Positions 1 through 64,000 of a stretch of DNA of 64,000 nt are shown here, piece after piece. Each line of letters opens with the position of its first letter. Positions within the stretch are counted from its first letter, which is position 1. This DNA is from Aliiroseovarius sp. Z3 (GTDB lineage: Bacteria; Pseudomonadota; Alphaproteobacteria; Rhodobacterales; Rhodobacteraceae). Location of the stretch: assembly GCF_029105185.1 (NCBI RefSeq), contig NZ_JAFMZK010000002.1, positions 1-64,000 on the forward strand. The letters run 5' to 3'. The notes under the pieces were generated by a model. That model saw only the letters and a program-made list of their open reading frames with translations. It ran no database searches and had not been told where the DNA came from. Made by a program: the position numbers and the translations under genes.

Positions 1-466
<466 letters not shown>

Positions 467-597
467 ATCCAGTAGAAGACAATCCTACTGATCACTCAAA
501 AGCATACACACAAGTGTACTGACTTGGAGATCTGGAAAACCAAACCAAGGCGCAATCAGCCCGGAACGGTCAACCAGATATTTTGGCTTTTTCCTCG

Positions 598-713
<116 letters not shown>

Positions 714-755
714 CTAGAAAAAAGCCAACATTCTCTCAATACGATCAACAAAAAC

Positions 756-796
756 ACAAAACCGCCCCGTGCAGAAATGCCGGGGCGGTCTTGTGT
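756..796 (+). terminator. rRNA operon terminator
   Basis: A GC-rich hairpin pairs ACCGCCCCG (761-769) with CGGGGCGGT (781-789). The flanks ACACAA and TTGTGT can extend the stem. It sits 45 bases after 5S rRNA and is the obvious end of the rRNA transcript. Confidence 0.85.
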
Positions 797-1036
797 TCGG
801 AAGGGGAGATAATGCCCCCACCCCATCAACCATCCGCCCGGCCAGCTGACCTGAGCACCAAGGTCATAGCGCAAACAGCAACCGCATGAAGATGATCGTG
901 GGTGGATCGCGGTAAATCCTTCCATTCAAACCGATTGACACCTGATGGTTGAACGAATGATTGTTGCGCGAAGTCAAAGCTCAAACGATCGAAACACTCT
1001 TCGGCGTTTAGACCGCAGGAAAGGGTCGGATCAGAC
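797..1036 (+). other. Gene-free gap after the rRNA operon; weak promoter candidate
   Basis: No supportable gene is seen between the rRNA terminator and the next coding region. A TTGACA hexamer at 935-940 could be a -35 box for the following gene. The only -10 candidate at suitable spacing (TGATTG, 958-963) is poor. An antisense open frame across this gap and 5S has no coding character. Confidence 0.35.
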
Positions 1037-1966
1037 ATGATCAATCAGCGCCTCGCTCACAATTCCATCACATATTTCTTTGTGATGGACGGTGCTAAAT
1101 TCGAAACCCCTGGTCTGCTGTTGGCTGAATCGCTTCGTGGCGTGCTCGGTGATGGCCCTGATATCGTAGCATATACGCCCCATTCGAAGATTGCATCCAT
1201 TCGGCCGGTGACACGGCGAATGATGGATCTGTTGCGCGTGGATGTTTGCGGGTTTGATGACCAGCACGTAAACTGGTCGCCGAGTTATCCACATGGCAAT
1301 AAAATACTTGCGGCAGCAGAGCGACGCGATACTGATCTGTCTGTGTTCCTCGATACAGATGTTGTGTGTTTGGGCGCGCCTGATTTTTCTGTGGTCACTC
1401 CAACAACCCCGTTGTTCGCGACACCGGAAGGTGTTCCAACTTGGGGACGAGATGACGCCGATTGGACACCGGTCTACGACATGTTCGGGCTTGAGATGCC
1501 GGACTGGCGGGTAAAGCTGGTCAAGGGGCGTCGCCTGGTGGTTTTACCTTACTTCAATGCCGGAGTCGTGGGATTCGTCGAGCGCGGCAATCCCTCTGGC
1601 CAACGATTGCCTGATCTTTGGCTTGAGACGGCAATGGCGATTGACGCAAATCCCGTCATTAACAACAAACGGCCCTGGCTTGATCAGATTGCATTGCCCG
1701 TCGCTGCTGCCCGGATGGGTGGGAGAGTGGAGGTTCTGTCCGACCTGCATAACTACTCACCCTACCGTCTTAAGGACGGAGCAGAGTTGTCCAACGTAAA
1801 ATTGTTCCACTACCGCATGCCCGCGCATTACAGAAAATATGCGGCCTGCAGGCAGATTACCGAGCAACTGCTGGCGCGAGCACCGGCCCGAATGAGATCC
1901 AAGGTTCGCCGACGGTTGGGTATGTTTGTGCGGGACATTCAGCTTCCGGAAGAGCTGATTGGCTAA
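1037..1966 (+). CDS. Glycosyltransferase-like protein (GT-A type, orphan)
   Basis: A 309-residue soluble protein. The N-terminal half resembles nucleotide-sugar-dependent transferases of the GT-A fold: a beta strand ITYFFVMDGA near the start, then FLDTDVVCLG at residues 104-113, whose D106/D108 would be the metal-binding DXD motif. A later glycine/asparagine-rich stretch (YFNAGVVGF) fits the family pattern of the acceptor-side loop. The ATG follows a purine-rich site (GGAAAGGGT). No polysaccharide or LPS genes adjoin it. Function is inferred from motif only; the substrate is unknown. Confidence 0.6.
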   Translation: MINQRLAHNSITYFFVMDGAKFETPGLLLAESLRGVLGDGPDIVAYTPHSKIASIRPVTRRMMDLLRVDVCGFDDQHVNWSPSYPHGNKILAAAERRDTDLSVFLDTDVVCLGAPDFSVVTPTTPLFATPEGVPTWGRDDADWTPVYDMFGLEMPDWRVKLVKGRRLVVLPYFNAGVVGFVERGNPSGQRLPDLWLETAMAIDANPVINNKRPWLDQIALPVAAARMGGRVEVLSDLHNYSPYRLKDGAELSNVKLFHYRMPAHYRKYAACRQITEQLLARAPARMRSKVRRRLGMFVRDIQLPEELIG

Positions 1967-2044
1967 CAAGTCCTAACCTTTGATAGTTGGCCAACGAGCG
2001 GTCCCTGAATCTTGGAAAACGGAGGCCTAAGCAAAAGGCGCCCG

Positions 2045-2725
2045 TCACTCCGCCGCCGCACACCCCAGAAACCGCTCTACACGTGTTTGAACATCCGCCC
2101 AGATCGGCAGCAGGTCGGCGTTGTAATCCAGCACCACGTCAACACCGCTGGTGCGCAGTTGATGGGTGCAGGTCGGGCGGGGTGTGGTTTCAGGTGTCAT
2201 GCACTCGATGAAGGCGTGGGGGCTTTGGTCGGGGTGCAAGGCGGCAAAGCTGGTGCGTGGTGCCGGGGTCGTGCCAACAAGGGGAACCAATCCAACGTCG
2301 TTTGGTGTTGCTGTCATCGACAAGGTTTCCAGCCGTTCGGAAATGTCGGGCAAATCGCTGATCAGCATGGTGATGAACGCGGTCTGGGCGTCGTTTCCTT
2401 GCTGGGTGGCCGATAGACGAAGCGCCTGTGCGCTGCTGACGGGCAGGAAGTTCGACACCATCATCCGCAACAGAAGTGATCCATGCCGCAGACCACTTTG
2501 CTGATCGGCCCGATGCTCCAGATAGGGGCTGGGCAGAGAGAGTTGGACCTCACCTTCGACCCCCATATCAAGATACAGCACCACCATGTCGACATCTGCG
2601 GTGAACAGGTGGCAAGGGTCCGCTTTTGGGGTGTTCAGAAGTGCATCATAGCTGATCGCGCGCGCGGGCAATGCGGTGGCAAGCGCGATGAGGCCAGAGA
2701 TGAACAGGGCGCCAAATGGTTTCAC
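2045..2725 (-). CDS. Exported hypothetical protein
   Basis: A 226-residue protein with a clear Sec signal peptide: KPF, then a hydrophobic core, and an ARA cleavage site near residue 23. The mature part has several cysteines (around DPCHLF, FIECMTP, CTHQ and the C-terminal FLGC) that could form disulfides in the periplasm. No known domain was recognised. The apparent start codon is GTG with only a weak ribosome-binding site. It lies just upstream of the PagL-like gene's stop, on the opposite strand from the glycosyltransferase. Confidence 0.65.
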   Translation of the reverse strand: MKPFGALFISGLIALATALPARAISYDALLNTPKADPCHLFTADVDMVVLYLDMGVEGEVQLSLPSPYLEHRADQQSGLRHGSLLLRMMVSNFLPVSSAQALRLSATQQGNDAQTAFITMLISDLPDISERLETLSMTATPNDVGLVPLVGTTPAPRTSFAALHPDQSPHAFIECMTPETTPRPTCTHQLRTSGVDVVLDYNADLLPIWADVQTRVERFLGCAAAE

Positions 2726-2779
2726 GCTTCGACTATGCGCCCGTTGCGTCGTTTCAGCAAATCTTGCGTGTTCGTGCGT

Positions 2780-3292
2780 TTACTCTGCCGGCACGGAAAC
2801 GCGCATCTGCAGGCTCTCTAGCCCCGGATTGACGGGCACGATGTCCCCGTTCGACCGGTGATCCAGCGATATGCTGTAGCGCATACCGTCCGGCCGTTCG
2901 TATCCTGCGTCGATGCCCGAGCGGAATTCGATCGGGTGGCCCATGACGGGACCGTTGCCGCGCAGCCAGAGACCGGGCATGAACGACAGCTGCGCGAAGG
3001 ATCGTCCGCCCCAGAGGTGGAAGGCGTTCACCGCGCCCAGACCGATCCAGACATCGCCAAGGCTGTCCACCGAAACGCCGATTGTCGGCTGGAACGGGCC
3101 ATAGCTGATGGGAAGATCGTGGCGATAATACGCCTCAGTCCCGATGGAATCGGCTTCGAAAATCAGATCGCCCGCAGAGATCACATGGCGGGCCACGGTG
3201 GCCGCCGGTTTCACACAGCCAGAGCCACAGTGATTGACCCACATGTCGATCAATCCGGTGAGCAGAAACAAGACCGCCAGTGTGCCGTCCAT
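2780..3292 (-). CDS. Acyloxyacyl hydrolase / lipid A 3-O-deacylase (PagL-like)
   Basis: A 170-residue protein with a hydrophobic N-terminal segment, followed by beta-strand-rich sequence typical of a small outer-membrane barrel. The C-terminal block HRSN...NPGLES carries the PagL signature. H145, S147 and E159 match the His-Ser-Glu catalytic triad of lipid A 3-O-deacylases, which remove the 3-position acyl chain of lipid A. I chose the ATG at 3292 because AAGGA sits 7 bases upstream; an in-frame ATG at 3346 has no such site. Confidence 0.75.
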   Translation of the reverse strand: MDGTLAVLFLLTGLIDMWVNHCGSGCVKPAATVARHVISAGDLIFEADSIGTEAYYRHDLPISYGPFQPTIGVSVDSLGDVWIGLGAVNAFHLWGGRSFAQLSFMPGLWLRGNGPVMGHPIEFRSGIDAGYERPDGMRYSISLDHRSNGDIVPVNPGLESLQMRVSVPAE

Positions 3293-3395
3293 CCATGTAT
3301 CCTTCCGTATTTTCAGATAGCTAACCAAATTGGCGCGCAATGTCACGCGACCGGATTCCCGTGCGTTTTTGTTACAGATTTTTTACCGAATGCGC

Positions 3396-3424
3396 TTGTA
3401 GTCCCGGAATCAGCGGCCTATATA
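3396..3424 (+). promoter_or_regulatory. Promoter of initiator tRNA-Met
   Basis: A TTGTAG -35 box (3396-3401) and a TATATA -10 box (3419-3424) are separated by 17 bases. The tRNA starts 11 bases after the -10 box. This is direct sequence evidence that the tRNA has its own promoter and does not depend on the rRNA operon. Confidence 0.65.
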
Positions 3425-3435
3425 CACCGCATTGG

Positions 3436-3512
<77 letters not shown>

Positions 3513-3524
3513 AAATCTAATGAC

Positions 3525-3554
3525 ACCCCACCCTTAATACGGTGGGGTTTGTCG
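3525..3554 (+). terminator. Terminator after tRNA-fMet
   Basis: ACCCCACC (3525-3532) pairs with GGTGGGGT (3541-3548) around an 8-base loop, followed by a T-rich tail. It ends the tRNA transcript. Confidence 0.75.
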
Positions 3555-3610
3555 TTTTCGGACCTGACGATCAGAATTTGGTCGGACAAGCCCGGCCATT
3601 AATGAATGCA

Positions 3611-4543
3611 TCAGGTCTGTAGTTCGTCAACCCAAGGTGGGTTTGCCCCAGCGCGTGACACCGTGATGGCTGCGATGCGTGCGCCAAAGGTCAGCGCCGC
3701 CTGCAGGTGGTTTGCGGAAATGTTGCGGATGGCGTCTTTGTTCAGAAGATCCAACTCGGATAATTTCGCCAACACACCTGCGTTGAACGTGTCACCCGCG
3801 CCGACGGTATCAACAACCGTGGCCCGCTGACTGGGTGCGGACACTTCAAGCCCGTTTGAGGTGAAGGCAGAAGCCCCTTCTGAGCCTTTCGTCACAATGA
3901 CAACGGAGGGACCAGCCTGCAGCAGTCGCCGGGCTTTGTCGGCAAGATCGCCAGTGCCGGGCTGGATCCAGTCCAGATCCTCGTCGGACACTTTCACGAT
4001 GTCCGACACAGACAGCATACGGTCTAGACGGTTCCTGTAACGATCGACGTCCTCGATAAAGTTGGGGCGAATATTCGGGTCCAGCATAACCATTCGGCCC
4101 GCCGCGCCCTGTTCTGCCAGATAAGCATAGGTGTCAGCGCCCGGTTCGCACGCAAGGCTGATGCCGCCAAAATAGAGCGCAGCGACATTGTCCGGAACGG
4201 TAGGCAAGTCACCTGGCAAAAGCATGCGCCCTGCAGAGTTTTCATCGAAGAAAGTATAGGTTGCCTGGCCATCGGACAGCCTGACGAAGGCCAGCGTTGT
4301 GTGACGGTCTGACCTTATCGTCAAGGATGTGTTCACATTACTGGCGTGTAGCGCCTGTTCCAACTGTGCGCCAAACATGTCAGTCGACAGCCCGGTTAGC
4401 ATTCCTGTTCTCACGCCCAGCCGCCCCAAGGCGATGGCTGTGTTGAACACTGCCCCACCCGAATGCGGTGTAAAGCCCTCTTGCCCCGTCTCAGTTGGGG
4501 TAGGGATCATATCAATCAGAGCTTCGCCGCAGCAGAGAATCAT
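3611..4543 (-). CDS. frk: Fructokinase, PfkB (ribokinase-like) family
   Basis: A 310-residue sugar kinase that should convert fructose to fructose 6-phosphate with ATP. The N-terminal PfkB signature with GGAVFNTAIALGRLG begins at residue 29. The second signature DTVGAGDTFNAG spans 245-256, with D251 as catalytic base. It is divergent from a LacI-family repressor, and an AGE-type aldose-ketose isomerase lies beyond that. This makes fructose the likely substrate, though the PfkB family also includes 2-keto-3-deoxygluconate kinases. LacI-type operators lie in the shared promoter gap. Confidence 0.82.
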   Translation of the reverse strand: MILCCGEALIDMIPTPTETGQEGFTPHSGGAVFNTAIALGRLGVRTGMLTGLSTDMFGAQLEQALHASNVNTSLTIRSDRHTTLAFVRLSDGQATYTFFDENSAGRMLLPGDLPTVPDNVAALYFGGISLACEPGADTYAYLAEQGAAGRMVMLDPNIRPNFIEDVDRYRNRLDRMLSVSDIVKVSDEDLDWIQPGTGDLADKARRLLQAGPSVVIVTKGSEGASAFTSNGLEVSAPSQRATVVDTVGAGDTFNAGVLAKLSELDLLNKDAIRNISANHLQAALTFGARIAAITVSRAGANPPWVDELQT

Positions 4544-4580
4544 GTTCCGGTCCCTCGGGTGATTGGTTTACTTTTCTAGT

Positions 4581-4593
4581 TATAACGATATAA
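4581..4593. promoter_or_regulatory. Putative LacI-type operator 1
   Basis: TATAACGATATAA is an imperfect palindrome around a central CG, the usual centre of LacI-family operators. It lies 38 bases upstream of the fructokinase start. It shares the pattern TAACGATNTAAA with the site at 4687-4700, read on the other strand. It is probably bound by the adjacent LacI repressor. Confidence 0.5.
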
Positions 4594-4686
4594 ACTTGAC
4601 ACGAGTCAACAAAAGGATGCTCTGAATTGAAGCTATGCTGCGCAGGCCAAAGCTTCATTTTACGTACTCCGGGTTAGCCTGCAGTA

Positions 4687-4700
4687 TTTAAATCGTTAAA
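4687..4700. promoter_or_regulatory. Putative LacI-type operator 2
   Basis: TTTAAATCGTTAAA has a central CG. On the reverse strand it reads TTTAACGATTTAAA, closely matching the site at 4581-4593. It lies 36 bases upstream of the LacI-family gene, consistent with autoregulation and shared control of both divergent units. Confidence 0.5.
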
Positions 4701-4735
4701 AAATACACCGAACACCGCGCAGTCAGGTAAGGTCG

Positions 4736-5761
4736 ATGCCAAAACAGAATATCAGACCCACACAACGCACAATCGCTGATCGGTTAGGCATTTCGGTTGG
4801 CGCGGTCTCGCGGGCGTTGGCAAACGATGCACAGATGTCTGAAGAAACGCGTGCCTCGGTCCGAAAAACTGCCGAAGAGCTGGGATATACGCCTGACCGT
4901 GCCGCGCAACGCCTGCGTACTGGGCGGACATATGTCATCCATCTCATCCTGCCGCCGCATAATGAAATTCTTGGGTTCGGAAACCTTCTTGTAGGTGGCA
5001 TCAGCGCTGGTTTGGTCGACACGCCCTTTGATTTGCTGGTTTGGCCTGATCATGGGAACGAACAATCGCTGGACCGGATCGAACGGATCGTTCGCTGCAA
5101 TCTGGCGGATGGTATCATTTTTTCGCGCACAAGCCCGGATGACAGCCGCATCCGGTTTCTTTCTGAGGCTGGGTTCCCCTTTGCAACACATGGGCGGTCT
5201 GAATTTGCGACGCCGCATGCGTTTGTCGATTATGACAATCATGCGTTCGGCAAGCAGGCAGCCGAGAAGATGATCGAGCGTGGGGCGAAGCGGCTGGCGA
5301 TCCTTCTGCCTGATGATCGGTTCATGTTTCATCATCATCTTCTGCATGGGTTTATGGCAGCGGTGCGGGCCGCCGGCGTCGACTATGAAGTTCTTGACGG
5401 GATATCGCTGGATAGCGGGGGGCATGAGATATCGGATCAGTTACGCAACCGGTTAAGCAAGGCCAACCCGCCGGACGGGTTGATCTTTCCAGGTGATGTC
5501 TCGGCCTTGGCCGGGCTGGCGGCCATTCAGGACCGTGGTCTGACTGTGGGTCGCGATGTGCACGTCATGGTCAAGCAGACTTCTGGGGTGTTTGACCTTG
5601 TGCGGCCGTGTGTGGACAGCCTGCACGAAGACCTGTCGGCAGCCGGACGGTCGTTGGCCCAGATAATTGTTGATCGGATCAACGGCGTGCCTGCAGGGGA
5701 TCTACAGCGCGTTCTTCCTGTGCTGACCACGCCGGATCACGCGCCCATTGCCGCGGATTAG
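4736..5761 (+). CDS. LacI-family transcriptional regulator
   Basis: A 341-residue repressor. The N-terminal helix-turn-helix (RTIADRLGISVGAVSRALAN, residues 11-30) is followed by the hinge (GYTPDRAAQRLRTGRT) and a periplasmic-binding-protein-like effector domain. It faces the fructokinase gene and is followed 37 bases later by the AGE-family isomerase, so it probably senses a hexose or its derivative. The inferred operators in the intergenic gap support local regulation. The true ligand cannot be read from sequence. Confidence 0.88.
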   Translation: MPKQNIRPTQRTIADRLGISVGAVSRALANDAQMSEETRASVRKTAEELGYTPDRAAQRLRTGRTYVIHLILPPHNEILGFGNLLVGGISAGLVDTPFDLLVWPDHGNEQSLDRIERIVRCNLADGIIFSRTSPDDSRIRFLSEAGFPFATHGRSEFATPHAFVDYDNHAFGKQAAEKMIERGAKRLAILLPDDRFMFHHHLLHGFMAAVRAAGVDYEVLDGISLDSGGHEISDQLRNRLSKANPPDGLIFPGDVSALAGLAAIQDRGLTVGRDVHVMVKQTSGVFDLVRPCVDSLHEDLSAAGRSLAQIIVDRINGVPAGDLQRVLPVLTTPDHAPIAAD

Positions 5762-5798
5762 CCAGCCGTAGTTCCAGCGATAATAAACAGAGGTTTTC

Positions 5799-7037
5799 AT
5801 GACAGATTATCATCCATGTGCGCCCAAACCCCGGCACCGATTTGGTACGCCGGAACATCGTGAATTCTTGAGTTCTGATGCGCGGCGCCAGTTTTCGTTT
5901 TTCAACGAAAGCCTGCGCCCAGACGGTGGGTTCTACGTGCTTGGCCACGAAGGGGCGCCCCTTGCAGACACCGTGCAAGAGCTTCACACAACCACGCGCT
6001 TGGTGCATTCTTATGCGTTGGGAAAACTGGCCGGGTCACCGGGGTGTGATGCGGTGATTGATGCCGGGATGGACTATCTCTGGAACCATCATCGCGATGC
6101 AGATCATGGCGGATACTTCTGGGCACTGGACCGCGACGCCGTGCATGATGATCGCAAGCTGGCTTATGGTCATATGTTCGTGCTTCTGGCCGGGGCCAGC
6201 GCCAAGCTCGCGGGACACCCGGATGCAGATCGTTTGATCGACGATGTGAGCGCTGTCCTTGACCAGAAGTTTTGGGAAGACGACGCAGGGCTGTTTGCGG
6301 ATGAATGGAACCGCGACTGGTCACCGTTTTCGACCTATCGCGGCATGAACGCAAACATGCATGGTGTCGAAGCTTTGTTGACCGCATACGAGGCAACGGG
6401 GCGGGATGGGTATCTTGAGAAGGCCGGTCGCATACTCGAATTCTTTACCGGCAGGATTGGTCCTGCGGAGAACTGGAGATTGCCCGAGCACTATACCGAG
6501 ACTTGGCAGACTGATCGGGACTATTCCGGCAACCCTATGTTCCGTCCGGCAGGAACAACGCCGGGTCATTCCTTCGAATTTGCGCGGCTGTTGTTGCAAT
6601 ACTGGGATCTGCGCGGCCGCCCCGAAGAAGGGTCGCGCGACGCCGCGTGGGCGTTGACCGAACGCGCGTTGACAGATGCGTGGAACGCCGAAAGCGGGGG
6701 GCTGTATTACACACTGGATTTTGGTGGTGCTCCTGCGATCCGCGACCGCTACTGGTGGCCGGTGACCGAGGCCATCGGTGTGCTTGCAAGTTTCCTAAAG
6801 CTCGGCGGCACCAAGGAACAAGGCGACTGGTACGCGCGACTTTGGCAATTCGCGGACACCCATTTCATCGACCACGAGCGCGGTGGCTGGTATCCCGAAA
6901 TTGATCAGGCCGGTCATCCAACCGTTACGCAATTCAACGGAAAGCCCGACATCTATCATGCCGTGCAGGCTTGCCTGTTTCCCCTTTCGACTCGATTGTC
7001 ACATATTGCCGTTCATCTGGGTGGCGCTCTTCGATAA
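5799..7037 (+). CDS. AGE-family aldose-ketose isomerase (mannose isomerase-like)
   Basis: A 412-residue (alpha/alpha)6-barrel enzyme of the N-acylglucosamine 2-epimerase superfamily. Conserved histidines occur in MHGVEALL (H188), GHSFEF (H257) and DIYHAVQA (H387), the positions used for ring opening and proton transfer in YihS and mannose isomerases. The length matches isomerases of this family. Its neighbours suggest mannose-to-fructose conversion feeding fructokinase. No dedicated sugar transporter is present, so the sugar would enter by another system. An N-acyl-hexosamine epimerase is a less likely alternative. Confidence 0.8.
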   Translation: MTDYHPCAPKPRHRFGTPEHREFLSSDARRQFSFFNESLRPDGGFYVLGHEGAPLADTVQELHTTTRLVHSYALGKLAGSPGCDAVIDAGMDYLWNHHRDADHGGYFWALDRDAVHDDRKLAYGHMFVLLAGASAKLAGHPDADRLIDDVSAVLDQKFWEDDAGLFADEWNRDWSPFSTYRGMNANMHGVEALLTAYEATGRDGYLEKAGRILEFFTGRIGPAENWRLPEHYTETWQTDRDYSGNPMFRPAGTTPGHSFEFARLLLQYWDLRGRPEEGSRDAAWALTERALTDAWNAESGGLYYTLDFGGAPAIRDRYWWPVTEAIGVLASFLKLGGTKEQGDWYARLWQFADTHFIDHERGGWYPEIDQAGHPTVTQFNGKPDIYHAVQACLFPLSTRLSHIAVHLGGALR

Positions 7038-7157
7038 GCGTCCGAGAAATTTTGCGAACATGATTTGTGTCATTGCGCGCGCCCACCAGTTCAGTGCAAT
7101 GGATCGGACCTGACCGGGCAGTCATTGAACGCCCAAACCCGTCTGAAAGAGGATCAA

Positions 7158-7571
7158 ATGTATAAGAAAATTCTTGTCCCCATGGCGCTGGATCACGGTA
7201 TCTCGCCCGAGACGCTTGAGATCGCCAGAAACCTTCTGGCGGAAGGTGGCGATATCACGGCGCTGCATGTCCATGAGGCTCCGCAAGCCTCTGTGAGTGC
7301 ATATCTGAACGATGATATCGTGAAGGCCGGTCGCGATCATGCCCATAACACTCTGATGAAAAAAACAGAGGGGTTAGAGGGGGTAACGCCCGTGCTTCTG
7401 ACCGGACACACGGCACGCACGATTATTGACTATGCGCACAAACACGACTTTGACTGCGTGGTGATTGGGTCGCATAGACCGGGCCTCAGCGACTTTTTCC
7501 TGGGGTCAACCGCGGCGCGGGTGGTGCGGCATTGTCGATGTGCAGTGCATGTTCAACGAACGCAGAACTGA
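7158..7571 (+). CDS. Universal stress protein, UspA family
   Basis: A 137-residue single-domain protein beginning MYKKILVPMALDHG. The ATP-binding type signature is visible near the C-terminus: GSHRPGLSDFFLGS, then TAARVVRHC. The start was chosen at the ATG preceded by AGAGGA; longer frames lack homology. It stands alone between the isomerase and a terminator. Its role in stress survival is inferred from the family. Confidence 0.88.
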   Translation: MYKKILVPMALDHGISPETLEIARNLLAEGGDITALHVHEAPQASVSAYLNDDIVKAGRDHAHNTLMKKTEGLEGVTPVLLTGHTARTIIDYAHKHDFDCVVIGSHRPGLSDFFLGSTAARVVRHCRCAVHVQRTQN

Positions 7572-7580
7572 CAGCGTAAC

Positions 7581-7606
7581 TGCCCGGGGGATAAACCACC
7601 GGGCAA
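7581..7606. terminator. Hairpin between uspA-like gene and adh
   Basis: TGCCCGG (7581-7587) pairs with CCGGGCA (7599-7605) between two convergent genes. It could end both transcripts. There is no strong T-run on the plus strand. Confidence 0.55.
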
Positions 7607-7621
7607 TTAGGAAAGAGAGGT

Positions 7622-8767
7622 TCAAAGCACCTCGTTAAAAAGCTGCGTCAGGTTCTCTTTGGTCAGTTCAATCGGGTTGCCACCGCATGAGGGGTCGATC
7701 AATGCGCCTTTCACCAACGTGTCAATCTCAGGATTGCTGATGCCCAGATCGCTGACGCGCTTCGGGATCGCCATGCTGTCATTGAAATCCTGAACGAAGG
7801 ATTGGAAGCCTTCGAACCCACCTGTGATGCCCAGATAACCAGCGGCCAGATCAAACCGATCCTTGATCGCCGGTGCATTGAAGCGCAGCACCGCAGGCAT
7901 ACAGATCGCGTTCGTCGTGCCATGGTGGGTATGATACATCGCGCCAATCGGATGGCTCAGCGCATGGATCGCGCCCAGCCCTTTTTGAAAGGCGGTGGCC
8001 CCCATCGCGGCGGCGCTCATCATGTTGGCGCGTGCCTCGATATCGGTCCCGTCAGCATAGGCGCGGGGCAGGTTGTCGATGACCAGTTTCATCCCTTCAA
8101 GCGCGATGCCCTGGCTCATGGGGTGATAATGCGGGCTGGAATACGCTTCGACACAATGGGCGAACGCATCCAGACCCGTGCCCGCCGTGATGAATTTCGG
8201 CATCCCCACAGTCAGCTCCGGATCGCAGATCACCACGCTGGGCAGAACTTTGGGGTGGAAAATGATCTTCTTTTCGTGTGTTTGCGAATTGGTGATCACG
8301 CTGGCGCGCCCGACTTCGGATCCTGTTCCGGCAGTGGTCGGAACCGCAACGATAGGCGCGATGGCGGCCGCGTCGGCACGGGTCCACCAATCGCCAACGT
8401 CCTCAAAATCCCAAACGGGGCGCGATTGGCCAGCCATGAAGGCAACCATTTTGCCCAGATCCAGCCCAGATCCGCCGCCAAAAGCGATCACACCATCATG
8501 CCCGCCAGCCTTATAGGCTTCGACACCGGCGGTCAGGTTCACCTCGTTCGGGTTCGGATCCACATCTGAAAACAGACCGCGGCCCAGCCCTGCGGCCTCC
8601 ATGATATCCAGCGTGTCCTTGGTGATCGGCAGATCGGCCAACCCTTTGTCTGTCACCAACAATGGCCGCTTGATACCCGCTTGCGCGCATGCTTCGGGAA
8701 GTTCTTTGATGCGGCCGGCACCAAACTTGATTGCGGTCGGATAGGACCAGTTTCCTTGCAGGCTCAT
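7622..8767 (-). CDS. Iron-containing alcohol dehydrogenase (group III)
   Basis: A 381-residue NAD(P)-dependent dehydrogenase. The N-terminal nucleotide-binding part has FGGGSGLDLGK. The PTTAGTGSEVGR segment and the metal-binding part (DAFAHCVEAYSS, then HALSHPIGAMYHTHHG) supply the Asp/His iron ligands. The start at 8767 overlaps the aldehyde dehydrogenase stop by 4 bases (ATGA), so the two are translationally coupled. It is the last gene of the RpiR-linked catabolic operon. It probably oxidises a hydroxyl on the pathway intermediate to an aldehyde for the preceding enzyme. Confidence 0.9.
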   Translation of the reverse strand: MSLQGNWSYPTAIKFGAGRIKELPEACAQAGIKRPLLVTDKGLADLPITKDTLDIMEAAGLGRGLFSDVDPNPNEVNLTAGVEAYKAGGHDGVIAFGGGSGLDLGKMVAFMAGQSRPVWDFEDVGDWWTRADAAAIAPIVAVPTTAGTGSEVGRASVITNSQTHEKKIIFHPKVLPSVVICDPELTVGMPKFITAGTGLDAFAHCVEAYSSPHYHPMSQGIALEGMKLVIDNLPRAYADGTDIEARANMMSAAAMGATAFQKGLGAIHALSHPIGAMYHTHHGTTNAICMPAVLRFNAPAIKDRFDLAAGYLGITGGFEGFQSFVQDFNDSMAIPKRVSDLGISNPEIDTLVKGALIDPSCGGNPIELTKENLTQLFNEVL

Positions 8768-10146
8768 GACGTCACCTTCTTCAAATGATAGGATTTCGGG
8801 CGCGTCAGGTTCTGATAGCCGATCACCGACAATCCCCCACCACGACCGGTGTTTTTGCAGCCGGTCCAGCACAGGCCCGGATCAAGATAATCTGCACGGT
8901 TCATGAATACCGTTCCGGTTTCAATCTGATCGCCCACGGATTGTGCGCGCTCAACATCACGCGTCCAAAGTGACGCTGTCAGTCCGAACTCGCTGTCATT
9001 CATCAGACGGATCGCCTCAGAGTCGTCTTTCACCGGCATGATGCCGACCACCGGGCCAAAACTTTCATCCCGCATCACACGCATATCGTGGGTGACATTG
9101 GTCAGGATCTGCGGCGTGAGGTATGCGCCGCCGTCATCTTCGGGGAAGGTGTCGATATGGGCCGTCGCACCGTCGGCTATTGCTTCGCTGATCTGGGCGC
9201 GGACTTCATCGGCAAAACGAACATTTGCCATTGGGCCAAGCGTTGTTTCCACATTCAGCGGATTTCCCAGCTTATAGCCTTTCACGATCTCGACAGCCTT
9301 TGCGACGAACGTATCAAACAGGCTTTCATGCACGTAAATCCGTTCGATCCCGCAACAGCATTGGCCCGCATTGAACATCGCACCGTCGATCAAAGTTTCA
9401 ACAGCGGCATCCAGATCGGCGTCATCCATGACATATCCGGGGTCTTTGCCACCCAACTCGGTTCCAACACCGGTGAACGTACCTGCCGCGGCGCGCTCCA
9501 TCGCCTGCCCGCCGCCGACCGAGCCGGTGAAGTTGACAAAATCAAACGCGTTGCCCGCGATAAGATCGTTGGTCACATCATGCGATAGAAACACGTTCTG
9601 AAACACGCCCTCGGGCAAACCGGCCGAGCGGAAAGCGGCTTCCATGCGCTCTCCGACCAACAAGGTTTGGGTGGCGTGCTTCAAGACGACGGTGTTGCCC
9701 GCGATCAGCGCAGGCGCGACCGTGTTAATCGCGGTCATGTAAGGATAGTTCCAAGGCGCAACCACAAACACGACGCCATGCGGCACACGTTTGATGTAAC
9801 GCTTGAACGTTTCATCTTCACCAACCTCGATGTCGGCCAACGCATCTGCCGCAATCGAAGCCATATGGCCAGCACGTTCATTGAAGCCGCCAAACTCACC
9901 GCCATAGCGCACGGGGCGACCCATCATATGGGCCAGCTCTGGCACGATGTCGTCATTCATCGCCCCCACGGCGGCAACACCAGCCATGACCAACTCGATC
10001 CGTTCCGCCAACGGGCGCGCCGCCCATTCAGGTTGCGCCGCGCGTGACGAAGCTACAACGTCTTTGGCCTCATCAAGCGAAAGCACCTCTCGCGTTGCAA
10101 ATACCGATCCATCAATCGGAGAGATACATTCCAATATCTGCTTCAT
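8764..10146 (-). CDS. Aldehyde dehydrogenase family protein
   Basis: A 460-residue NAD(P)+-dependent aldehyde dehydrogenase. The cofactor site is in VAPWNYPYM and FTGSVGGG; the general base is E230 in TELGGK and the catalytic cysteine C264 in the unusual triple-Cys motif GQCCCG. The start at 10146 is preceded by GAGGACAG; the longer frame upstream is non-coding. It sits between the glutamine-synthetase-like gene and the iron alcohol dehydrogenase. This fits oxidation of a gamma-glutamyl-amino aldehyde, as PuuC does in putrescine degradation. Substrate is inferred from context. Confidence 0.9.
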   Translation of the reverse strand: MKQILECISPIDGSVFATREVLSLDEAKDVVASSRAAQPEWAARPLAERIELVMAGVAAVGAMNDDIVPELAHMMGRPVRYGGEFGGFNERAGHMASIAADALADIEVGEDETFKRYIKRVPHGVVFVVAPWNYPYMTAINTVAPALIAGNTVVLKHATQTLLVGERMEAAFRSAGLPEGVFQNVFLSHDVTNDLIAGNAFDFVNFTGSVGGGQAMERAAAGTFTGVGTELGGKDPGYVMDDADLDAAVETLIDGAMFNAGQCCCGIERIYVHESLFDTFVAKAVEIVKGYKLGNPLNVETTLGPMANVRFADEVRAQISEAIADGATAHIDTFPEDDGGAYLTPQILTNVTHDMRVMRDESFGPVVGIMPVKDDSEAIRLMNDSEFGLTASLWTRDVERAQSVGDQIETGTVFMNRADYLDPGLCWTGCKNTGRGGGLSVIGYQNLTRPKSYHLKKVTS

Positions 10147-10185
10147 TCTGTCCTCATTTCTGAAACACCCCTGCATTTTCTTGTT

Positions 10186-10228
10186 GAAAATATCCCGGGG
10201 GACGCCGAAGGCGGGGGGCAGCGCCCCC
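10186..10228 (-). repeat. GC-rich palindromic extragenic element inside the operon
   Basis: Read on the minus strand, this gap has GGGGGCGCTGCCCCCC, then GCCTTCGGC, then CCCGGGATATTTT. This resembles the G/C-block elements ending in a short T-run that often follow genes in Rhodobacteraceae. It begins right after the glutamine-synthetase-like stop codon and precedes the aldehyde dehydrogenase. It may act as a partial terminator or an mRNA-stabilising hairpin. Confidence 0.5.
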
Positions 10229-11590
10229 TTATGCCCTCTCAAACCCGCGTGCAATCTCCCAATCGGTGACCACACGCTCGAATTCTTCAATCTCGACTTC
10301 TGCGGCACGGGTATAGTGATCAACGACATCATCACCCATTGCAGCCCGCAACATGGCCGATCCATGCAGGGCGTCGCGTGCCGCTTGCAGGTTGCCCGGG
10401 ATCATCCCCGTGTCGCCCTGATAAACATCGCCTACGGTTGGCTCCTGAAGCTCCAACCCTTCCTCGATCCCGGCGATCCCGGCGGCCAGCATTCCTGCAA
10501 TGGCCAGATAAGGGTTCATGTCCGATCCGGGGATGCGGCATTCCACGCGCACCGCTTTGGTGCCTTCTCCGCATAACCGGAAGCCAGCCGTGCGATTGTC
10601 GACGGACCAGATGATCCGCGTAGGTGCAAAGGTGCCCTTCATGAACCGTTTGTAGCTGTTGATATAGGGCGCCATGAAATAGGTGTAATCCGGCGCATAT
10701 TTCAGAAGCCCGGCCATGTAGTTTTTCATCAGGGCCGACATGCCCAGCTTGTCGTCGGCATCCGCGAAGGCGGGTTTGCCGTCCTTCCACAGCGATTGGT
10801 GCACGTGGCTGGAGGATCCGACCTTGTCATGGTGCCATTTCGGCAAGAAGCTGGCCGCATGGCCCTGTTGCCACGCGATTTCCTTCACCGCGTGTTTGGC
10901 GATGGTGTGAAAGGCTGCCGTATCCATCGCGGGGGCGTATTTGATGTTCAGCTCTTCCTGACCGGCCTCGGCCTCGCCCTTGGAATTCTCAATCGGCAAA
11001 CCGGCGTTCCACAGGTGATTGCGGATCGGCCGCATCACGTGCTCTTCCTTGGTGGTTTGCAGGATGTGGTAATCTTCGTTGTAGCCCGAGATGGGGGCCA
11101 GATCGCGGAACCCGCCTTTGCGGATGTCCTCGAAACTCTTTTCGAACAGGAAAAACTCCAGCTCGGTCGCGCACATCGCGTCAAAGCCCATCTCGGCCAG
11201 ACGGGCGACCTGTTTCTTCAGGATGGCACGGGGCGAATGGGGCACGTCTTCGTGGGTGTGGTGATCCAGCACATCGCACAGCACCATTACTGTGCCCTCA
11301 AGCCATGGCACCGGGCGCAGCGTGTCTAGATCGGGCTTCATGACATAGTCGCCATAGCCCCGTTCCCAACTGGTCGACGCGTATCCGTCCGGCGTTGCCA
11401 TTTCCAGATCGGTGGCCAGCAGGTAGTTGCAGCAATGGGTTTCCTCCCATGCGCCCGCCACGAAATGCCCCGCGTGGAAGCGTTTGCCCATCAGTCGGCC
11501 CTGCATGTCGACAAAGCATACCAGAACGGTGTCGACATCGCCGGTGGCGATTTGGGATTTAAGGTCATCGAACGAAAGTGTTGGCGACAT
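10229..11590 (-). CDS. Glutamine synthetase-like gamma-glutamylamide ligase
   Basis: A 453-residue member of the glutamine synthetase superfamily, close in layout to PuuA/IpuC-type enzymes that join an amine to the gamma-carboxyl of glutamate using ATP. An N-terminal beta-grasp domain is followed by the catalytic domain, with ELE at 143-145, GEAEAGQEE at 205-213, HVHQS at 262-266, NRTAGFR and the C-terminal VECRIPGSDMNPYLA. The start was chosen at MSPTLSFDD. It lies in an operon with a TRAP transporter, aldehyde and alcohol dehydrogenases and an amidohydrolase, so a catabolic role is likelier than ammonia assimilation. Confidence 0.85.
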   Translation of the reverse strand: MSPTLSFDDLKSQIATGDVDTVLVCFVDMQGRLMGKRFHAGHFVAGAWEETHCCNYLLATDLEMATPDGYASTSWERGYGDYVMKPDLDTLRPVPWLEGTVMVLCDVLDHHTHEDVPHSPRAILKKQVARLAEMGFDAMCATELEFFLFEKSFEDIRKGGFRDLAPISGYNEDYHILQTTKEEHVMRPIRNHLWNAGLPIENSKGEAEAGQEELNIKYAPAMDTAAFHTIAKHAVKEIAWQQGHAASFLPKWHHDKVGSSSHVHQSLWKDGKPAFADADDKLGMSALMKNYMAGLLKYAPDYTYFMAPYINSYKRFMKGTFAPTRIIWSVDNRTAGFRLCGEGTKAVRVECRIPGSDMNPYLAIAGMLAAGIAGIEEGLELQEPTVGDVYQGDTGMIPGNLQAARDALHGSAMLRAAMGDDVVDHYTRAAEVEIEEFERVVTDWEIARGFERA

Positions 11591-11655
11591 TGTGAAAGAA
11601 CCTTCTGTATGTGTGCCGGGCGGAACCCCGCCCGGCGATATGCGTGCTGCAAGGC

Positions 11656-12690
11656 TTAGCCGTAGCGATACGGACGGCCAGCTTTCTGCATGTCTGCATT
11701 GTATTTCTTGATGATCTCCACGACCTTCGCCTTGGTTTCGCTTTCCGCGGCGATCTCGTCCCAGAACTTCACGGCGGCCTCTTCGACCTGTGCCCATTCG
11801 GCATCCGGGATGGTTGTCAGTTCCATCTTCGGCCCGTTTACACGCAGGCTGGCTTCGCCGCCCCAATACCACCACTGGCGGTAATAGTGTGATTGGTCGC
11901 AGCACACCCGGAACAGGGTTTTCAGGTCGTCCGGCAGCTCGTTCCACCGGTCCATATTGGCAAAGAACGACCCTGCCCATGCGCCCGAGATATTGTTGGT
12001 CAGGAAATAGTTGGTCACGTCTGCCCAGCCAACCGTGTAGTCTTCGGTGATGCCCGACCACGCGATGCCGTCAAGCTCGCCGGTCTGCACCGCGACTTCG
12101 ATGTCTTCCCATGGCAGGGTGACAGGCACGACGCCAAACTGGCTCAGGAACCGGCCAGCGGTCGGGAAGGTAAATACGCGTTTGCCTTTCAGATCCTCAA
12201 GCGAGTTGATCGGATCCTTGGTAGCGAAGTGGCAGGGATCCCATGCGCCCGCGCTGATGTGTTTCACCCCGACCTTGGAGTATTCGGCGTCCCAGATTTC
12301 GTTCAGGCCGTATTGGTTGAACAGAACCGGCACATCCAGCGAATAGCGCGAGGCGAACGGGAAATACCCGCCGAACACGGTGACTTCTGTCGGTGACGCC
12401 ATCGAGTCGTCATCCGACTGGACCGCATCAATCGTGCCGCGCTGCATGGCCTGAAACAGCTCGCCCGTGGGCACAAGCTGGTCGGCGAAGAACAGTTCGA
12501 TCTGCATCCGGTCGCCAGCGATCTGGTTAAACATATCGATGGCGGGCTTGATGACATGCTCGGCCAGTGCAGGACCAGCATAGGTTTGCATCCGCCACGT
12601 GATCGTGGACTGCCCAAGCGCGGGCGTGGCAAGCGGCGCGGCCAGCGCACCGACACCGGCACCGGCGATAAACTTACGTCTTGTCGTCAT
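11656..12690 (-). CDS. dctP: TRAP transporter substrate-binding protein (DctP/TakP-like), Tat-exported
   Basis: A 344-residue periplasmic solute receptor. The N-terminus carries a twin-arginine signal (RRKFIAGAG, R4-R5) with cleavage near residue 26 (ALGQ). The body has family features such as the DLKGKRV block and a conserved arginine (FPTAGRF) that usually binds a substrate carboxylate. AAGGAG precedes the ATG at 12690. It works with DctQ and DctM encoded upstream. A 5-bp hairpin (12719-12733) lies between dctM and dctP, possibly raising receptor expression. The ligand is unknown but should be anionic or zwitterionic. Confidence 0.9.
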   Translation of the reverse strand: MTTRRKFIAGAGVGALAAPLATPALGQSTITWRMQTYAGPALAEHVIKPAIDMFNQIAGDRMQIELFFADQLVPTGELFQAMQRGTIDAVQSDDDSMASPTEVTVFGGYFPFASRYSLDVPVLFNQYGLNEIWDAEYSKVGVKHISAGAWDPCHFATKDPINSLEDLKGKRVFTFPTAGRFLSQFGVVPVTLPWEDIEVAVQTGELDGIAWSGITEDYTVGWADVTNYFLTNNISGAWAGSFFANMDRWNELPDDLKTLFRVCCDQSHYYRQWWYWGGEASLRVNGPKMELTTIPDAEWAQVEEAAVKFWDEIAAESETKAKVVEIIKKYNADMQKAGRPYRYG

Positions 12691-12741
12691 TTCTCTTTCT
12701 CCTTGTTGTAAAATCATGGCCTGTTTCTCAGGCTCTTTCCT

Positions 12742-14067
12742 CTAGTTTCCGTAAACCCAGCCCGGTAGCCACAGTGCAATCTCGGGGAACAGGATGACCA
12801 TTGTCAGAGCCAATACCATCACCAGCACGAAGGGCAGGATCGAACCATAGATATCGCGCAGTGTGATTTCTGGTGGCGCCATCGCGCGCATCAAAAACAG
12901 GTTATAGCCGAAGGGGGGCGTCATATAGGCAATCTGAGTCGTGATCGTATAGAGCACACCATACCAGATCAGATCGAACCCCAGCGCAGAAACCAACGGC
13001 ACGTAAAGGGGGGCAACGATGACCAGCATCGCCGTGTCGTCCAGAAATGTGCCCATCAGGATGAAGCTCAGTTGCATCAGGATCAGGATCACCCATGGGT
13101 TCAGGCCCAGCCGTTCGGTGAATAGGGTCTCAATCGCCTTGACTGCGCCCAGCCCGTCAAACACAGCCCCGAAGGCCAGTGCGGCAAGGATGATCCACAT
13201 GAACATGCAGCTGATGCCAAGGGTCATTCGCACGGACGTTTCAAACACCTCGCGCGTCATGCGGCCTTTCAGAACGGCCGCCATGAACGCGGTCAACGCC
13301 CCGATGGCCGAGCTTTCCACCAGCGATGTCCAGCCATTGACGAAAGGCACCATCATCGCGGCGAAGATCACCAGCGGCAACATTCCGGCCCGCAACAGCG
13401 CCAGCTTTTCGGACATGGGGATGTCGCGTTCTTCCTTCGGAAGCGCCGGGCCAAGGGACGGGTTCAGGTGACAACGCACGGCGATATAGATGATGAACAT
13501 CGTCGCCATCATCAGGCCGGGCAAGACGCCTGCCAGCCACAACTGCCCCACCGGTTGACGTGCGATCATGGCATAGAGCACAAGCACCACCGACGGGGGC
13601 ACAAGGATGCCCAGCGACGATCCGGCCTGAATGACCCCCGTCACCATTTTCTTGTCGTAGTTCCGTTTCAAAAGTTCAGGCAGGGCAATCGTCGCGCCAA
13701 TGGCCATGCCCGCGACGCTTAGCCCGTTCATGGCCGAGATCAGCACCATCAACCCGATGGTCCCGATAGCCAGCCCGCCTTTCAGCCCGCCCATCCAGAC
13801 GTGGAACATCTTGTAGAGGTCATCCGCAATCTTCGATTCCGACAGCACGTAGCCCATGAAGATGAACATTGGCAGGGTCAGCAGCGGATACCATTTCATC
13901 AGCTTCATCGCGGATGAGAACGCGATGTCATAGCCGCCCCGGTCTCCCCACAGCACCAGCGCGGCGATGACGGCCACAAACCCGATGGCGCCAAACACGC
14001 GCTGCCCGGTCAGAAGCATCGCCATCATGGTCGCGAACATGAAGATCGCAATCATCTCATACGACAT
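12742..14067 (-). CDS. dctM: TRAP transporter large permease subunit DctM
   Basis: A 441-residue polytopic membrane protein with about 12 hydrophobic segments. It is the ion-coupled transport channel of a TRAP system. Conserved family stretches are visible: GQRVFGAIG, GISCMFMW, LDDTAMLVIVAPLYVP and TPPFGYNLFLMR. It overlaps dctQ by 11 bases and is followed by dctP, the usual complete three-gene set. Confidence 0.93.
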   Translation of the reverse strand: MSYEMIAIFMFATMMAMLLTGQRVFGAIGFVAVIAALVLWGDRGGYDIAFSSAMKLMKWYPLLTLPMFIFMGYVLSESKIADDLYKMFHVWMGGLKGGLAIGTIGLMVLISAMNGLSVAGMAIGATIALPELLKRNYDKKMVTGVIQAGSSLGILVPPSVVLVLYAMIARQPVGQLWLAGVLPGLMMATMFIIYIAVRCHLNPSLGPALPKEERDIPMSEKLALLRAGMLPLVIFAAMMVPFVNGWTSLVESSAIGALTAFMAAVLKGRMTREVFETSVRMTLGISCMFMWIILAALAFGAVFDGLGAVKAIETLFTERLGLNPWVILILMQLSFILMGTFLDDTAMLVIVAPLYVPLVSALGFDLIWYGVLYTITTQIAYMTPPFGYNLFLMRAMAPPEITLRDIYGSILPFVLVMVLALTMVILFPEIALWLPGWVYGN

Positions 14068-14575
14068 TGTCGATCTCCTCGCCGCGCAGGCGCAGTATGT
14101 CTTTGAACAGCTCGGAAAGGGCTTGCAGCAGCATCAGCGCGATGCCGGTGCACATGATCACCTTGATCGGCCAAAGGTATGGGCGCCACGCGGTTGGGCT
14201 GCGCTCGCCCCCGTATTTGAAGGAATAGGCTGTGCTGTCGATCCCGCCCCACAAAAGCACACCCAGATAGAAGATCAGGAACATCACCGTGATCGTGTCG
14301 ACGGCGGCTTTGCGACGGGTGCTCCACCCACCATACAGAAGGTCCATCCGCACATTCGATCCCATCTGGATCGAGTAGGGGCCGCCGAGGATGTAATAGG
14401 CGACCATGGCGAACTGCGCCATTTCCAGCGTCCAGAGCGATGGGTTGAAAAAGGTCTTCGAGATCGACGACCACAACAGGATCGCCATCATGGCGAAGAT
14501 GCCATACATGGTCACGCGCCCGATGCGATAGTTGATCTGGTCAACAATACTGATGAATTTGCGAAGTGCAGTCAT
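14057..14575 (-). CDS. dctQ: TRAP transporter small permease subunit DctQ
   Basis: A 172-residue membrane protein with four hydrophobic segments and the family motif GSNVRMDLLYG after the second. It is the small integral partner of DctM. Its start overlaps the preceding amidohydrolase-like stop by 4 bases (ATGA), so the amidohydrolase and transporter are one translationally coupled unit. Confidence 0.9.
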   Translation of the reverse strand: MTALRKFISIVDQINYRIGRVTMYGIFAMMAILLWSSISKTFFNPSLWTLEMAQFAMVAYYILGGPYSIQMGSNVRMDLLYGGWSTRRKAAVDTITVMFLIFYLGVLLWGGIDSTAYSFKYGGERSPTAWRPYLWPIKVIMCTGIALMLLQALSELFKDILRLRGEEIDNVV

Positions 14576-15348
14576 GTTTTGACAGATTCCGATGAGGTTA
14601 GGTGTGCCATGACCTGTGTCAGTGTTTTTGCGAGGTGATCGGCCATGGCTTCGGCAGTTGCGGGCGTGTCGATCAGATCGTTGCGAATTTCGATCATGAC
14701 ATTGTCCAGCCCACGCGCCTCGGCATGTTTGGCCAGCGTATAGGTCACACCGTCGCGGGCGGCGTAAGGTTCATTGATAGCAGTGCGATAAGCGCCCCGG
14801 GTCTGCTCAATTTCGACAGCGGCTGTGGCGACTTTGCTGTTCCTGTCGTGCAGATATCCGATGTCCAAAGTCCGGCGCTGACCGTGGTAAACTGGTGTGA
14901 AGCTGTGAATCGTAATCAGCAGAACAGGTGTCTCAGTGCGGCTGCTTTGTTGGTCAATCGCCTGATCGACGACGGCGTGAAACGGCGTATGGACCACATT
15001 GAACCGATGCTGTTTCGCGGCGGGGCTCAGGTTCGCATTGCCGGGAATGTCGAACACTTCGCTGCGGGCCGGAATGCAGTCGGGGGCTTCCAAAGGGCGA
15101 TTGCAATCGTAGACCAACCGCGAAATCTGCCCCGCAACCAGGGGCGCATCAAGCAAGGCGCTTAGACGCTTGGCGACATCCAAGGCGCCAATATCCCAAG
15201 CGGCATGAGAGTTCAGCGCATCGTCCGCCAACCCAAGGCTTTCAAGTTCTGGCGGGATGAATTGGGATGCGTGTTCGCAAACAAGCACGACGGGAGCTGT
15301 TCCCGCAGCCCCTATCAGCGCAGCCGCTGGCCAAACCTCTCTGAGCAT
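14572..15348 (-). CDS. N-formylglutamate amidohydrolase-like protein
   Basis: A 258-residue protein of the N-formylglutamate amidohydrolase (FGase/HutG-type) family, a zinc-dependent amidase fold. Recognisable blocks are VCEHASQFIPPEL, SRLVYDCNRP, TIHSFTPVY, GYLHDRNS and EIRNDLID. It is first in the operon, with TRAP, ligase and dehydrogenase genes downstream and no histidine-utilisation genes nearby. I infer that it hydrolyses a glutamyl or acyl amide of this pathway rather than N-formylglutamate from histidine. A paralogue is encoded at 29751-30506. Confidence 0.82.
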   Translation of the reverse strand: MLREVWPAAALIGAAGTAPVVLVCEHASQFIPPELESLGLADDALNSHAAWDIGALDVAKRLSALLDAPLVAGQISRLVYDCNRPLEAPDCIPARSEVFDIPGNANLSPAAKQHRFNVVHTPFHAVVDQAIDQQSSRTETPVLLITIHSFTPVYHGQRRTLDIGYLHDRNSKVATAAVEIEQTRGAYRTAINEPYAARDGVTYTLAKHAEARGLDNVMIEIRNDLIDTPATAEAMADHLAKTLTQVMAHLTSSESVKT

Positions 15349-15374
15349 ATTTCTTGCCCCCCCGTTTCGCGTTG

Positions 15375-15390
15375 TGTAATTATCACTACA
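15375..15390. promoter_or_regulatory. Putative RpiR operator, copy 1
   Basis: TGTAATTATCACTACA; on the reverse strand TGTAGTGATAATTACA. It matches copy 2 (15419-15434) in the pattern TGTAGNNATWNTTACA, with TGTA/TACA ends. It lies 26 bases upstream of the catabolic operon's first start codon. Confidence 0.6.
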
Positions 15391-15418
15391 ACAAGTCCGC
15401 TTGTGTCAAGAAGTATTC

Positions 15419-15434
15419 TGTAGATATTATTACA
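15419..15434. promoter_or_regulatory. Putative RpiR operator, copy 2
   Basis: TGTAGATATTATTACA, the second 16-base copy. It starts 44 bases from copy 1 and 31 bases before the regulator's start codon. Two matching sites in a 117-base divergent gap suggest joint control of the regulator and the catabolic operon. Confidence 0.6.
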
Positions 15435-15465
15435 GTACGATTTTTGCTGATTGAAATGGTGACAA

Positions 15466-16326
15466 ATGGGAAAGAAGCCTCTCGTCAAAGATCAAATCCG
15501 CGAAAAGCAGGATGAGCTGACCGCGGCTGAACGGCGTCTGACGGCTACGCTTCTGGATGATTCTCTGGTGGCGGGGTTGCAGTCGATCACCAAGCTGGCC
15601 GAAAGCGCCGAGGTTTCGACCCCGACAATTATCCGCTTGGCCCGCAAGCTTGGCTATCAGGGCTTCCCAGACCTGCAAGACGCCATCCGCGAAGAGATCG
15701 CCGCGCAGATGAAAGAACCACTGGCCAAGCTGGAAACGGCAGAGCTGTCGGCGGGCAAAGATCACATCATCAGCCGGTTTGCAGAAGCCGTATCGCGTAA
15801 CATCAATCGCAGTTTAGAGCGTCTGGATCTGGAAGAATTCGACAAGGCAGCGGCCCTTTTGTCCGATTTGAACCGACGGCTATACCTGCTGGGAGGTCGG
15901 ATCACCCGATCCAATGCCCATTATTTTTTCAACCACCTTCAGATTATCCGGCCCGGTGTAACGCAGCTGGATTTTTCGCCCAGCGTTTGGCCGCAATCGC
16001 TGCTGGACATGGATGAAAACTCGACGCTGATCGTATTTGACATCCGGCGATATGAAAAAGAACTGGAGCGTCTGGCCAAGCTTGTGGTCGATCAAGGCGC
16101 GAACATTGTGCTGTTCACGGACCAATGGGGGTCGCCGATTGAACGCTACGCGACCTTCTGTTTTCGCAGCATGGTCGAAGTGCCATCAAGCTGGGATTCC
16201 ACGCTCGCCATCAACTTCCTGATCGAGGCGCTGGTTGCTGAAATCCAAAGCCGTAGTGACAGTGCGGACCGGATTGCGGCCCTGGAGGACATGATTGGCG
16301 AATCTCGAATATTCCGCAGCAACTGA
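15466..16326 (+). CDS. MurR/RpiR-family transcriptional regulator
   Basis: A 286-residue regulator with an N-terminal RpiR helix-turn-helix (ITKLAESAEVSTPTIIRLAR at residues about 44-63, then KLGYQGFPDLQ) and a C-terminal SIS domain starting near residue 130 (LYLLGGRITRSNAHYF). SIS domains usually bind phosphosugars, but this subgroup often regulates amine or amino-acid catabolism. It is divergent from the seven-gene TRAP/ligase/dehydrogenase operon and separated by twin 16-base palindromes, its likely operators. Confidence 0.88.
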   Translation: MGKKPLVKDQIREKQDELTAAERRLTATLLDDSLVAGLQSITKLAESAEVSTPTIIRLARKLGYQGFPDLQDAIREEIAAQMKEPLAKLETAELSAGKDHIISRFAEAVSRNINRSLERLDLEEFDKAAALLSDLNRRLYLLGGRITRSNAHYFFNHLQIIRPGVTQLDFSPSVWPQSLLDMDENSTLIVFDIRRYEKELERLAKLVVDQGANIVLFTDQWGSPIERYATFCFRSMVEVPSSWDSTLAINFLIEALVAEIQSRSDSADRIAALEDMIGESRIFRSN

Positions 16327-16360
16327 TGCCTTGCCGGCGTGCTGGCAATCAGGTGATGAT

Positions 16361-17185
16361 TCAGTTGGTTTCAGGCTTGTCGATCAGGCCCTGCATCTTG
16401 CCAATCGCCGCGCGCATAATGTCTTCAAGCCCAATCCGCACTTTGTCTGCAAACGCAACAAACTGCTCCATCGCAGGTTGGACGGCGGGGAAGCGTTCGC
16501 CGATGGTCGGCGCGAAGATGTAGAGAATGGCCAGCAAACACGCCAGAACCACGACAAGAATAAATCCTCGGCGAAACCCGCCTGCTGCGACTTCGGCACC
16601 GTCGGCAGGGTCGATGACGACGTCGCCTGTCTCGTCCGCTGGCGCATCAAGCGTCGAGTTGATCTCTTCTATATCGGGAAGAACATTCCGCGCTTTGATG
16701 TCATCGGATGTGGGGGCGGTTTCGTCTTCAATCGCCGCCTGTTCATCCGCCATTGTCTTGCTGATGTTGTCGGCGGTTGAAGCCGGGGCGTCGTCCAGTC
16801 CAAGGTCGGGCTGAGTTTCCAGCCCCTCCCGCTCGCTCTCGCGGGCTTTGAGCTCCCGCTCGGCTTCTTCTTGCAGGATGCTGCGGACGCCGTCATCCAA
16901 CTGCCGCGCTGGCGTGCCCGCCACGGGACCGTCGCTAACAGCAGCGTCTTCGGCAGAGGGCTGGGCCGATGCGTCGGCCGACATTTCGTCGGTGTCCGCC
17001 ATCACCTCATCGTCAAGATCATCAATGTTGTCGAAGGGGGATTGTGTTGTGCCCGCTTCTGCGCTGGGTGGCAACTGGAACCACCCATGCCCACAGTTGG
17101 AACACTGAACGTCGCGCCCGTTCTCGGGCATTACACGGTCATCTACTTCGTACTGCGCGCCGCAACTTGGACAAACCAGACGCAT
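16361..17185 (-). CDS. MJ0042-type zinc-ribbon membrane protein
   Basis: A 274-residue protein. It opens with a zinc ribbon (C5-x2-C8 and C28-x2-C31, MRLVCPSCGAQYEV start), followed by a long acidic, Ser/Ala/Asp-rich linker with a charged helical patch. A single transmembrane helix (FILVVVLACLLAILYIF) lies near residue 210, and a short C-terminal domain follows. The start at the ribbon was chosen; an upstream extension lacks support. Next to ftsEX in the opposite direction, a common Rhodobacterales arrangement. Function unknown. Confidence 0.75.
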   Translation of the reverse strand: MRLVCPSCGAQYEVDDRVMPENGRDVQCSNCGHGWFQLPPSAEAGTTQSPFDNIDDLDDEVMADTDEMSADASAQPSAEDAAVSDGPVAGTPARQLDDGVRSILQEEAERELKARESEREGLETQPDLGLDDAPASTADNISKTMADEQAAIEDETAPTSDDIKARNVLPDIEEINSTLDAPADETGDVVIDPADGAEVAAGGFRRGFILVVVLACLLAILYIFAPTIGERFPAVQPAMEQFVAFADKVRIGLEDIMRAAIGKMQGLIDKPETN

Positions 17186-17343
17186 ATGCTTTCCCCGATC
17201 CCCGGCATTCGACCCGGGTTTTCCCTGCCATTTCAGCTTCAATATGCCTGTTTCACGGCGAAAATCAAACCTTTGCAAGCTGTGCATTGAAACAAATGCA
17301 TAGCTGAGGCAAAACTGTCGCCAAACAATGACGAGGGCATCAA

Positions 17344-18018
17344 GTGATCGAGCTGGAACAAGTGTCCTACGGATATGGGGACCGCACTCTTTTATCCGAT
17401 ATTTCCATGAAACTTGCGCCGGGTTCGTTTCACTTCCTGACCGGTCCCTCGGGGGCAGGGAAAACGACGCTGATCAAACTGTGTTATGCAGAGTTGATCG
17501 CATCCCAGGGGCGCGTGTCATTGTTTGATCAGGATGCCCAGCGGATGACGCGGGATGATGTTGCGAAGGCGCGCAGGCGCATCGGCGTGGTGCATCAGGA
17601 CTGTCAGTTTCTGGACCATTTGAGCGTTGCCGAAAATGTATCGCTGCCGTTGACGGTGTCCGGGCGCAGCCTTGAAAACCCGTCCGAGCTTGATGACCTG
17701 CTTGCCTGGGTGGGACTGACGGGGCAAAGCGACGCCAAACCTCCGGAACTGTCGGGTGGAGAACGCCAAAGGGCCGCCCTGGCCCGTGCCGTGGTGATGT
17801 CGCCCGATGTTATTTTGGCAGATGAGCCTACGGGAAACATCGATTGGGACATGTCGCTCAGGCTGCTCAAACTGCTGGTCGAGCTGAACAAGATGGGTAA
17901 GACGGTGCTGATTGCCACCCATGACATGAACTTGATCCGATCCGCCAAAGCACAAATCCAGGCCCGGGTGTTGCGCATTTCGAACAGGCAGCTTCAGCTT
18001 GCAGGAGCAGACTTATGA
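17344..18018 (+). CDS. ftsE: Cell division ATP-binding protein FtsE
   Basis: A 224-residue ABC ATPase that pairs with FtsX at the septum to control cell-wall hydrolases. Walker A is GPSGAGKTT at 34-42; the signature is LSGGERQRAALARA; Walker B is VILADEPTGNID; the H-loop is IATHD. The start codon is GTG. Its stop overlaps the ftsX start by 4 bases. Confidence 0.93.
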   Translation: MIELEQVSYGYGDRTLLSDISMKLAPGSFHFLTGPSGAGKTTLIKLCYAELIASQGRVSLFDQDAQRMTRDDVAKARRRIGVVHQDCQFLDHLSVAENVSLPLTVSGRSLENPSELDDLLAWVGLTGQSDAKPPELSGGERQRAALARAVVMSPDVILADEPTGNIDWDMSLRLLKLLVELNKMGKTVLIATHDMNLIRSAKAQIQARVLRISNRQLQLAGADL

Positions 18019-18920
18019 ACGTGCGGTTGAACACGCTGATGCATTTCATTGCAGGTGATGCCCAGGCGGATCGCGTGGTGCCGCCAACAGGCTACACCGC
18101 GCGATTGACGGTATTTGCGGCCGCGTCGATGGCGTTTCTGGCTGTGTTTGCGCTGGCGCTGTCCCTGGCCACGGGCCGTGTGGCAGATCGGTGGGGCGAG
18201 GCGCTTGCGAAAAGCTCGACCATCCGCATCAATGCGCCGGTCGACCAGATGGATGCGCAGGTGCTGGCGGTGATGGAAATCCTGGCAACAACGCCGGGGA
18301 TCAAGGACGCCCGCCCGCTCGGCGACGACGAACAACGCGCCTTGTTAGAGCCGTGGTTCGGCCCTGACTTGCCGCTGGACCAACTGCCCATCCCAAAGCT
18401 TATCGAAGTGGTCGAAGACAGCGACGGGTTCGATGCCGATGGGCTGCGGGCACGTCTTGCAGGTGAAGCGCCGGGCGCGATCCTTGACGACCACACGCGG
18501 TGGCGCGAGCCGTTGGTGCGGGCAGCAAAACGACTGCGGGCGCTGGGCTTCGTAGCCATTGTCCTGATCGCGGCTTTGTCTGGTGTGGTGATTACCTTGG
18601 CCGCTTCGGCGGCGCTGGCAGCGAACGAACAGGTGATCCGGGTTTTGCGTCTTGTCGGCGCACGGGACAAATATATCGCCCACGCGTTTGTGCGCCGCTA
18701 TACACTCCGGGCGCTGGGCGGTGCATCCGTCGGCACGGTGTTGGGCGGATTGGCAATCCTTTTGATGCCGTCGGCGGGTGACCAAGGGAATTTCCTCACG
18801 GGTTTAGGGTTCGAAGGCTGGCAATGGTTGTGGCCATTGCTGATCCCACCCCTCGCCGCCCTGGTCGCCTTTGTTGCGACGCGGCAGACAGCCCAGACTG
18901 TATTGCAGGAGAAACGATGA
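18015..18920 (+). CDS. ftsX: Cell division protein FtsX
   Basis: A 301-residue four-helix membrane protein. One hydrophobic segment near residue 40 precedes a roughly 110-residue periplasmic region; three further segments are in the C-terminal half (FVAIVLIAALSGVVITLAAS onward). This is the FtsX topology. It overlaps ftsE and plsC by 4 bases each. Confidence 0.9.
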   Translation: MNVRLNTLMHFIAGDAQADRVVPPTGYTARLTVFAAASMAFLAVFALALSLATGRVADRWGEALAKSSTIRINAPVDQMDAQVLAVMEILATTPGIKDARPLGDDEQRALLEPWFGPDLPLDQLPIPKLIEVVEDSDGFDADGLRARLAGEAPGAILDDHTRWREPLVRAAKRLRALGFVAIVLIAALSGVVITLAASAALAANEQVIRVLRLVGARDKYIAHAFVRRYTLRALGGASVGTVLGGLAILLMPSAGDQGNFLTGLGFEGWQWLWPLLIPPLAALVAFVATRQTAQTVLQEKR

Positions 18921-19654
18921 TGCGCCACGCTATTCAATGGCTTCGATCGCTTGTGTTCATTGTTCAGATGTATCTGATGATGGCGGTGTTGGCTGTTTTC
19001 TTCACACCGCTGGCGTTTTTCAATCGCGACTATGCCTTTTCTGCGATCCACACATATTGTCGTTGGGTGCGCTGGACCGCAGGTTGGATGGTCGGATTGA
19101 AAACAGAAATCCGTGGCAAGGTGCCAACGGACGAGGTGGTGATCGCGTCAAAGCATCAGAGCTTTCTGGACATCATCATGATCACCTCGGCGGTGCCGCG
19201 CCCAAAATTCATCATGAAAAAGCAACTCAAATGGGCACCGATCCTGGGCTATTATGCCTATCGCATCGGCTGTGTGGCGGTTGATCGCGGCAAGCGCGGC
19301 GCGGCGATTAAACAGATGTTGGCGGATGTGAAGTCAGGGACGGCTTTGCCGGGGCAGTTGATTATCTTTCCTCAAGGCACGCGGGTCGGGGCGGGTGAAA
19401 CCAAGCCATACAAGATCGGAACTGGAGTTCTGTACCGGGAAACCGGGCAACCCTGCGTGCCGGCTTCAACCAATGTAGGCGTGTTTTGGAAGCGCCATGG
19501 CATCATGCGCTATCCGGGTCTGGCTGTGGTCGAATTTCACCCAAGGATCGAGCCGGGACTGGAATTGGAGGAGTTCATGGAACAGTTGGAAGAAACCGTC
19601 GAATCCGGCTCGAACGTCCTGATGCGCGAGGCGGGTATGAAGGTGGTGGAATGA
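18917..19654 (+). CDS. plsC: 1-acyl-sn-glycerol-3-phosphate acyltransferase
   Basis: A 245-residue membrane-bound acyltransferase that makes phosphatidic acid from lysophosphatidic acid. The HX4D motif is H80-QSFL-D85; the phosphate-binding block is FPQGTR; an N-terminal hydrophobic segment anchors it. Of two adjacent ATGs, the first overlaps the ftsX stop (ATGA). It is the third member of a chain of 4-base overlaps from ftsE to the flavoprotein. Confidence 0.9.
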   Translation: MMRHAIQWLRSLVFIVQMYLMMAVLAVFFTPLAFFNRDYAFSAIHTYCRWVRWTAGWMVGLKTEIRGKVPTDEVVIASKHQSFLDIIMITSAVPRPKFIMKKQLKWAPILGYYAYRIGCVAVDRGKRGAAIKQMLADVKSGTALPGQLIIFPQGTRVGAGETKPYKIGTGVLYRETGQPCVPASTNVGVFWKRHGIMRYPGLAVVEFHPRIEPGLELEEFMEQLEETVESGSNVLMREAGMKVVE

Positions 19655-20259
19655 TGGATTTCCTGAATACGGTTGAAGACCTCGAGGCGCTCTATGGCAC
19701 CCCGGTCGAGATGTCAGTTAGAAAAGTGACCGATCACCTCACATCCGCCTATCGCACCTGGATCGAGGCGTCGCGGTTTTGCGTTCTGACGACAGTGGGG
19801 CCGGAAGGCACAGATGGCAGCCCGCGGGGTGATGATGGGTCTGTCGTGGCGATCCTTGATCCGCAAACTCTTGCGCTGCCGGACTGGCGTGGGAACGAAC
19901 GTATCGACAGCCTGCGCAACATCGTCCGAGATTCACGTGTCTCGCTGATGTTCATGGTGCCGGGATCAAACAACGTGATGCGTGTGAATGGCGACGCTCG
20001 GCTGACGGCTGATGCCGATCTGCGGGCCAGGTTCGACAAGGGCGGCAAGCAACCCCGCGTGGTGATCGTGATCCGTATTCACGAGGTCTATCCCCAATGC
20101 GCGCGTGCCATCGTGCGATCAGGGTTGTGGTCATCCGGGGGTGACACTGTCGGGTTGCCAACAATCGGCGAGATGATGACGGACCTGACGTCCGGCGCGT
20201 TCGATGGTGAAACCTATGACAAGGAATGGCCAGAGCGCGCTAAGTCCACTTTGTGGTGA
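19651..20259 (+). CDS. PPOX-class FMN flavoprotein, MSMEG_1061 type
   Basis: A 202-residue split-barrel protein of the pyridoxamine 5'-phosphate oxidase-like superfamily. The core shows FCVLTTVGPEGTDGSPRG, the FMN-facing strand LALPDWRGNERIDSLRNI and VNGDARLTAD. These match the FMN-dependent subgroup of unknown substrate. Its ATG overlaps the plsC stop by 4 bases, so it is probably co-translated with ftsEX-plsC, although no functional link is known. Confidence 0.8.
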   Translation: MMDFLNTVEDLEALYGTPVEMSVRKVTDHLTSAYRTWIEASRFCVLTTVGPEGTDGSPRGDDGSVVAILDPQTLALPDWRGNERIDSLRNIVRDSRVSLMFMVPGSNNVMRVNGDARLTADADLRARFDKGGKQPRVVIVIRIHEVYPQCARAIVRSGLWSSGGDTVGLPTIGEMMTDLTSGAFDGETYDKEWPERAKSTLW

Positions 20260-20263
20260 TCCT

Positions 20264-20398
20264 GTGATCAGCCACCTGATGATGGATGTTGACAGTGCTG
20301 AAAACGTAGACGCAGCTTTGGCCAGTGGATGGCGCGCATATCATTGGACAGGGGACGAACGCTTGCGGGATGTTGTCAGCCGTCTTGCAAGCCGGTGA
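20264..20398 (+). pseudogene. Remnant of a HAD-family hydrolase C-terminus
   Basis: This short in-frame stretch reads like the last 45 residues of a haloacid-dehalogenase-type phosphatase. DVDSAENVDAALASGW is the usual DDSxxNVxxAxxxGW motif IV, and HWTGDERLRDVV is the typical ending. The rest of the domain, including the DxD nucleophile motif, is absent upstream, where the flavoprotein gene ends. No start codon with a ribosome-binding site precedes it. I read it as the tail of a deleted gene. Its end overlaps the convergent CMD gene by 23 bases. Confidence 0.5.
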
Positions 20399-20723
20399 AC
20401 TGCTCGAACGCCTCACGCGCCTTTGCGCTATAGGCGATGGACGGGCCGCCGCCCATGTAGGACGCCATCGCAAGCGCCTCGTTCAATTCGTCCAGTGTTG
20501 CGCCAAGACGCACCAATGATCGCACATGAAAGCCGATGCAACTGTCACAGCGTGTCGAAATGGCGATGCCAAGCGCGATGAACTCCTTGGTCTTTTCGCT
20601 CAGTGCGCCGTTGGTCTTGGCGGCAGAGCCCATTTGGGCGAAGCCTTTCATCGTGGCAGGCGTGTCCTTCGCAAGATGATGGATGTTGCCTTCGACCTCG
20701 GCCAAGAATGCTTTCCAGTCCAC
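20376..20723 (-). CDS. Carboxymuconolactone decarboxylase-family protein (AhpD-like)
   Basis: A 115-residue all-helical protein with the AhpD core. The CxxC pair (RCDSCIGFH) is followed by the conserved His and the helix VRLGATLDELNEALAMA. Such proteins are thiol-based peroxide-reducing or related redox enzymes. It lies 23 bases upstream of the end of accA on the same strand. Confidence 0.85.
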   Translation of the reverse strand: MDWKAFLAEVEGNIHHLAKDTPATMKGFAQMGSAAKTNGALSEKTKEFIALGIAISTRCDSCIGFHVRSLVRLGATLDELNEALAMASYMGGGPSIAYSAKAREAFEQFTGLQDG

Positions 20724-20746
20724 AGGCGTCTCCTTCCAGGGTGTTG

Positions 20747-21712
20747 TTAAGCGGTCAGACCCTTGGACCCCATTTTCAGGAACTTCTCGCGGCGTTCTTT
20801 CTTCAGCGCGTCACCCTTCTGGCGCTTTTTCAGGGCTTTCAACTCGGCCTGGATTGCTTTGCCGACCGCTTCAATGGCTTCACTGCGCCCACGCTGCGCA
20901 CCGCCCAGAGGTTCGGGGATAATCTGGTCGATCACACCCAGTTGTTTCAGGTCTTGCGCGGTCAGGCGCAGGGCTTCAGCGGCTTCGCGCATCTTCTCGG
21001 CATCTTTCCACAGGATCGACGCGCAGCCTTCGGGGCTGATCACCGAATAGATCGAGTGCTCCAGCATCATCACCGTGTTGGCGGTTGCCAAAGCCACAGC
21101 CCCACCCGAACCGCCTTCACCGATGATCACCGAGATCACGGGCGATTTGACATTCAGGCTGCGTTCGGTTGACCGGGCGATGGCCTCGGATTGGCCGCGT
21201 TCTTCCGCACCTTTGCCGGGATAGGCGCCGGGGGTGTCGACCAGCATCACGATGGGAAGGCCGAACCGGTCGGCCAAATCCATCAGGCGGATTGCCTTGC
21301 GATAACCTTCGGGTCGCGCCATACCGAAATTGCGTTCGATCCGCGATTTCGTGTCATTGCCCTTTTCCTGCCCCATCACGACGACCGGGATGTCGCCCAA
21401 ACGGGCAAGCCCACCCATCACCGCGTGGTCGTCCGCAAAGTTACGATCACCGGCCAGAGGCGTGTATTCGGAGAACAAGGCTTCGATATAGTCTCTGCAA
21501 TGCGGCCGGTCCGGGTGGCGCGCAACCAGACATTTCCGCCAAGGCGACAGGTCTTTATAAAGCTCCTTGAGAAGGGTGTCCGCCTTGGCATCCAACGCCT
21601 TGGCCTCACCTTCCACATCCATCTCTTCGTTTGAACGGGCAAGGGCGCGAAGCTCCTCGGCCTTGCCTTCGATTTCAGCCAGCGGTTTTTCAAACTCAAG
21701 ATAGTTGGTCAT
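20747..21712 (-). CDS. accA: Acetyl-CoA carboxylase carboxyltransferase subunit alpha
   Basis: A 321-residue subunit that transfers the carboxyl group from carboxybiotin to acetyl-CoA for fatty-acid synthesis. It starts [11 protein letters not shown]. The oxyanion-binding glycines are in [12 protein letters not shown], and family blocks ([26 protein letters not shown]) are present. The longer upstream frame is non-coding. The partner accD is at 45075-46040, not adjacent, as is usual in this group. Confidence 0.96.
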
Positions 21713-21752
21713 GGCCCTGCCCAATTGCATAATGTTCATGCCTATATGCCGC

Positions 21753-21766
21753 TTGCCGCGCGGCAA
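21753..21766. promoter_or_regulatory. 14-base perfect palindrome in the accA/araC-type gap
   Basis: TTGCCGCGCGGCAA is a perfect palindrome 41 bases upstream of accA and 97 bases before the AraC-type gene. It could be an operator. The same 14 bases also occur inside the coding region near 30100, so chance is not excluded. Confidence 0.3.
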
Positions 21767-21862
21767 TACAACTGTTGCCCACGTCGTCCGCCCCGCAAAT
21801 GGGCAAGATTTATGCAGTGTCGGCAAAGTAAGAATAACGGGAAAGAGCAAGAGGAAGCCGCC

Positions 21863-22690
21863 ATGCGTTACGAAGACCGTTTGCTGCGGGTGCTGACCTA
21901 TATCCATGACAACCCTGATGGGGACTTGTCGCTGGATCAGTTGGCGGATGTCGCCGCCATGTCGCGGTTTCACTGGCACCGCGTGTTTCATGCAATGACG
22001 GGTGAGACATGTGCACAGGTTGTGCGTCGGATGCGTCTGCATCGGGCGGCGGGGCGATTGGTTCGCGAGCAAACGGCTGTGGACGAGATTGCGCAGAATT
22101 GCGGTTATCCCAACCCGCGCAGTTTTGCCCAGGCGTTTCGTGCCTCGTACGGCGTGTCGCCTATTGCCTTTCGCAAGACCGGTCAGCTGGACGCGCCGGC
22201 GCTGTTACAACGAAAAGGAGACATAGCCATGCATCCCGTGGAAATTCGCAATCACAAACCACGACGACTCATCGGTTTGCCGCACAAAGGTGCCTACATG
22301 GCGATCGGCGAGAAATTCGAGTCTGCGGCCGCAATGATCGCAGCGCGCAATCTGTGGGATCAGTGCGGACCGATGATCGGGGTTTATTTCGACGACCCAG
22401 ACGCCGTCGACGAAAGCGACCTGCGCAGTTTTGCCGGGGTGGAATGGCGCGGGGATCAGGAACCGGACGGGTTCGAAAGCGTTGACATAAGAGGCGGTCG
22501 CACAGCGGTCATGACCTACAAAGGCCCCTATGCCACGCTGAAATCCGGATATGACGCGCTTTATGGTGTCTGGCTGCCCCAATCAGGCGAAACCCCGGCG
22601 GACTTGCCCTGCTACGAGGTTTATTTGAACGACCCACGCGAGACCGCGCCGGAGGACTTGCTGACTGACCTTTGCATGCCTTTGGCATAG
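21863..22690 (+). CDS. AraC-family regulator with GyrI-like effector domain
   Basis: A 275-residue regulator. Two helix-turn-helix units occupy residues 1-100 ([21 protein letters not shown] and [21 protein letters not shown]). A GyrI/AraC effector-binding domain follows from about 120, opening [18 protein letters not shown]. This SoxS/Rob-like layout is typical of multidrug-sensing activators. The ATG was chosen after AGAGGAAG. No efflux gene adjoins it. Confidence 0.87.
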
Positions 22691-22694
22691 GCCA

Positions 22695-22725
22695 GCAAGG
22701 TGGCGGTGTGAAGCCGCCACCTTGC
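22695..22725. terminator. Bidirectional hairpin between convergent genes
   Basis: GCAAGGTGGCGG (22695-22706) pairs perfectly with CCGCCACCTTGC (22714-22725) around a 7-base loop. It lies between the convergent AraC-type and CoA-lyase genes. It has no T-run on either side. Confidence 0.6.
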
Positions 22726-22737
22726 CCAGTGTCGCGG

Positions 22738-23697
22738 TCAGCTGTTTGCAATCAGCTCGGCTTGGGCCACGATAACTTCAGCCTGTTTGATCGAAGCAAT
22801 ATCCACCAAGCGGCCTTTATAGACCGTGGCGCCTTCGCCGTTGGCTTTTGCCTGCTCCATCGCTGCAAGGATTTCGCGCGCTTCGGACACGGCCTCGTCG
22901 GACGGGGTGAACACCTCGTTCGCCAATGCGATCTGCTTGGGGTGGATCGCCCATTTGCCCACCATCCCGAGCGTGGCCGAGCGTCTGGCCTGTGCGATAT
23001 ATCCTTCGTCGTCCGAGAAGTCGCCAAACGGGCCGTCAACCGGCAGGATGCCATGGGTGCGGCAGGCGGCGACGATGGCGGCCTGTGCCCAATGCCACGG
23101 ATCGGACCAGTGCTTTTCGCCCTCGCGCAGCATGTAATAGTTTTCCTGTGTCCCACCAATGCCTGTGGTCTGCATCCCCATCGAGGCAGCGAAGTCGGCG
23201 GCCCCCAGAGACATGGCTTGCAGCCGCGGGCTGGCAGCGGCAATCGCTTCGACATGCGCGATGCCTGCGGCGCTTTCGATGATCACCTCGAAGCTGATCG
23301 GTTTGGTGCGTCCTTTCGCGCGTTCGATGGCCGTGACCAGGGCGTCCACGGCATAGATATCCTCGGCACAGCCCACTTTCGGGATCATGATCTGGTCCAG
23401 TCGGTCGCCCGCTTGTTCCAGCAGGTCGACCACGTCGCGATACCAATAAGGCGTGTCCAGCCCGTTGATCCGCACCGACAGATACTTGTTGCCCCAATCG
23501 ACGGTATTGATCGCCTCGATCGCGTTGGCACGAGCCACGTCCTTGTCCGAAGGGGCGACGCTGTCCTCAAGGTCGATGTTGATCACATCAGCGGCTGAGG
23601 TGGCCATCTTGGCAAACAGCTTGGTGTTCGAGGCGGGGCCAAACAGCTGACAGCGGTTCGGGCGGGCAGGGGCGGCAGGTTGGATGCGGAAGGACAT
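22738..23697 (-). CDS. mcl1: Mcl1-like CoA-ester lyase (HpcH/HpaI aldolase family)
   Basis: A 319-residue TIM-barrel lyase. The N-terminus SFRIQPAAPARPNRCQLFGP and the block DVINIDLEDSVAP closely resemble the (3S)-malyl-CoA/beta-methylmalyl-CoA lyase group of Rhodobacterales. That enzyme splits malyl-CoA into acetyl-CoA and glyoxylate in the ethylmalonyl-CoA pathway. The conserved aldolase residues lie in FEVIIESAAG and SLGAADFAAS. The start was set at MSFRIQ. A malyl-CoA thioesterase (Mcl2-type) is an alternative. Confidence 0.8.
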   Translation of the reverse strand: MSFRIQPAAPARPNRCQLFGPASNTKLFAKMATSAADVINIDLEDSVAPSDKDVARANAIEAINTVDWGNKYLSVRINGLDTPYWYRDVVDLLEQAGDRLDQIMIPKVGCAEDIYAVDALVTAIERAKGRTKPISFEVIIESAAGIAHVEAIAAASPRLQAMSLGAADFAASMGMQTTGIGGTQENYYMLREGEKHWSDPWHWAQAAIVAACRTHGILPVDGPFGDFSDDEGYIAQARRSATLGMVGKWAIHPKQIALANEVFTPSDEAVSEAREILAAMEQAKANGEGATVYKGRLVDIASIKQAEVIVAQAELIANS

Positions 23698-23979
23698 GTG
23701 GCGCCTTTCGGTAATGAAGTTGCGATTTCTTGACCGCAATCGTTATTAAATTACCGCGCTATCCGCAAGATCATTTTGCAAGCGCAGAATCTTTGATTTG
23801 CGGCGGTGCAGAAAGCAGGGATTCTTGCGCGTGCACGGTTTTCAGAGAAGATTGTCCGAGGATTGCACAAGTTCACGAAATAATATTCGAAACTCTTTCA
23901 ATTTCCCGCCGAGTTCGCAAGATATTTGATGCAAAATTCGTGAATTATTCCGCCGTTAAACTTCCATGAGGGCGCGATC
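23698..23979. promoter_or_regulatory. Divergent regulatory gap between mcl1-like gene and dgcN
   Basis: This 282-base AT-richer stretch holds no gene. Two similar elements are visible: CGCAAGAT then TGCAA after 5 bases (23764-23781), and CGCAAGAT then TGCAA after 6 bases (23916-23934). They may be paired sites for a regulator of the D-glutamate genes. No regulator gene for them lies in the window. Confidence 0.35.
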
Positions 23980-24981
23980 ATGATCAAGACACCATATCTT
24001 CTGTTTCTGGGCGATGCGCCCGATCAACTGGCGGCAAAGGTTGCACAGGGCATCAAGGACTGGCGACCCGAAAACGCTGTGGGTCAGTATCGCATGGACG
24101 GTTGCAAGGCTGATCTGGGTTTGACGGACATGACCTTGCGCGAAGCCAAGGCGGCTGGGGCCAAGACGCTGGTGATTGGTGTGGCCAACCGGGGCGGCGT
24201 GATCTCGCAAGCCTGGAAAAAGGTGCTGGTGATGGCGCTTGAGGAAGGGTTTGACTTGGCTTCGGGCCTGCACAACCTGTTGCGCGACGAACCTGATTTG
24301 GCTGCCGTGGCAGAAGCCACCGGGCGCGCCTTGCATGATGTACGCCTGCCCGAAGTGCAGTATCCGATCGCCAATGGCAAGAAACGCACCGGCAAACGCT
24401 GTCTGGCGGTGGGCACCGATTGTTCGGTCGGCAAGATGTACACGGCGCTGGCGATGGACAAGGAAATGCGGGCACGTGACATGAACTGCACTTTCCGTGC
24501 CACCGGGCAAACGGGTATCCTGATCACCGGCGACGGTGCCCCCTTGGACGCCGTGGTTGCGGATTTCATGGCGGGATCGGTTGAATACATCTCGCCCGAC
24601 AATGACGCAGATCATTGGGATTTGATCGAGGGGCAGGGATCGCTTTTCCATGCCTCGTATTCCGGTGTCACCATGGCGCTGATCCATGGCGGTCAACCCG
24701 ACGCGCTGATCCTGTGCCACGAGCCGACGCGCGAGCATATGCGTGGCCTGCCGGACTATAAGCTGCCAACGCTGGAAGAGCTGTGCGATGTCGCGCTGAC
24801 GATGGCCAAGGTGGTGAACCCGGCCTGTCAGGTCATCGGCATTTCGGTCAACACGCAACATATGTCCGAGGATGACGCTGCATCCTATTTGGCGGAGCTT
24901 GAGGCCAAGATGGGTCTGCCTGCCACCGATCCGTTCCGTTTCGGGGCGGGCAAGCTGGTGGATGCGTTGGCCTTGGTTTAG
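23980..24981 (+). CDS. dgcN: N-acetyltransferase DgcN (DUF1611), D-glutamate catabolism
   Basis: A 333-residue protein of the former DUF1611 family. An N-terminal Rossmann-like domain is followed by a P-loop NTPase-like domain with GTDCSVGKMYT at 145-155. In marine bacteria, DgcN acetylates D-glutamate and DgcA then racemises N-acetyl-D-glutamate to the L form, which enters normal metabolism. The next gene, 29 bases downstream, is the DgcA-type racemase, so the pair is diagnostic. A D-amino-acid transaminase lies 1.6 kb further on. Confidence 0.87.
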   Translation: MIKTPYLLFLGDAPDQLAAKVAQGIKDWRPENAVGQYRMDGCKADLGLTDMTLREAKAAGAKTLVIGVANRGGVISQAWKKVLVMALEEGFDLASGLHNLLRDEPDLAAVAEATGRALHDVRLPEVQYPIANGKKRTGKRCLAVGTDCSVGKMYTALAMDKEMRARDMNCTFRATGQTGILITGDGAPLDAVVADFMAGSVEYISPDNDADHWDLIEGQGSLFHASYSGVTMALIHGGQPDALILCHEPTREHMRGLPDYKLPTLEELCDVALTMAKVVNPACQVIGISVNTQHMSEDDAASYLAELEAKMGLPATDPFRFGAGKLVDALALV

Positions 24982-25010
24982 TCTGCCGGTTCGGATGTGA
25001 GGAAGTAGCG

Positions 25011-25976
25011 ATGAAGATTTCAACCACGGCAGACGTCTTCAAACTGGCGGAAGTGTTTACCATCTCGCGCGGGTCGCGAACAGAAGCGAAGGTGCTGACG
25101 GTTCGGGTGCAGGATGGCGATCATCAGGGGTGGGGCGAATGTGTGCCCTATGCGCGCTATGATGAAACGTTGGACAGCGTGACCGAGCAGATCATGGGGT
25201 TGCCTTCCGACGTGACCCGCGCGGCGCTTTACGATCTTCTGCCCGCAGGAGCCGCCCGGAATGCGGTCGATTGCGCCTTGTGGGATATGGAAGCCAAGCG
25301 CGCAGGCAAACGGGTGTGGGAGCTGGCCGGCTTGCCTGCCCCAAGGCCCGAAATTACGGCCTACACCCTATCCTTGGCCGAACCTGCCCAGATGCAGGCA
25401 CAGGCGGCCAAACACGCCCATCGCCCGCTTCTGAAAATCAAGCTGGGCACGCCGGACGATATGCCCCGGCTGGAAGCCGTGCGTGCCGGTGCGCCTGACG
25501 CCCGCATCATCATCGACGCCAACGAAGGCTGGTCGGCCGAGGTTTATGCCGACCTTGCCCCGCATCTGGTGCGGTTGGGGGTGAGCCTTGTCGAACAACC
25601 CCTGCCCGCTGGCGAAGACGAGGCGTTGATCGGGATGGACCGCCCGGTGCCGGTCTGTGCCGATGAAAGCTGCCATGACCGCGCGAGCCTGCCCAAGCTG
25701 AAGGGCAAGTATGATGTGGTGAACATCAAGCTGGACAAGACCGGCGGGCTGACCGAGGCTTTGGCGCTGCGCGACGCGGCCTTGGCGGAGGGCTACAAGG
25801 TCATGGTGGGCTGCATGGTTGGGTCATCGCTGGCGATGGCACCGGCAACGCTAGTGGCGCAAAGGGCGATGGTCACGGATCTGGACGGGCCGCTGTTGCT
25901 GGCCGAAGATCGCGACACGCCGCTTTTGTTCGACGAAAAGGGGGTTCACCCACCTGCGGCAGCACTCTGGGGGTGA
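25011..25976 (+). CDS. dgcA: N-acetyl-D-glutamate racemase DgcA (enolase superfamily)
   Basis: A 321-residue muconate-lactonizing-enzyme-type TIM barrel, otherwise named dipeptide epimerase. The first catalytic lysine is in LLKIKLG (K142/K144). Metal ligands are D169 (IDANEGW), E195 (VEQPLP) and D218 (CADES). The second lysine lies in NIKLDKTGG (K240/K243). Coupling with dgcN favours N-acetylglutamate over L-Ala-D/L-Glu as substrate. Confidence 0.87.
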   Translation: MKISTTADVFKLAEVFTISRGSRTEAKVLTVRVQDGDHQGWGECVPYARYDETLDSVTEQIMGLPSDVTRAALYDLLPAGAARNAVDCALWDMEAKRAGKRVWELAGLPAPRPEITAYTLSLAEPAQMQAQAAKHAHRPLLKIKLGTPDDMPRLEAVRAGAPDARIIIDANEGWSAEVYADLAPHLVRLGVSLVEQPLPAGEDEALIGMDRPVPVCADESCHDRASLPKLKGKYDVVNIKLDKTGGLTEALALRDAALAEGYKVMVGCMVGSSLAMAPATLVAQRAMVTDLDGPLLLAEDRDTPLLFDEKGVHPPAAALWG

Positions 25977-25980
25977 CGGT

Positions 25981-26430
25981 CTAGCTGCGCCCGGCGATCT
26001 GGGTCAGGAACACGCCAAGCCCCATGACCGCGATGCCGGATATCCGCCAGAAGGTCAGCGGGCTGGGTTGCGCACCGAACAGGCCGAAATGGTCGATGGC
26101 TGCAGCCGAGATCAACTGGCCTAGAAGGACGAAGAACACAGCGTTGCCGATCCCGAAACTGGGCGCCACCCATGTGATCGTCAGCACATAGAAGGCGACA
26201 AGGCAGCCTGCAAAAAACAAATGTGGGGGCGACCCGACGGCCCCTTTCAGCGACCCGCCGGACAGAAGGAACACAACCAACGTGGTTAGAAGGGCCACCA
26301 GAAAAAGGATCACCCCGGCGGCGACAGGCGACCCCATCCGCTGCCCCAAGGCGGCATTCAGGGCGGCCAGAACAGGGATGCCAATCCCGGCGGTCAGCAT
26401 GACGGCGGCAGATTGTGTCGCAGTTGGCAT
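25981..26430 (-). CDS. Small DMT-family permease (DUF606/YdcZ)
   Basis: A 149-residue integral membrane protein with five hydrophobic segments and the DUF606 pattern PVLAALNAALGQRMGSPVAAG near the N-terminus. It belongs to the drug/metabolite transporter group, whose small members form dimers. It sits tail-to-tail with dgcA (4-base gap) and divergent from the D-amino-acid transaminase. It might export or import a related metabolite, but this is only positional inference. Confidence 0.8.
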   Translation of the reverse strand: MPTATQSAAVMLTAGIGIPVLAALNAALGQRMGSPVAAGVILFLVALLTTLVVFLLSGGSLKGAVGSPPHLFFAGCLVAFYVLTITWVAPSFGIGNAVFFVLLGQLISAAAIDHFGLFGAQPSPLTFWRISGIAVMGLGVFLTQIAGRS

Positions 26431-26534
26431 TGGATTTCCCTTTTGCATCTTTCACGGACCCGAGTATCAACAGCCAGAACAGGAAACGCCGCGCGGGTCA
26501 ACGCACCCGTAACGTCATACCAAGGAGACCCGAC

Positions 26535-27389
26535 ATGACCCGCACCGTTTACGTGAACGGAGACTATTTGCCCGAGACCGAGGCGAAAATTTCGATCTTT
26601 GACCGTGGCTTTCTGTTTGCCGATGCCGTTTACGAGGTGACGAGCGTTCTGAACGGCAAACTGATCGCCTTTGACGGCCATGCCGAACGGCTGAAGCGGT
26701 CGCTGAGCGAGTTGGACATGGACAACCCGATTTCGACCGAAGACCTGCTGGAGGTTCATCGCGAACTGGTCCGCCTGAACGAGATCGACGAGGGTCTGAT
26801 CTATCTGCAAATCTCACGCGGGGCGGCGTCGGATCGCGATTTCGCCTTCCCCGACCCGGCAGAGGTGAAGCCGACCGTGGTCCTGTTCACTCAGTCGAAG
26901 CCCGGTCTGGCTGAAACCGTGAAGCCGATGAAAGTCATCTCGATCGACGATATCCGCTGGGGCCGTCGCGACATCAAAACCGTGCAACTGCTCTATCCGT
27001 CGATGGGCAAGATGATGGCCAAGGCGGCAGGGGCGGACGACGCATGGATGGTCGAAGATGGCTATGTTACCGAAGGCACATCGAACAATGTCTATATTGT
27101 GAAGGACGGCAAGATCATCACGCGCGGCTTGTCCAACGACATCCTGCACGGGATCACCCGCGCCGCCGTGTTGCGCTATGCCGAGGAAGCACAGATGGAA
27201 GTCGAGGAGCGTAACTTCACCATTGAGGAAGCGCAGAACGCGGATGAAGCGTTCTTTACCTCGGCTTCGGCCTTCGTAATGCCGGTGGTGCAGATCGACG
27301 ACAAGGCGCTGGGCGATGGCAATCCGGGCCGTGTGGCGCTGCGCCTGCGCGAGATTTATTTGGATGAAAGCCTGAAAACAGCGATGTGA
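26535..27389 (+). CDS. dat: D-amino-acid transaminase
   Basis: A 284-residue fold-type IV PLP enzyme. The start MTRTVYVNGDYLP follows AAGGAGA by 8 bases. The Schiff-base lysine is K148 in RRDIKTVQLL. The cofactor-phosphate loop is EGTSNNVYIV, and ISIFDRGFLFADAVYEV is typical of D-alanine transaminases. It would move amino groups from D-amino acids to 2-oxoglutarate, giving D-glutamate, the substrate of DgcN encoded nearby. A branched-chain aminotransferase is less likely given the N-terminal motif. Confidence 0.85.
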   Translation: MTRTVYVNGDYLPETEAKISIFDRGFLFADAVYEVTSVLNGKLIAFDGHAERLKRSLSELDMDNPISTEDLLEVHRELVRLNEIDEGLIYLQISRGAASDRDFAFPDPAEVKPTVVLFTQSKPGLAETVKPMKVISIDDIRWGRRDIKTVQLLYPSMGKMMAKAAGADDAWMVEDGYVTEGTSNNVYIVKDGKIITRGLSNDILHGITRAAVLRYAEEAQMEVEERNFTIEEAQNADEAFFTSASAFVMPVVQIDDKALGDGNPGRVALRLREIYLDESLKTAM

Positions 27390-27395
27390 TCGAAA

Positions 27396-27426
27396 AGCGC
27401 CCCGCCCAACAGGTGCGGGGCGTTCA
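27396..27426. terminator. Terminator between dat and the dioxygenase-like gene
   Basis: CGCCCCGC (27398-27405) pairs with GCGGGGCG (27415-27422). It lies between two convergent genes and probably serves both. Confidence 0.65.
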
Positions 27427-27427
27427 C

Positions 27428-28222
27428 TTATCCAAAACGGAAGCTGGTGGCGGTGACGCCGCCAAATATCCCTTCTTCGTGATAGGTCACGGTCGCAGGT
27501 TCGCCTTCCGCCGCGCCCAAGGCCGCAAACAGCGGCACAAGATGATCTTCCTCTTTATGGGCGATACGGGCGGATGGGGCCTGTTCCCAATCTAGAAGAG
27601 CCCGAGTGCGGTCTTTCGCGGGAAGCATCAAAGCCTCGTTCAGCCATGCGTCAAATTCGGTCGATGGCACCCGTGCCTCTGGCCCCATCAGGCGCAGGTT
27701 GTGATAGCTCAGACCTGATCCGACAATCAGTACGCCCTCGTCCCGCAGCGGGGCAAGCGCGCGCCCCAAGGCAAAATGCGTGGCAGGGTCATATCCGTGT
27801 TGAAGCGAGACCTGATAGGTCGGCATGTTCGCATCGGGATACATGACGGCCATGGGCGCGAAAACGCCATGATCAAACCCCTGCGTCGGGTTCAGCGTCG
27901 TTGGCAAGCCTGCGGCCTGAAGCAAATCGTGGGTGCGCTGGGCAAGATCCGGTGCGCCGGGGGCAGGATACTGGATCTCATAGGTTTCCGGCGGGAACCC
28001 GGTATAGTCGTAAACCATTGGCGGGTTGGCGGAGGACATGACGGCGAACTGCGCGTCCTCCCAATGGCCCGAGATCATCAGAACCGCCTTCGGCACTTCG
28101 GGAAGCTCGGCGGGCATTGCGGCTAACGATGTTTCCAACCTGGCAAACATTCGGCGCATGTTGGGTATCCACGGCCACGGGCCACCGCCATGGGATATGA
28201 AGTATGTGGGCATTTTGGGCAT
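27428..28222 (-). CDS. DODA-type extradiol ring-cleavage dioxygenase (YgiD-like)
   Basis: A 264-residue class III extradiol dioxygenase-like protein related to 4,5-DOPA dioxygenase and E. coli YgiD. Metal-ligand regions are ISHGGGPWPW at the N-terminus, ISGHWEDAQF and FDHGVFAPM, with SGLSYHNLR near the active site. These enzymes use zinc or iron to open catechol rings. The physiological substrate in bacteria is usually unknown. It is a single gene without a pathway context. Confidence 0.85.
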   Translation of the reverse strand: MPKMPTYFISHGGGPWPWIPNMRRMFARLETSLAAMPAELPEVPKAVLMISGHWEDAQFAVMSSANPPMVYDYTGFPPETYEIQYPAPGAPDLAQRTHDLLQAAGLPTTLNPTQGFDHGVFAPMAVMYPDANMPTYQVSLQHGYDPATHFALGRALAPLRDEGVLIVGSGLSYHNLRLMGPEARVPSTEFDAWLNEALMLPAKDRTRALLDWEQAPSARIAHKEEDHLVPLFAALGAAEGEPATVTYHEEGIFGGVTATSFRFG

Positions 28223-28315
28223 GTGTATTCCTTTCCGATGCTGAACAGCTAATCGGTGCAGGCCTTGCAGAAAACGACAAAAGCCGAACAGGCACTTAGC
28301 AAAAATGCACAGAAC

Positions 28316-28711
28316 TCAGGGCTGGGTGAAGGCAAAACACCCTTGGTCATGTTGCCAGACAGCGCCCGCAATGTCGAAGTTCGTGATCAAGCCCGGGCGT
28401 TCGAAATCGGCGCAGAGCAAAAAGCCCTTCGCGGTCAGCGCTTCATACCGATATGGCGCATCCGTCGTGCGATCGGTCAGGGGCAGGTCGGTCCCACAGT
28501 CACCCATAGGTGCCAGCTTGGTTGGCGCGCTTCCAGTAATGTCAGCGACACATCGTGCAAAACTTGCCAAAACACGCAGATCAGCCAGTCGTGCAAGATC
28601 ACGTTTCTCGGCACGGGCGGACGTGGGACCGCCGGTGATCGTCAGGCCCGCAGCAATCGCCAAAACGACAACCGCGCCGATGATAACAGGAGCAAGGGCG
28701 TCACGCTCCAT
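28316..28711 (-). CDS. Hypothetical membrane-anchored protein
   Basis: A 131-residue protein with an N-terminal transmembrane segment (APVIIGAVVVLAIAAGLTI) and a small extracytoplasmic domain containing four cysteines (FARCVAD, GDCGTD, LLCADF, QGCFAF), probably in disulfides. Starting at MERDALAP it overlaps the end of the DUF5671 gene by 11 bases, so it is third in a compact minus-strand operon. No family recognised. Confidence 0.6.
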   Translation of the reverse strand: MERDALAPVIIGAVVVLAIAAGLTITGGPTSARAEKRDLARLADLRVLASFARCVADITGSAPTKLAPMGDCGTDLPLTDRTTDAPYRYEALTAKGFLLCADFERPGLITNFDIAGAVWQHDQGCFAFTQP

Positions 28712-29339
28712 CCCGCGCCTCGTCAGCTTCTTGACGGAAATAGGTGAAGATTGCACCTGCAACGCCAGCAACAACCAGTGCTTTCAAGATGAAACGCAGG
28801 GTCAGGTCTCCGCTGAGCAGCGCATAGATCACTGCCATCAAGTCACCCAGAAGCGAGATAGAGGCCAGGAACAGGGTGACATAGCCAAACCACTTGCGTA
28901 CGCCGGATCGGCGCTTTCCGGGGTCTGCCTTGGTTGCCTGAACTGTTCGCCGGTTCAACACCAGAAAAGTCGGCGCAAACACGATCAACGCCGCAATGGA
29001 CCAGCGGGTCGAGCTCAGTGCAGAACGACCCGAATATTCGTCCAGCGGATCGGCAACCCAATGGTCAATCAGATTGTGCAACAACGCCACCAAGTGCCAT
29101 GCGGTCATCGCCAGTGCCACGAACATGATGCCATAGAAAAAGGCCTCGCGCGCCGAAACATAGGGGCGGGGACGCGGCACGGGTGTTGGAAAGCTGATGT
29201 CGGCCCAGGCGTCCAGCGCCTCGGCAATTTCGTTCGGCGCCCAGCCGGACTGCGTCAACGCCGCGCGAATGTCGTCGCGGCTTTTGCCTGCCGCCAACGC
29301 ATCGCGGGTAAACTCGGCAAGTTGGTCGGACGGACGCAT
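28701..29339 (-). CDS. DUF5671-domain membrane protein
   Basis: A 212-residue protein. The N-terminal 45 residues form a helical segment (AGKSRDDIRAALTQSGW) often seen before DUF5671. Four hydrophobic helices then fill the rest, with the family stretch SAREAFFYGIMFVALAMTAW. Function is unknown. Its start codon shares one base with the stop of the DUF1244 gene, indicating co-transcription. Confidence 0.75.
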   Translation of the reverse strand: MRPSDQLAEFTRDALAAGKSRDDIRAALTQSGWAPNEIAEALDAWADISFPTPVPRPRPYVSAREAFFYGIMFVALAMTAWHLVALLHNLIDHWVADPLDEYSGRSALSSTRWSIAALIVFAPTFLVLNRRTVQATKADPGKRRSGVRKWFGYVTLFLASISLLGDLMAVIYALLSGDLTLRFILKALVVAGVAGAIFTYFRQEADEARDGA

Positions 29340-29656
29340 CAGTCTTTCTCGCCCAGCACGTTTTCTTTGAAGGCCACTTCGAATGCGGCCTGCTTTTCTG
29401 GGCTGGCATCAGACTGAAATTTGGCTTTCCAGTCGTCATAAGGCATCCCATAAAAGACCGCGCGCCCTTCTTCTTTCGACATGTCGAAGCCCCGCGCGTT
29501 TGCTGCTTCCTGATACCAGCGCGACAGGCAGTTTCTGCAAAACCCGGCCAGGTTCATCATGTCGATGTTCTGAACATCCTGACGATCTTCCATCAGGTGC
29601 TTTTGTAACCGGCGAAACGCGGCTGCCTCGATCTCGATGCGGGTTTGGTCATCCAT
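29339..29656 (-). CDS. DUF1244-domain protein
   Basis: A 105-residue soluble protein of the widely conserved alphaproteobacterial/gammaproteobacterial DUF1244 family. Core motifs are AFRRLQKHL, DMMNLAGFCRNCLSRWY and GMPYDDWKAKFQ. The cysteine pair in FCRNCL could bind metal. First gene of a three-gene minus-strand operon. No biochemical function is known to me. Confidence 0.85.
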   Translation of the reverse strand: MDDQTRIEIEAAAFRRLQKHLMEDRQDVQNIDMMNLAGFCRNCLSRWYQEAANARGFDMSKEEGRAVFYGMPYDDWKAKFQSDASPEKQAAFEVAFKENVLGEKD

Positions 29657-29750
29657 GGCGGGTCCTTTCGGTCGATAAGGTCACTTCATCAGGTGGGGGC
29701 GAAAGCTGCAAGGTCAAGCAAACGATCGACCACGTGGCCGCCCATTGTGG

Positions 29751-30506
29751 CTACAACCCGGTTTTTGCCAAGGTTTCCGTCAGGATTGGGGCCAGACGCT
29801 CTGCCCAGCCGCGCTGTTGGTCTTCGGTTTCGATCAGATCATTACGGATTTCGATCAAAACATTGACCCGCCCGGTCAAAACCGCGTGGCGATCAATGCT
29901 GTCACCATCCAGATGGCCGCCATAGGGTTCATTTTCACCAACGCAGAGGTCGGGTTCTTCTCGGAGCCGTGCAATCAGGGGGGTGGCCAGCCGGCTGTCG
30001 CGGTCATGCAGGATCGCAATGTGCCACGGGCGTTTTTCGCGCCCATTCAGCTGCGGCGTATAGGAATGCATCGCAAGGATCACGCTGTTGTTTTGCCGCG
30101 CGGCAAGACGCGCGACGGCCCGGTGATAGGGGCGATGAAATGCGTTCAGTCTGCGGTCGCGTTCCACCTGATCAACATGGCGGTTTGCGGGAACGACGGT
30201 GCCGTCGTAGAGTTTCATCACAAGCGTCGGATCATCTTCGCCCCGGTTGGGATCAATCACGAGCCGCGAGAAATTTGACAGGATGGCCGGGGCATCAAGC
30301 AGATCGGACAAATGGCGCGAGACGCCCGCCGCGCCGACATCATATGCGATGTGTCGGGCCATGTCCCCGGGTGCGACACCCAGGTCGCCATTTGCCACGC
30401 AGGGCGGTACGGTGTTGGCGGCATGATCACATGTGATCAGCCAGCGCGAGGGCCGATCTTCGCCAAGGATAAAGTAGGGATGGTATGTCATACGTGTGTC
30501 ATTCAT
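29751..30506 (-). CDS. N-formylglutamate amidohydrolase-like protein, second copy
   Basis: A 251-residue paralogue of the operon-encoded protein at 14572-15348. Shared blocks are ITCDHAANTVPP, SRLVIDPNRG, AMHSYTPQLNG, AILHDRDS and EIRNDLIE. The zinc-binding His/Glu set of the FGase family appears intact. It is divergent from pyruvate kinase and not part of a hut operon, so its substrate is uncertain. Confidence 0.82.
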   Translation of the reverse strand: MNDTRMTYHPYFILGEDRPSRWLITCDHAANTVPPCVANGDLGVAPGDMARHIAYDVGAAGVSRHLSDLLDAPAILSNFSRLVIDPNRGEDDPTLVMKLYDGTVVPANRHVDQVERDRRLNAFHRPYHRAVARLAARQNNSVILAMHSYTPQLNGREKRPWHIAILHDRDSRLATPLIARLREEPDLCVGENEPYGGHLDGDSIDRHAVLTGRVNVLIEIRNDLIETEDQQRGWAERLAPILTETLAKTGL

Positions 30507-30549
30507 GTTTGCCAGACCCGTTTATGCGAGGTGTCAGGCAAGCGCCAGT

Positions 30550-30563
30550 TGTCAGCGCTAACA
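30550..30563. promoter_or_regulatory. LacI-type palindrome upstream of pyruvate kinase
   Basis: TGTCAGCGCTAACA differs at one position from the perfect palindrome TGTTAGCGCTAACA, with a central GC. It lies 58 bases upstream of the pyk start. It resembles the operator of the LacI-family central-carbon regulator of alphaproteobacteria (CceR-type), which controls glycolytic genes. The assignment to CceR is inference. Confidence 0.5.
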
Positions 30564-30621
30564 TTTTCGGGCATAGAGCAATCAACCCGCTAAAAAGAGC
30601 AATAATAAGGAGAGGTGCCCC

Positions 30622-32070
30622 GTGAGACGCCACCGGAATGTAAAGATTGTCGCCACTCTCGGCCCCGCCTCCAGCGATTACGATACGATTCGGGCGCTGT
30701 TCGAAGCGGGTGCAGATGTGTTCCGCATGAACATGTCGCACGGCACCCATGATGAACAACGCGAGCGTCATGCCCTTGTGCGACGTGTTGAAAAGGATAT
30801 GGAGCGCCCGATCGCGATCCTTGCGGATTTGCAGGGGCCAAAGCTGCGCTGCGGTGTCTTTTCTGCGGGTGCCACTGAAATCGAAGAAGGTCAGGACTTC
30901 CGTTTTGATCTGGATGAGACGCCCGGCGAAAGCCATCGCGTGTGCCTGCCACATCCCGAGATTTTTGCGGCCCTGAAACCCGGATCCTCGTTGCTTGTAA
31001 ACGACGGTAAGCTACGCTTGAGGGTCAAGGATTGCGGCGAAGATTTCGCGGATTGTGTGGTCGAGGTTGGCGGAACAATCTCTGATCGCAAGGGTGTGAA
31101 TGTGCCGGATGTGGTGCTGCCTCTGGCCGCCCTGTCGGATAAGGACCGTGCCGATCTGGAATTCGCCTGCCAACTGGGCGTCGATTGGCTGGCGCTGAGC
31201 TTCGTGCAACGCGCCGCCGACGTTGAAGAAGCCCGCGATCTGGCGCAAGGACGCGCAGCGATCCTGTCGAAAATCGAAAAACCGGCTGCGGTGGATGCGT
31301 TTGAGGCCATTTTGGAAGCATCCGATGGCATCATGGTTGCGCGGGGCGATCTGGGCGTCGAATTGCCCGTTCACGCGGTGCCCCCGATCCAGAAACGCCT
31401 GATCCAACTATGTCGCCGTGCTGGCAAGCCGGTGATTGTCGCAACGCAGATGTTGGAAAGCATGATCGAAAGCCCGATGCCGACGCGGGCCGAGGTGTCG
31501 GACGTCGCCAACGCTATTTATGATGGCACGGATGCGGTCATGCTGTCGGCGGAAAGTGCCGCGGGACAGTATCCCATTGACGCCGTCGCGACGATGAACG
31601 CCGTGGCGATCGAAGTTGAACACGACCAGACCTATCTGGATCAGGTCGATGCCCAGCGGGTCGCAACCAGAAGCGGGGTTGCCGACGGGATCGTCGCCGC
31701 CGCGCGCGAGATCGCGGAAACGACGGATATCAAAGCGATCTGCTGCTTCACGCAGTCGGGCACCACCGCCCTTCTGACCGCGCGGGAACGGCCGCGTGTG
31801 CCAATCATCGCGCTGACCCCGCTACGAGACACCGCGCGGCGGTTGTGCCTGTCTTGGGGCACCAATTGTTTTGTGACGCCGGACGAAGTCTTGCGGTTCA
31901 AGGCTGCTGTGGTTTCGGCCGCGAGGGCGGCGCGCAGTGCCGGTTTCGCCACGGAAGCCGACCAAATCGTCGTCACCGCTGGCGTGCCCTTTAATGTGCC
32001 GGGCACAACGAATATCCTTCGTGTGGCACCCTGCGATGAACGGCAAATTTTTGCCACAGATCACGAGTAA
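30622..32070 (+). CDS. pyk: Pyruvate kinase
   Basis: A 482-residue glycolytic enzyme making pyruvate and ATP from phosphoenolpyruvate. The N-terminal KIVATLGPASSDYD, FRMNMSHG, the catalytic-lysine region (ILSKIEKPAAVDAF), the metal site MVARGDLGVELP and the C-terminal regulatory domain (CCFTQSGTTALLTARERPRV) are all present. The start is GTG after AAGGAGAGG. A LacI-type palindrome lies in its promoter. Confidence 0.96.
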   Translation: MRRHRNVKIVATLGPASSDYDTIRALFEAGADVFRMNMSHGTHDEQRERHALVRRVEKDMERPIAILADLQGPKLRCGVFSAGATEIEEGQDFRFDLDETPGESHRVCLPHPEIFAALKPGSSLLVNDGKLRLRVKDCGEDFADCVVEVGGTISDRKGVNVPDVVLPLAALSDKDRADLEFACQLGVDWLALSFVQRAADVEEARDLAQGRAAILSKIEKPAAVDAFEAILEASDGIMVARGDLGVELPVHAVPPIQKRLIQLCRRAGKPVIVATQMLESMIESPMPTRAEVSDVANAIYDGTDAVMLSAESAAGQYPIDAVATMNAVAIEVEHDQTYLDQVDAQRVATRSGVADGIVAAAREIAETTDIKAICCFTQSGTTALLTARERPRVPIIALTPLRDTARRLCLSWGTNCFVTPDEVLRFKAAVVSAARAARSAGFATEADQIVVTAGVPFNVPGTTNILRVAPCDERQIFATDHE

Positions 32071-32111
32071 CCTGTCTTCATCGCACCGGGGTGGGTGTGG
32101 AGGAGAGAGTA

Positions 32112-32348
32112 ATGAGGGAAGACACGTTTCTGGTTGTCGGGATCATAGTGCTTGCGCTGTCGATCCCATCGTTCCTGTCCGCAATCCGGGATGGCCGGGC
32201 GCCACGGGTGCCGGCCATCATGTTCATGATCGGGGGTGCCCTTATCGCGCTTGCGATGATGAACCGCCCGGGTGGATATCAGATCGAAGATATATTCACG
32301 GCATTTCGAACGGTTTTCAGCCGATTGAAGGTGTTGCTGGCCGCCTGA
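32112..32348 (+). CDS. Small membrane protein, conserved in Rhodobacterales
   Basis: A 78-residue protein with two hydrophobic helices (TFLVVGIIVLALSIPSFL and PAIMFMIGGALIALAMM) joined by a basic loop, followed by a C-terminal amphipathic tail. The ATG follows GGAGGAGAG. It starts 41 bases after pyk and may be co-transcribed with it. Function unknown. Confidence 0.72.
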   Translation: MREDTFLVVGIIVLALSIPSFLSAIRDGRAPRVPAIMFMIGGALIALAMMNRPGGYQIEDIFTAFRTVFSRLKVLLAA

Positions 32349-32484
32349 CCGGGTTGCCCACTGAGACGGGCAGAAAGCACTTGCCAGCCTGAAAGATTCC
32401 GCCTATACGCCGCACTTCATGCGCGACCGGCTCAAGTGGCATGCCGAGTCGTGTAAAAATACCGAACCTACGAAGGAGACGGAA

Positions 32485-32685
32485 ATGCCCAAGATGAAGA
32501 CCAAATCGAGCGCCAAGAAGCGCTTTAAGGTGACCGCGACCGGTAAGGTCCTGGCAGGTCAGGCCGGCAAGCGCCACGGCATGATCAAACGTCACAAGAA
32601 ATTCATTCGTGATGCCCGCGGCACCACGACCCTGTCCGCCCCCGACGCCAAGATCGTCAAGGGCTTCATGCCCTACGACCGCTAA
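32485..32685 (+). CDS. rpmI: 50S ribosomal protein L35
   Basis: A 66-residue basic protein starting [20 protein letters not shown], the standard L35 N-terminus, with [18 protein letters not shown] in the middle. AAGGAG precedes the start. It is followed by rplT. The usual upstream infC is absent here. Confidence 0.97.
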
Positions 32686-32699
32686 GAGGAGATACGGAT

Positions 32700-33062
32700 A
32701 TGTCCCGCGTTAAAGGTGGAACCACAACCCACGCCCGTCACAAGAAAGTCGTCAAGGCCGCGAAAGGCTATTACGGTCGCCGCAAGAACACCTTCAAGGT
32801 GGCGCGTCAGGCCGTCGACAAGGCGAACCAATACGCAACCCGCGACCGCAAGAACCGCAAGCGCAATTTCCGCGCCCTGTGGATCCAGCGGATCAACGCT
32901 GCCGTCCGCTCGCATGACGAAGCTCTGACATACTCGCGCTTCATCAACGGCCTGAACCTGGCCGGCGTTGAAGTGGACCGCAAGGTTCTGGCCGATCTGG
33001 CCGTGCACGAGCCTGACGCTTTTGGTGCCATCGTCGAAAAGGCGAAGGCCGCGCTCGCGTAA
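32700..33062 (+). CDS. rplT: 50S ribosomal protein L20
   Basis: A 120-residue protein with the L20 signature ([48 protein letters not shown]). It binds 23S rRNA early in assembly. It lies 14 bases after rpmI and ends before a strong hairpin. Confidence 0.97.
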
Positions 33063-33086
33063 CTCCATATCGGAGAGACAATTTTG

Positions 33087-33125
33087 GAAGCCGCGGACCT
33101 TTTCAGGTCTCGCGGCTTCTTGCTT
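33087..33125 (+). terminator. Terminator or attenuator between rplT and pheS
   Basis: GAAGCCGCGGACC (33087-33099) pairs with GGTC and CGCGGCTTC (33106-33119) around a T-rich loop, followed by TTGCTTTCT. It separates the ribosomal pair from the pheS unit and may allow partial read-through. Confidence 0.8.
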
Positions 33126-33176
33126 TCTGACGCCCCGTTTCGTAGCAGGGGCATGACGTAAGAAAAGGGGTCCGGG

Positions 33177-34250
33177 ATGGACGATCTGAGGCAAAAATAT
33201 ATCGACGCCGTGGCCGGTGCCGCGGACGAGGCCGCATTGGAAGACATCCGCGTTCAGGCGGTCGGCAAGAAGGGCGAAGTGGCCCTGAAAATGCGCGAAC
33301 TGGGCAAGATGACGCCCGAGGAACGGCAGGTCGCAGGTCCCAAGCTGAATGCCCTGAAGGACGAGATCAACTCGGCCATCGCCGCCAAGAAATCTGCGCT
33401 GGCCGATGCTGCCTTGGACGAACGCCTGCGCACCGAATGGCTGGACGTGACCCTGCCGGGCCGCCCGCAGCGTCAGGGCAGCATCCACCCGATCAGCCAA
33501 GTGACCGAAGAGATTTCCGCGATCTTCGGGGACATGGGTTTCGCGGTCGCCGAAGGGCCGCAGGTTGAAAGCGACTGGTATAATTTCGACGCGCTGAACA
33601 TCCCCGCCGAGCACCCGACCCGGACCGAGATGGACACGTTCTATATGACCATGCCCGAGGGCGACAACCGCCCGCCGCATGTGTTGCGTACCCATACCAG
33701 CCCCGTGCAGATCCGTGCGATGATGGATCAGGGCGCCCCCATCCGCGTGATTGCGCCGGGCCGCGTTTACCGCGCCGATTACGACCAGACCCACACGCCG
33801 ATGTTCCATCAGGTTGAAGGGCTGGCGATCGACAAAGATATCTCGATGGCGAACCTGAAATGGGTGCTGGAGGAGTTCTGCCGCGCGTTTTTCGAAATCG
33901 ACGGCATCGAACTGCGCTTCCGCGCCTCGCACTTCCCCTTCACCGAACCGTCGGCCGAGGTTGATATCCGCTGTTCATGGGAAGGCGGCACATTGAAACT
34001 GGGCGAGGGCGACGACTGGATGGAAATCCTCGGCTCGGGCATGGTGCACCCGCATGTGCTGAAATCGGCAGGCGTGGACCCGGACGAATGGCAAGGCTTC
34101 GCCTTCGGCATGGGCATCGACCGTCTGGCCATGCTGAAATACGGCATCCCCGACCTGCGCGCGTTCTTTGATTCAGACCTGCGCTGGCTGTGGCATTACG
34201 GCTTCGCTGCGCTGGACGTGCCGACGATGCGTGGGGGGTTGAGTAGGTGA
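33177..34250 (+). CDS. pheS: Phenylalanyl-tRNA synthetase alpha subunit
   Basis: A 357-residue class II synthetase subunit. An N-terminal coiled coil (residues about 1-85) binds tRNA-Phe. The catalytic domain has [10 protein letters not shown], motif 2 ([30 protein letters not shown]) and motif 3 ([18 protein letters not shown]). Its stop overlaps the start of an unrelated SUKH-like gene (GTGA), which separates it from pheT. Confidence 0.97.
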
Positions 34251-34909
34251 GTTCAACGGATTGGCTAAATAGATACTTAGAAAGTTTGGCCGCAATCAAA
34301 GCGCCGGTGCTCGAGTGCTTGCTGCCACCTGCGAGTGAGAGTGAGATACAAATGTTGGTGCAAGAGACAGGATTAAGCATCCCGTCATCTTTGCGTGCAT
34401 TTTGGCAACGAGTCGGAGGTATCCAACAAGGGTTAACCTACCACAATGCAGCGTTTGCCGGATATCTGTTTGCACCAGTCTCTGTACAGGAATCACTCGA
34501 AGACTTTCGTTTGGCGGAACAGTTGCGTCGCGAAAACCCTTTGGAGGATCAGGAGTTTTCCGATCAGTTTTGGCCAGCCGGAATGATCAAGTTTGCTGGC
34601 GAGGATTCAAACGGGTTCTGGGTGAATTGTAGGCCAGACTCGCCAACGTTTGAGAGTGTCTATGTGCGTTTCGTGAATAGTGATCCGCTGTTGCGTTGGT
34701 CGACAAGCATTAGCGCGCTATTTGAAACGCTTTGCGCTGCCGTGGGTGAGGGAATAATCCGGGTCGCGGGAGAAACCGACGTCAATTGGGATACGGGATC
34801 GCTAGCTACCAATGAAGCCGCCTTAGATGTGTTGGCTAGAAAAATGAATCCGGGATGCGCTGCGCATGACGAGGAGTCTGCAGTTCAAGCTACCCCAGAC
34901 TGGAACTAA
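34247..34909 (+). CDS. SUKH/SMI1-KNR4-like protein inserted between pheS and pheT
   Basis: A 220-residue acidic protein resembling the SMI1/KNR4 (SUKH) fold. [20 protein letters not shown], then [12 protein letters not shown], fit the family start, and a tryptophan/glycine-rich strand region follows ([13 protein letters not shown]). SUKH proteins are often immunity proteins to secreted toxins. The start GTG overlaps the pheS stop by 4 bases and pheT starts 9 bases after its stop. Two hand-counted 60-base stretches are 47% and 50% GC against 65% in pheT, suggesting recent acquisition. No toxin gene is visible nearby. Confidence 0.7.
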
Positions 34910-34918
34910 GAGGTTCAA

Positions 34919-37315
34919 ATGAAATTCACCATCTCCTGGCTGAAAGACCACCTCGACACCACGGCCTCCGTGGATGAAATCGCCGAGGCCTGCACCGATC
35001 TGGGGCTCGAGGTTGAGGGCATCTTCAACCCCCTCGACCGTCTGGGCGCGTTCACCCTCGCCAAGGTCAAGTCGGCCGAAAAACACCCAGACGCCGACCG
35101 TCTGCGTGTCTGCACGGTGGAAACCAACGAAGGTGACAAGACCATCGTGTGCGGCGCACCGAATGCGCGCGAAGGGATCACCGTGGTCCTTGCCAAGCCC
35201 GGCGATTATGTGCCCGGCATCGACGTGACGCTCTCGGTCGGCAAAATCCGGGGCGTCGAAAGCCACGGCATGATGGCGTCCGAGCGCGAGCTGGAGCTGT
35301 CGGACGAGCATGACGGCATTATTGAGCTGCCCTCGGGCGAGGTGGGCGAGCGGTTTGTCGACTGGCTGGCCGCCAATGACCCGACCAAGGTGGACCCGGT
35401 GATCGAGATTGCGATCACCCCCAACCGCCCCGATGCGCTGGGCGTGCGCGGCATTGCGCGCGATCTGGCGGCGCGGGGGCTTGGCACGTTGAAGCCGTTG
35501 AAAGAGCACAAGGTGCCCGGCACTGGCCCTTGCCCGATCAATGTGACGATTGATGACGACACCAAGGGCGACAACCCGCTGTTCATGGGCCGTCTGATCA
35601 AGGGTGTGAAGAACGGCCCGTCGCCTGCGTGGCTACAAGCGCGCCTGCGTGCGGTCGGGCTGCGCCCGATTTCGGCCCTTGTCGATATCACCAACTTCTT
35701 CACCTATGACATGAACCGCCCGCTGCACGTGTTTGATGCCGACAAGGTCAAGGGCGACCTGCGGGTGCACCGCGCCAAGGGCGGTGAAACCCTGATCGGG
35801 CTGGACGAGAAGGAATATACTTTCGACCCCGGAATGGTGGTGATCTCGGACGACGAAGGCATCGAGTCCATTGGCGGCATCATGGGCGGTCTGCCAACCG
35901 GCTGCACGGAAGAAACCACCAATGTCTTTCTTGAGGCAGCGTTCTGGGACACGATCCAGATCGCCCGCACGGGCCGCGCGCTGAAAATCAACTCCGACGC
36001 GCGCTATCGCAACGAACGCGGCATCGACCCGGAGTATAACGCGCAGGCGATCGAGGCCGCGACGCAGATGATCCTTGATCTCTGTGGCGGTGAGCCGTCG
36101 GAGGTCGTGGTGGCGGGTGAGGTGCCGGATACAAGCCGGGCTTACAAACTTGACACCGACCGGGTGCAATCGCTGGTCGGCATGGACATTCCGGCAGATG
36201 AGCAAGTGAAGACCCTGACCGCGCTGGGCTTCACCATCAAGGACGGCATGGCCCATGTGCCAAGCTGGCGTCCTGACGTGCAAGGCTCGGCCGATTTGGT
36301 GGAAGAGGTCGCGCGCGTCGCGTCCCTGACCAAGCTGGTTGGCAAGCCGATGGCCCGCGCCCATGTGGGTGTGCCCAAGGCGATCCTGACCCCCATGCAG
36401 AAACGTGAAGGCATGGCGCGGCGCACGGTCGCCGCGCTGGGCTACAACGAATGCGTGACTTACAGCTTTATTGACGAAGCCAGCGCCCAGCGGTTCGGCG
36501 GTGGGGCCGATGTGACGCGGTTGCAAAACCCGATCTCGTCCGAGATGAGCCATATGCGCCCGTCCCTGCTGCCCGGTCTTCTGCAAGCGGCGGCCCGCAA
36601 TCAGGCGCGCGGCTTCATGGATCTGGCACTGTTCGAGGTTGGCCCTGTCTTCCATGGCGGTGAGCCGGAAGAATATGAACAGATGATCACCGGCATTCTG
36701 GTCGGCCATACCGGCCCGCGCGACCGGTTCGGGGCGCGTCGCCCGGTGGATACCTATGATGCCAAGGCGGATGTCGAAGCCGTGCTGAACGCCATCGGTG
36801 CCCCGGCCAAGCTGACATATGTGCGCGACATGAACGCGTGGTGGCATCCCGGACGCTCGGCCAAGCTGGGGCTGGGGCCGAAAAACATCCTTGGCGCGTT
36901 TGGCGAATTGCACCCGAAAGCGATTGCCGAGATGGACGTGAAAGGCCCGGTTGTGGCGTTTGCGGTGCATCTGGCCAAGGTGCCCTTCCCGAAAGCCAAG
37001 GGCACCGGACGCGGGGCGCTGGGGGCCAGCGATCTGCAGCCGGTCGAGCGCGACTTCGCCTTCGTGGTGGATGCCGATGTGGAAGCGATCAATCTGGTGA
37101 ACGCCGCGGCAGGGGCCGACAAGGCGCTGATCACCGATGTGAATGTCTTTGACGAATTCATCGGCGGATCGCTGGGCGAGGGCAAGAAATCCCTTGCCAT
37201 CACCGTGCGCCTGCAACCGCGCGACGCCACCCTGACCGACAAGGATATCGAGGCGGTCAGCGCCAAGATCGTCGAGAAGGTCGGCAAGGCAACCGGCGGC
37301 ACCCTGCGCGGTTAA
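34919..37315 (+). CDS. pheT: Phenylalanyl-tRNA synthetase beta subunit
   Basis: A 798-residue subunit with the full bacterial domain set. The N-terminal part has the EMAP/tRNA-binding domain (residues about 40-150). The B3/B4 editing domain, the B5 domain, a catalytic-like domain and the C-terminal ferredoxin-fold anticodon-binding domain (residues about 705-798) follow. The start MKFTISWLKDHL is canonical. It pairs with pheS to charge tRNA-Phe. Confidence 0.97.
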   Translation: MKFTISWLKDHLDTTASVDEIAEACTDLGLEVEGIFNPLDRLGAFTLAKVKSAEKHPDADRLRVCTVETNEGDKTIVCGAPNAREGITVVLAKPGDYVPGIDVTLSVGKIRGVESHGMMASERELELSDEHDGIIELPSGEVGERFVDWLAANDPTKVDPVIEIAITPNRPDALGVRGIARDLAARGLGTLKPLKEHKVPGTGPCPINVTIDDDTKGDNPLFMGRLIKGVKNGPSPAWLQARLRAVGLRPISALVDITNFFTYDMNRPLHVFDADKVKGDLRVHRAKGGETLIGLDEKEYTFDPGMVVISDDEGIESIGGIMGGLPTGCTEETTNVFLEAAFWDTIQIARTGRALKINSDARYRNERGIDPEYNAQAIEAATQMILDLCGGEPSEVVVAGEVPDTSRAYKLDTDRVQSLVGMDIPADEQVKTLTALGFTIKDGMAHVPSWRPDVQGSADLVEEVARVASLTKLVGKPMARAHVGVPKAILTPMQKREGMARRTVAALGYNECVTYSFIDEASAQRFGGGADVTRLQNPISSEMSHMRPSLLPGLLQAAARNQARGFMDLALFEVGPVFHGGEPEEYEQMITGILVGHTGPRDRFGARRPVDTYDAKADVEAVLNAIGAPAKLTYVRDMNAWWHPGRSAKLGLGPKNILGAFGELHPKAIAEMDVKGPVVAFAVHLAKVPFPKAKGTGRGALGASDLQPVERDFAFVVDADVEAINLVNAAAGADKALITDVNVFDEFIGGSLGEGKKSLAITVRLQPRDATLTDKDIEAVSAKIVEKVGKATGGTLRG

Positions 37316-37322
37316 TCAACAA

Positions 37323-37346
37323 CGCGGCCCTTCGGGGCCGCTGTTT
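37323..37346 (+). terminator. Terminator after pheT
   Basis: GCGGCC (37324-37329) pairs with GGCCGC (37336-37341) around a CTTCGG loop, followed by TGTTT. Confidence 0.65.
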
Positions 37347-37361
37347 CATTTGGAGGAAACC

Positions 37362-37811
37362 ATGACCCTGAACGTCTATCTATCCGGCGAAATCCACACC
37401 GATTGGCGCGAGCAGATCATCGACGGTGCGAAGGGCTTGGACATTACATTCTCTGCCCCGGTTACCGACCATGACGCGTCCGATGATTGTGGCGTCGCCA
37501 TTCTTGGGGCTGAGGACAACAAGTATTGGCACGACCACAAGGGCGCGATGATCAATGCGATCCGCACCCGCAAGGCGATCGAAGATGCCGACGTGGTTGT
37601 CGTTCGGTTTGGCGAGAAATATCGCCAGTGGAATGCGGCCTTCGACGCAGGCTATGCCGCCGCGAAGGGCAAATCCCTGATCGTCTTGCAGCAACCCGAG
37701 CACGACCACCCGCTGAAGGAAGTCAACGCCGCCGCCCTTGCCGTCGCGCGCGAACCGCATCAGGTTGTGGAAATTCTGCGCTATGTTCTGACCGGTGGTT
37801 TGGGCAGCTAG
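37362..37811 (+). CDS. YtoQ-family protein
   Basis: A 149-residue protein matching the YtoQ family, related to nucleoside 2-deoxyribosyltransferase-like folds. The start MTLNVYLSGEIHTDWR follows GGAGG. Conserved blocks are APVTDHDASDDCG, DNKYWHDHKGAMINA and RFGEKYRQWNAAFDAG. The last block provides a Glu/Asn/Phe/Asp set as in deoxyribosyltransferases. Function is not established. Confidence 0.82.
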   Translation: MTLNVYLSGEIHTDWREQIIDGAKGLDITFSAPVTDHDASDDCGVAILGAEDNKYWHDHKGAMINAIRTRKAIEDADVVVVRFGEKYRQWNAAFDAGYAAAKGKSLIVLQQPEHDHPLKEVNAAALAVAREPHQVVEILRYVLTGGLGS

Positions 37812-37944
37812 GGCGCACTGAACAATCTTGGGCTGTCGCCCGACTGTTTTTCCCCACGAAACAATATGCAAGGCAGAACGTTTTGCGCTAACCTGCCCGC
37901 AGGCTGGCGGAAACACGTCGGCGTCTAAGTGTAGTGAGGACAGT

Positions 37945-38373
37945 ATGCTTCAAGAATTCAAAGACTTCATCGCCAAGGGCAATGTCATGGACATGGCCGT
38001 TGGTATCATCATCGGTGCGGCCTTCACGGCAATCGTCAGCTCGCTTGTGGCGGACCTGATCAATCCGATCATCGGGCTGTTCATGGGGGGCATTGATTTC
38101 ACCAACATGTATGGCGTTTTGTCGGGGACGGTGCCTGAAGGGGCATCGCTGGAAGCCGCGCGTGAAAGCGGTGCGGCGGTCTTCGCCTATGGCTCGTTCA
38201 TCATGGCGATCATCAATTTCCTGATCATTGCCTTCGTGGTGTTCATGCTGGTGCGCTTCGTCAACAAGGCCAAGGACGCCGCGATGAAGGAAGAAGAGGC
38301 CGCCGCCGAGGAACCGGCAGGCCCGAGCGAGGTCGACCTGCTGGTCGAAATCCGCGACGCGCTAAAGAAGTAA
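37945..38373 (+). CDS. mscL: Large-conductance mechanosensitive channel
   Basis: A 142-residue channel that releases solutes under hypo-osmotic shock. The N-terminal amphipathic helix [16 protein letters not shown] is followed by TM1 ([20 protein letters not shown]), a periplasmic loop, TM2 ([20 protein letters not shown]) and a charged C-terminal helix. Its own terminator follows. Confidence 0.96.
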
Positions 38374-38394
38374 ACGCGCCGGTGACATGCTTTT

Positions 38395-38425
38395 AAGGGT
38401 GCCCCGAAGTGGGCACCCTTTTTCT
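38395..38425 (+). terminator. Terminator after mscL
   Basis: AAGGGTGCC (38395-38403) pairs with GGCACCCTT (38412-38420), followed by a T-run. A standard rho-independent terminator. Confidence 0.9.
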
Positions 38426-38468
38426 TTGGCCTTTTTCCAACGCAGGCGCAAAATTCTATGTTTTTCGT

Positions 38469-38497
38469 TTGACACCGGGGGCGGGCCGGAATATCTC
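38469..38497 (+). promoter_or_regulatory. Promoter of elongator tRNA-Met
   Basis: TTGACA (38469-38474), a 17-base spacer and TATCTC (38492-38497). The tRNA begins 18 bases later. It is close to the housekeeping sigma consensus. Confidence 0.7.
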
Positions 38498-38514
38498 GAC
38501 CTCCGATGTGAGAT

Positions 38515-38591
38515 GGCGTGGTAGCTCAGCTGGTTAGAGCACAGCACTCATAATGCTGGGGTCGGCGGTTCAAGTCCGCCCCACGCTACCA
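38515..38591 (+). tRNA. tRNA-Met (anticodon CAT), elongator
   Basis: A 77-base cloverleaf with encoded CCA and anticodon CAT in the loop CTCATAA. The acceptor stem starts with a G1-T72 wobble rather than the C-A mismatch of the initiator. The sequence pattern matches alphaproteobacterial elongator Met rather than the lysidine-modified tRNA-Ile, though both share the CAT anticodon. Confidence 0.95.
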
Positions 38592-38623
38592 TCTCCATCA
38601 AACGGTCTGGTTCGACCGCGAAG

Positions 38624-38652
38624 AAAAGCCCCGCCGCGTGCGGGGCTTCTTT
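38624..38652 (+). terminator. Terminator after tRNA-Met
   Basis: AAGCCCCG pairs with CGGGGCTT around CCGCGTG, followed by CTTTCGTTT. Confidence 0.75.
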
Positions 38653-38656
38653 CGTT

Positions 38657-39073
38657 TCAGGGTTGCTTCAGATGATAGATCAGCGCGTTTTTGACAAACA
38701 AGCGCAACGCGTCGATTGGCAAGGTCTGTCCATCCTCAAACAAGATTGCGCGATTTCCATCAAACGCGAAGCCATCGGGAAACAGGCTGCGAAAGTCAGA
38801 GATCAGCGTTGTCTGGCAATGGACGTAAATCGCAAAGCCACCGGTCTTGGGCGTCCCCAACCGGATCGTGGTGCCTGACTTGCTGTCAGGCGTCAGATAG
38901 GCTGGCTGACCCCATTTCAAGGTCTCATCAATTCGACCAACGCCGGGCGTTTCTTTCGCGGTGGTGAAGATCAGTTCGCGCAGCGTCAAAAGACCGCGAT
39001 GCGCGTCGGCTGGAAGGTTGGCGAACACGCCAGCAACGGCTGAGCTTTGGAACGGAGGAGATGTATCAGACAT
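38657..39073 (-). CDS. DUF1801-domain protein
   Basis: A 138-residue soluble protein of the YdhG/DUF1801 family. Family features are the TLRELIFTTAKETPG helix, ETLKWGQPAYLT and the C-terminal helix after LPIDALRLFVKNAL. The fold is thought to resemble iron-chaperone frataxin-like proteins, but function is unproven. It lies alone between the tRNA and ald. Confidence 0.82.
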   Translation of the reverse strand: MSDTSPPFQSSAVAGVFANLPADAHRGLLTLRELIFTTAKETPGVGRIDETLKWGQPAYLTPDSKSGTTIRLGTPKTGGFAIYVHCQTTLISDFRSLFPDGFAFDGNRAILFEDGQTLPIDALRLFVKNALIYHLKQP

Positions 39074-39106
39074 GACAGCAAGGTGCTGCGCACAAGTGCA
39101 GGTGTC

Positions 39107-39140
39107 AAAGAAAAAGCCCCACCGAAGGGCGGGGCTTTCC
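39107..39140 (-). terminator. Terminator of ald
   Basis: On the minus strand AAAGCCCCGCC and the paired GGGGCTTT are followed by a T-run. It lies 18 bases after the ald stop codon. Confidence 0.8.
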
Positions 39141-39157
39141 CAGATCGTGAGTGGTGA

Positions 39158-40276
39158 TCAGATTTTCAGGGCGTCCTGCGCCGAGATATAATCAAGGCCA
39201 AGCGCCTCGCCGACAGCGGCGTAGGTCAGCTTGCCTGCATGCACGTTCAACCCGTTCAGCAGGTGTTCGTCATCCGCGCAGGCTTGCTTCCAGCCTTTGC
39301 CAGCCAGCGCCAGCATGAATGGCATCGTTGCGTTGCCAAGAGCGATGGTCGAGGTGCGGGCGACGGCACCCGGCATGTTCGCCACGCAGTAATGCATCAC
39401 ACCATCCACCTCATAGATCGGGTCGGCATGGGTGGTGGCTTTTGACGTCTCAAAGCACCCACCCTGGTCAATGGCCACGTCCACCAGGACGGCACCAGGT
39501 TTCATCGTTGACAGCTGCTCGCGGCTGATCAGCTTCGGGGCAGCAGCGCCCGGGATCAGAACCGCACCAATCACCATGTCAGCAGTCGTGATCAGCTCGG
39601 CTGTGGCCGCGGCGGTCGAATACTGGTTCTTGAAGGTGCCACCAAAGACATCGTCCAGATAGCGAAGACGCGGCAGCGAGCGATCAAGCACGGTTACATC
39701 AGCGCCCATGCCCGCCGCGATCTTGGCCGCGTGGGTGCCCACGACGCCGCCGCCGATGACCACGACCTTTGCCGGGCCGACACCGGGCACGCCGCCCATC
39801 AGAACGCCACGGCCGCCGTTAGCCTTTTGCAGGGTCCACGAGCCGACTTGTGGTGCAAGACGTCCTGCGACTTCGGACATCGGGGCCAGCAAGGGAAGAC
39901 CGCCGTTGCGATCGGTGACGGTTTCATAAGCGATGGCTGTGCAACCGCTGTCCAGCAGATCCTTGGTCTGTTCGGGATCGGGTGCGAGGTGCAGATAGGT
40001 GAACAGCAACTGACCTTCGCGTAGCATCTTGCGTTCAACCGCCTGCGGCTCTTTGACTTTAACGATCATGTCAGCCTTGGCGAACACCTCGTCAGCCGTG
40101 TCCAAAACGGTTGCGCCAATGGCAACATAATCTTCATCCGTGAAGCCTGCGCCAATACCAGCGTTGGTCTCGACAATGACGCTGTGACCGCGAGCAATAG
40201 CCTCGCCAGCCGCGGCTGGTGTCAGACCAACGCGAAACTCCTGCGGTTTGATTTCTTTCGGGCATCCGATCAGCAT
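39158..40276 (-). CDS. ald: Alanine dehydrogenase
   Basis: A 372-residue NAD-dependent enzyme that interconverts L-alanine and pyruvate plus ammonia. Start [20 protein letters not shown] is canonical. The substrate site includes KVKEPQ and YLHLAPD; the NAD site is [17 protein letters not shown]; the C-terminal [16 protein letters not shown] is conserved. It is divergent from an Lrp-type regulator, the normal arrangement for induction by alanine. Confidence 0.96.
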
Positions 40277-40388
40277 GGGGTATCCTCCTCATTCCCTGTT
40301 GTCGGTTAGTTCGGTATCTCAGGGATAGAAGTCTGCCCGAAATCAAACGCAATTGCTTTGAAAAGAAGTGTTGTTCCTGCTAGAAAGT

Positions 40389-40410
40389 ATCGAAGAATAC
40401 ATCGAAGAAT
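40389..40410. promoter_or_regulatory. Direct repeat in ald/lrp promoter gap
   Basis: ATCGAAGAAT occurs at 40389-40398 and again at 40401-40410, a 12-base period. It sits in the shared 164-base gap between ald and its divergent Lrp regulator. Close tandem elements fit the multimeric binding of Lrp proteins. Confidence 0.4.
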
Positions 40411-40440
40411 TCGAAATTTGCGCAAGAAATTTGTGAGATA

Positions 40441-40899
40441 ATGGAACTAGACAGTATAGACCGTCGTATCCTTGGGGTGCTTCAACGCACCGGGCGTATG
40501 TCCAACTCGGACTTGTCCGAGAAGATCAATTTGTCACCCTCGGCCTGCCATCGCCGGGTTCAACGGCTCGAGGCCGAAGGTTACATTCGCGACTATGTGG
40601 CCCTGCTGGACGCGCGCAAGATGGGCTGTCCTTCAACCATATTCGTCGAAATCACATTGTCCGGTCAGGCCGATGAATTGCTGGATGCGTTCGAACGCGA
40701 GGTCGCATTGATCCCCGATGTGCTGGAATGTCACCTGATGGCGGGATCGGCAGATTACATTCTGAAGGTCGTCGCGGCGGATACCGAGGATTTCGCCCGC
40801 ATCCACCGCCAACATTTATCGCGCCTGCCGGGTGTGCAGGGGATGCAAAGCTCGTTCGCGCTGCGCACCGTGTTCAAGACGACCGCTCTGCCGGTTTAG
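40441..40899 (+). CDS. Lrp/AsnC-family regulator of ald
   Basis: A 152-residue regulator. The N-terminal winged helix-turn-helix begins LDSIDRRILGVLQRTGRM and includes NSDLSEKINLSPSACHRRV. A C-terminal RAM ligand-binding domain runs from about residue 65. It is divergent from ald and therefore probably the alanine-responsive activator (AldR type). Its stop overlaps the stop of the convergent MFS gene by 4 bases. Confidence 0.9.
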   Translation: MELDSIDRRILGVLQRTGRMSNSDLSEKINLSPSACHRRVQRLEAEGYIRDYVALLDARKMGCPSTIFVEITLSGQADELLDAFEREVALIPDVLECHLMAGSADYILKVVAADTEDFARIHRQHLSRLPGVQGMQSSFALRTVFKTTALPV

Positions 40900-42143
40900 G
40901 CGGTGCGCGCGGCCAGCGGTTGCTCTTTCACCGGCAGATGGACGATCGCCGAGAAGGCGCCGACGCCAACGCCGATCCACCACACCACGGTGTAATCGCC
41001 AAAGGCATCATACATCCGCCCGCCAAGCCACACGCCCAGGAAACTGCCCAGCTGGTGCGAGAAGAAAACGATCCCGTAAAGCGTGCCCATATAACGCAGG
41101 CCATAGATATGTGCGACCAAACCTGAAGTCAGCGGCACGGTTGCCAACCACAATGACCCCATCGCAATGGAAAAGATGATGACGGATGTCGGCGTGATGG
41201 GCATCAGGATGAACACTGCGGCCACCACGGTCCGTGCCGCATAGATGCCCGCCAGCAAGTATTTCTTGGAATAGGTCTTGCCCAGATAGCCGGCCAATAG
41301 CGTCCCCCCGATGTTGGCCAGCCCGATCAACGAGATCGAGATCGCTCCGAGCGCAGAGGTTGTCGAAACGCCGATGGTTGCCAATGTGCCAGAGGGATCA
41401 ATCGCGCCGCACATCTCGGTCACGAAGGCGGGGAAGTGGGCGGTGATGAAAGCCAACTGATAACCGCACGAGAAGAACCCCAGAAAGATCAGCGAATAAC
41501 TTGGGTCGCGCAAGGCCTTGAGAAGTATTTGCCCCATGCTGTCCTCAAGCTCTGATCGTGAGGCCATGGGTTGTGTTTTCATCAGGGGCAGCAAGGCCAG
41601 CGTCGCAAGGATCGCGGCCGCGAACACGATGAACACGTTCTGCCAGGACATGAAGCCCAACAGGTATTCCGCCAGCGGTGCGCCGAACACCTGCCCGGCC
41701 GACCCTGCGGCGGTTGCAATGGCCAGCGACATGGACCGGTTTTCATCGCTCGCCGCGCGCCCAACAACGGCAAGGATCACGCCAAAGCCCGTCCCTGCGA
41801 TCCCGAAACCAACGGCGATTTCAAGAAGCTGATGCGCGCCGGGTGTCACGGCGTTCGAGGACGCCACAAGGCCGACCGCATAGATCAAAGCCCCCATGAT
41901 GATGGCTTTGCGATCCCCGATCTTTTCGGCGATGGCCCCAAATATGGGCTGCCCGATCCCCCAGGCCAGGTTTTGTATGGCGATGGCCAGCGAGAACTCG
42001 GCGCGGGGCCAGTTGAACTCGGCCGCAATCGGGATTTGAAACACGCCAAAGCTTGCACGAATCGCGAAGCTGACGAGGATGATCAGACAACCTGCCACAA
42101 GGACGGGCGTGATAAGGGGCGTGCGTGTTTCAGTCATTTGCAT
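40896..42143 (-). CDS. MFS transporter
   Basis: A membrane protein of about 415 residues with 12 hydrophobic segments. The first loop has the MFS motif A region (GAIAEKIGDRKAIIMG), and a charged central loop separates the halves. The layout resembles oxalate/formate-type or sugar-phosphate-type MFS members, but the substrate cannot be told. The start is ambiguous between ATGs at 42143 and 42137; neither has a strong ribosome-binding site. Confidence 0.82.
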   Translation of the reverse strand: MQMTETRTPLITPVLVAGCLIILVSFAIRASFGVFQIPIAAEFNWPRAEFSLAIAIQNLAWGIGQPIFGAIAEKIGDRKAIIMGALIYAVGLVASSNAVTPGAHQLLEIAVGFGIAGTGFGVILAVVGRAASDENRSMSLAIATAAGSAGQVFGAPLAEYLLGFMSWQNVFIVFAAAILATLALLPLMKTQPMASRSELEDSMGQILLKALRDPSYSLIFLGFFSCGYQLAFITAHFPAFVTEMCGAIDPSGTLATIGVSTTSALGAISISLIGLANIGGTLLAGYLGKTYSKKYLLAGIYAARTVVAAVFILMPITPTSVIIFSIAMGSLWLATVPLTSGLVAHIYGLRYMGTLYGIVFFSHQLGSFLGVWLGGRMYDAFGDYTVVWWIGVGVGAFSAIVHLPVKEQPLAARTA

Positions 42144-42235
42144 ACGTTCCGCGAATTCGACCAACTGGTCAATTCTTCGTTTCTGATCTGTCACTTCACC
42201 TTTCCTTATGTGTGGAAGCGATTTATTCCTCGGCC

Positions 42236-43318
42236 ATGGCAAACCTGATCGAGATTTATGAAACTCTTGCCCAAAATGGCGAGATTACCCGAGACCCGGC
42301 GCAACAGGCATGTTTGCCTGCGTTGGAAGACATCCGCGCCCATCTGGACACCGCACCGGCCCGCAAGCGGGGGATACTGGGTGGCCTGTTTCATTCCAAA
42401 CCCGAGGACGTGCCGCAGGGGATGTATCTGTGGGGCGGTGTAGGGCGTGGCAAGTCCATGCTGATGGACCTGTTCGTCGACAGTTTGGACATTCCAGCCA
42501 AGCGCCGTGTGCACTTTCACGCCTTCATGCAGGAAGTTCACGAGGGTATGGCGGCAGCACGTAAATCCGGCGTCGATGACCCGCTTGCTCCGGTGGCGCA
42601 ACAAATCGCTGCAGATGTCCGCCTGTTCGCATTTGATGAAATGCAAATCACCGACATCACCGATGCGATGCTTGTGGGGCGCCTGTTCGAAAAGCTGTTT
42701 GATGCAGGCGTCGTTGTTGTGACCACGTCAAACCGTCACCCGGACGAGTTATATAAGGACGGATTGAACAGGCAGCTTTTCCTGCCCTTCATCGAACTGA
42801 TCAAAGAACAGATGGTCGTGCACGAGCTGGTCAGTCCGAATGACTACCGCCAGGACCGTCTAGCGGGCGAACAGGTTTACTTTACCCCGGCAAATGCTGA
42901 TGCACGCAAGGCGATTGATGCGATCTGGCGCGATTTGACGGGCGGTGAGGCTGAGCCGTTGACCCTGACCGTCAAGGGGCGGGATGTGATCCTGCCCGCC
43001 TATCGCAATGGCGCGGCGCGGGCCGGGTTCCATGATCTGTGCGGCGCCATGCTGGGGCCGGGTGATTATCTGACGATTGCAAAACACGTGAAGCTGCTGG
43101 TGTTGGAAAATATTCCGCAGCTTGGTCGGTCGAACTTCAACGAGGCAAAGCGCTTCGTCACCCTGATCGACGCGCTTTACGAAGCGAAAGTCCGGCTGAT
43201 CGCCTCGGCTGCCGCCCAGCCCGAGATGCTGTATGTCGAAGGCGAAGGCTCGTTCGAGTTCGAACGCACCGCCAGCCGCTTGCGCGAAATGCAGGATAAG
43301 GATTGGGGGCGTGAATGA
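42236..43318 (+). CDS. zapE: Cell division protein ZapE (AFG1-like ATPase)
   Basis: A 360-residue P-loop ATPase that acts on the Z-ring. Walker A is GGVGRGKS within YLWGGVGRGKSMLMDLF; Walker B is LFAFDEMQITD; sensor TTSNRHPDELYKDG follows. The start MANLIEIYETLAQNGEI is the common N-terminus in this order. In many relatives mdh follows, but here a 485-base gap follows. Confidence 0.92.
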   Translation: MANLIEIYETLAQNGEITRDPAQQACLPALEDIRAHLDTAPARKRGILGGLFHSKPEDVPQGMYLWGGVGRGKSMLMDLFVDSLDIPAKRRVHFHAFMQEVHEGMAAARKSGVDDPLAPVAQQIAADVRLFAFDEMQITDITDAMLVGRLFEKLFDAGVVVVTTSNRHPDELYKDGLNRQLFLPFIELIKEQMVVHELVSPNDYRQDRLAGEQVYFTPANADARKAIDAIWRDLTGGEAEPLTLTVKGRDVILPAYRNGAARAGFHDLCGAMLGPGDYLTIAKHVKLLVLENIPQLGRSNFNEAKRFVTLIDALYEAKVRLIASAAAQPEMLYVEGEGSFEFERTASRLREMQDKDWGRE

Positions 43319-43321
43319 AAC

Positions 43322-43342
43322 GGGGCCGCCATTGGCGACCCC
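43322..43342 (-). terminator. Terminator of the candidate small RNA
   Basis: On the minus strand GGGGTCGCC pairs with GGCGGCCCC around AAT (9 pairs with one G-T), followed by GTTTCATT. The plus-strand side has no T-run, so the signal serves minus-strand transcription better. Confidence 0.6.
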
Positions 43343-43490
43343 AAGGTCTTGTCCTGCCCGCTTAACTTAGCGCATCGCGACCAAAACCCGAACTCAGCCA
43401 CCCGCGTTCAGGACCAACACTTCGGGGCGCTACGAACGCCTAGTGCCGGGAACCTGTGCCGGAAGCGGGGGAGGCAAGGGCGGTCTTCGC
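43343..43490 (-). ncRNA. Candidate 6S-like small RNA
   Basis: Paired segments, given in plus coordinates, build one rod. The closing stem pairs 43348-43351 with 43475-43478 and 43357-43363 with 43463-43469, around a 5x5 internal loop. A large unpaired bubble follows (43364-43386 and 43451-43462). The distal arm pairs 43387-43390 with 43447-43450, 43399-43401 with 43443-43445, and 43404-43409 with 43434-43439. Closing stem, central bubble and distal arm are the 6S RNA layout. A small hairpin (GCG, CAT loop, CGC) falls on the 3' side of the bubble only if read on the minus strand. Length about 148 bases. Identity as ssrS is inferred, not proven. Confidence 0.4.
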
Positions 43491-43513
43491 TTCAATCACA
43501 ATCGCGGGCGGAT

Positions 43514-43525
43514 TTGTGATCACAA
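43514..43525. promoter_or_regulatory. Palindrome TTGTGATCACAA
   Basis: A perfect 12-base palindrome about 24 bases upstream of the candidate minus-strand RNA. It shares its TGTGATCAC core with the site at 43770-43781. It could be a GntR-type operator. Confidence 0.4.
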
Positions 43526-43769
43526 TATGATCCATCCTTTTCCGCGCCAACCGAAACATAAGACCCCCTGGTCAAAGTACTGCTCGACAAGCCGTTCACT
43601 TGTTGTGAACTTTACCTGAAGAATACTCTATTAGTAGAGGCTAACTGCTTATTTTGTCAACATATTGTGGCGAATCATATGCCGATTCGCCGAAGCGTAA
43701 AAAAGTGATTCTTTTCGGGGGGTTGGTGGTCGAAGTGAATCCTGTTGCGTGAATTTCGTGAAATTTTAT

Positions 43770-43781
43770 TTGTGATCACGA
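43770..43781. promoter_or_regulatory. Near-palindrome TTGTGATCACGA
   Basis: Second copy of the GTGATCAC element, 256 bases from the first and 23 bases beyond the folC stop. One base departs from the symmetric form. Confidence 0.35.
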
Positions 43782-43803
43782 AGGGGTTCGGGACTGTTGC
43801 GGA

Positions 43804-45078
43804 CTATCCGCTCCGTTTCAAAACCGACCCTGCCAGATACAGCGATCCGCAGATCAGGATGCGGCATTCAGGGTCATCTTTTCGGATCGCCGCAATAGCA
43901 TCTGCGACAGAGGGTGCCTCGGACGCGCTGAAACCCACACTGCGTGCCTCTCGGGCCGTGACGTCGGCGGGCAACGTATTGGCCTCTCCGGGGATCGACA
44001 CAGCCGTCAAACTGTCGGCCACTTGCGCCAATGGGCGCAGATACCCGGCGATGTCCTTGGTGTTCAGCATGCCGCAGATCAGATGGGTGGGGCGTGCAGG
44101 CAGGCTCGCCAGCACTGTCGCCAGCATTTTCCCTGCCGCGGGATTGTGGCCCCCGTCCAGCCACAGCTCTGCATCCCCGGCAGCGTCGACAAGTGGGCCA
44201 TGGTGCAGGCGCTGCATCCGCGCGGGCCAGGTCACGTTGCGCATCGCAGTTTCGCAGGCCGTTTCACCAAACCCCAGTTGACGCAGGGCGGCGATGGCCG
44301 CACCTGCGTTTTCCAGCTGATGGGGCCCGATCAGGGCGGGCATCGGAAGGTCCAGCAATCCGGTTTCATCCTGAAAGATGAACCGTCCCCGCTCTTGATC
44401 AATATGCCAATGCTGCCCATGGGCGAACAAAGGGCAGCCCAGACGGGCAGCCTGTGCCTCGATCACCTCAAGCGCTTCATCCGGTTGCGGGCCGACGATG
44501 CAAGGCACGCCGCGTTTCAGTATGCCCGCCTTTTCGCCCGCAATGGCGGTCAGGGTCTCGCCCAGAAACTGCGTGTGGTCGATCGAGATCGGGGTGATAA
44601 TTGTCAGTTCAGGTTTCGCGACCACATTGGTGGCATCAAGGCGGCCACCCAGCCCCGTTTCCAGCAACGTGTAGTCGGCAGCCGTTTCCACAAATGCCAT
44701 CAGGGCGGCAACGGTGGTGATCTCGAAATATGTAATCGTGTCGCCGCCATTGGCGGTATAGGCGCGGTCCAGCACTTCGGACAGGGCGTCTTCGCTGATC
44801 AATTCGCCGGCCAGTCGGATACGCTCATGGAAACGGGCCAGATGCGGTGACGTATAGGCGTGTACCCGTTTTCCCGCACCTTCCAACCCCGCGCGCAACA
44901 TCGCGAGGGTGGAACCTTTGCCATTGGTGCCTGCTAAATGGATGACCGGTGGTAGCCTGTCCTGCGGGTCGTCAACCGCATGTAACAGGCGCCAAACACG
45001 GTCCAGCGTCAGATCAATGATCTTTGGGTGAAGGGACATCATCCGCTCAAGGATGATGTCCGAACCGTTTTCGCTCAC
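43804..45078 (-). CDS. folC: Folylpolyglutamate synthase / dihydrofolate synthase
   Basis: A 424-residue Mur-ligase-type enzyme that adds glutamate to folates. The P-loop GTNGKGS is at residues 50-56, with ETGLGGRLDATNV and TPISIDHTQFLG as family motifs and LDGGHNPAAGK in the C-terminal domain. The ATG at 45078 overlaps the accD stop by 4 bases; internal ATGs at residues 13-14 are alternatives. The accD-folC order is widely conserved. Confidence 0.95.
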   Translation of the reverse strand: MSENGSDIILERMMSLHPKIIDLTLDRVWRLLHAVDDPQDRLPPVIHLAGTNGKGSTLAMLRAGLEGAGKRVHAYTSPHLARFHERIRLAGELISEDALSEVLDRAYTANGGDTITYFEITTVAALMAFVETAADYTLLETGLGGRLDATNVVAKPELTIITPISIDHTQFLGETLTAIAGEKAGILKRGVPCIVGPQPDEALEVIEAQAARLGCPLFAHGQHWHIDQERGRFIFQDETGLLDLPMPALIGPHQLENAGAAIAALRQLGFGETACETAMRNVTWPARMQRLHHGPLVDAAGDAELWLDGGHNPAAGKMLATVLASLPARPTHLICGMLNTKDIAGYLRPLAQVADSLTAVSIPGEANTLPADVTAREARSVGFSASEAPSVADAIAAIRKDDPECRILICGSLYLAGSVLKRSG

Positions 45079-46040
45079 CCTTTCGCCGCCTTGGTCTCAG
45101 CCTTGGCCTTGGGTTCGGCGGGCGTGGCCTTGGCATCGACCTGCGGGGTGGCCACATCCTCGGGCTTCGGCAGGTCGCCTTTGATTGCCGGGCCCTGTCC
45201 TGTCAGCATACGCAGGATCGTGACAAGCTCGTCTTTCATATCCTTGCGATGGGTCACACGGTCCAGCATCCCGTGATCCAGAAGGTATTCGGCGCGCTGA
45301 AACCCGTCAGGCAGCTTCTCGCGGATCGTCTGTTCAATCACGCGCGGACCAGCAAAACAGATCAGCGCGTTGGGCTCAGCGATATGAACGTCACCCAGCA
45401 TCGCATAGGACGCTGTGACACCGCCCGTGGTGGGGTGGGTCAGAACGACGATGTAGGGCAGCCCCGCCTCTTTCAACATTTGGACCGCAACCGTGGTGCG
45501 CGGCATTTGCATCAGGCTCAGGATGCCTTCCTGCATCCGTGCGCCACCCGCGGCAGAAAACAGGACAAGCGGGCGCTTCGCCTTAACCGCGCGTTCTGCC
45601 GCGGCAATGATCGCGTTGCCCACATACATTCCCATCGACCCCGCCATGAAGCTGAAATCCTGCGCCGCGGCCACGATCGGAGTGCGCCCGATCTCGCCCT
45701 CGGCAACCAGCATCGCCTCACGCTCGCCGGTGTCCTTGCGGGCGGCTTTCATGCGCTCGGGGTATTTTTTCTGGTCCTTGAAATGAAGCGGATCGTCGAC
45801 CGGGGCCGGAACGTTCACCTCGGAGAACACGCCTCCGTCAAACAGCGCCTGGAATCGTTCGCGCGGGGTGATCGCCATGTGGTGATCGCAGTTGGTGCAG
45901 ACATTCAGGTTTTCGGCAAATTCGCGATGAAACAGCATCGTGCCGCATTCCGAGCATTTGGTCCACAAATTCTCGGGCACCTCGCGGCGTGAGAACAGCG
46001 AGTTGATGCGGGGGCGGACGTAGTTCGATATCCAGTTCAT
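45075..46040 (-). CDS. accD: Acetyl-CoA carboxylase carboxyltransferase subunit beta
   Basis: A 321-residue partner of AccA. The N-terminal zinc ribbon has C29, C32, C48 and C51. The crotonase-like core includes FSAAGGARMQEG and THPTTGGVTASYAMLGD. A Pro/Ala/Lys-rich C-terminal tail of about 30 residues is low complexity. Start MNWISNYVRPRI is canonical. Confidence 0.96.
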   Translation of the reverse strand: MNWISNYVRPRINSLFSRREVPENLWTKCSECGTMLFHREFAENLNVCTNCDHHMAITPRERFQALFDGGVFSEVNVPAPVDDPLHFKDQKKYPERMKAARKDTGEREAMLVAEGEIGRTPIVAAAQDFSFMAGSMGMYVGNAIIAAAERAVKAKRPLVLFSAAGGARMQEGILSLMQMPRTTVAVQMLKEAGLPYIVVLTHPTTGGVTASYAMLGDVHIAEPNALICFAGPRVIEQTIREKLPDGFQRAEYLLDHGMLDRVTHRKDMKDELVTILRMLTGQGPAIKGDLPKPEDVATPQVDAKATPAEPKAKAETKAAKG

Positions 46041-46070
46041 CGCCTGTCTTCCTTGGTCGTTTCGCTTTAA

Positions 46071-47018
46071 CTAGTCCGCCTGTGCGGTATTTGCAATTGG
46101 CTGGTTGCGTTGGGTCAACTTCCACCACAGGGCAAAAGCGGCCAGGATCGTGAAGGTTTGGGTCAGGATGGACCACGTCATTTGGGTGCTGGTCAGATCC
46201 ATTTCCGTCAGGAACAGCGAAAAGCCATCCAACGTGCCCTTGGTTCCGGAAAAGATCAGCATGGCATTGTTGCCAAAATGCAGACCGGCGGCGGCACCAA
46301 TATTGCCGGTGCGCAAGGTGACGACTGCCAACAATATTCCAATGACGGTCGTGTGTGTAACGTAGAAAACACCGTTGATGCCATAGGTGACGGGATCATA
46401 GTGCAAGATGCCAAAGGCGAGCGAAGGCAAGATCGCCCAAAGCCAGATTGACCCGAACCGCGCGCGGAGTTGCTGCAGTAGATAGCCCCGAAACACCAGC
46501 TCTTCGGCAAATATCTGCATCAGCACTAGGATCAGCGCTGGCACCACCAGAAGCGCCCAATTGACGAAGGGCATGGATTGCTGGGCGGTGGATTCAGGCG
46601 CCGCTGGCAAGAACAGGGATTGAACGAGTTGTAACAGGATGGCTGCGATGCTGACCCCGATGGCAACCAACAGGCCCCGCCTGAAATGACGCCAATTCAC
46701 GCGAAGGGCAGGACCGAACAGGCTGCGAAATCCGCGCTTGTGCAGCAGCCTGACCGTCAACCAAAGCCCAAGGTGATACCCAAGAAAGGTCAGGAAGAAC
46801 ACCGCCGCCTCGGCCGGGGTTGATGCTCCGAGCATTTGACCCGGATCGGTGCCGAGCAAACGGGCACCGATAATGAAGATCACAAAGGTGGCGGCAAAGA
46901 ATACGGCGTGGATGACAAATACACCAAGGATGGTGCGCCATATCTGAATACGAGGAAAAGCGGGGGACCAGAACGCCTGCTTGGCGATCAGGTCGTTTTG
47001 ATTGAGGGAAACAGACAC
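46071..47018 (-). CDS. CPBP-family intramembrane metalloprotease
   Basis: A 315-residue membrane protein with about eight hydrophobic segments. The CPBP (CAAX protease/bacteriocin-processing) motifs are present: EELVFRGYLL, then FGILHYD and HFGNN, which supply the glutamates and histidines of the zinc site. The likely start is GTG at 47018; the longer upstream frame is proline-rich noise and no ATG is suitably placed. Substrate unknown. Confidence 0.82.
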   Translation of the reverse strand: MSVSLNQNDLIAKQAFWSPAFPRIQIWRTILGVFVIHAVFFAATFVIFIIGARLLGTDPGQMLGASTPAEAAVFFLTFLGYHLGLWLTVRLLHKRGFRSLFGPALRVNWRHFRRGLLVAIGVSIAAILLQLVQSLFLPAAPESTAQQSMPFVNWALLVVPALILVLMQIFAEELVFRGYLLQQLRARFGSIWLWAILPSLAFGILHYDPVTYGINGVFYVTHTTVIGILLAVVTLRTGNIGAAAGLHFGNNAMLIFSGTKGTLDGFSLFLTEMDLTSTQMTWSILTQTFTILAAFALWWKLTQRNQPIANTAQAD

Positions 47019-47154
47019 TTGGATACCTGACGATATTAACTCATTTGCGGTATGATGGGGGTGATCGGACGGATGGACAACCGGGAAAAGTTGGTGGAAA
47101 TCTGTATGTGTCGCGTAAGTGCCCGTACTGTGGTGCGTCGGGTGGGGGGAAGTA

Positions 47155-47919
47155 ATGGTTAAGGATTGGAAGGGTTGCGGCAGTGCTGCGTTGCGCGTCG
47201 GTATGGTGCTGAGTTTCACGCTCGGCCTGACAGGCTGCTTCGGCGGCGGCGGAAAATCCGGCCCCAACCTGTCGGAAAGCCCGATATTTTCGAACGAGCG
47301 TGCGACGCCGAGCGAAGGCTTGGTGCGTCAAAAAACGGTCATGGGTGGGGCCGTGACGATTGCAGCGCCGAAAGGGTTCTGTGTCGACACCTCGTCCCAT
47401 CAGGACACCGAGGCGGGCGCATTCATTCCCATCGGGGCCTGTGCAGCCATGACAAAGAATCCAGCGGACCCCAAACCGCCAAAGCCAGCCTTTCTGACAG
47501 CGACCGTGCTGCCAATGCCTGTTCAGGCTGCGGCGATGTCTAACGACCCGGATGCCCGACTGCGCGAAGCGCGCGGCTTTGTGCAAAGCGACGCCGGCCG
47601 TGCAGCGCTGAGCCGGGTGGGCAAGGCGGATACCGTCGAACTGCTGGATGTCAAATCGGCCTCCGGTGTGCTGTATGTGCGGCTCAGGGATACGTCGGAC
47701 GGCCTTCCAGCGGCACTTGCGAACACCACATGGCGGGCGTTTTTCGAGGTGAACGGACGGCTCGTCACCGCCAGCGCCACGGCATTTGCGGATCAGCCCT
47801 TTGGCGAAGGCAAAGGATATGGGCTGCTGCGCGATTTCGTAGCCCAGATCCGCAAGGCAAACAAAGACAGCAAAGGTGTCGGAAACGTCAAAAGCTGGTT
47901 CGGCGGTTTGCGCAACTGA
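47155..47919 (+). CDS. Lipoprotein of unknown function
   Basis: A 254-residue protein with a type II signal peptide: basic start, hydrophobic core and lipobox LTGC with C28. A Gly-rich spacer follows. The mature part has no family I recognise; it contains GGAVTIAAPKGFCVD and a C-terminal WRAFFEVNGRLVTASATAF segment. It probably sits in the outer or inner membrane facing the periplasm. Confidence 0.72.
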   Translation: MVKDWKGCGSAALRVGMVLSFTLGLTGCFGGGGKSGPNLSESPIFSNERATPSEGLVRQKTVMGGAVTIAAPKGFCVDTSSHQDTEAGAFIPIGACAAMTKNPADPKPPKPAFLTATVLPMPVQAAAMSNDPDARLREARGFVQSDAGRAALSRVGKADTVELLDVKSASGVLYVRLRDTSDGLPAALANTTWRAFFEVNGRLVTASATAFADQPFGEGKGYGLLRDFVAQIRKANKDSKGVGNVKSWFGGLRN

Positions 47920-47982
47920 AGCCTTTCTGTTCTAAGAATGAGTGCGGGCAGCGGACGAATCTAAGCAGGGCAACATCACATC

Positions 47983-48756
47983 ATGGCGCGACGTGTGAAC
48001 GGCATCCTTGATCACTGGCTTCAACGACGGTCATTGCGACGGTGGAGTTCTGTATTGCAGCGTGCCGAAACACTTGATCTTGCCGCCTTGCGCAGCGTTC
48101 GCACGCGCGCGCGCGCGCTGCGGCAGGCGCTGGATCGGGTGCTGCATGTGGCAGATGGTCGGCTGACACTGCCGCTGATCGGCTCGGACGCGATCCAAAA
48201 GCCGCTGCACAGCGATTGGGCCTATCGGCCGGAACTGTGGCGCGGCCCGTTGTCGCCGCCGGGGCAAGCTGCGGTCGAAAGCAAGTCGAATTTCGGTAGC
48301 GAGGCGGCCATCTTTCATGACTGCAGGGTTTCGGAGCTGACGGTCCGGCAGATCCGCAATACCCGTGAAAGTGACCTTGCGCCGTTTGGTCTCAGGATGG
48401 ATGTGTTTGGGTTCGACGGGTCTTTTCTGTCGCTTGTTGTCGAGCTTCCTCAAACTGCTGTCGATGGGTTGAAGCGCAACCACCTTGTGCGTCTGACAGC
48501 TTTGGTTGAAATGGAAAAGCCACTTGAAGTGTATGCGCGCCTGAACATCCAACACGGGCCGAACACGGAACAAATCGTCCGCGCGCTGCCGGTCGAGGAA
48601 ACCGAGGCGATTGTCGAGTTCGATCTTGCCTATACGAACCTGAATGAAAAACGGGTCGACCGGATGTGGATTGATCTGGTGTTTGAAAACCCCGAGATGA
48701 GTCAAGTGATCCTGCGCGACGTGACGTTGAGCCGTCGCCCGCGGGCAGAAGTTTGA
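47983..48756 (+). CDS. DUF6478-family protein
   Basis: A 257-residue protein typical of Rhodobacterales. A basic N-terminal helix (LDHWLQRRSLRRWSSVLQRA) is followed by a beta-rich domain with DWAYRPELWRGPLSPPG and an IFHDCRVSELTVRQIRNT segment. No function is known to me. It is followed 12 bases later by a small gene that seems to be its constant partner. Confidence 0.75.
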   Translation: MARRVNGILDHWLQRRSLRRWSSVLQRAETLDLAALRSVRTRARALRQALDRVLHVADGRLTLPLIGSDAIQKPLHSDWAYRPELWRGPLSPPGQAAVESKSNFGSEAAIFHDCRVSELTVRQIRNTRESDLAPFGLRMDVFGFDGSFLSLVVELPQTAVDGLKRNHLVRLTALVEMEKPLEVYARLNIQHGPNTEQIVRALPVEETEAIVEFDLAYTNLNEKRVDRMWIDLVFENPEMSQVILRDVTLSRRPRAEV

Positions 48757-48768
48757 TAGGAGCGTGAA

Positions 48769-49149
48769 GTGACAAAACCCCAGTTGGTAAAGGCACGCAT
48801 TCAAGCGGGTGTATGGGAAGGCGTTCTGACAGTTGCAGATGCGCAGGACACACCCCCCGAGCTTCAGATAACACATCTTTCCCAGAAGATTGATGGTTCG
48901 ACCGTGGCGCCGCAGCCGGATCAGCCCGGCACATATATCGTCAAAGTGCCGATCCCGGCGGAATTGCTGACTGACGGCGTTCAAACTTTCCTGATCACCG
49001 ACAAAAGCAGGGGTGTGACCCTGAATTCCTTTTCGATTGTGACCGGGCAACCGCTTGAGACCGACATCCGCGCCGAGGTCGATTTACTGCGTGAAGAGCT
49101 GGATATGCTTAAACGTGCGTTTCGGCGGCACTGCATGGAAACCAGTTGA
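48769..49149 (+). CDS. Conserved hypothetical protein, coupled to DUF6478 gene
   Basis: A 126-residue protein with a beta-rich N-terminal part (residues 1-90) and a C-terminal amphipathic helix (RAEVDLLREELDMLKRAFRR) that could form a coiled coil. The start is GTG preceded by AGGAGCG. Spacing of 12 bases after the DUF6478 gene and 2 bases before the DUF523 gene suggests an operon. Confidence 0.68.
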   Translation: MTKPQLVKARIQAGVWEGVLTVADAQDTPPELQITHLSQKIDGSTVAPQPDQPGTYIVKVPIPAELLTDGVQTFLITDKSRGVTLNSFSIVTGQPLETDIRAEVDLLREELDMLKRAFRRHCMETS

Positions 49150-49151
49150 TC

Positions 49152-49637
49152 ATGTCCCGTTTGTTGGTCAGCGCATGCCTGATGGGACAGAAGGTGCGAT
49201 ATGACGGGCAAGCCAAGACCTTTCTTCACACCTGTTTGACCCGCTGGGACGCTGATGGCCGCGTGGTGCCGTTTTGCCCGGAACTGGCAGGTGGTTTGGC
49301 GGTGCCACGTCTGCCCGCCGAGATAGAGCCGGAACGAGACGGTGCCGATGTTCTGGCTGGTCGGGCAAAGGTTGTCGACAGTGCGGGGGTGGATGTCACA
49401 GCGGCCTTCGTTGCGGGTGCCCGGATGGCAGTGAAAATGGCCCAGACCCAGGGTTGCACCCACGCTTTACTGACCGAGGCCAGCCCGTCTTGCGGATCGA
49501 CACTTCTTTACAGCGGCCATCACGATGGCACGCGGCGGGCGGGGTTCGGTGTGACCACGGCTGCGTTGCAGGCGGCAGGTCTGGCCGTTTATGCTCCGCA
49601 TCAGATCGACGCCTTGGCCTTGGATTGCGCGTGGTAA
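49152..49637 (+). CDS. DUF523-domain protein
   Basis: A 161-residue protein of the DUF523 family. Core motifs are VSACLMGQKVRYDG at the N-terminus, PFCPELAGGLAVPR, and LLTEASPSCGST. Conserved cysteines in these motifs suggest metal or iron-sulfur binding. I chose ATG at 49152; a TTG two codons upstream is possible. Confidence 0.82.
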   Translation: MSRLLVSACLMGQKVRYDGQAKTFLHTCLTRWDADGRVVPFCPELAGGLAVPRLPAEIEPERDGADVLAGRAKVVDSAGVDVTAAFVAGARMAVKMAQTQGCTHALLTEASPSCGSTLLYSGHHDGTRRAGFGVTTAALQAAGLAVYAPHQIDALALDCAW

Positions 49638-49704
49638 ACCCGGTCGGTTACGCAGCGTTTTGAATGACAGCGCGCAGCCCCTCGTCCAAGTTCGCCGCAA
49701 CTGA

Positions 49705-51747
<2,043 letters not shown>

Positions 51748-51787
51748 TCTGATCCAGTGATCCCGGGGCAATCGCCTCGGAGGTCTC

Positions 51788-52708
51788 ATGGTTTTCTTCG
51801 CTGTCTTTGTCGGCCTCGTACCCAGCTTCCTTCTTGTGGGGCTGGGTGGGCTTCTGCGCCAGCGGCTGTCCGAGAATGCGTGGCAGGGTTTGGATCGCCT
51901 GAACTTCGAGATTCTGTTTCCCGCCCTTCTGTTCGTTGCGGCCGCAAGTCGCCCCATTGATCCTGAAAAGCTGTTCGTGATGGCGCCCATTGTCTGGGCC
52001 ATCCTATCCGTAGGGTTGGTGCTGGGCTGGGTTGTGCGCCGTGCCGGGCCCGACCGGTTTCTGGACTTCGCGGGTGCTTGGCAGGTGTGCTGGCGCTTCA
52101 ACACGGCGCTTGGGCTGGTCGCAGTTGGGCTGCTGACCCATGGCGGGGTCGGAGAAATGGCTGTGGCGGTTGGTATGGGCGTTCCGGTCGCCAATCTTTT
52201 TGCAGTTTCAGCGCTGTCGCGTGGCGGGGCGCTGGGCTTTTGGACAACAGTGACCAAGGTTGCCCTGAACCCATTTCTGCTGGCCAGCCTTGGCGGTGTC
52301 ATATTCGGCCTGATGAGCTGGCACTTGCCTGCGCCAATCATGATGCCGGTCGAGATGCTGGCAAGGGCAGCCATCCCGATCGCGCTGCTTTCGATTGGTG
52401 CGACCATGAACTGGGGCGCATTGGCGCGGTTGGACCGTTTCAGCGGGGCGATCTGTGCCATCAAGCTGGGCGCGCTGCCGTTGTTTGCGATGATCGTTGC
52501 GATGTTGCTTAAACCCGATCCAGCCATCGGATCGGTGTTGGTGGTCTTTGCTGCCCTGCCCACCGCTTCGGCGGCGCATGTGCTGGCATCGGCTTTCGGA
52601 GCGAACCGAAATCTGGTTGCAACTTTGATTGCCCAGACAACTTTATTGTCCGCGATAACCCTGCCGATTTGGATCAGCATCGTAGAGCTAGTCTTTTCAA
52701 CACGATAG
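51788..52708 (+). CDS. AEC-family transporter (auxin efflux carrier-like)
   Basis: A 306-residue membrane protein with about ten hydrophobic segments, in the two-fold layout of the AEC/BASS-type permeases. Family markers are the N-terminal VPSFLLVGLGGLLRQR and the C-terminal ALPTASAAHVLASAFGAN. These proteins often move organic acids or malonate. It lies 40 bases after the fadH-like gene, so co-transcription is possible. Confidence 0.83.
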   Translation: MVFFAVFVGLVPSFLLVGLGGLLRQRLSENAWQGLDRLNFEILFPALLFVAAASRPIDPEKLFVMAPIVWAILSVGLVLGWVVRRAGPDRFLDFAGAWQVCWRFNTALGLVAVGLLTHGGVGEMAVAVGMGVPVANLFAVSALSRGGALGFWTTVTKVALNPFLLASLGGVIFGLMSWHLPAPIMMPVEMLARAAIPIALLSIGATMNWGALARLDRFSGAICAIKLGALPLFAMIVAMLLKPDPAIGSVLVVFAALPTASAAHVLASAFGANRNLVATLIAQTTLLSAITLPIWISIVELVFSTR

Positions 52709-52838
52709 CCGGTAGTGACCGTTTCCAGGGCTATAACGATCCCTGCAATTACCCCCGTATTGTCGGTTGTTCTTCACAGTCTTGCCCCAATTGGTCCGGA
52801 TAAACGGAGCACTGGGGTGAACTTGTGGAAAGAGTGAA

Positions 52839-53744
52839 ATGGATCGACTGACCGAAATGGAAGCCTTCGCCACCGTTGTGGACCAAGGTGGTTTCACGGA
52901 TGCTGCTAAGAAGATGGGGATCTCGAAATCTGCGGTGTCCAAACATGTGTCCAGCCTTGAGGCCCGACTTGGTGCCCGGCTTCTGAACCGGACGACACGG
53001 CGTGTTAGCCCGACCGAGATCGGTCTTGCTTACTATGACCGCGCGCGCCGCGTCCTGAACGATGCAGGCGAAGCTGACGCATTGGTCACGTCGATGCAAT
53101 CCGCACCTTCTGGCATTCTGCGAATTTCGGTTGCCACTGATTTTGGCGTCAATCACCTTAGCCCTGTTCTGGGCGAGTTTCTGCATGATTTCCCCGACGT
53201 GCACGTGAATATGGATCTGGCCAACCGCTACGTTGAACTGATTTCCGAAGGGTTCGATATGGCCATCCGCGTGGGCGAGCTTGAAGACAGTTCGCTGCGT
53301 GCCCGAAAGATTTCCACAACAACCCGCCGGATGGTTGGAAGCCCAGAATATTTCGAGCAATATGGGCGCCCCACCCGCATTGACGACCTGAACGAACACA
53401 AACTTCTGCATTACTCGAACCAAAGCTCGGGCAATGTCTGGAAGGTTCCGGCCCCGTCGGGCGAGGTGCGGCAGGTTCGATCAGCTGGCTGGCTGAGTGT
53501 GAATGACGGCCAATCGCTTCTGAATGCGGCCATTTCCGGCCTTGGCATCGCCTACTTGCCCAGCTTCCTTTATGCTGACGCGCTAGAGCAAGGTCTGGTC
53601 ATTGATGCGATCCCCGATCTGCCGCAAGATGTGCAAGGCATTTATGCGGTTTACCCTCCGGGTCGGTTCACCCAACCCAAAGTGCGCGCCTTCATAGATT
53701 TTCTGGTGCATGCCTTTGCTGACAAGGGGCCAGACAACTGGTGA
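52839..53744 (+). CDS. LysR-family transcriptional regulator
   Basis: A 301-residue regulator of the AaeR/DsdC-like group. The N-terminal helix-turn-helix (GGFTDAAKKMGISKSAVSKH) is followed by a type 2 periplasmic-binding effector domain from about residue 90. There is no clearly divergent target; the genes on both sides point elsewhere. Effector unknown. Confidence 0.9.
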   Translation: MDRLTEMEAFATVVDQGGFTDAAKKMGISKSAVSKHVSSLEARLGARLLNRTTRRVSPTEIGLAYYDRARRVLNDAGEADALVTSMQSAPSGILRISVATDFGVNHLSPVLGEFLHDFPDVHVNMDLANRYVELISEGFDMAIRVGELEDSSLRARKISTTTRRMVGSPEYFEQYGRPTRIDDLNEHKLLHYSNQSSGNVWKVPAPSGEVRQVRSAGWLSVNDGQSLLNAAISGLGIAYLPSFLYADALEQGLVIDAIPDLPQDVQGIYAVYPPGRFTQPKVRAFIDFLVHAFADKGPDNW

Positions 53745-53756
53745 TCTGATCAGCGC

Positions 53757-54698
53757 CTAGTTGGTGTTGATCAATACCGCTTCAACCCTGCGATTGGTCT
53801 CGCGCCCCTGTGGCGTCAGGTTCGGGGCAAGCGGCATCAGATAACCGACGCCTTCCGCAGATAGTTGTGACGGGCTGACCTCATAAAGTCGGATCAGACT
53901 GTTCATCACTGCGGTGGCCCGTTTTCGGGACAGGGCGACATTGCCTGCAAGGCTGCCTTCTGCATCCGTATGGCCCACCAAAGTGATCTTCCGGTCGGGA
54001 TTCTTGTTCAGATAAGTCGCAAGTTCGTTCAGAACAGGCACGTCGTCATCGGTCAGTTCGGACGATCCCGTCGCAAAGCTCAGCCCGTCAAGGACGATAC
54101 GCCCGTTGTTTTCCAACTGTGCGCCAACCGGTCCTGACGCTGATGCGAACGCTGGTGTGCGGGCTGTGGCTGCCGATGCAGTGACCTTGGCCGGGGCGCT
54201 GCCTTCCGGGCTGACCTGCAGCGTTTCGATGAATGCGGCTTCTTTCGAACGACTGACCAGAACGCTGGTCAGTTGATCGCTATTCCGCGCGCTCAGGTAA
54301 TGATAATCGCCAAGGTCTACGAACATATCCGGCGCTTTGAAATGTCCGATGCCAAAGCGGAAGTCATAACCACCGCATGAGACGGACTGACATTGAAACA
54401 CAATGTCGAACCCATCCTGAACCAACTGATCCCGCAAACCGTTCAGGATCTGAAAGCTGGTCTGACTGGTGCCATCCACTTTCCATGCCTGCCGGACGAT
54501 ATGACCTTCGGCGACGATGGATGGAACGGCTTCACCATCATAGCGCGCTGTCGCCAAAGATGCGCGACCGGCATCGTCCCGCTCTTCTGCGCGCAGTTTT
54601 GCCCCTGCGGGCAGGTCAAAGGCGCGGACGGGGTGCGCCAGGCTGGTCGCAAACACCAGCAAGGCGACCAGCCACAGGTGTCGTGACGGACCGATCAT
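53757..54698 (-). CDS. OmpA-family periplasmic/outer-membrane protein
   Basis: A 313-residue exported protein. A Sec signal peptide ends near residue 26 (HPVRAF). A central domain of about 150 residues has a likely disulfide (FQCQSVSCGGYDF). A C-terminal OmpA peptidoglycan-binding domain shows LSFATGSSELTDDDVPVL, LVGHTDAEGS and NVALSRKRATAV. It probably anchors to the cell wall. Its start overlaps the upstream gene's stop by 4 bases. Confidence 0.88.
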   Translation of the reverse strand: MIGPSRHLWLVALLVFATSLAHPVRAFDLPAGAKLRAEERDDAGRASLATARYDGEAVPSIVAEGHIVRQAWKVDGTSQTSFQILNGLRDQLVQDGFDIVFQCQSVSCGGYDFRFGIGHFKAPDMFVDLGDYHYLSARNSDQLTSVLVSRSKEAAFIETLQVSPEGSAPAKVTASAATARTPAFASASGPVGAQLENNGRIVLDGLSFATGSSELTDDDVPVLNELATYLNKNPDRKITLVGHTDAEGSLAGNVALSRKRATAVMNSLIRLYEVSPSQLSAEGVGYLMPLAPNLTPQGRETNRRVEAVLINTN

Positions 54699-55270
54699 CG
54701 GTTTTGGGCGTGATATTCGTTGTTTGGCTGCATACCAACAGCCGAGGCCATGCGGTTGGACATCGAGAAAAACCCGACTGTGGCTGCGATATCCCAGATG
54801 TCCCGATCCGAAAACCCGGCTTGCCGCAACGTTTCGCGGTCTGCTTCGGAGGTCTCGGACGAGGTCTTGGTGACTTTCTCTGCAAATTCCAGCATTGCGT
54901 GTTGGCGTTCATCCAGGTCAGCCATCCGCCAGTTCATGACCATCGATTCACCCAGCTGTGGGTTGCCAGACAAGGCGCGCACCGCGGCACCATGGGCGAC
55001 CTGGCAATACCAGCAGCGATTGATCGAGCTGACGACAACGGCGATCATCTCACGCTCCAGCTTCGACAGGCCACTGTCGCCCAGCATCAGCTCATTATAC
55101 ATCGCGGAAAACGCGCGCAGCTTTTCCATGTCGAATGCATAGGCTTTCAGCACGTTCGGCACGAGGCCAAGTTTCTCGTCACAGATGTCAAAATATTTCT
55201 GAATGTCGTCGGGCAGCGGATCGACCATCGGCAGGTCAAGCGCGGTCACGCCATTGTTTTTGTCCGGCAT
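54695..55270 (-). CDS. Peroxidase-related protein (CMD/AhpD family)
   Basis: A 191-residue alkylhydroperoxidase-like protein. The active-site pair is WYCQVAH with an upstream CxxC-like spacing (NRCWYCQVAHG). The helical C-terminal half (FSDRDIWDIAATVGFFSMSNR) is typical of the peroxidase-related subgroup. It is translationally coupled with the OmpA-like gene. Confidence 0.85.
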   Translation of the reverse strand: MPDKNNGVTALDLPMVDPLPDDIQKYFDICDEKLGLVPNVLKAYAFDMEKLRAFSAMYNELMLGDSGLSKLEREMIAVVVSSINRCWYCQVAHGAAVRALSGNPQLGESMVMNWRMADLDERQHAMLEFAEKVTKTSSETSEADRETLRQAGFSDRDIWDIAATVGFFSMSNRMASAVGMQPNNEYHAQNR

Positions 55271-55281
55271 GATGGGTCCCC

Positions 55282-56013
55282 TTATTGCGGTTTGGTGCGG
55301 TAATGGTAATGCCCGACCAGGTGCATCCCGATATTGGCATAAAGGGGATTGGCTGCGTGGTTTCCCTGGGTCACGATCAGAGCAATATACTTGGCCTTCT
55401 GCGCCTTGGCCCAGATTGCCGCCTGTTTGAGCAGGTTCGCACCTGTGCCCATCCGGCGCATTTCCTTGTCCACATGTAACGCGTGGACCATCGCAATCTC
55501 GTTGTGCAGACCGACAAAACCGACACCTGCCGGCGCATCATCCGTGCGCGCCAGCAGGCCCGTTTTCGGACAGTTCGCGCGCTCCATCACGGCTCGTCGC
55601 GCCGCGCCAATGCCGCCCGCTTCCCACAGCTCGTGCATGATCGACAGCGTCGGCCATATGGAAAACGCCGAAACCGGCGGTGGTGCGTCCTTGGTCAGTT
55701 CCTCGACTTCAATCGCCCAGAAATTGACGGGGTCGACGATCTGATAGCCATGCTTTTCCAGCATATCGTCCAGGTGTTCGTCCCCATGACGGATCTGGAA
55801 CAGCGGGTCCATCCCGAGATCACGCATCGCCTTTTCCGCGACCGGCAGGTCGGCTTCGGTGGTCGGCCAGTTTTCGGTTGCCGCCGAAACACGTTTTCCA
55901 CCACCGGCACCATCGCGGATGACCCAGGCACCAATGCGCTCTGTCTTGGCCGGGGGCCAGGTTACTTCGCAGGCCTCAATGACCTGATCGACACTTGGAA
56001 GGTGATGTTTCAT
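55282..56013 (-). CDS. GNAT-family N-acetyltransferase
   Basis: A 243-residue protein. The C-terminal half has the acetyl-CoA-binding core (MVHALHVDKEMRRMGTGANLL, then YIALIVTQGNHAANPLYANI). The N-terminal half is divergent and may be a second degenerate GNAT lobe. Its start overlaps the cinA-like stop by 4 bases. Substrate unknown. Confidence 0.85.
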   Translation of the reverse strand: MKHHLPSVDQVIEACEVTWPPAKTERIGAWVIRDGAGGGKRVSAATENWPTTEADLPVAEKAMRDLGMDPLFQIRHGDEHLDDMLEKHGYQIVDPVNFWAIEVEELTKDAPPPVSAFSIWPTLSIMHELWEAGGIGAARRAVMERANCPKTGLLARTDDAPAGVGFVGLHNEIAMVHALHVDKEMRRMGTGANLLKQAAIWAKAQKAKYIALIVTQGNHAANPLYANIGMHLVGHYHYRTKPQ

Positions 56014-56738
56014 GCGTCCTCCGAAAACAACTGGGACAAGGATTTGGCGGCCGCATCAAGCCGGGCGGCATCGGTGCCCCGGATCACGATGTTCGCGCCG
56101 AAAATGCCGTTTTGAATGAATGGGTATGACCCGAAACTCAGGTCCGTGTTCTCGTTTGCCAATTGCCCCAGCGGACCGGCGATGTCACCTTCCCCGCGAT
56201 TGATCCTGATCGAGCGGGAAAGCAGGGGTGCGCCACCGGTCAGGCGGGGCAGGACGCTGTCAACCATGGCTTTGAAGACGGATGGAACACCCGCCATCAC
56301 ATGCACATTCTCCAGCGTGAAACCGGGTGCGACCGAGATTGGGTTGTCAATCAACGTCGCGCGGTCCGGAATGCGTGCCATTCGTTGGCGCGATGCGTTG
56401 AACTCATGCCCTTGCCGTGCATAGTGGGCGGCCAGAAGGGCATACGCATCGTCGCGGATGTCGATGTGATCATCGAAAGCGCGCGCGATGCAATCGGCTG
56501 TGATGTCGTCATGGGTGGGGCCGATGCCGCCCGAAGTGAACACATGGTCAAAGCTGTCGGAAAGGGTTTTCACCGCCGCTTCGATCGCGGCGGCATCGTC
56601 GGATACAACGCGCACTTCTTTCAGATCAATGCCATGCTCGGTCAGTTTGCCCGCCAGGTGATGCATGTTCGCATCCCTTGTCCGGCCTGACAAAATCTCG
56701 TCACCAATGACCAACATGGCAGCGGTTGGGTTTGGCAT
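56010..56738 (-). CDS. CinA-like molybdopterin-binding-domain protein
   Basis: A 242-residue stand-alone MoCF/MoaB-like domain as found at the N-terminus of CinA. Motifs: LVIGDEILSGRTRDANMHHLA and FTSGGIGPTHDDITADCIA. The nicotinamide-nucleotide amidase domain of full CinA is missing, which is normal for the short form. A pyrophosphatase role is possible. Confidence 0.87.
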   Translation of the reverse strand: MPNPTAAMLVIGDEILSGRTRDANMHHLAGKLTEHGIDLKEVRVVSDDAAAIEAAVKTLSDSFDHVFTSGGIGPTHDDITADCIARAFDDHIDIRDDAYALLAAHYARQGHEFNASRQRMARIPDRATLIDNPISVAPGFTLENVHVMAGVPSVFKAMVDSVLPRLTGGAPLLSRSIRINRGEGDIAGPLGQLANENTDLSFGSYPFIQNGIFGANIVIRGTDAARLDAAAKSLSQLFSEDA

Positions 56739-56776
56739 AGCTTGCTCCTATCCTACTTCCGGTATAGGCCCGCTCT

Positions 56777-57475
56777 ATGCAATTTCCCAGCCCTCTTGTG
56801 CCTGCCAGACTTATTCGACGCTACAAACGGTTTTTGGCCGATTGCCTGTTGGAGGACGGTCGCGAAGTTGTGGCCCATTGTGCCAACCCCGGCTCGATGA
56901 TGGGTCTGGCCGAACCGGGCACAAAGATCTGGCTGGAGCCGAATGACGACCCCAAGAAGAAGTTAAAGTTTGGCTGGCGGTTGGTGGATCACGAGAACGG
57001 GCATTTGACGGGGGTCGATACCTCGGTGCCGAACCGGGCCTTGCGCGCGGCGCTTCAGGCCCAGTCCGTGCCGGGGCTGCCCCATTATCACGCCGTCCGT
57101 TCCGAGGTGAAATATGGCGAAAACAGCCGTATTGATTTCCTGCTGGAAGGTGACGGGCTGACCTATGTCGAGGTGAAATCCGTGACCCTGAGCCGTCAAC
57201 CCGGTCTGGCCGAGTTTCCTGACAGTGTGACGGCGCGCGGCACCAAGCATTTGGGCGAACTTGTACAAATGGTTGCACAAGGTCATCGCGCGGTGATGAT
57301 ATACTTGGTGCAACGCACCGATTGCGATCGGTTCGATCTGGCGCGGGACATCGATCCGGCCTATGGCGCGGCATTCGATGCAGCCCGCGCGGCGGGGGTA
57401 GAGGCCATCGTGCTTGGCACTCGCATCAGCCCCGAGGGCATCGAAATTGCAGGCCCTCTGGAGTCTTTGGCCTGA
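56777..57475 (+). CDS. sfsA: Sugar fermentation stimulation protein SfsA
   Basis: A 232-residue protein with the SfsA pattern: LVPARLIRRYKRFLADCLL, HCANPGSMMGL and EVKSVTL. The late motif RGTKHLGELVQMVAQGHRAV fits the nuclease-like fold. It was named for maltose-related effects in E. coli; the biochemical role is unclear. It starts 38 bases from the divergent cinA-like gene. Confidence 0.92.
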   Translation: MQFPSPLVPARLIRRYKRFLADCLLEDGREVVAHCANPGSMMGLAEPGTKIWLEPNDDPKKKLKFGWRLVDHENGHLTGVDTSVPNRALRAALQAQSVPGLPHYHAVRSEVKYGENSRIDFLLEGDGLTYVEVKSVTLSRQPGLAEFPDSVTARGTKHLGELVQMVAQGHRAVMIYLVQRTDCDRFDLARDIDPAYGAAFDAARAAGVEAIVLGTRISPEGIEIAGPLESLA

Positions 57476-57511
57476 ACACCCTATTTAGAGGCGAAGCAAG
57501 AGGATAAATCC

Positions 57512-58360
57512 ATGGACGACACCATGCGCGTGACCAAAGAGGGCATCCGCCTTTACGACACTTCCGATTTCGCCGGGATGCAAGCGGCAGGCCGTTTGGC
57601 GGCCGATATTCTGGACCGGATTGCGCCGATGGTGAAGCCGGGCGTGACGACGGCAGAACTTGACGCCGCGATCGAGGCGATGATCGACGAAGCTGGCGCC
57701 GTATCGGCCACGATCGGATACAAGGGTTATCGGCATGCGTCCTGCATATCGTTGAACCACGTGGTGTGTCACGGCATCCCCGGATCGAAAACCCCCAAGG
57801 GCAAGAACGAGAAATCGGCGCGCAAACATGATGAACTGATCGACGGTGACATTCTGAATGTTGATGTGACGGTGATCGTGGACGGCTGGTACGGCGACAC
57901 GAGTCGCATGTACAAAGCTGGCACGATCAAGCCCTTTGCCGACCGCTTGATCCAGGTGACTCACGATGCGCTGATGAAAGGGATCGAGGCCGTGCGCCCC
58001 GGAAACACCTTCGGCGATATTGGCCACGCCATTCAAACCTATGTGGAAAGTCAGCGCATGTCGGTTGTCCGCGATTTTTGCGGTCATGGCCTTGGCCAGG
58101 TGTTTCACGCCCCGCCCAACGTGCTGCATTATGGCCGCCCCGGCACCGGCCCGGTGCTGGAAGAAGGTATGTTCTTCACCATCGAACCGATGGTCAATCT
58201 GGGTCGCCCCGAGACAAAGATCCTTGCCGATGACTGGACGGCAATCACCCGCGACAAGTCGCTGTCGGCGCAGTTCGAACACTCGGTCGGGGTGACGGCA
58301 GACGGGTGCGATATCTTCACCCTGTCGCCCGCGGGCAAGTTTCACCCGACCTGGGGCTGA
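57512..58360 (+). CDS. map: Methionine aminopeptidase, type I
   Basis: A 282-residue metalloprotease that removes N-terminal methionine. Metal ligands are in NVDVTVIVDGWYGDTS (two Asp), CGHGLGQVFH (His), FTIEPMV (Glu) and SAQFEHSVGV (Glu). After HGIPG there is a Lys-rich insertion (SKTPKGKNEKSARKHDE) before LIDGDILNVD, longer than in E. coli Map. Its last codons overlap the convergent rsmD by 19 bases. Confidence 0.95.
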   Translation: MDDTMRVTKEGIRLYDTSDFAGMQAAGRLAADILDRIAPMVKPGVTTAELDAAIEAMIDEAGAVSATIGYKGYRHASCISLNHVVCHGIPGSKTPKGKNEKSARKHDELIDGDILNVDVTVIVDGWYGDTSRMYKAGTIKPFADRLIQVTHDALMKGIEAVRPGNTFGDIGHAIQTYVESQRMSVVRDFCGHGLGQVFHAPPNVLHYGRPGTGPVLEEGMFFTIEPMVNLGRPETKILADDWTAITRDKSLSAQFEHSVGVTADGCDIFTLSPAGKFHPTWG

Positions 58361-58917
58361 CCCGCCGAGAAGATGCAGATCGTGATGGTCGTCGCGCCGT
58401 AACGGCGGGCGTCCAGCTGCGTCACACCGTCGGGCAGGGTCAGGGCGGTGTCGTCCTCCCACACGATCAGCGCGTCGTCAGCCACCCAGCCGCCTTTGAT
58501 GGCTGCGGCCAACGCCTTTTCCCCCAAACCCTTGCCATAGGGCGGGTCGAGGAAGATCAGGTCATGTGGCTGGCCGTCGCCCAAACGTGTAGCGTCGCGC
58601 TTGATGATGGTGGTTTCGCCAGTGCAGCGGCATTTGGCGATGTTTTCGCGGATCAGGGCCTGTGCTTTGCGACCATCGTCGATAAATGTCACATGCGCCG
58701 CCCCACGCGACAGGGCCTCAAGCCCCAAGGCGCCGGTGCCTGCAAACAGGTCGAGCACCCGCGCACCGGTAACGGGATCGCCGAACCGACCTCCGGTCAG
58801 CATCGAAAACAGGCTTTCGCGCACGCGGTCGGTGGTGGGGCGCAGATGTGCACCGGCATCCCCTTTGCCGACATTGGCCAAAGCTAACCCACGAAACCGA
58901 CCTGCGATAATCCTCAT
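58342..58917 (-). CDS. rsmD: 16S rRNA (guanine-966-N2)-methyltransferase RsmD
   Basis: A 191-residue SAM-dependent methyltransferase. The SAM site is VLDLFAGTGALGLEALSRGA and the catalytic motif DPPYGKG. The N-terminal RIIAGRFRGLAL and RPTTDRVRESLFSML are diagnostic of RsmD. It modifies the small-subunit rRNA P-site region. ATGA overlap with the upstream oxidoreductase. Confidence 0.94.
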   Translation of the reverse strand: MRIIAGRFRGLALANVGKGDAGAHLRPTTDRVRESLFSMLTGGRFGDPVTGARVLDLFAGTGALGLEALSRGAAHVTFIDDGRKAQALIRENIAKCRCTGETTIIKRDATRLGDGQPHDLIFLDPPYGKGLGEKALAAAIKGGWVADDALIVWEDDTALTLPDGVTQLDARRYGATTITICIFSAGQPQVG

Positions 58918-60122
58918 TTCAAGAGCGGTTTCAGGTCCGCCGATGGGTCTGAAATGACCGTCTTGTCAGCGGATTTTCCCGCTTCGATCAGCCGCTTGCC
59001 GATCATATAGGCGCGGGGGTCGTTCATCGCGTCCACCGCCAGCAGGGTATCGCCCTGATAATACCAGAAGCTCATGCTGCCGTCATGTTCGCCCGGTCGC
59101 GCCACGACGTTGTCATACCCGGCGTTCAGGCCCGCGATTTGCAGTTTTACGTCATATTGATCTGACCAGAACCACGGTTTGGCGATATAATCGACATTTT
59201 CGCCCATCATGTTGCGGGCGACGATCTCGGCCTGATCAATGGCGTTTGGCACGCTTTCCAGCCGGATCCGGGTGCCGCGATAGGGGAAAGACGCACAATC
59301 GCCCGCCGCCCAGATCGCCGAGTCCGATGTGCGCCCATGGGCATCGGTCTTGATACCGTTCTCGATCTCAAGCCCGGCGGCTTCAGCCAGCCCGGTGTCC
59401 GGGGCGATCCCGACACCGATAACCGCAAAGTCCACGTCAAGCGTGCTGCCATCCGACAGGACGGCCCCGGTCACGCGGCCCTCACCTGTCAGACGGTCCA
59501 ACCCGACCCCTTCACGAATATCAACGCCGTGGGCGTGATGCAGTGCACGAAAGTAATCCGAAGTCTCGGGGGCGGCGACCCGTTGCAGGATACGGTCGGC
59601 CATTTCAACCAAGGTGACGTTCAGCCCCTTCTTGGCCGCAACAGCGGCGGCCTCTAACCCGATATAGCCGCCACCGATGATCAAGACACGGCGGTCTTTT
59701 TCAATTTCGGTGGCCATCTGGTCGACATCTTCAAGTGTGCGTACCACATGCACGCCCTCAAGCGTTCCGCCTATTGCGGCTGGCAAGCGTCGCGGCACCG
59801 ACCCGGTGGTCAGGGCGAGCTGGTCATAAGATATGCGTTCGTCACCGATCACCACCTCACGCGCGCTGGCATCAATTGCGTCCACATGCGTGTTCAGCCG
59901 CAGGGTGATGTTATTATCCGAATAGAAGCTTTCCGGGCGCAGATACAGGCGTTCCAACTCCATCTCGCCCAACAGATACGCCTTAGACAGAGGTGGGCGT
60001 TGATAGGGCGGTGCCGGTTCGGCCCCGATCAATGTGATGTCGCCGTCAAATCCAGAGTTTCGCAGCTTCGCAACCAATGACGCACCGGCTTGTCCGGCAC
60101 CGATGACAACAATGTGAGACAT
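58914..60122 (-). CDS. FAD-dependent ferredoxin reductase-like oxidoreductase
   Basis: A 402-residue NAD(P)/FAD protein. The first dinucleotide fold is IGAGQAGASLVAKL at residues 7-20, the second IIGGGYIGLEAAAVAAKKG. The C-terminal reductase domain starts near residue 320 (KPWFWSDQYDVKLQIAG). This is the layout of putidaredoxin/rhodocoxin reductases that feed P450 or Rieske oxygenases. No partner ferredoxin or P450 is visible here. The start MSHIVVIGAG was chosen. Confidence 0.9.
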   Translation of the reverse strand: MSHIVVIGAGQAGASLVAKLRNSGFDGDITLIGAEPAPPYQRPPLSKAYLLGEMELERLYLRPESFYSDNNITLRLNTHVDAIDASAREVVIGDERISYDQLALTTGSVPRRLPAAIGGTLEGVHVVRTLEDVDQMATEIEKDRRVLIIGGGYIGLEAAAVAAKKGLNVTLVEMADRILQRVAAPETSDYFRALHHAHGVDIREGVGLDRLTGEGRVTGAVLSDGSTLDVDFAVIGVGIAPDTGLAEAAGLEIENGIKTDAHGRTSDSAIWAAGDCASFPYRGTRIRLESVPNAIDQAEIVARNMMGENVDYIAKPWFWSDQYDVKLQIAGLNAGYDNVVARPGEHDGSMSFWYYQGDTLLAVDAMNDPRAYMIGKRLIEAGKSADKTVISDPSADLKPLLK

Positions 60123-60205
60123 ACGGGGTTTCCATTCTTGCTGACCTGACGCGGTTTGCAGACTATGACTAGAGGAACCAGAAACACAATCAGGGATGTT
60201 GAAAA

Positions 60206-60700
60206 ATGACTCTTTCAGTAGGTGACAAACTGCCAGATGCAACCTTACTGCGGATGGGCGCGGACGGACCGGAATCGGTTGAACTTTCGTCACTGACGAA
60301 GGGGAAGAAGGCTGTGATCTTTGCGTTGCCGGGTGCCTATACCGGCACTTGTACCACAGCGCACGTGCCCAGCTTCATGCGGACCAAGCCAGAGTTCGAT
60401 AAAAAGGGTGTCGATTCTGTTGTTTGCATTTCCGTCAACGACCCGTTTGTCATGGACGCTTGGGGCGAAAGCACAGGTGCAGCTGCGGCGGGCATCACCA
60501 TGCTGGGCGATGCCGAAGGCACATTCACAAGGGCCGTCGGGATGAGCTTTGACGCCCCACCCGCGGGGCTGATCAACCGTTCGCGCCGCTATGCGCTTTA
60601 TGCCGAAGACGGTGTGGTCAAAGTGCTGAACGCCGAAGAAAACCCCGGCGTTTGTGAAACATCGGGCGGTGAGGCGCTGCTGGCGGACATGTCAGGCTAA
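60206..60700 (+). CDS. Peroxiredoxin (Prx5/PMP20-type)
   Basis: A 164-residue thiol peroxidase. The active site LPGAYTGTCT has peroxidatic C49. SVNDPFVMDAWGES and the Prx5-type C-terminal part follow. A late cysteine in NPGVCETSGG could be a resolving residue. It is divergent from the FAD reductase gene. It reduces hydroperoxides, probably with glutathione or thioredoxin. Confidence 0.92.
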   Translation: MTLSVGDKLPDATLLRMGADGPESVELSSLTKGKKAVIFALPGAYTGTCTTAHVPSFMRTKPEFDKKGVDSVVCISVNDPFVMDAWGESTGAAAAGITMLGDAEGTFTRAVGMSFDAPPAGLINRSRRYALYAEDGVVKVLNAEENPGVCETSGGEALLADMSG

Positions 60701-61926
60701 TCACGCTCGCGCATATTCGTTTTTCGAAAGGGGCCGTATGAGGTGAGGATATCAATGTCCCCCTCAACGGCCTCTTTCTCGGCCGTCACGAATTGTTCGA
60801 CGGCGTCGCGAAATCCGGGTTCGGCGATCCAATGCAACGAATGGGTTGCCACGGGCAGATAGCCACGCGCCAGCTTGTGTTCGCCTTGCGCCCCGGCTTC
60901 AACCCGGCGCATGCGGTGCGAAATTGCAAAGTCGATGGCCTGATAATAGCAAAGCTCGAAATGAAGACAGGGGTGGTGTTCCAACGCCCCCCAATAGCGT
61001 CCGAATAGCGTGTCGCGCCCGATCATGTTCAACGCCCCGGCAACAGGGTGCTGATTGTCCATGGCCAAGACCAACAGAACGTCATCGCGCATCGTTTGAT
61101 GTAACTCGTCAAAGAAGGCGCGTGTCAGATAGGGGCGGCCCCATTTGCGTGCGCCCGTATCCTGATAAAATTGCCAGAACGTGTCCCAGTGATGTGTTTC
61201 GATCGCGTCTCCGGTCAGCGCGACGATCTTTCCGCCAAAACCCTGCGCCTGCCGTCGTTCTTTCCGGATTTGTTTGCGCTTGCGCGAGCTCAGGCTTTCC
61301 AGAAACGCATCGAAGGTCTGATAGTCGTCGTTTTCCCAATGAAACTGTTGCCCGATCCGGTGCAGAAGGCCCATTTGCTCGCCCACCCGGGCCTCTTCGC
61401 TTGTGCAGAAAGTGACATGTGCCGAACTCAGACCGTTATTTGCGGCAATTTGTACAAGCCCTTGCACCAATCCGGCCTGACCAACGGTTTCGTATCCGGG
61501 GCGTGTCAGGAAACGGCGGCCCGTGACGGGTGTAAATGGAACAGCGACCTGTAGCTTCGGATAGTATCGCCCGCCCGCGCGCTCATAGGCATCCGCCCAG
61601 CTGTAGTCGAATACATATTCGCCCTGACTGTGGGTTTTCGCATAGACCGGCGCCACGGCGATGACCTGCCCATCAGCATGAACGCTAAGGTAATGTGGCT
61701 GCCAGCCGGTTCCCTCGCCGACACTGCCAGAAACCTCAAGCGCGGTCAGAAAACGATGGGTGGTGAATGGGTCGATGGCGCGTCCACCATCCGCCGTTTC
61801 AGGGCAAGCGCAGGCGTCCCAGTCGCTCGCCGCAATACTGGAAAGATGCTGATGGGTGCGGATTTCGATCTGAGTATCTGTCACCGTGACATTGGGCCCA
61901 ACCCGACCAATGCGGTCAAGCCGCAT
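60697..61926 (-). CDS. FemAB/GNAT-like acyltransferase (COG3146 type)
   Basis: A protein of about 409 residues of the peptidogalycan/DUF482 GNAT group. Recognisable blocks are FLTALEVSGSVGEGTGWQPH, FDYSWADAYERAG and YYPKLQVAVPFTPVTGRRFL, with a second GNAT-like lobe containing MIGRDTLFGRYWGALEHHPC. The start at 61926 overlaps the GDPD gene by 11 bases; a GTG 13 codons on is an alternative. Substrate unknown. Confidence 0.83.
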   Translation of the reverse strand: MRLDRIGRVGPNVTVTDTQIEIRTHQHLSSIAASDWDACACPETADGGRAIDPFTTHRFLTALEVSGSVGEGTGWQPHYLSVHADGQVIAVAPVYAKTHSQGEYVFDYSWADAYERAGGRYYPKLQVAVPFTPVTGRRFLTRPGYETVGQAGLVQGLVQIAANNGLSSAHVTFCTSEEARVGEQMGLLHRIGQQFHWENDDYQTFDAFLESLSSRKRKQIRKERRQAQGFGGKIVALTGDAIETHHWDTFWQFYQDTGARKWGRPYLTRAFFDELHQTMRDDVLLVLAMDNQHPVAGALNMIGRDTLFGRYWGALEHHPCLHFELCYYQAIDFAISHRMRRVEAGAQGEHKLARGYLPVATHSLHWIAEPGFRDAVEQFVTAEKEAVEGDIDILTSYGPFRKTNMRERD

Positions 61927-62683
61927 AGCCTTCAAACGTGATGTTGTCGGCAATCTTGCGCGCTTCGATCTCGTCCGCTTTCGATTTCACGGTCCAGCAC
62001 AGAACGGGCACGTTCCTTGCCTTGAGTTTCGCAACCGCCGGGCTTCGAAGATCATGGATGTCATGGCTGATGAAACTTGCGTTCACGCGGTCAAAATCAG
62101 GGATGTCGCGAAGGTAACGGCGCGTGGCAGCGGGAAGAAGCGGATTGTCCTTTTCAAGGAATGCTTCGGTGGTCAGGCCAAGGGTGCGGTCGGAAACAAG
62201 CGTGCCAAGCGTTGCGACCGAATGCGGATTGAACGACATGATAGCCACGTCGCCCTGGTAGCCCGACAGGGCTTTGGCCACCGCCTTTTCAAGCGGCCCG
62301 GTGCGTGGCCCCATCGCGCCATCCTGATCCTTCATCTCGACCAGCAATGGCACACGGCCCGACACGATCTGAAGCACCTCTTCAAAGGTTGGAATGCCTT
62401 CGTCACCATGCGCCAACGCAATCCCGCCCAGTTCGACCGACGTGCGTTGCTGGATTGGCCCTTTCTGATCGGTCAAACGTCGCAAGTCATAGTCGTGAAA
62501 CACCATCGCCTGCGCATCTTTCGACAGCTGCAGATCAACTTCGATGCCATAACCTGCCTCCATGGCGGCATAAATGGCGGCGCGCGAGTTTTCAGGGCGA
62601 CCCGCCGTCAGGTCGTGCAGCGCACGGTGGGCAATCGGGCGGGTCAGAAAACTTTCCGGCAAAGGAATCGGGGACCGTGTCAT
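61916..62683 (-). CDS. Glycerophosphodiester phosphodiesterase
   Basis: A 255-residue TIM-barrel phosphodiesterase. The catalytic pieces are IAHRALHDLTAGRPENS (HR and E), GIEVDLQLSKDAQAMVFHDY (E, D and H) and LLVEMKDQ. It would split glycerophosphodiesters to glycerol 3-phosphate. There is no signal peptide, so it is cytoplasmic. It overlaps the RidA gene by 4 bases. Confidence 0.9.
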   Translation of the reverse strand: MTRSPIPLPESFLTRPIAHRALHDLTAGRPENSRAAIYAAMEAGYGIEVDLQLSKDAQAMVFHDYDLRRLTDQKGPIQQRTSVELGGIALAHGDEGIPTFEEVLQIVSGRVPLLVEMKDQDGAMGPRTGPLEKAVAKALSGYQGDVAIMSFNPHSVATLGTLVSDRTLGLTTEAFLEKDNPLLPAATRRYLRDIPDFDRVNASFISHDIHDLRSPAVAKLKARNVPVLCWTVKSKADEIEARKIADNITFEGYAA

Positions 62684-63141
62684 TTGATCTGGAATATGCC
62701 TTCGATTTCAACCGCAACGCCAAAAGGCAGGCTGGCTGCCGAGACGGCAGAACGCGCGTGCCGTCCGGCCTCTCCCAATGCTTCGACCATAAAATCCGAC
62801 GCCCCGTTGATCACCTTCGGCTGATCGCCAAAAGCGTCGGTCGAGTTGACGAAGCCCACCAATTTGACCACCCGTTGAAGACGGTCCAGATCACCGTCAC
62901 AGGCTGCTTTAACCTGCGCCAACAAAGCGATAGCGCAGCTGCGCGCTGCCAAGGCACCTTCTTCGGCGGTCATGGTCTGCCCCAGCTTGCCCGTCAAAAA
63001 CGCGCCATCTTTCATCGAGATCTGACCAGAGACATGTACCAGATCGCCAATTCTGACATAGGGTACATAGTTTGCAGCCGGCGCCGGTGCGTCGGGCAGT
63101 GTGACACCCAATTCTGCAAGTCGGGTTTCAAATTTGCTCAT
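62680..63141 (-). CDS. RidA-family protein
   Basis: A 153-residue trimeric RidA/YjgF-type protein. SAVSAASLPFGVAVEIEGIFQI holds the region that normally carries the imine-deaminating arginine. HVSGQISMKDGAFLTGKLG is the typical early motif. The subgroup with about 150 residues (YjgH/TdcF-like) is often of unknown specificity. AAGGA precedes the ATG at 63141. Confidence 0.88.
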   Translation of the reverse strand: MSKFETRLAELGVTLPDAPAPAANYVPYVRIGDLVHVSGQISMKDGAFLTGKLGQTMTAEEGALAARSCAIALLAQVKAACDGDLDRLQRVVKLVGFVNSTDAFGDQPKVINGASDFMVEALGEAGRHARSAVSAASLPFGVAVEIEGIFQIK

Positions 63142-63263
63142 TTTGCGTCCTTCTTGATTGGTCCTACGCATTGCGCGGGGCGGGTGCGGGGACGCTAGCT
63201 TGCCATCTGGTTGCTGAAAAGGGTGAAAGCGATCATAAGCTCGGGCCGATCGCTTTGAGCGCG

Positions 63264-64000
63264 TCATTTTTCCCGCAGGGCGGTGCGGAAGAATTCCGCA
63301 AAAGGCTGCAACAGATAGGATATCGGGCTGCGATCTGCCGTCTGGATGAATGCGGTGACCGGCATCCCCGGAAGCAGAACGATATCGTCCGGCAAGCGGG
63401 CGCGTTGCGTGCGATTCATGCCCATCTCGACCGCGTAAAAGCGTTGCCCGGTTTGTTCATCTGTCACGGCATCCGCTGATATATTGTCGATCCGCGCGAT
63501 CACATCCGGGTCATTCTTGCGGGCAAGGGCAGGGAAGGCCAACGTGACCTTTTGGCCGATAAACAACTGGTCAACATCCTGCGGGCTAATCCGCGCCTCG
63601 ACACGCAGTGCGTCGTCTTGGGGGATGATTGTCAGAATGGGTTGGCCGGGCTGGACCACGGATCGCGGTGTGTGGATCATCATCTGATGAACCAAACCGG
63701 AAACGGGTGCACGAAGGATCAGTTGCTCAAGCTCGAAGTCAATGGCGCGAAGGTTCTCGGTCAACTCGGTTGCTGTTGGCTGAACATCCCGCAGTTCCGC
63801 GATGACCTGTTCGCGGTTCTCAGCAGCGATCGACAGTTTTTGCAGATGAGTTTCAGTCAGTCGAACATCCGCCTCGGCTTTAGCGGCCGAGATTTCGGCC
63901 AAACGGCCCGCAAGCACAGCCTCTTCACGTTCAAGGGCGGCGACCCGCGGATATTGCGCCAAACCTTGCGTCAGCAATTCGCGTTGCCTTTGCAAATCAT
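63264..64000 (-). CDS. HlyD-family type I secretion adaptor, C-terminal part (truncated by window)
   Basis: The visible 244 residues are the end of a periplasmic adaptor (membrane-fusion protein) of a type I secretion system. A coiled-coil region (residues with QRQRELL, ELRDVQPTATELTENLRAID) leads to the lipoyl half-motif LRAPVSGLVHQMMIHTPRSVVQPGQPIL and a beta-barrel domain. The ending VEMGMNRTQRARL, then LLPGMPVTAFIQTADRSPISYLLQPF, is the HlyD/PrtE C-terminus. The start lies beyond 64000. Confidence 0.9.
   Translation of the reverse strand, partial: DLQRQRELLTQGLAQYPRVAALEREEAVLAGRLAEISAAKAEADVRLTETHLQKLSIAAENREQVIAELRDVQPTATELTENLRAIDFELEQLILRAPVSGLVHQMMIHTPRSVVQPGQPILTIIPQDDALRVEARISPQDVDQLFIGQKVTLAFPALARKNDPDVIARIDNISADAVTDEQTGQRFYAVEMGMNRTQRARLPDDIVLLPGMPVTAFIQTADRSPISYLLQPFAEFFRTALREK

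Follow-up and report, generated by a model that had tools for sequence, protein, structure and literature searches.

What does the operon at positions 7,622 to 16,326 of the window, the 64,000-nucleotide stretch of Aliiroseovarius sp. Z3 DNA analyzed here, import and degrade? A reading of the locus from its sequence only had proposed an RpiR-controlled gamma-glutamylation route for an unknown amine or amino alcohol, probably one bearing a negative group. The gene families and strands that it named match the ORF list and the Pfam results: there are eight ORFs, with rpiR on the plus strand divergent from a seven-gene minus-strand unit, and three junctions of this unit overlap as it had described (FGase/dctQ by 4 bases, dctQ/dctM by 11, and aldh/adh by 4). 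A tRNA scan found two tRNA-Met, neither inside the operon. The features are listed below, named alongside the ethanolamine (Eto) operon of Phaeobacter/Roseobacter sp. MED193 (MED193_10021 to 10056), which was published in 2023 with roles assigned to its genes, according to the available text (Westermann 2023, PMC10132767).

15466 to 16326, plus strand: RpiR-family regulator (Pfam HTH_6 and SIS; counterpart of MED193_10021)
15419 to 15434, no strand assigned: predicted operator dyad 2, TGTAGATATTATTACA, in the rpiR/FGase gap
15375 to 15390, no strand assigned: predicted operator dyad 1, TGTAATTATCACTACA, in the rpiR/FGase gap
14572 to 15348, minus strand: FGase-family hydrolase, predicted gamma-glutamylglycine amidohydrolase (GGAH; Pfam FGase, 139 bits)
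14057 to 14575, minus strand: DctQ, TRAP small permease (EtoV; Pfam DctQ)
12742 to 14067, minus strand: DctM, TRAP large permease (EtoW; Pfam DctM)
11656 to 12690, minus strand: DctP, TRAP solute receptor, predicted ethanolamine binder (EtoX; from identity to MED193 EtoX and 4uab)
10229 to 11590, minus strand: GS-like ligase, predicted ethanolamine gamma-glutamylase (ETAGA; from identity to MED193 and 806 bits to 5dm3)
8764 to 10146, minus strand: aldehyde dehydrogenase, predicted to form gamma-glutamylglycine (GAADDH; Pfam Aldedh; start chosen among frames)
7622 to 8767, minus strand: iron alcohol dehydrogenase, predicted gamma-glutamylethanolamide dehydrogenase (GETADH; Pfam Fe-ADH)

For DctP, a longer frame opens at 12717, and the ATG at 12690 was preferred because a twin-arginine leader begins there. 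The MED193 locus (L013 in our set) contains the same eight genes in the identical order (rpiR, ggah, etoVWX, etaga, gaaddh, getadh), and its regulator is likewise divergent. The identity to the MED193 counterparts is 92% for DctP, 85% for the ligase, 82% for the aldehyde dehydrogenase, 83% for the alcohol dehydrogenase, 60% for DctQ and 61% for DctM, whereas RpiR and the FGase-like hydrolase are just 41% and 45% identical; because of these two low values, the substrate of the hydrolase and the signal of the regulator are assigned mostly by position. The available text of the MED193 study reports that EtoX binds ethanolamine with a Kd of 7.9 uM and that five operon proteins are upregulated on phosphorylethanolamine (PMC10132767). 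From these matches, the locus is very probably the Eto operon as described in MED193. The system would then be already known, and its substrate, which the sequence-only reading had left unnamed, is most likely the ethanolamine identified for the same operon in MED193 (PMC10132767, as far as its available text goes), so that it can be named with good prospects without fresh experiments.

The sequence-only reading had also proposed a comparison of gene order across relatives, and this comparison shows that the eight-gene arrangement is not due to chance. All eight genes, at least in part of their length, are kept in the same order and orientation in 70 of the 80 loci from the best 80 of 585 relatives, a count weighted toward near relatives, and in five of the remaining ten a contig end interrupts the locus (L006, L014, L029, L056, L077). 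Among 16 distant family loci, hand-picked for lower identity from 107 family genomes with a match, 12 contain all eight genes. The last five near loci (L030, L032, L049, L062, L075) lack one or more operon genes with no contig end as the cause and retain the receptor, and DctP is therefore found also outside the full gene set.

The window DctP is identical to 4uab, reported as Csal_0678 crystallized with ethanolamine and with Glu220 as the platform residue, at 268 of 318 positions (84%). F182 occupies the position of the usual carboxylate-binding Arg, and E225, which by numbering would be the counterpart of Glu220 in 4uab, is kept. Of the 97 other aligned sequences, 90 have Phe and seven have Tyr at the former position, and all 97 have Glu at the latter. 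With the platform Glu present and the carboxylate Arg absent, the receptor is of the EtoX/Csal_0678 type. We considered whether the main substrate might be a related small amino alcohol, such as 2-aminopropanol or serinol, instead of ethanolamine. The entry 4xf5, which is the same protein as 4uab, presumably holds 2-aminopropanol, and the receptor may therefore accept more than ethanolamine; moreover, other DctP types occupy the same operon in relatives, implying that pocket variants exist. However, the high identity of the window DctP to both MED193 EtoX, which was measured with ethanolamine, and Csal_0678 speaks against another main substrate, as does the glycine expected from ethanolamine, which suits the glycine cleavage protein GcvP present in the genome, and we regard this alternative as improbable.

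A substrate with a negative group, as the sequence-only reading had it, is less probable by far. It would agree with the carboxylates that make up most TRAP substrates, but Phe stands in place of the carboxylate-selecting Arg, which is found in 8/8 of the other DctP proteins detected in this genome, and the nearest solved receptor holds ethanolamine. In addition, the phosphate-bearing analogues tested with MED193 EtoX according to the available text (phosphorylethanolamine, phosphocholine, and both glycerol phosphates) were not bound (PMC10132767). A sulfonate such as cysteinolic acid was also considered as a substrate and was dropped once DctP had been matched to 4uab. Import by a TRAP system, which had seemed unlike the known routes, is already in print for ethanolamine.

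A reading of the ligase as an ordinary glutamine synthetase, in a cluster that imports a keto acid, draws on the Pfam Gln-synt_C domain (319 bits) and deserves hardly any weight, since the protein scores below the NCBIfam cut-offs for GlnA (246 of 429.15 bits) and type III glutamine synthetase (230.7 of 469.6 bits), lacks two ammonia-site segments, FDGSS and FEAP (with the flap Glu), of L004, a protein of the same genome called GlnA-like from this alignment rather than from a family scan, and shares the genome with four further GS-like matches. We take the ammonia-site residues to be Asp50 and Glu327 of Salmonella glutamine synthetase. Their segments being lost, the protein is probably a gamma-glutamyl ligase with a GS fold rather than a glutamine synthetase. 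The FGase-like hydrolase reaches 28.8 bits against NCBIfam HutG (hutG_amidohyd), below the cut-off of 278.75, and 2odf (Atu2144) is its sole solved relative at E 0.001. No PuuD-like gene was found among the operon genes; a Peptidase_C26 protein is encoded elsewhere in the genome (203 bits, C6:333247), but this broad family has matches in 14 of 14 control genomes, so that the match does not identify the protein as PuuD. EutB, of the EutBC ethanolamine ammonia-lyase route, has no match in the 99.99% complete genome, while the E. coli control was positive.

Taking ethanolamine as the substrate, we infer the steps in this organism from homology and position for the enzymes and from the dyads for the regulation. 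EtoVWX (DctQ, DctM, and DctP) would import ethanolamine, and the GS-like ligase would join it to glutamate with ATP to give gamma-glutamylethanolamide. Together, the two dehydrogenases of the operon would oxidize the alcohol end to form gamma-glutamylglycine, which the FGase-like hydrolase may then split into glycine and glutamate, and the glycine could pass into the glycine cleavage system. RpiR is predicted to control the operon via the dyad pair in the divergent gap. The route put forward by the sequence-only reading, that is, glutamylation of an amino alcohol, two oxidations, cleavage by an FGase-like protein instead of PuuD, and TRAP import, is the published MED193 route, and what does not hold is its substrate and its novelty. 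The Eto operon allows marine bacteria to reclaim the nitrogen and carbon of phospholipid head groups, and roughly 5 to 10% of bacteria in the ocean have etoX, according to the available text (Westermann 2023, PMC10132767).

In the gap that separates rpiR from the FGase gene, the two 16-bp dyads are 44 bases apart, start to start, and the start codons on either side are 26 and 31 bases away. The gaps were compared across 97 sequences (the window plus 80 and 16 loci), seven of which have no usable gap, and among these relatives the dyad pair is retained together with the RpiR type of the window, while the TGTAR-N6-YTACA dyad of the window is absent from the MED193 gap. The spacing control is noisy: 13 gaps have a good pair at 44 bases, and in four of them some other of the 50 spacings also gives a pair with no more than two mismatches. 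In the 70 gaps of loci whose RpiR is less than 50% identical, dyads of the TGGAA/TGAAA type were found, none of them in more than 10 of 70, and there was no single shared motif. A weak promoter-like site on the plus strand (15403 to 15430; 0.2 expected) overlaps dyad 2, and a terminator scan of the rpiR/FGase gap found none. We found no published description of the dyad pair between rpiR and the FGase gene. We tentatively suggest, at somewhat less than an even chance, that the regulator half is new, with this RpiR clade controlling the Eto operon via its own dyad pair, absent from MED193-like RpiR loci, and with receptor types alternating in an otherwise constant operon. If this is true, one ethanolamine pathway has been rewired several times, at the sensor and at the receptor.

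Beyond MED193, three known systems resemble the locus. The PuuABCD pathway glutamylates, oxidizes, and hydrolyzes putrescine, and the window operon would follow the same logic, but its ligase scores far below the cut-off of NCBIfam GGputSyn (gamma-glutamylputrescine synthetase, PuuA type; 191.7 of 650 bits), PuuD is absent from the operon, and import is by a TRAP system. Chromohalobacter salexigens, a gammaproteobacterial host, has the receptor Csal_0678 matched by the window DctP, and 5dm3, which the ligase matches, presumably comes from this same organism. As far as the available texts go, the Chromohalobacter route is “demonstrated” according to one paper (PMC10132767) and “predicted in silico” according to another (PMC6529630). 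The GlnA4 cluster of Streptomyces coelicolor differs in that its genes, as listed in the available text, name a putative ethanolamine transporter where the window has TRAP genes, and, likened by gene content, a short-chain dehydrogenase where the window has an iron alcohol dehydrogenase. Like the route proposed here, it makes gamma-glutamylethanolamide first and continues with steps assigned by prediction to two dehydrogenases and an FGase-family hydrolase (PMC6529630).

All eight genes of the operon were confirmed by reading frames and a family scan where the sequence-only reading had placed them, and with the preferred starts (DctP, 12690; ligase, 11590; aldehyde dehydrogenase, 10146; alcohol dehydrogenase, 8767) the junction overlaps it claimed (4, 11, and 4 bases) were reproduced. 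The first clue to the identity of the operon came from a sequence search of solved structures, which paired DctP at 644 bits with the chain shared by 4uab and 4xf5, and the ligase at 806 bits with 5dm3. A paper on a Vibrio receptor (PMC12410723) gives 4uab as the ethanolamine complex of Csal_0678 from Chromohalobacter salexigens, in which Glu220 holds the amine and hydroxyl of the ligand. The DctP of the window is identical to 4uab at 268 of 318 aligned positions. Csal_0678 lacks the carboxylate-binding arginine of TRAP receptors (PMC4646407), and in our alignment it shares a Phe with the DctP of the window at the position where all eight other DctP proteins found in the genome carry Arg. Of 97 other aligned sequences, 90 have Phe and 7 have Tyr at this position, and all 97 have Glu at E225, which, judging by the leader length, we equate with Glu220 of the crystal structure. 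These residues contradict the negative group previously proposed for the substrate, which had been called unknown and is, with high likelihood, ethanolamine.

The route had been called unlike the known ones, but the operon is already published: Westermann and co-workers (2023; PMC10132767) describe RpiR, GGAH (the FGase-like hydrolase), EtoV, EtoW, EtoX (DctQ, DctM, DctP), ETAGA (the ligase), GAADDH (aldehyde dehydrogenase), and GETADH (alcohol dehydrogenase) in Phaeobacter (Roseobacter) sp. MED193. In the same paper, GGAH, EtoX, ETAGA, GAADDH, and GETADH are up during growth on phosphorylethanolamine, and EtoX bound ethanolamine with a Kd of 7.9 µM and showed no binding of phosphorylethanolamine, phosphocholine, or two glycerol phosphates. 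Direct comparison of the loci gave the identities below; conservation is lowest in the hydrolase and the regulator, a point that we counted against the ethanolamine-operon reading.

Protein identity between the window and MED193
RpiR: 41%
FGase: 45%
DctQ: 60%
DctM: 61%
DctP: 92%
Ligase: 85%
Aldehyde dehydrogenase: 82%
Alcohol dehydrogenase: 83%

In the proposed pathway, EtoVWX would import the substrate, the ligase would carry out an ATP-driven gamma-glutamylation, the alcohol would be oxidized first and the aldehyde second, and the resulting gamma-glutamylglycine would be hydrolyzed to glycine and glutamate. Most of this chemistry had been reached correctly without tools. The usual PuuD amidase, reported as missing, is indeed missing from the operon; its absence from the genome as a whole is less clear, since a Peptidase_C26 protein (203 bits) lies outside the operon at C6:333247. 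A genome search found no match to EutB anywhere in the genome, and GcvP of the glycine cleavage system is present. The Chromohalobacter route is called demonstrated in one source (PMC10132767) and predicted in another (PMC6529630), and this disagreement was also counted against the ethanolamine reading.

Scored against the curated family models of GlnA, type III GS, and gamma-glutamylputrescine synthetase, the ligase stayed below the cut-off of each. A DGSS segment and a flap glutamate, which in glutamine synthetases have a role in ammonia binding, are present in an aligned GlnA-like protein of the same genome and absent from the ligase. The FGase-like protein is not HutG at the curated cut-off, and a search of solved structures at E 0.001 gave it a single relative, Atu2144 (2odf). 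Among 89 aligned FGase-like proteins, 42 of its positions are kept in at least 97%, and these include E25, H26, H48, H148, and E220, candidates for zinc binding or catalysis. The genome has four FGase-family places; a second such protein in the window (29751-30506, minus strand) adjoins a frame that is pyruvate kinase-like by eye.

The source genome comprises 3.52 Mb in 11 contigs, and in a sample of 198 genomes from its family, itself included, the receptor is found in 107 with an E-value of 1e-100 or lower. Among the best 80 of 585 relatives, 70 loci hold the full eight genes, at least partly, in the same order and orientation. Nearest to the window among the 80 are two Aliiroseovarius loci (L007, L008) and an Alphaproteobacteria MAG (L006). 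Contig ends truncate five of the 80 (L006, L014, L029, L056, L077), and five more lack genes: L032 the aldehyde dehydrogenase, L062 the alcohol dehydrogenase, L075 the FGase, and L030 and L049 several. L030 (5265-10924) has FGase and the TRAP genes without rpiR, ligase, or either dehydrogenase, with an MttB-family methyltransferase next on the opposite strand; L049 (5060-10011) keeps rpiR and the three TRAP genes but has no FGase, ligase, or dehydrogenase, and a porin-like frame comes next. In the window, three plus-strand frames (4736-7571) face the operon end. One is LacI-like by eye; the other two encode a GlcNAc 2-epimerase-family protein and a universal stress protein and, among the best 80 of 585, recur there only in L007 and L008, some loci being incomplete.

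The eight-gene set is complete in 12 of 16 more distant family loci. Seven of the 16 (L106-L110, L115, L117) keep the rest of the operon and have a receptor only 62-65% identical to that of the window, with Tyr for Phe and the segment SAAGQDPCNF in place of SAGAWDPCHF. In L108 the receptor (64% identity to the window) diverges beside a ligase at 88% and dehydrogenases at 87 and 84%, which suggests that only the receptor was exchanged. A third receptor type occurs in L111-L114 and L116: inside a complete set in L112, without rpiR and FGase in L111, and with DctQ and DctM only in L113, L114, and the contig-cut L116. It stands beside an FGGY kinase and FAD oxidoreductases in L113 and an FAD oxidoreductase in L114.

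FGase and rpiR are separated by 117 bases, and this gap contains two dyads, TGTAR-N6-YTACA, a pattern that is its own reverse complement:
15375-15390: 16-bp dyad
15419-15434: 16-bp dyad

They lie 26 and 31 bases ahead of the two start codons, and a weak promoter-like site overlaps one of them. The window would hold 0.03 matches by chance, and these two are the sole matches in the 3.5-Mb genome (the pattern read backwards: 19 places); since scaling the window figure gives about 1.6 expected genome-wide, the pairing within the gap is telling and the total number is not. Of 20 gaps with an RpiR that shares 54% identity or more with that of the window (the window counted), 18 contain the dyad; these gaps come from related genomes and are not independent. 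Where the RpiR is more distant, 1 gap of 70 has it, and 1.47 Mb of flanking DNA has none. With up to two mismatches allowed in total, 13 of the 20 gaps hold a pair at a spacing of exactly 44 bases; six have such a pair at another spacing only, and L117 has none. The control that used other spacings gave noisy results. We read the dyads as a predicted operator pair of this RpiR clade. Literature searches and excerpts of PMC10132767 yielded no description of it, making this regulation the one part of the operon for which none was found.

The operon is already known, and the small residue of interest lies in the predicted operator pair and the suggested receptor exchange. A comparable chemistry has been published for Streptomyces GlnA4 (PMC6529630), with an assay of the ligase and predictions for the later steps, among them an FGase-family hydrolase. 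The MED193 locus (L013) has all eight genes in the same order as the window, and is least like it in RpiR and FGase.
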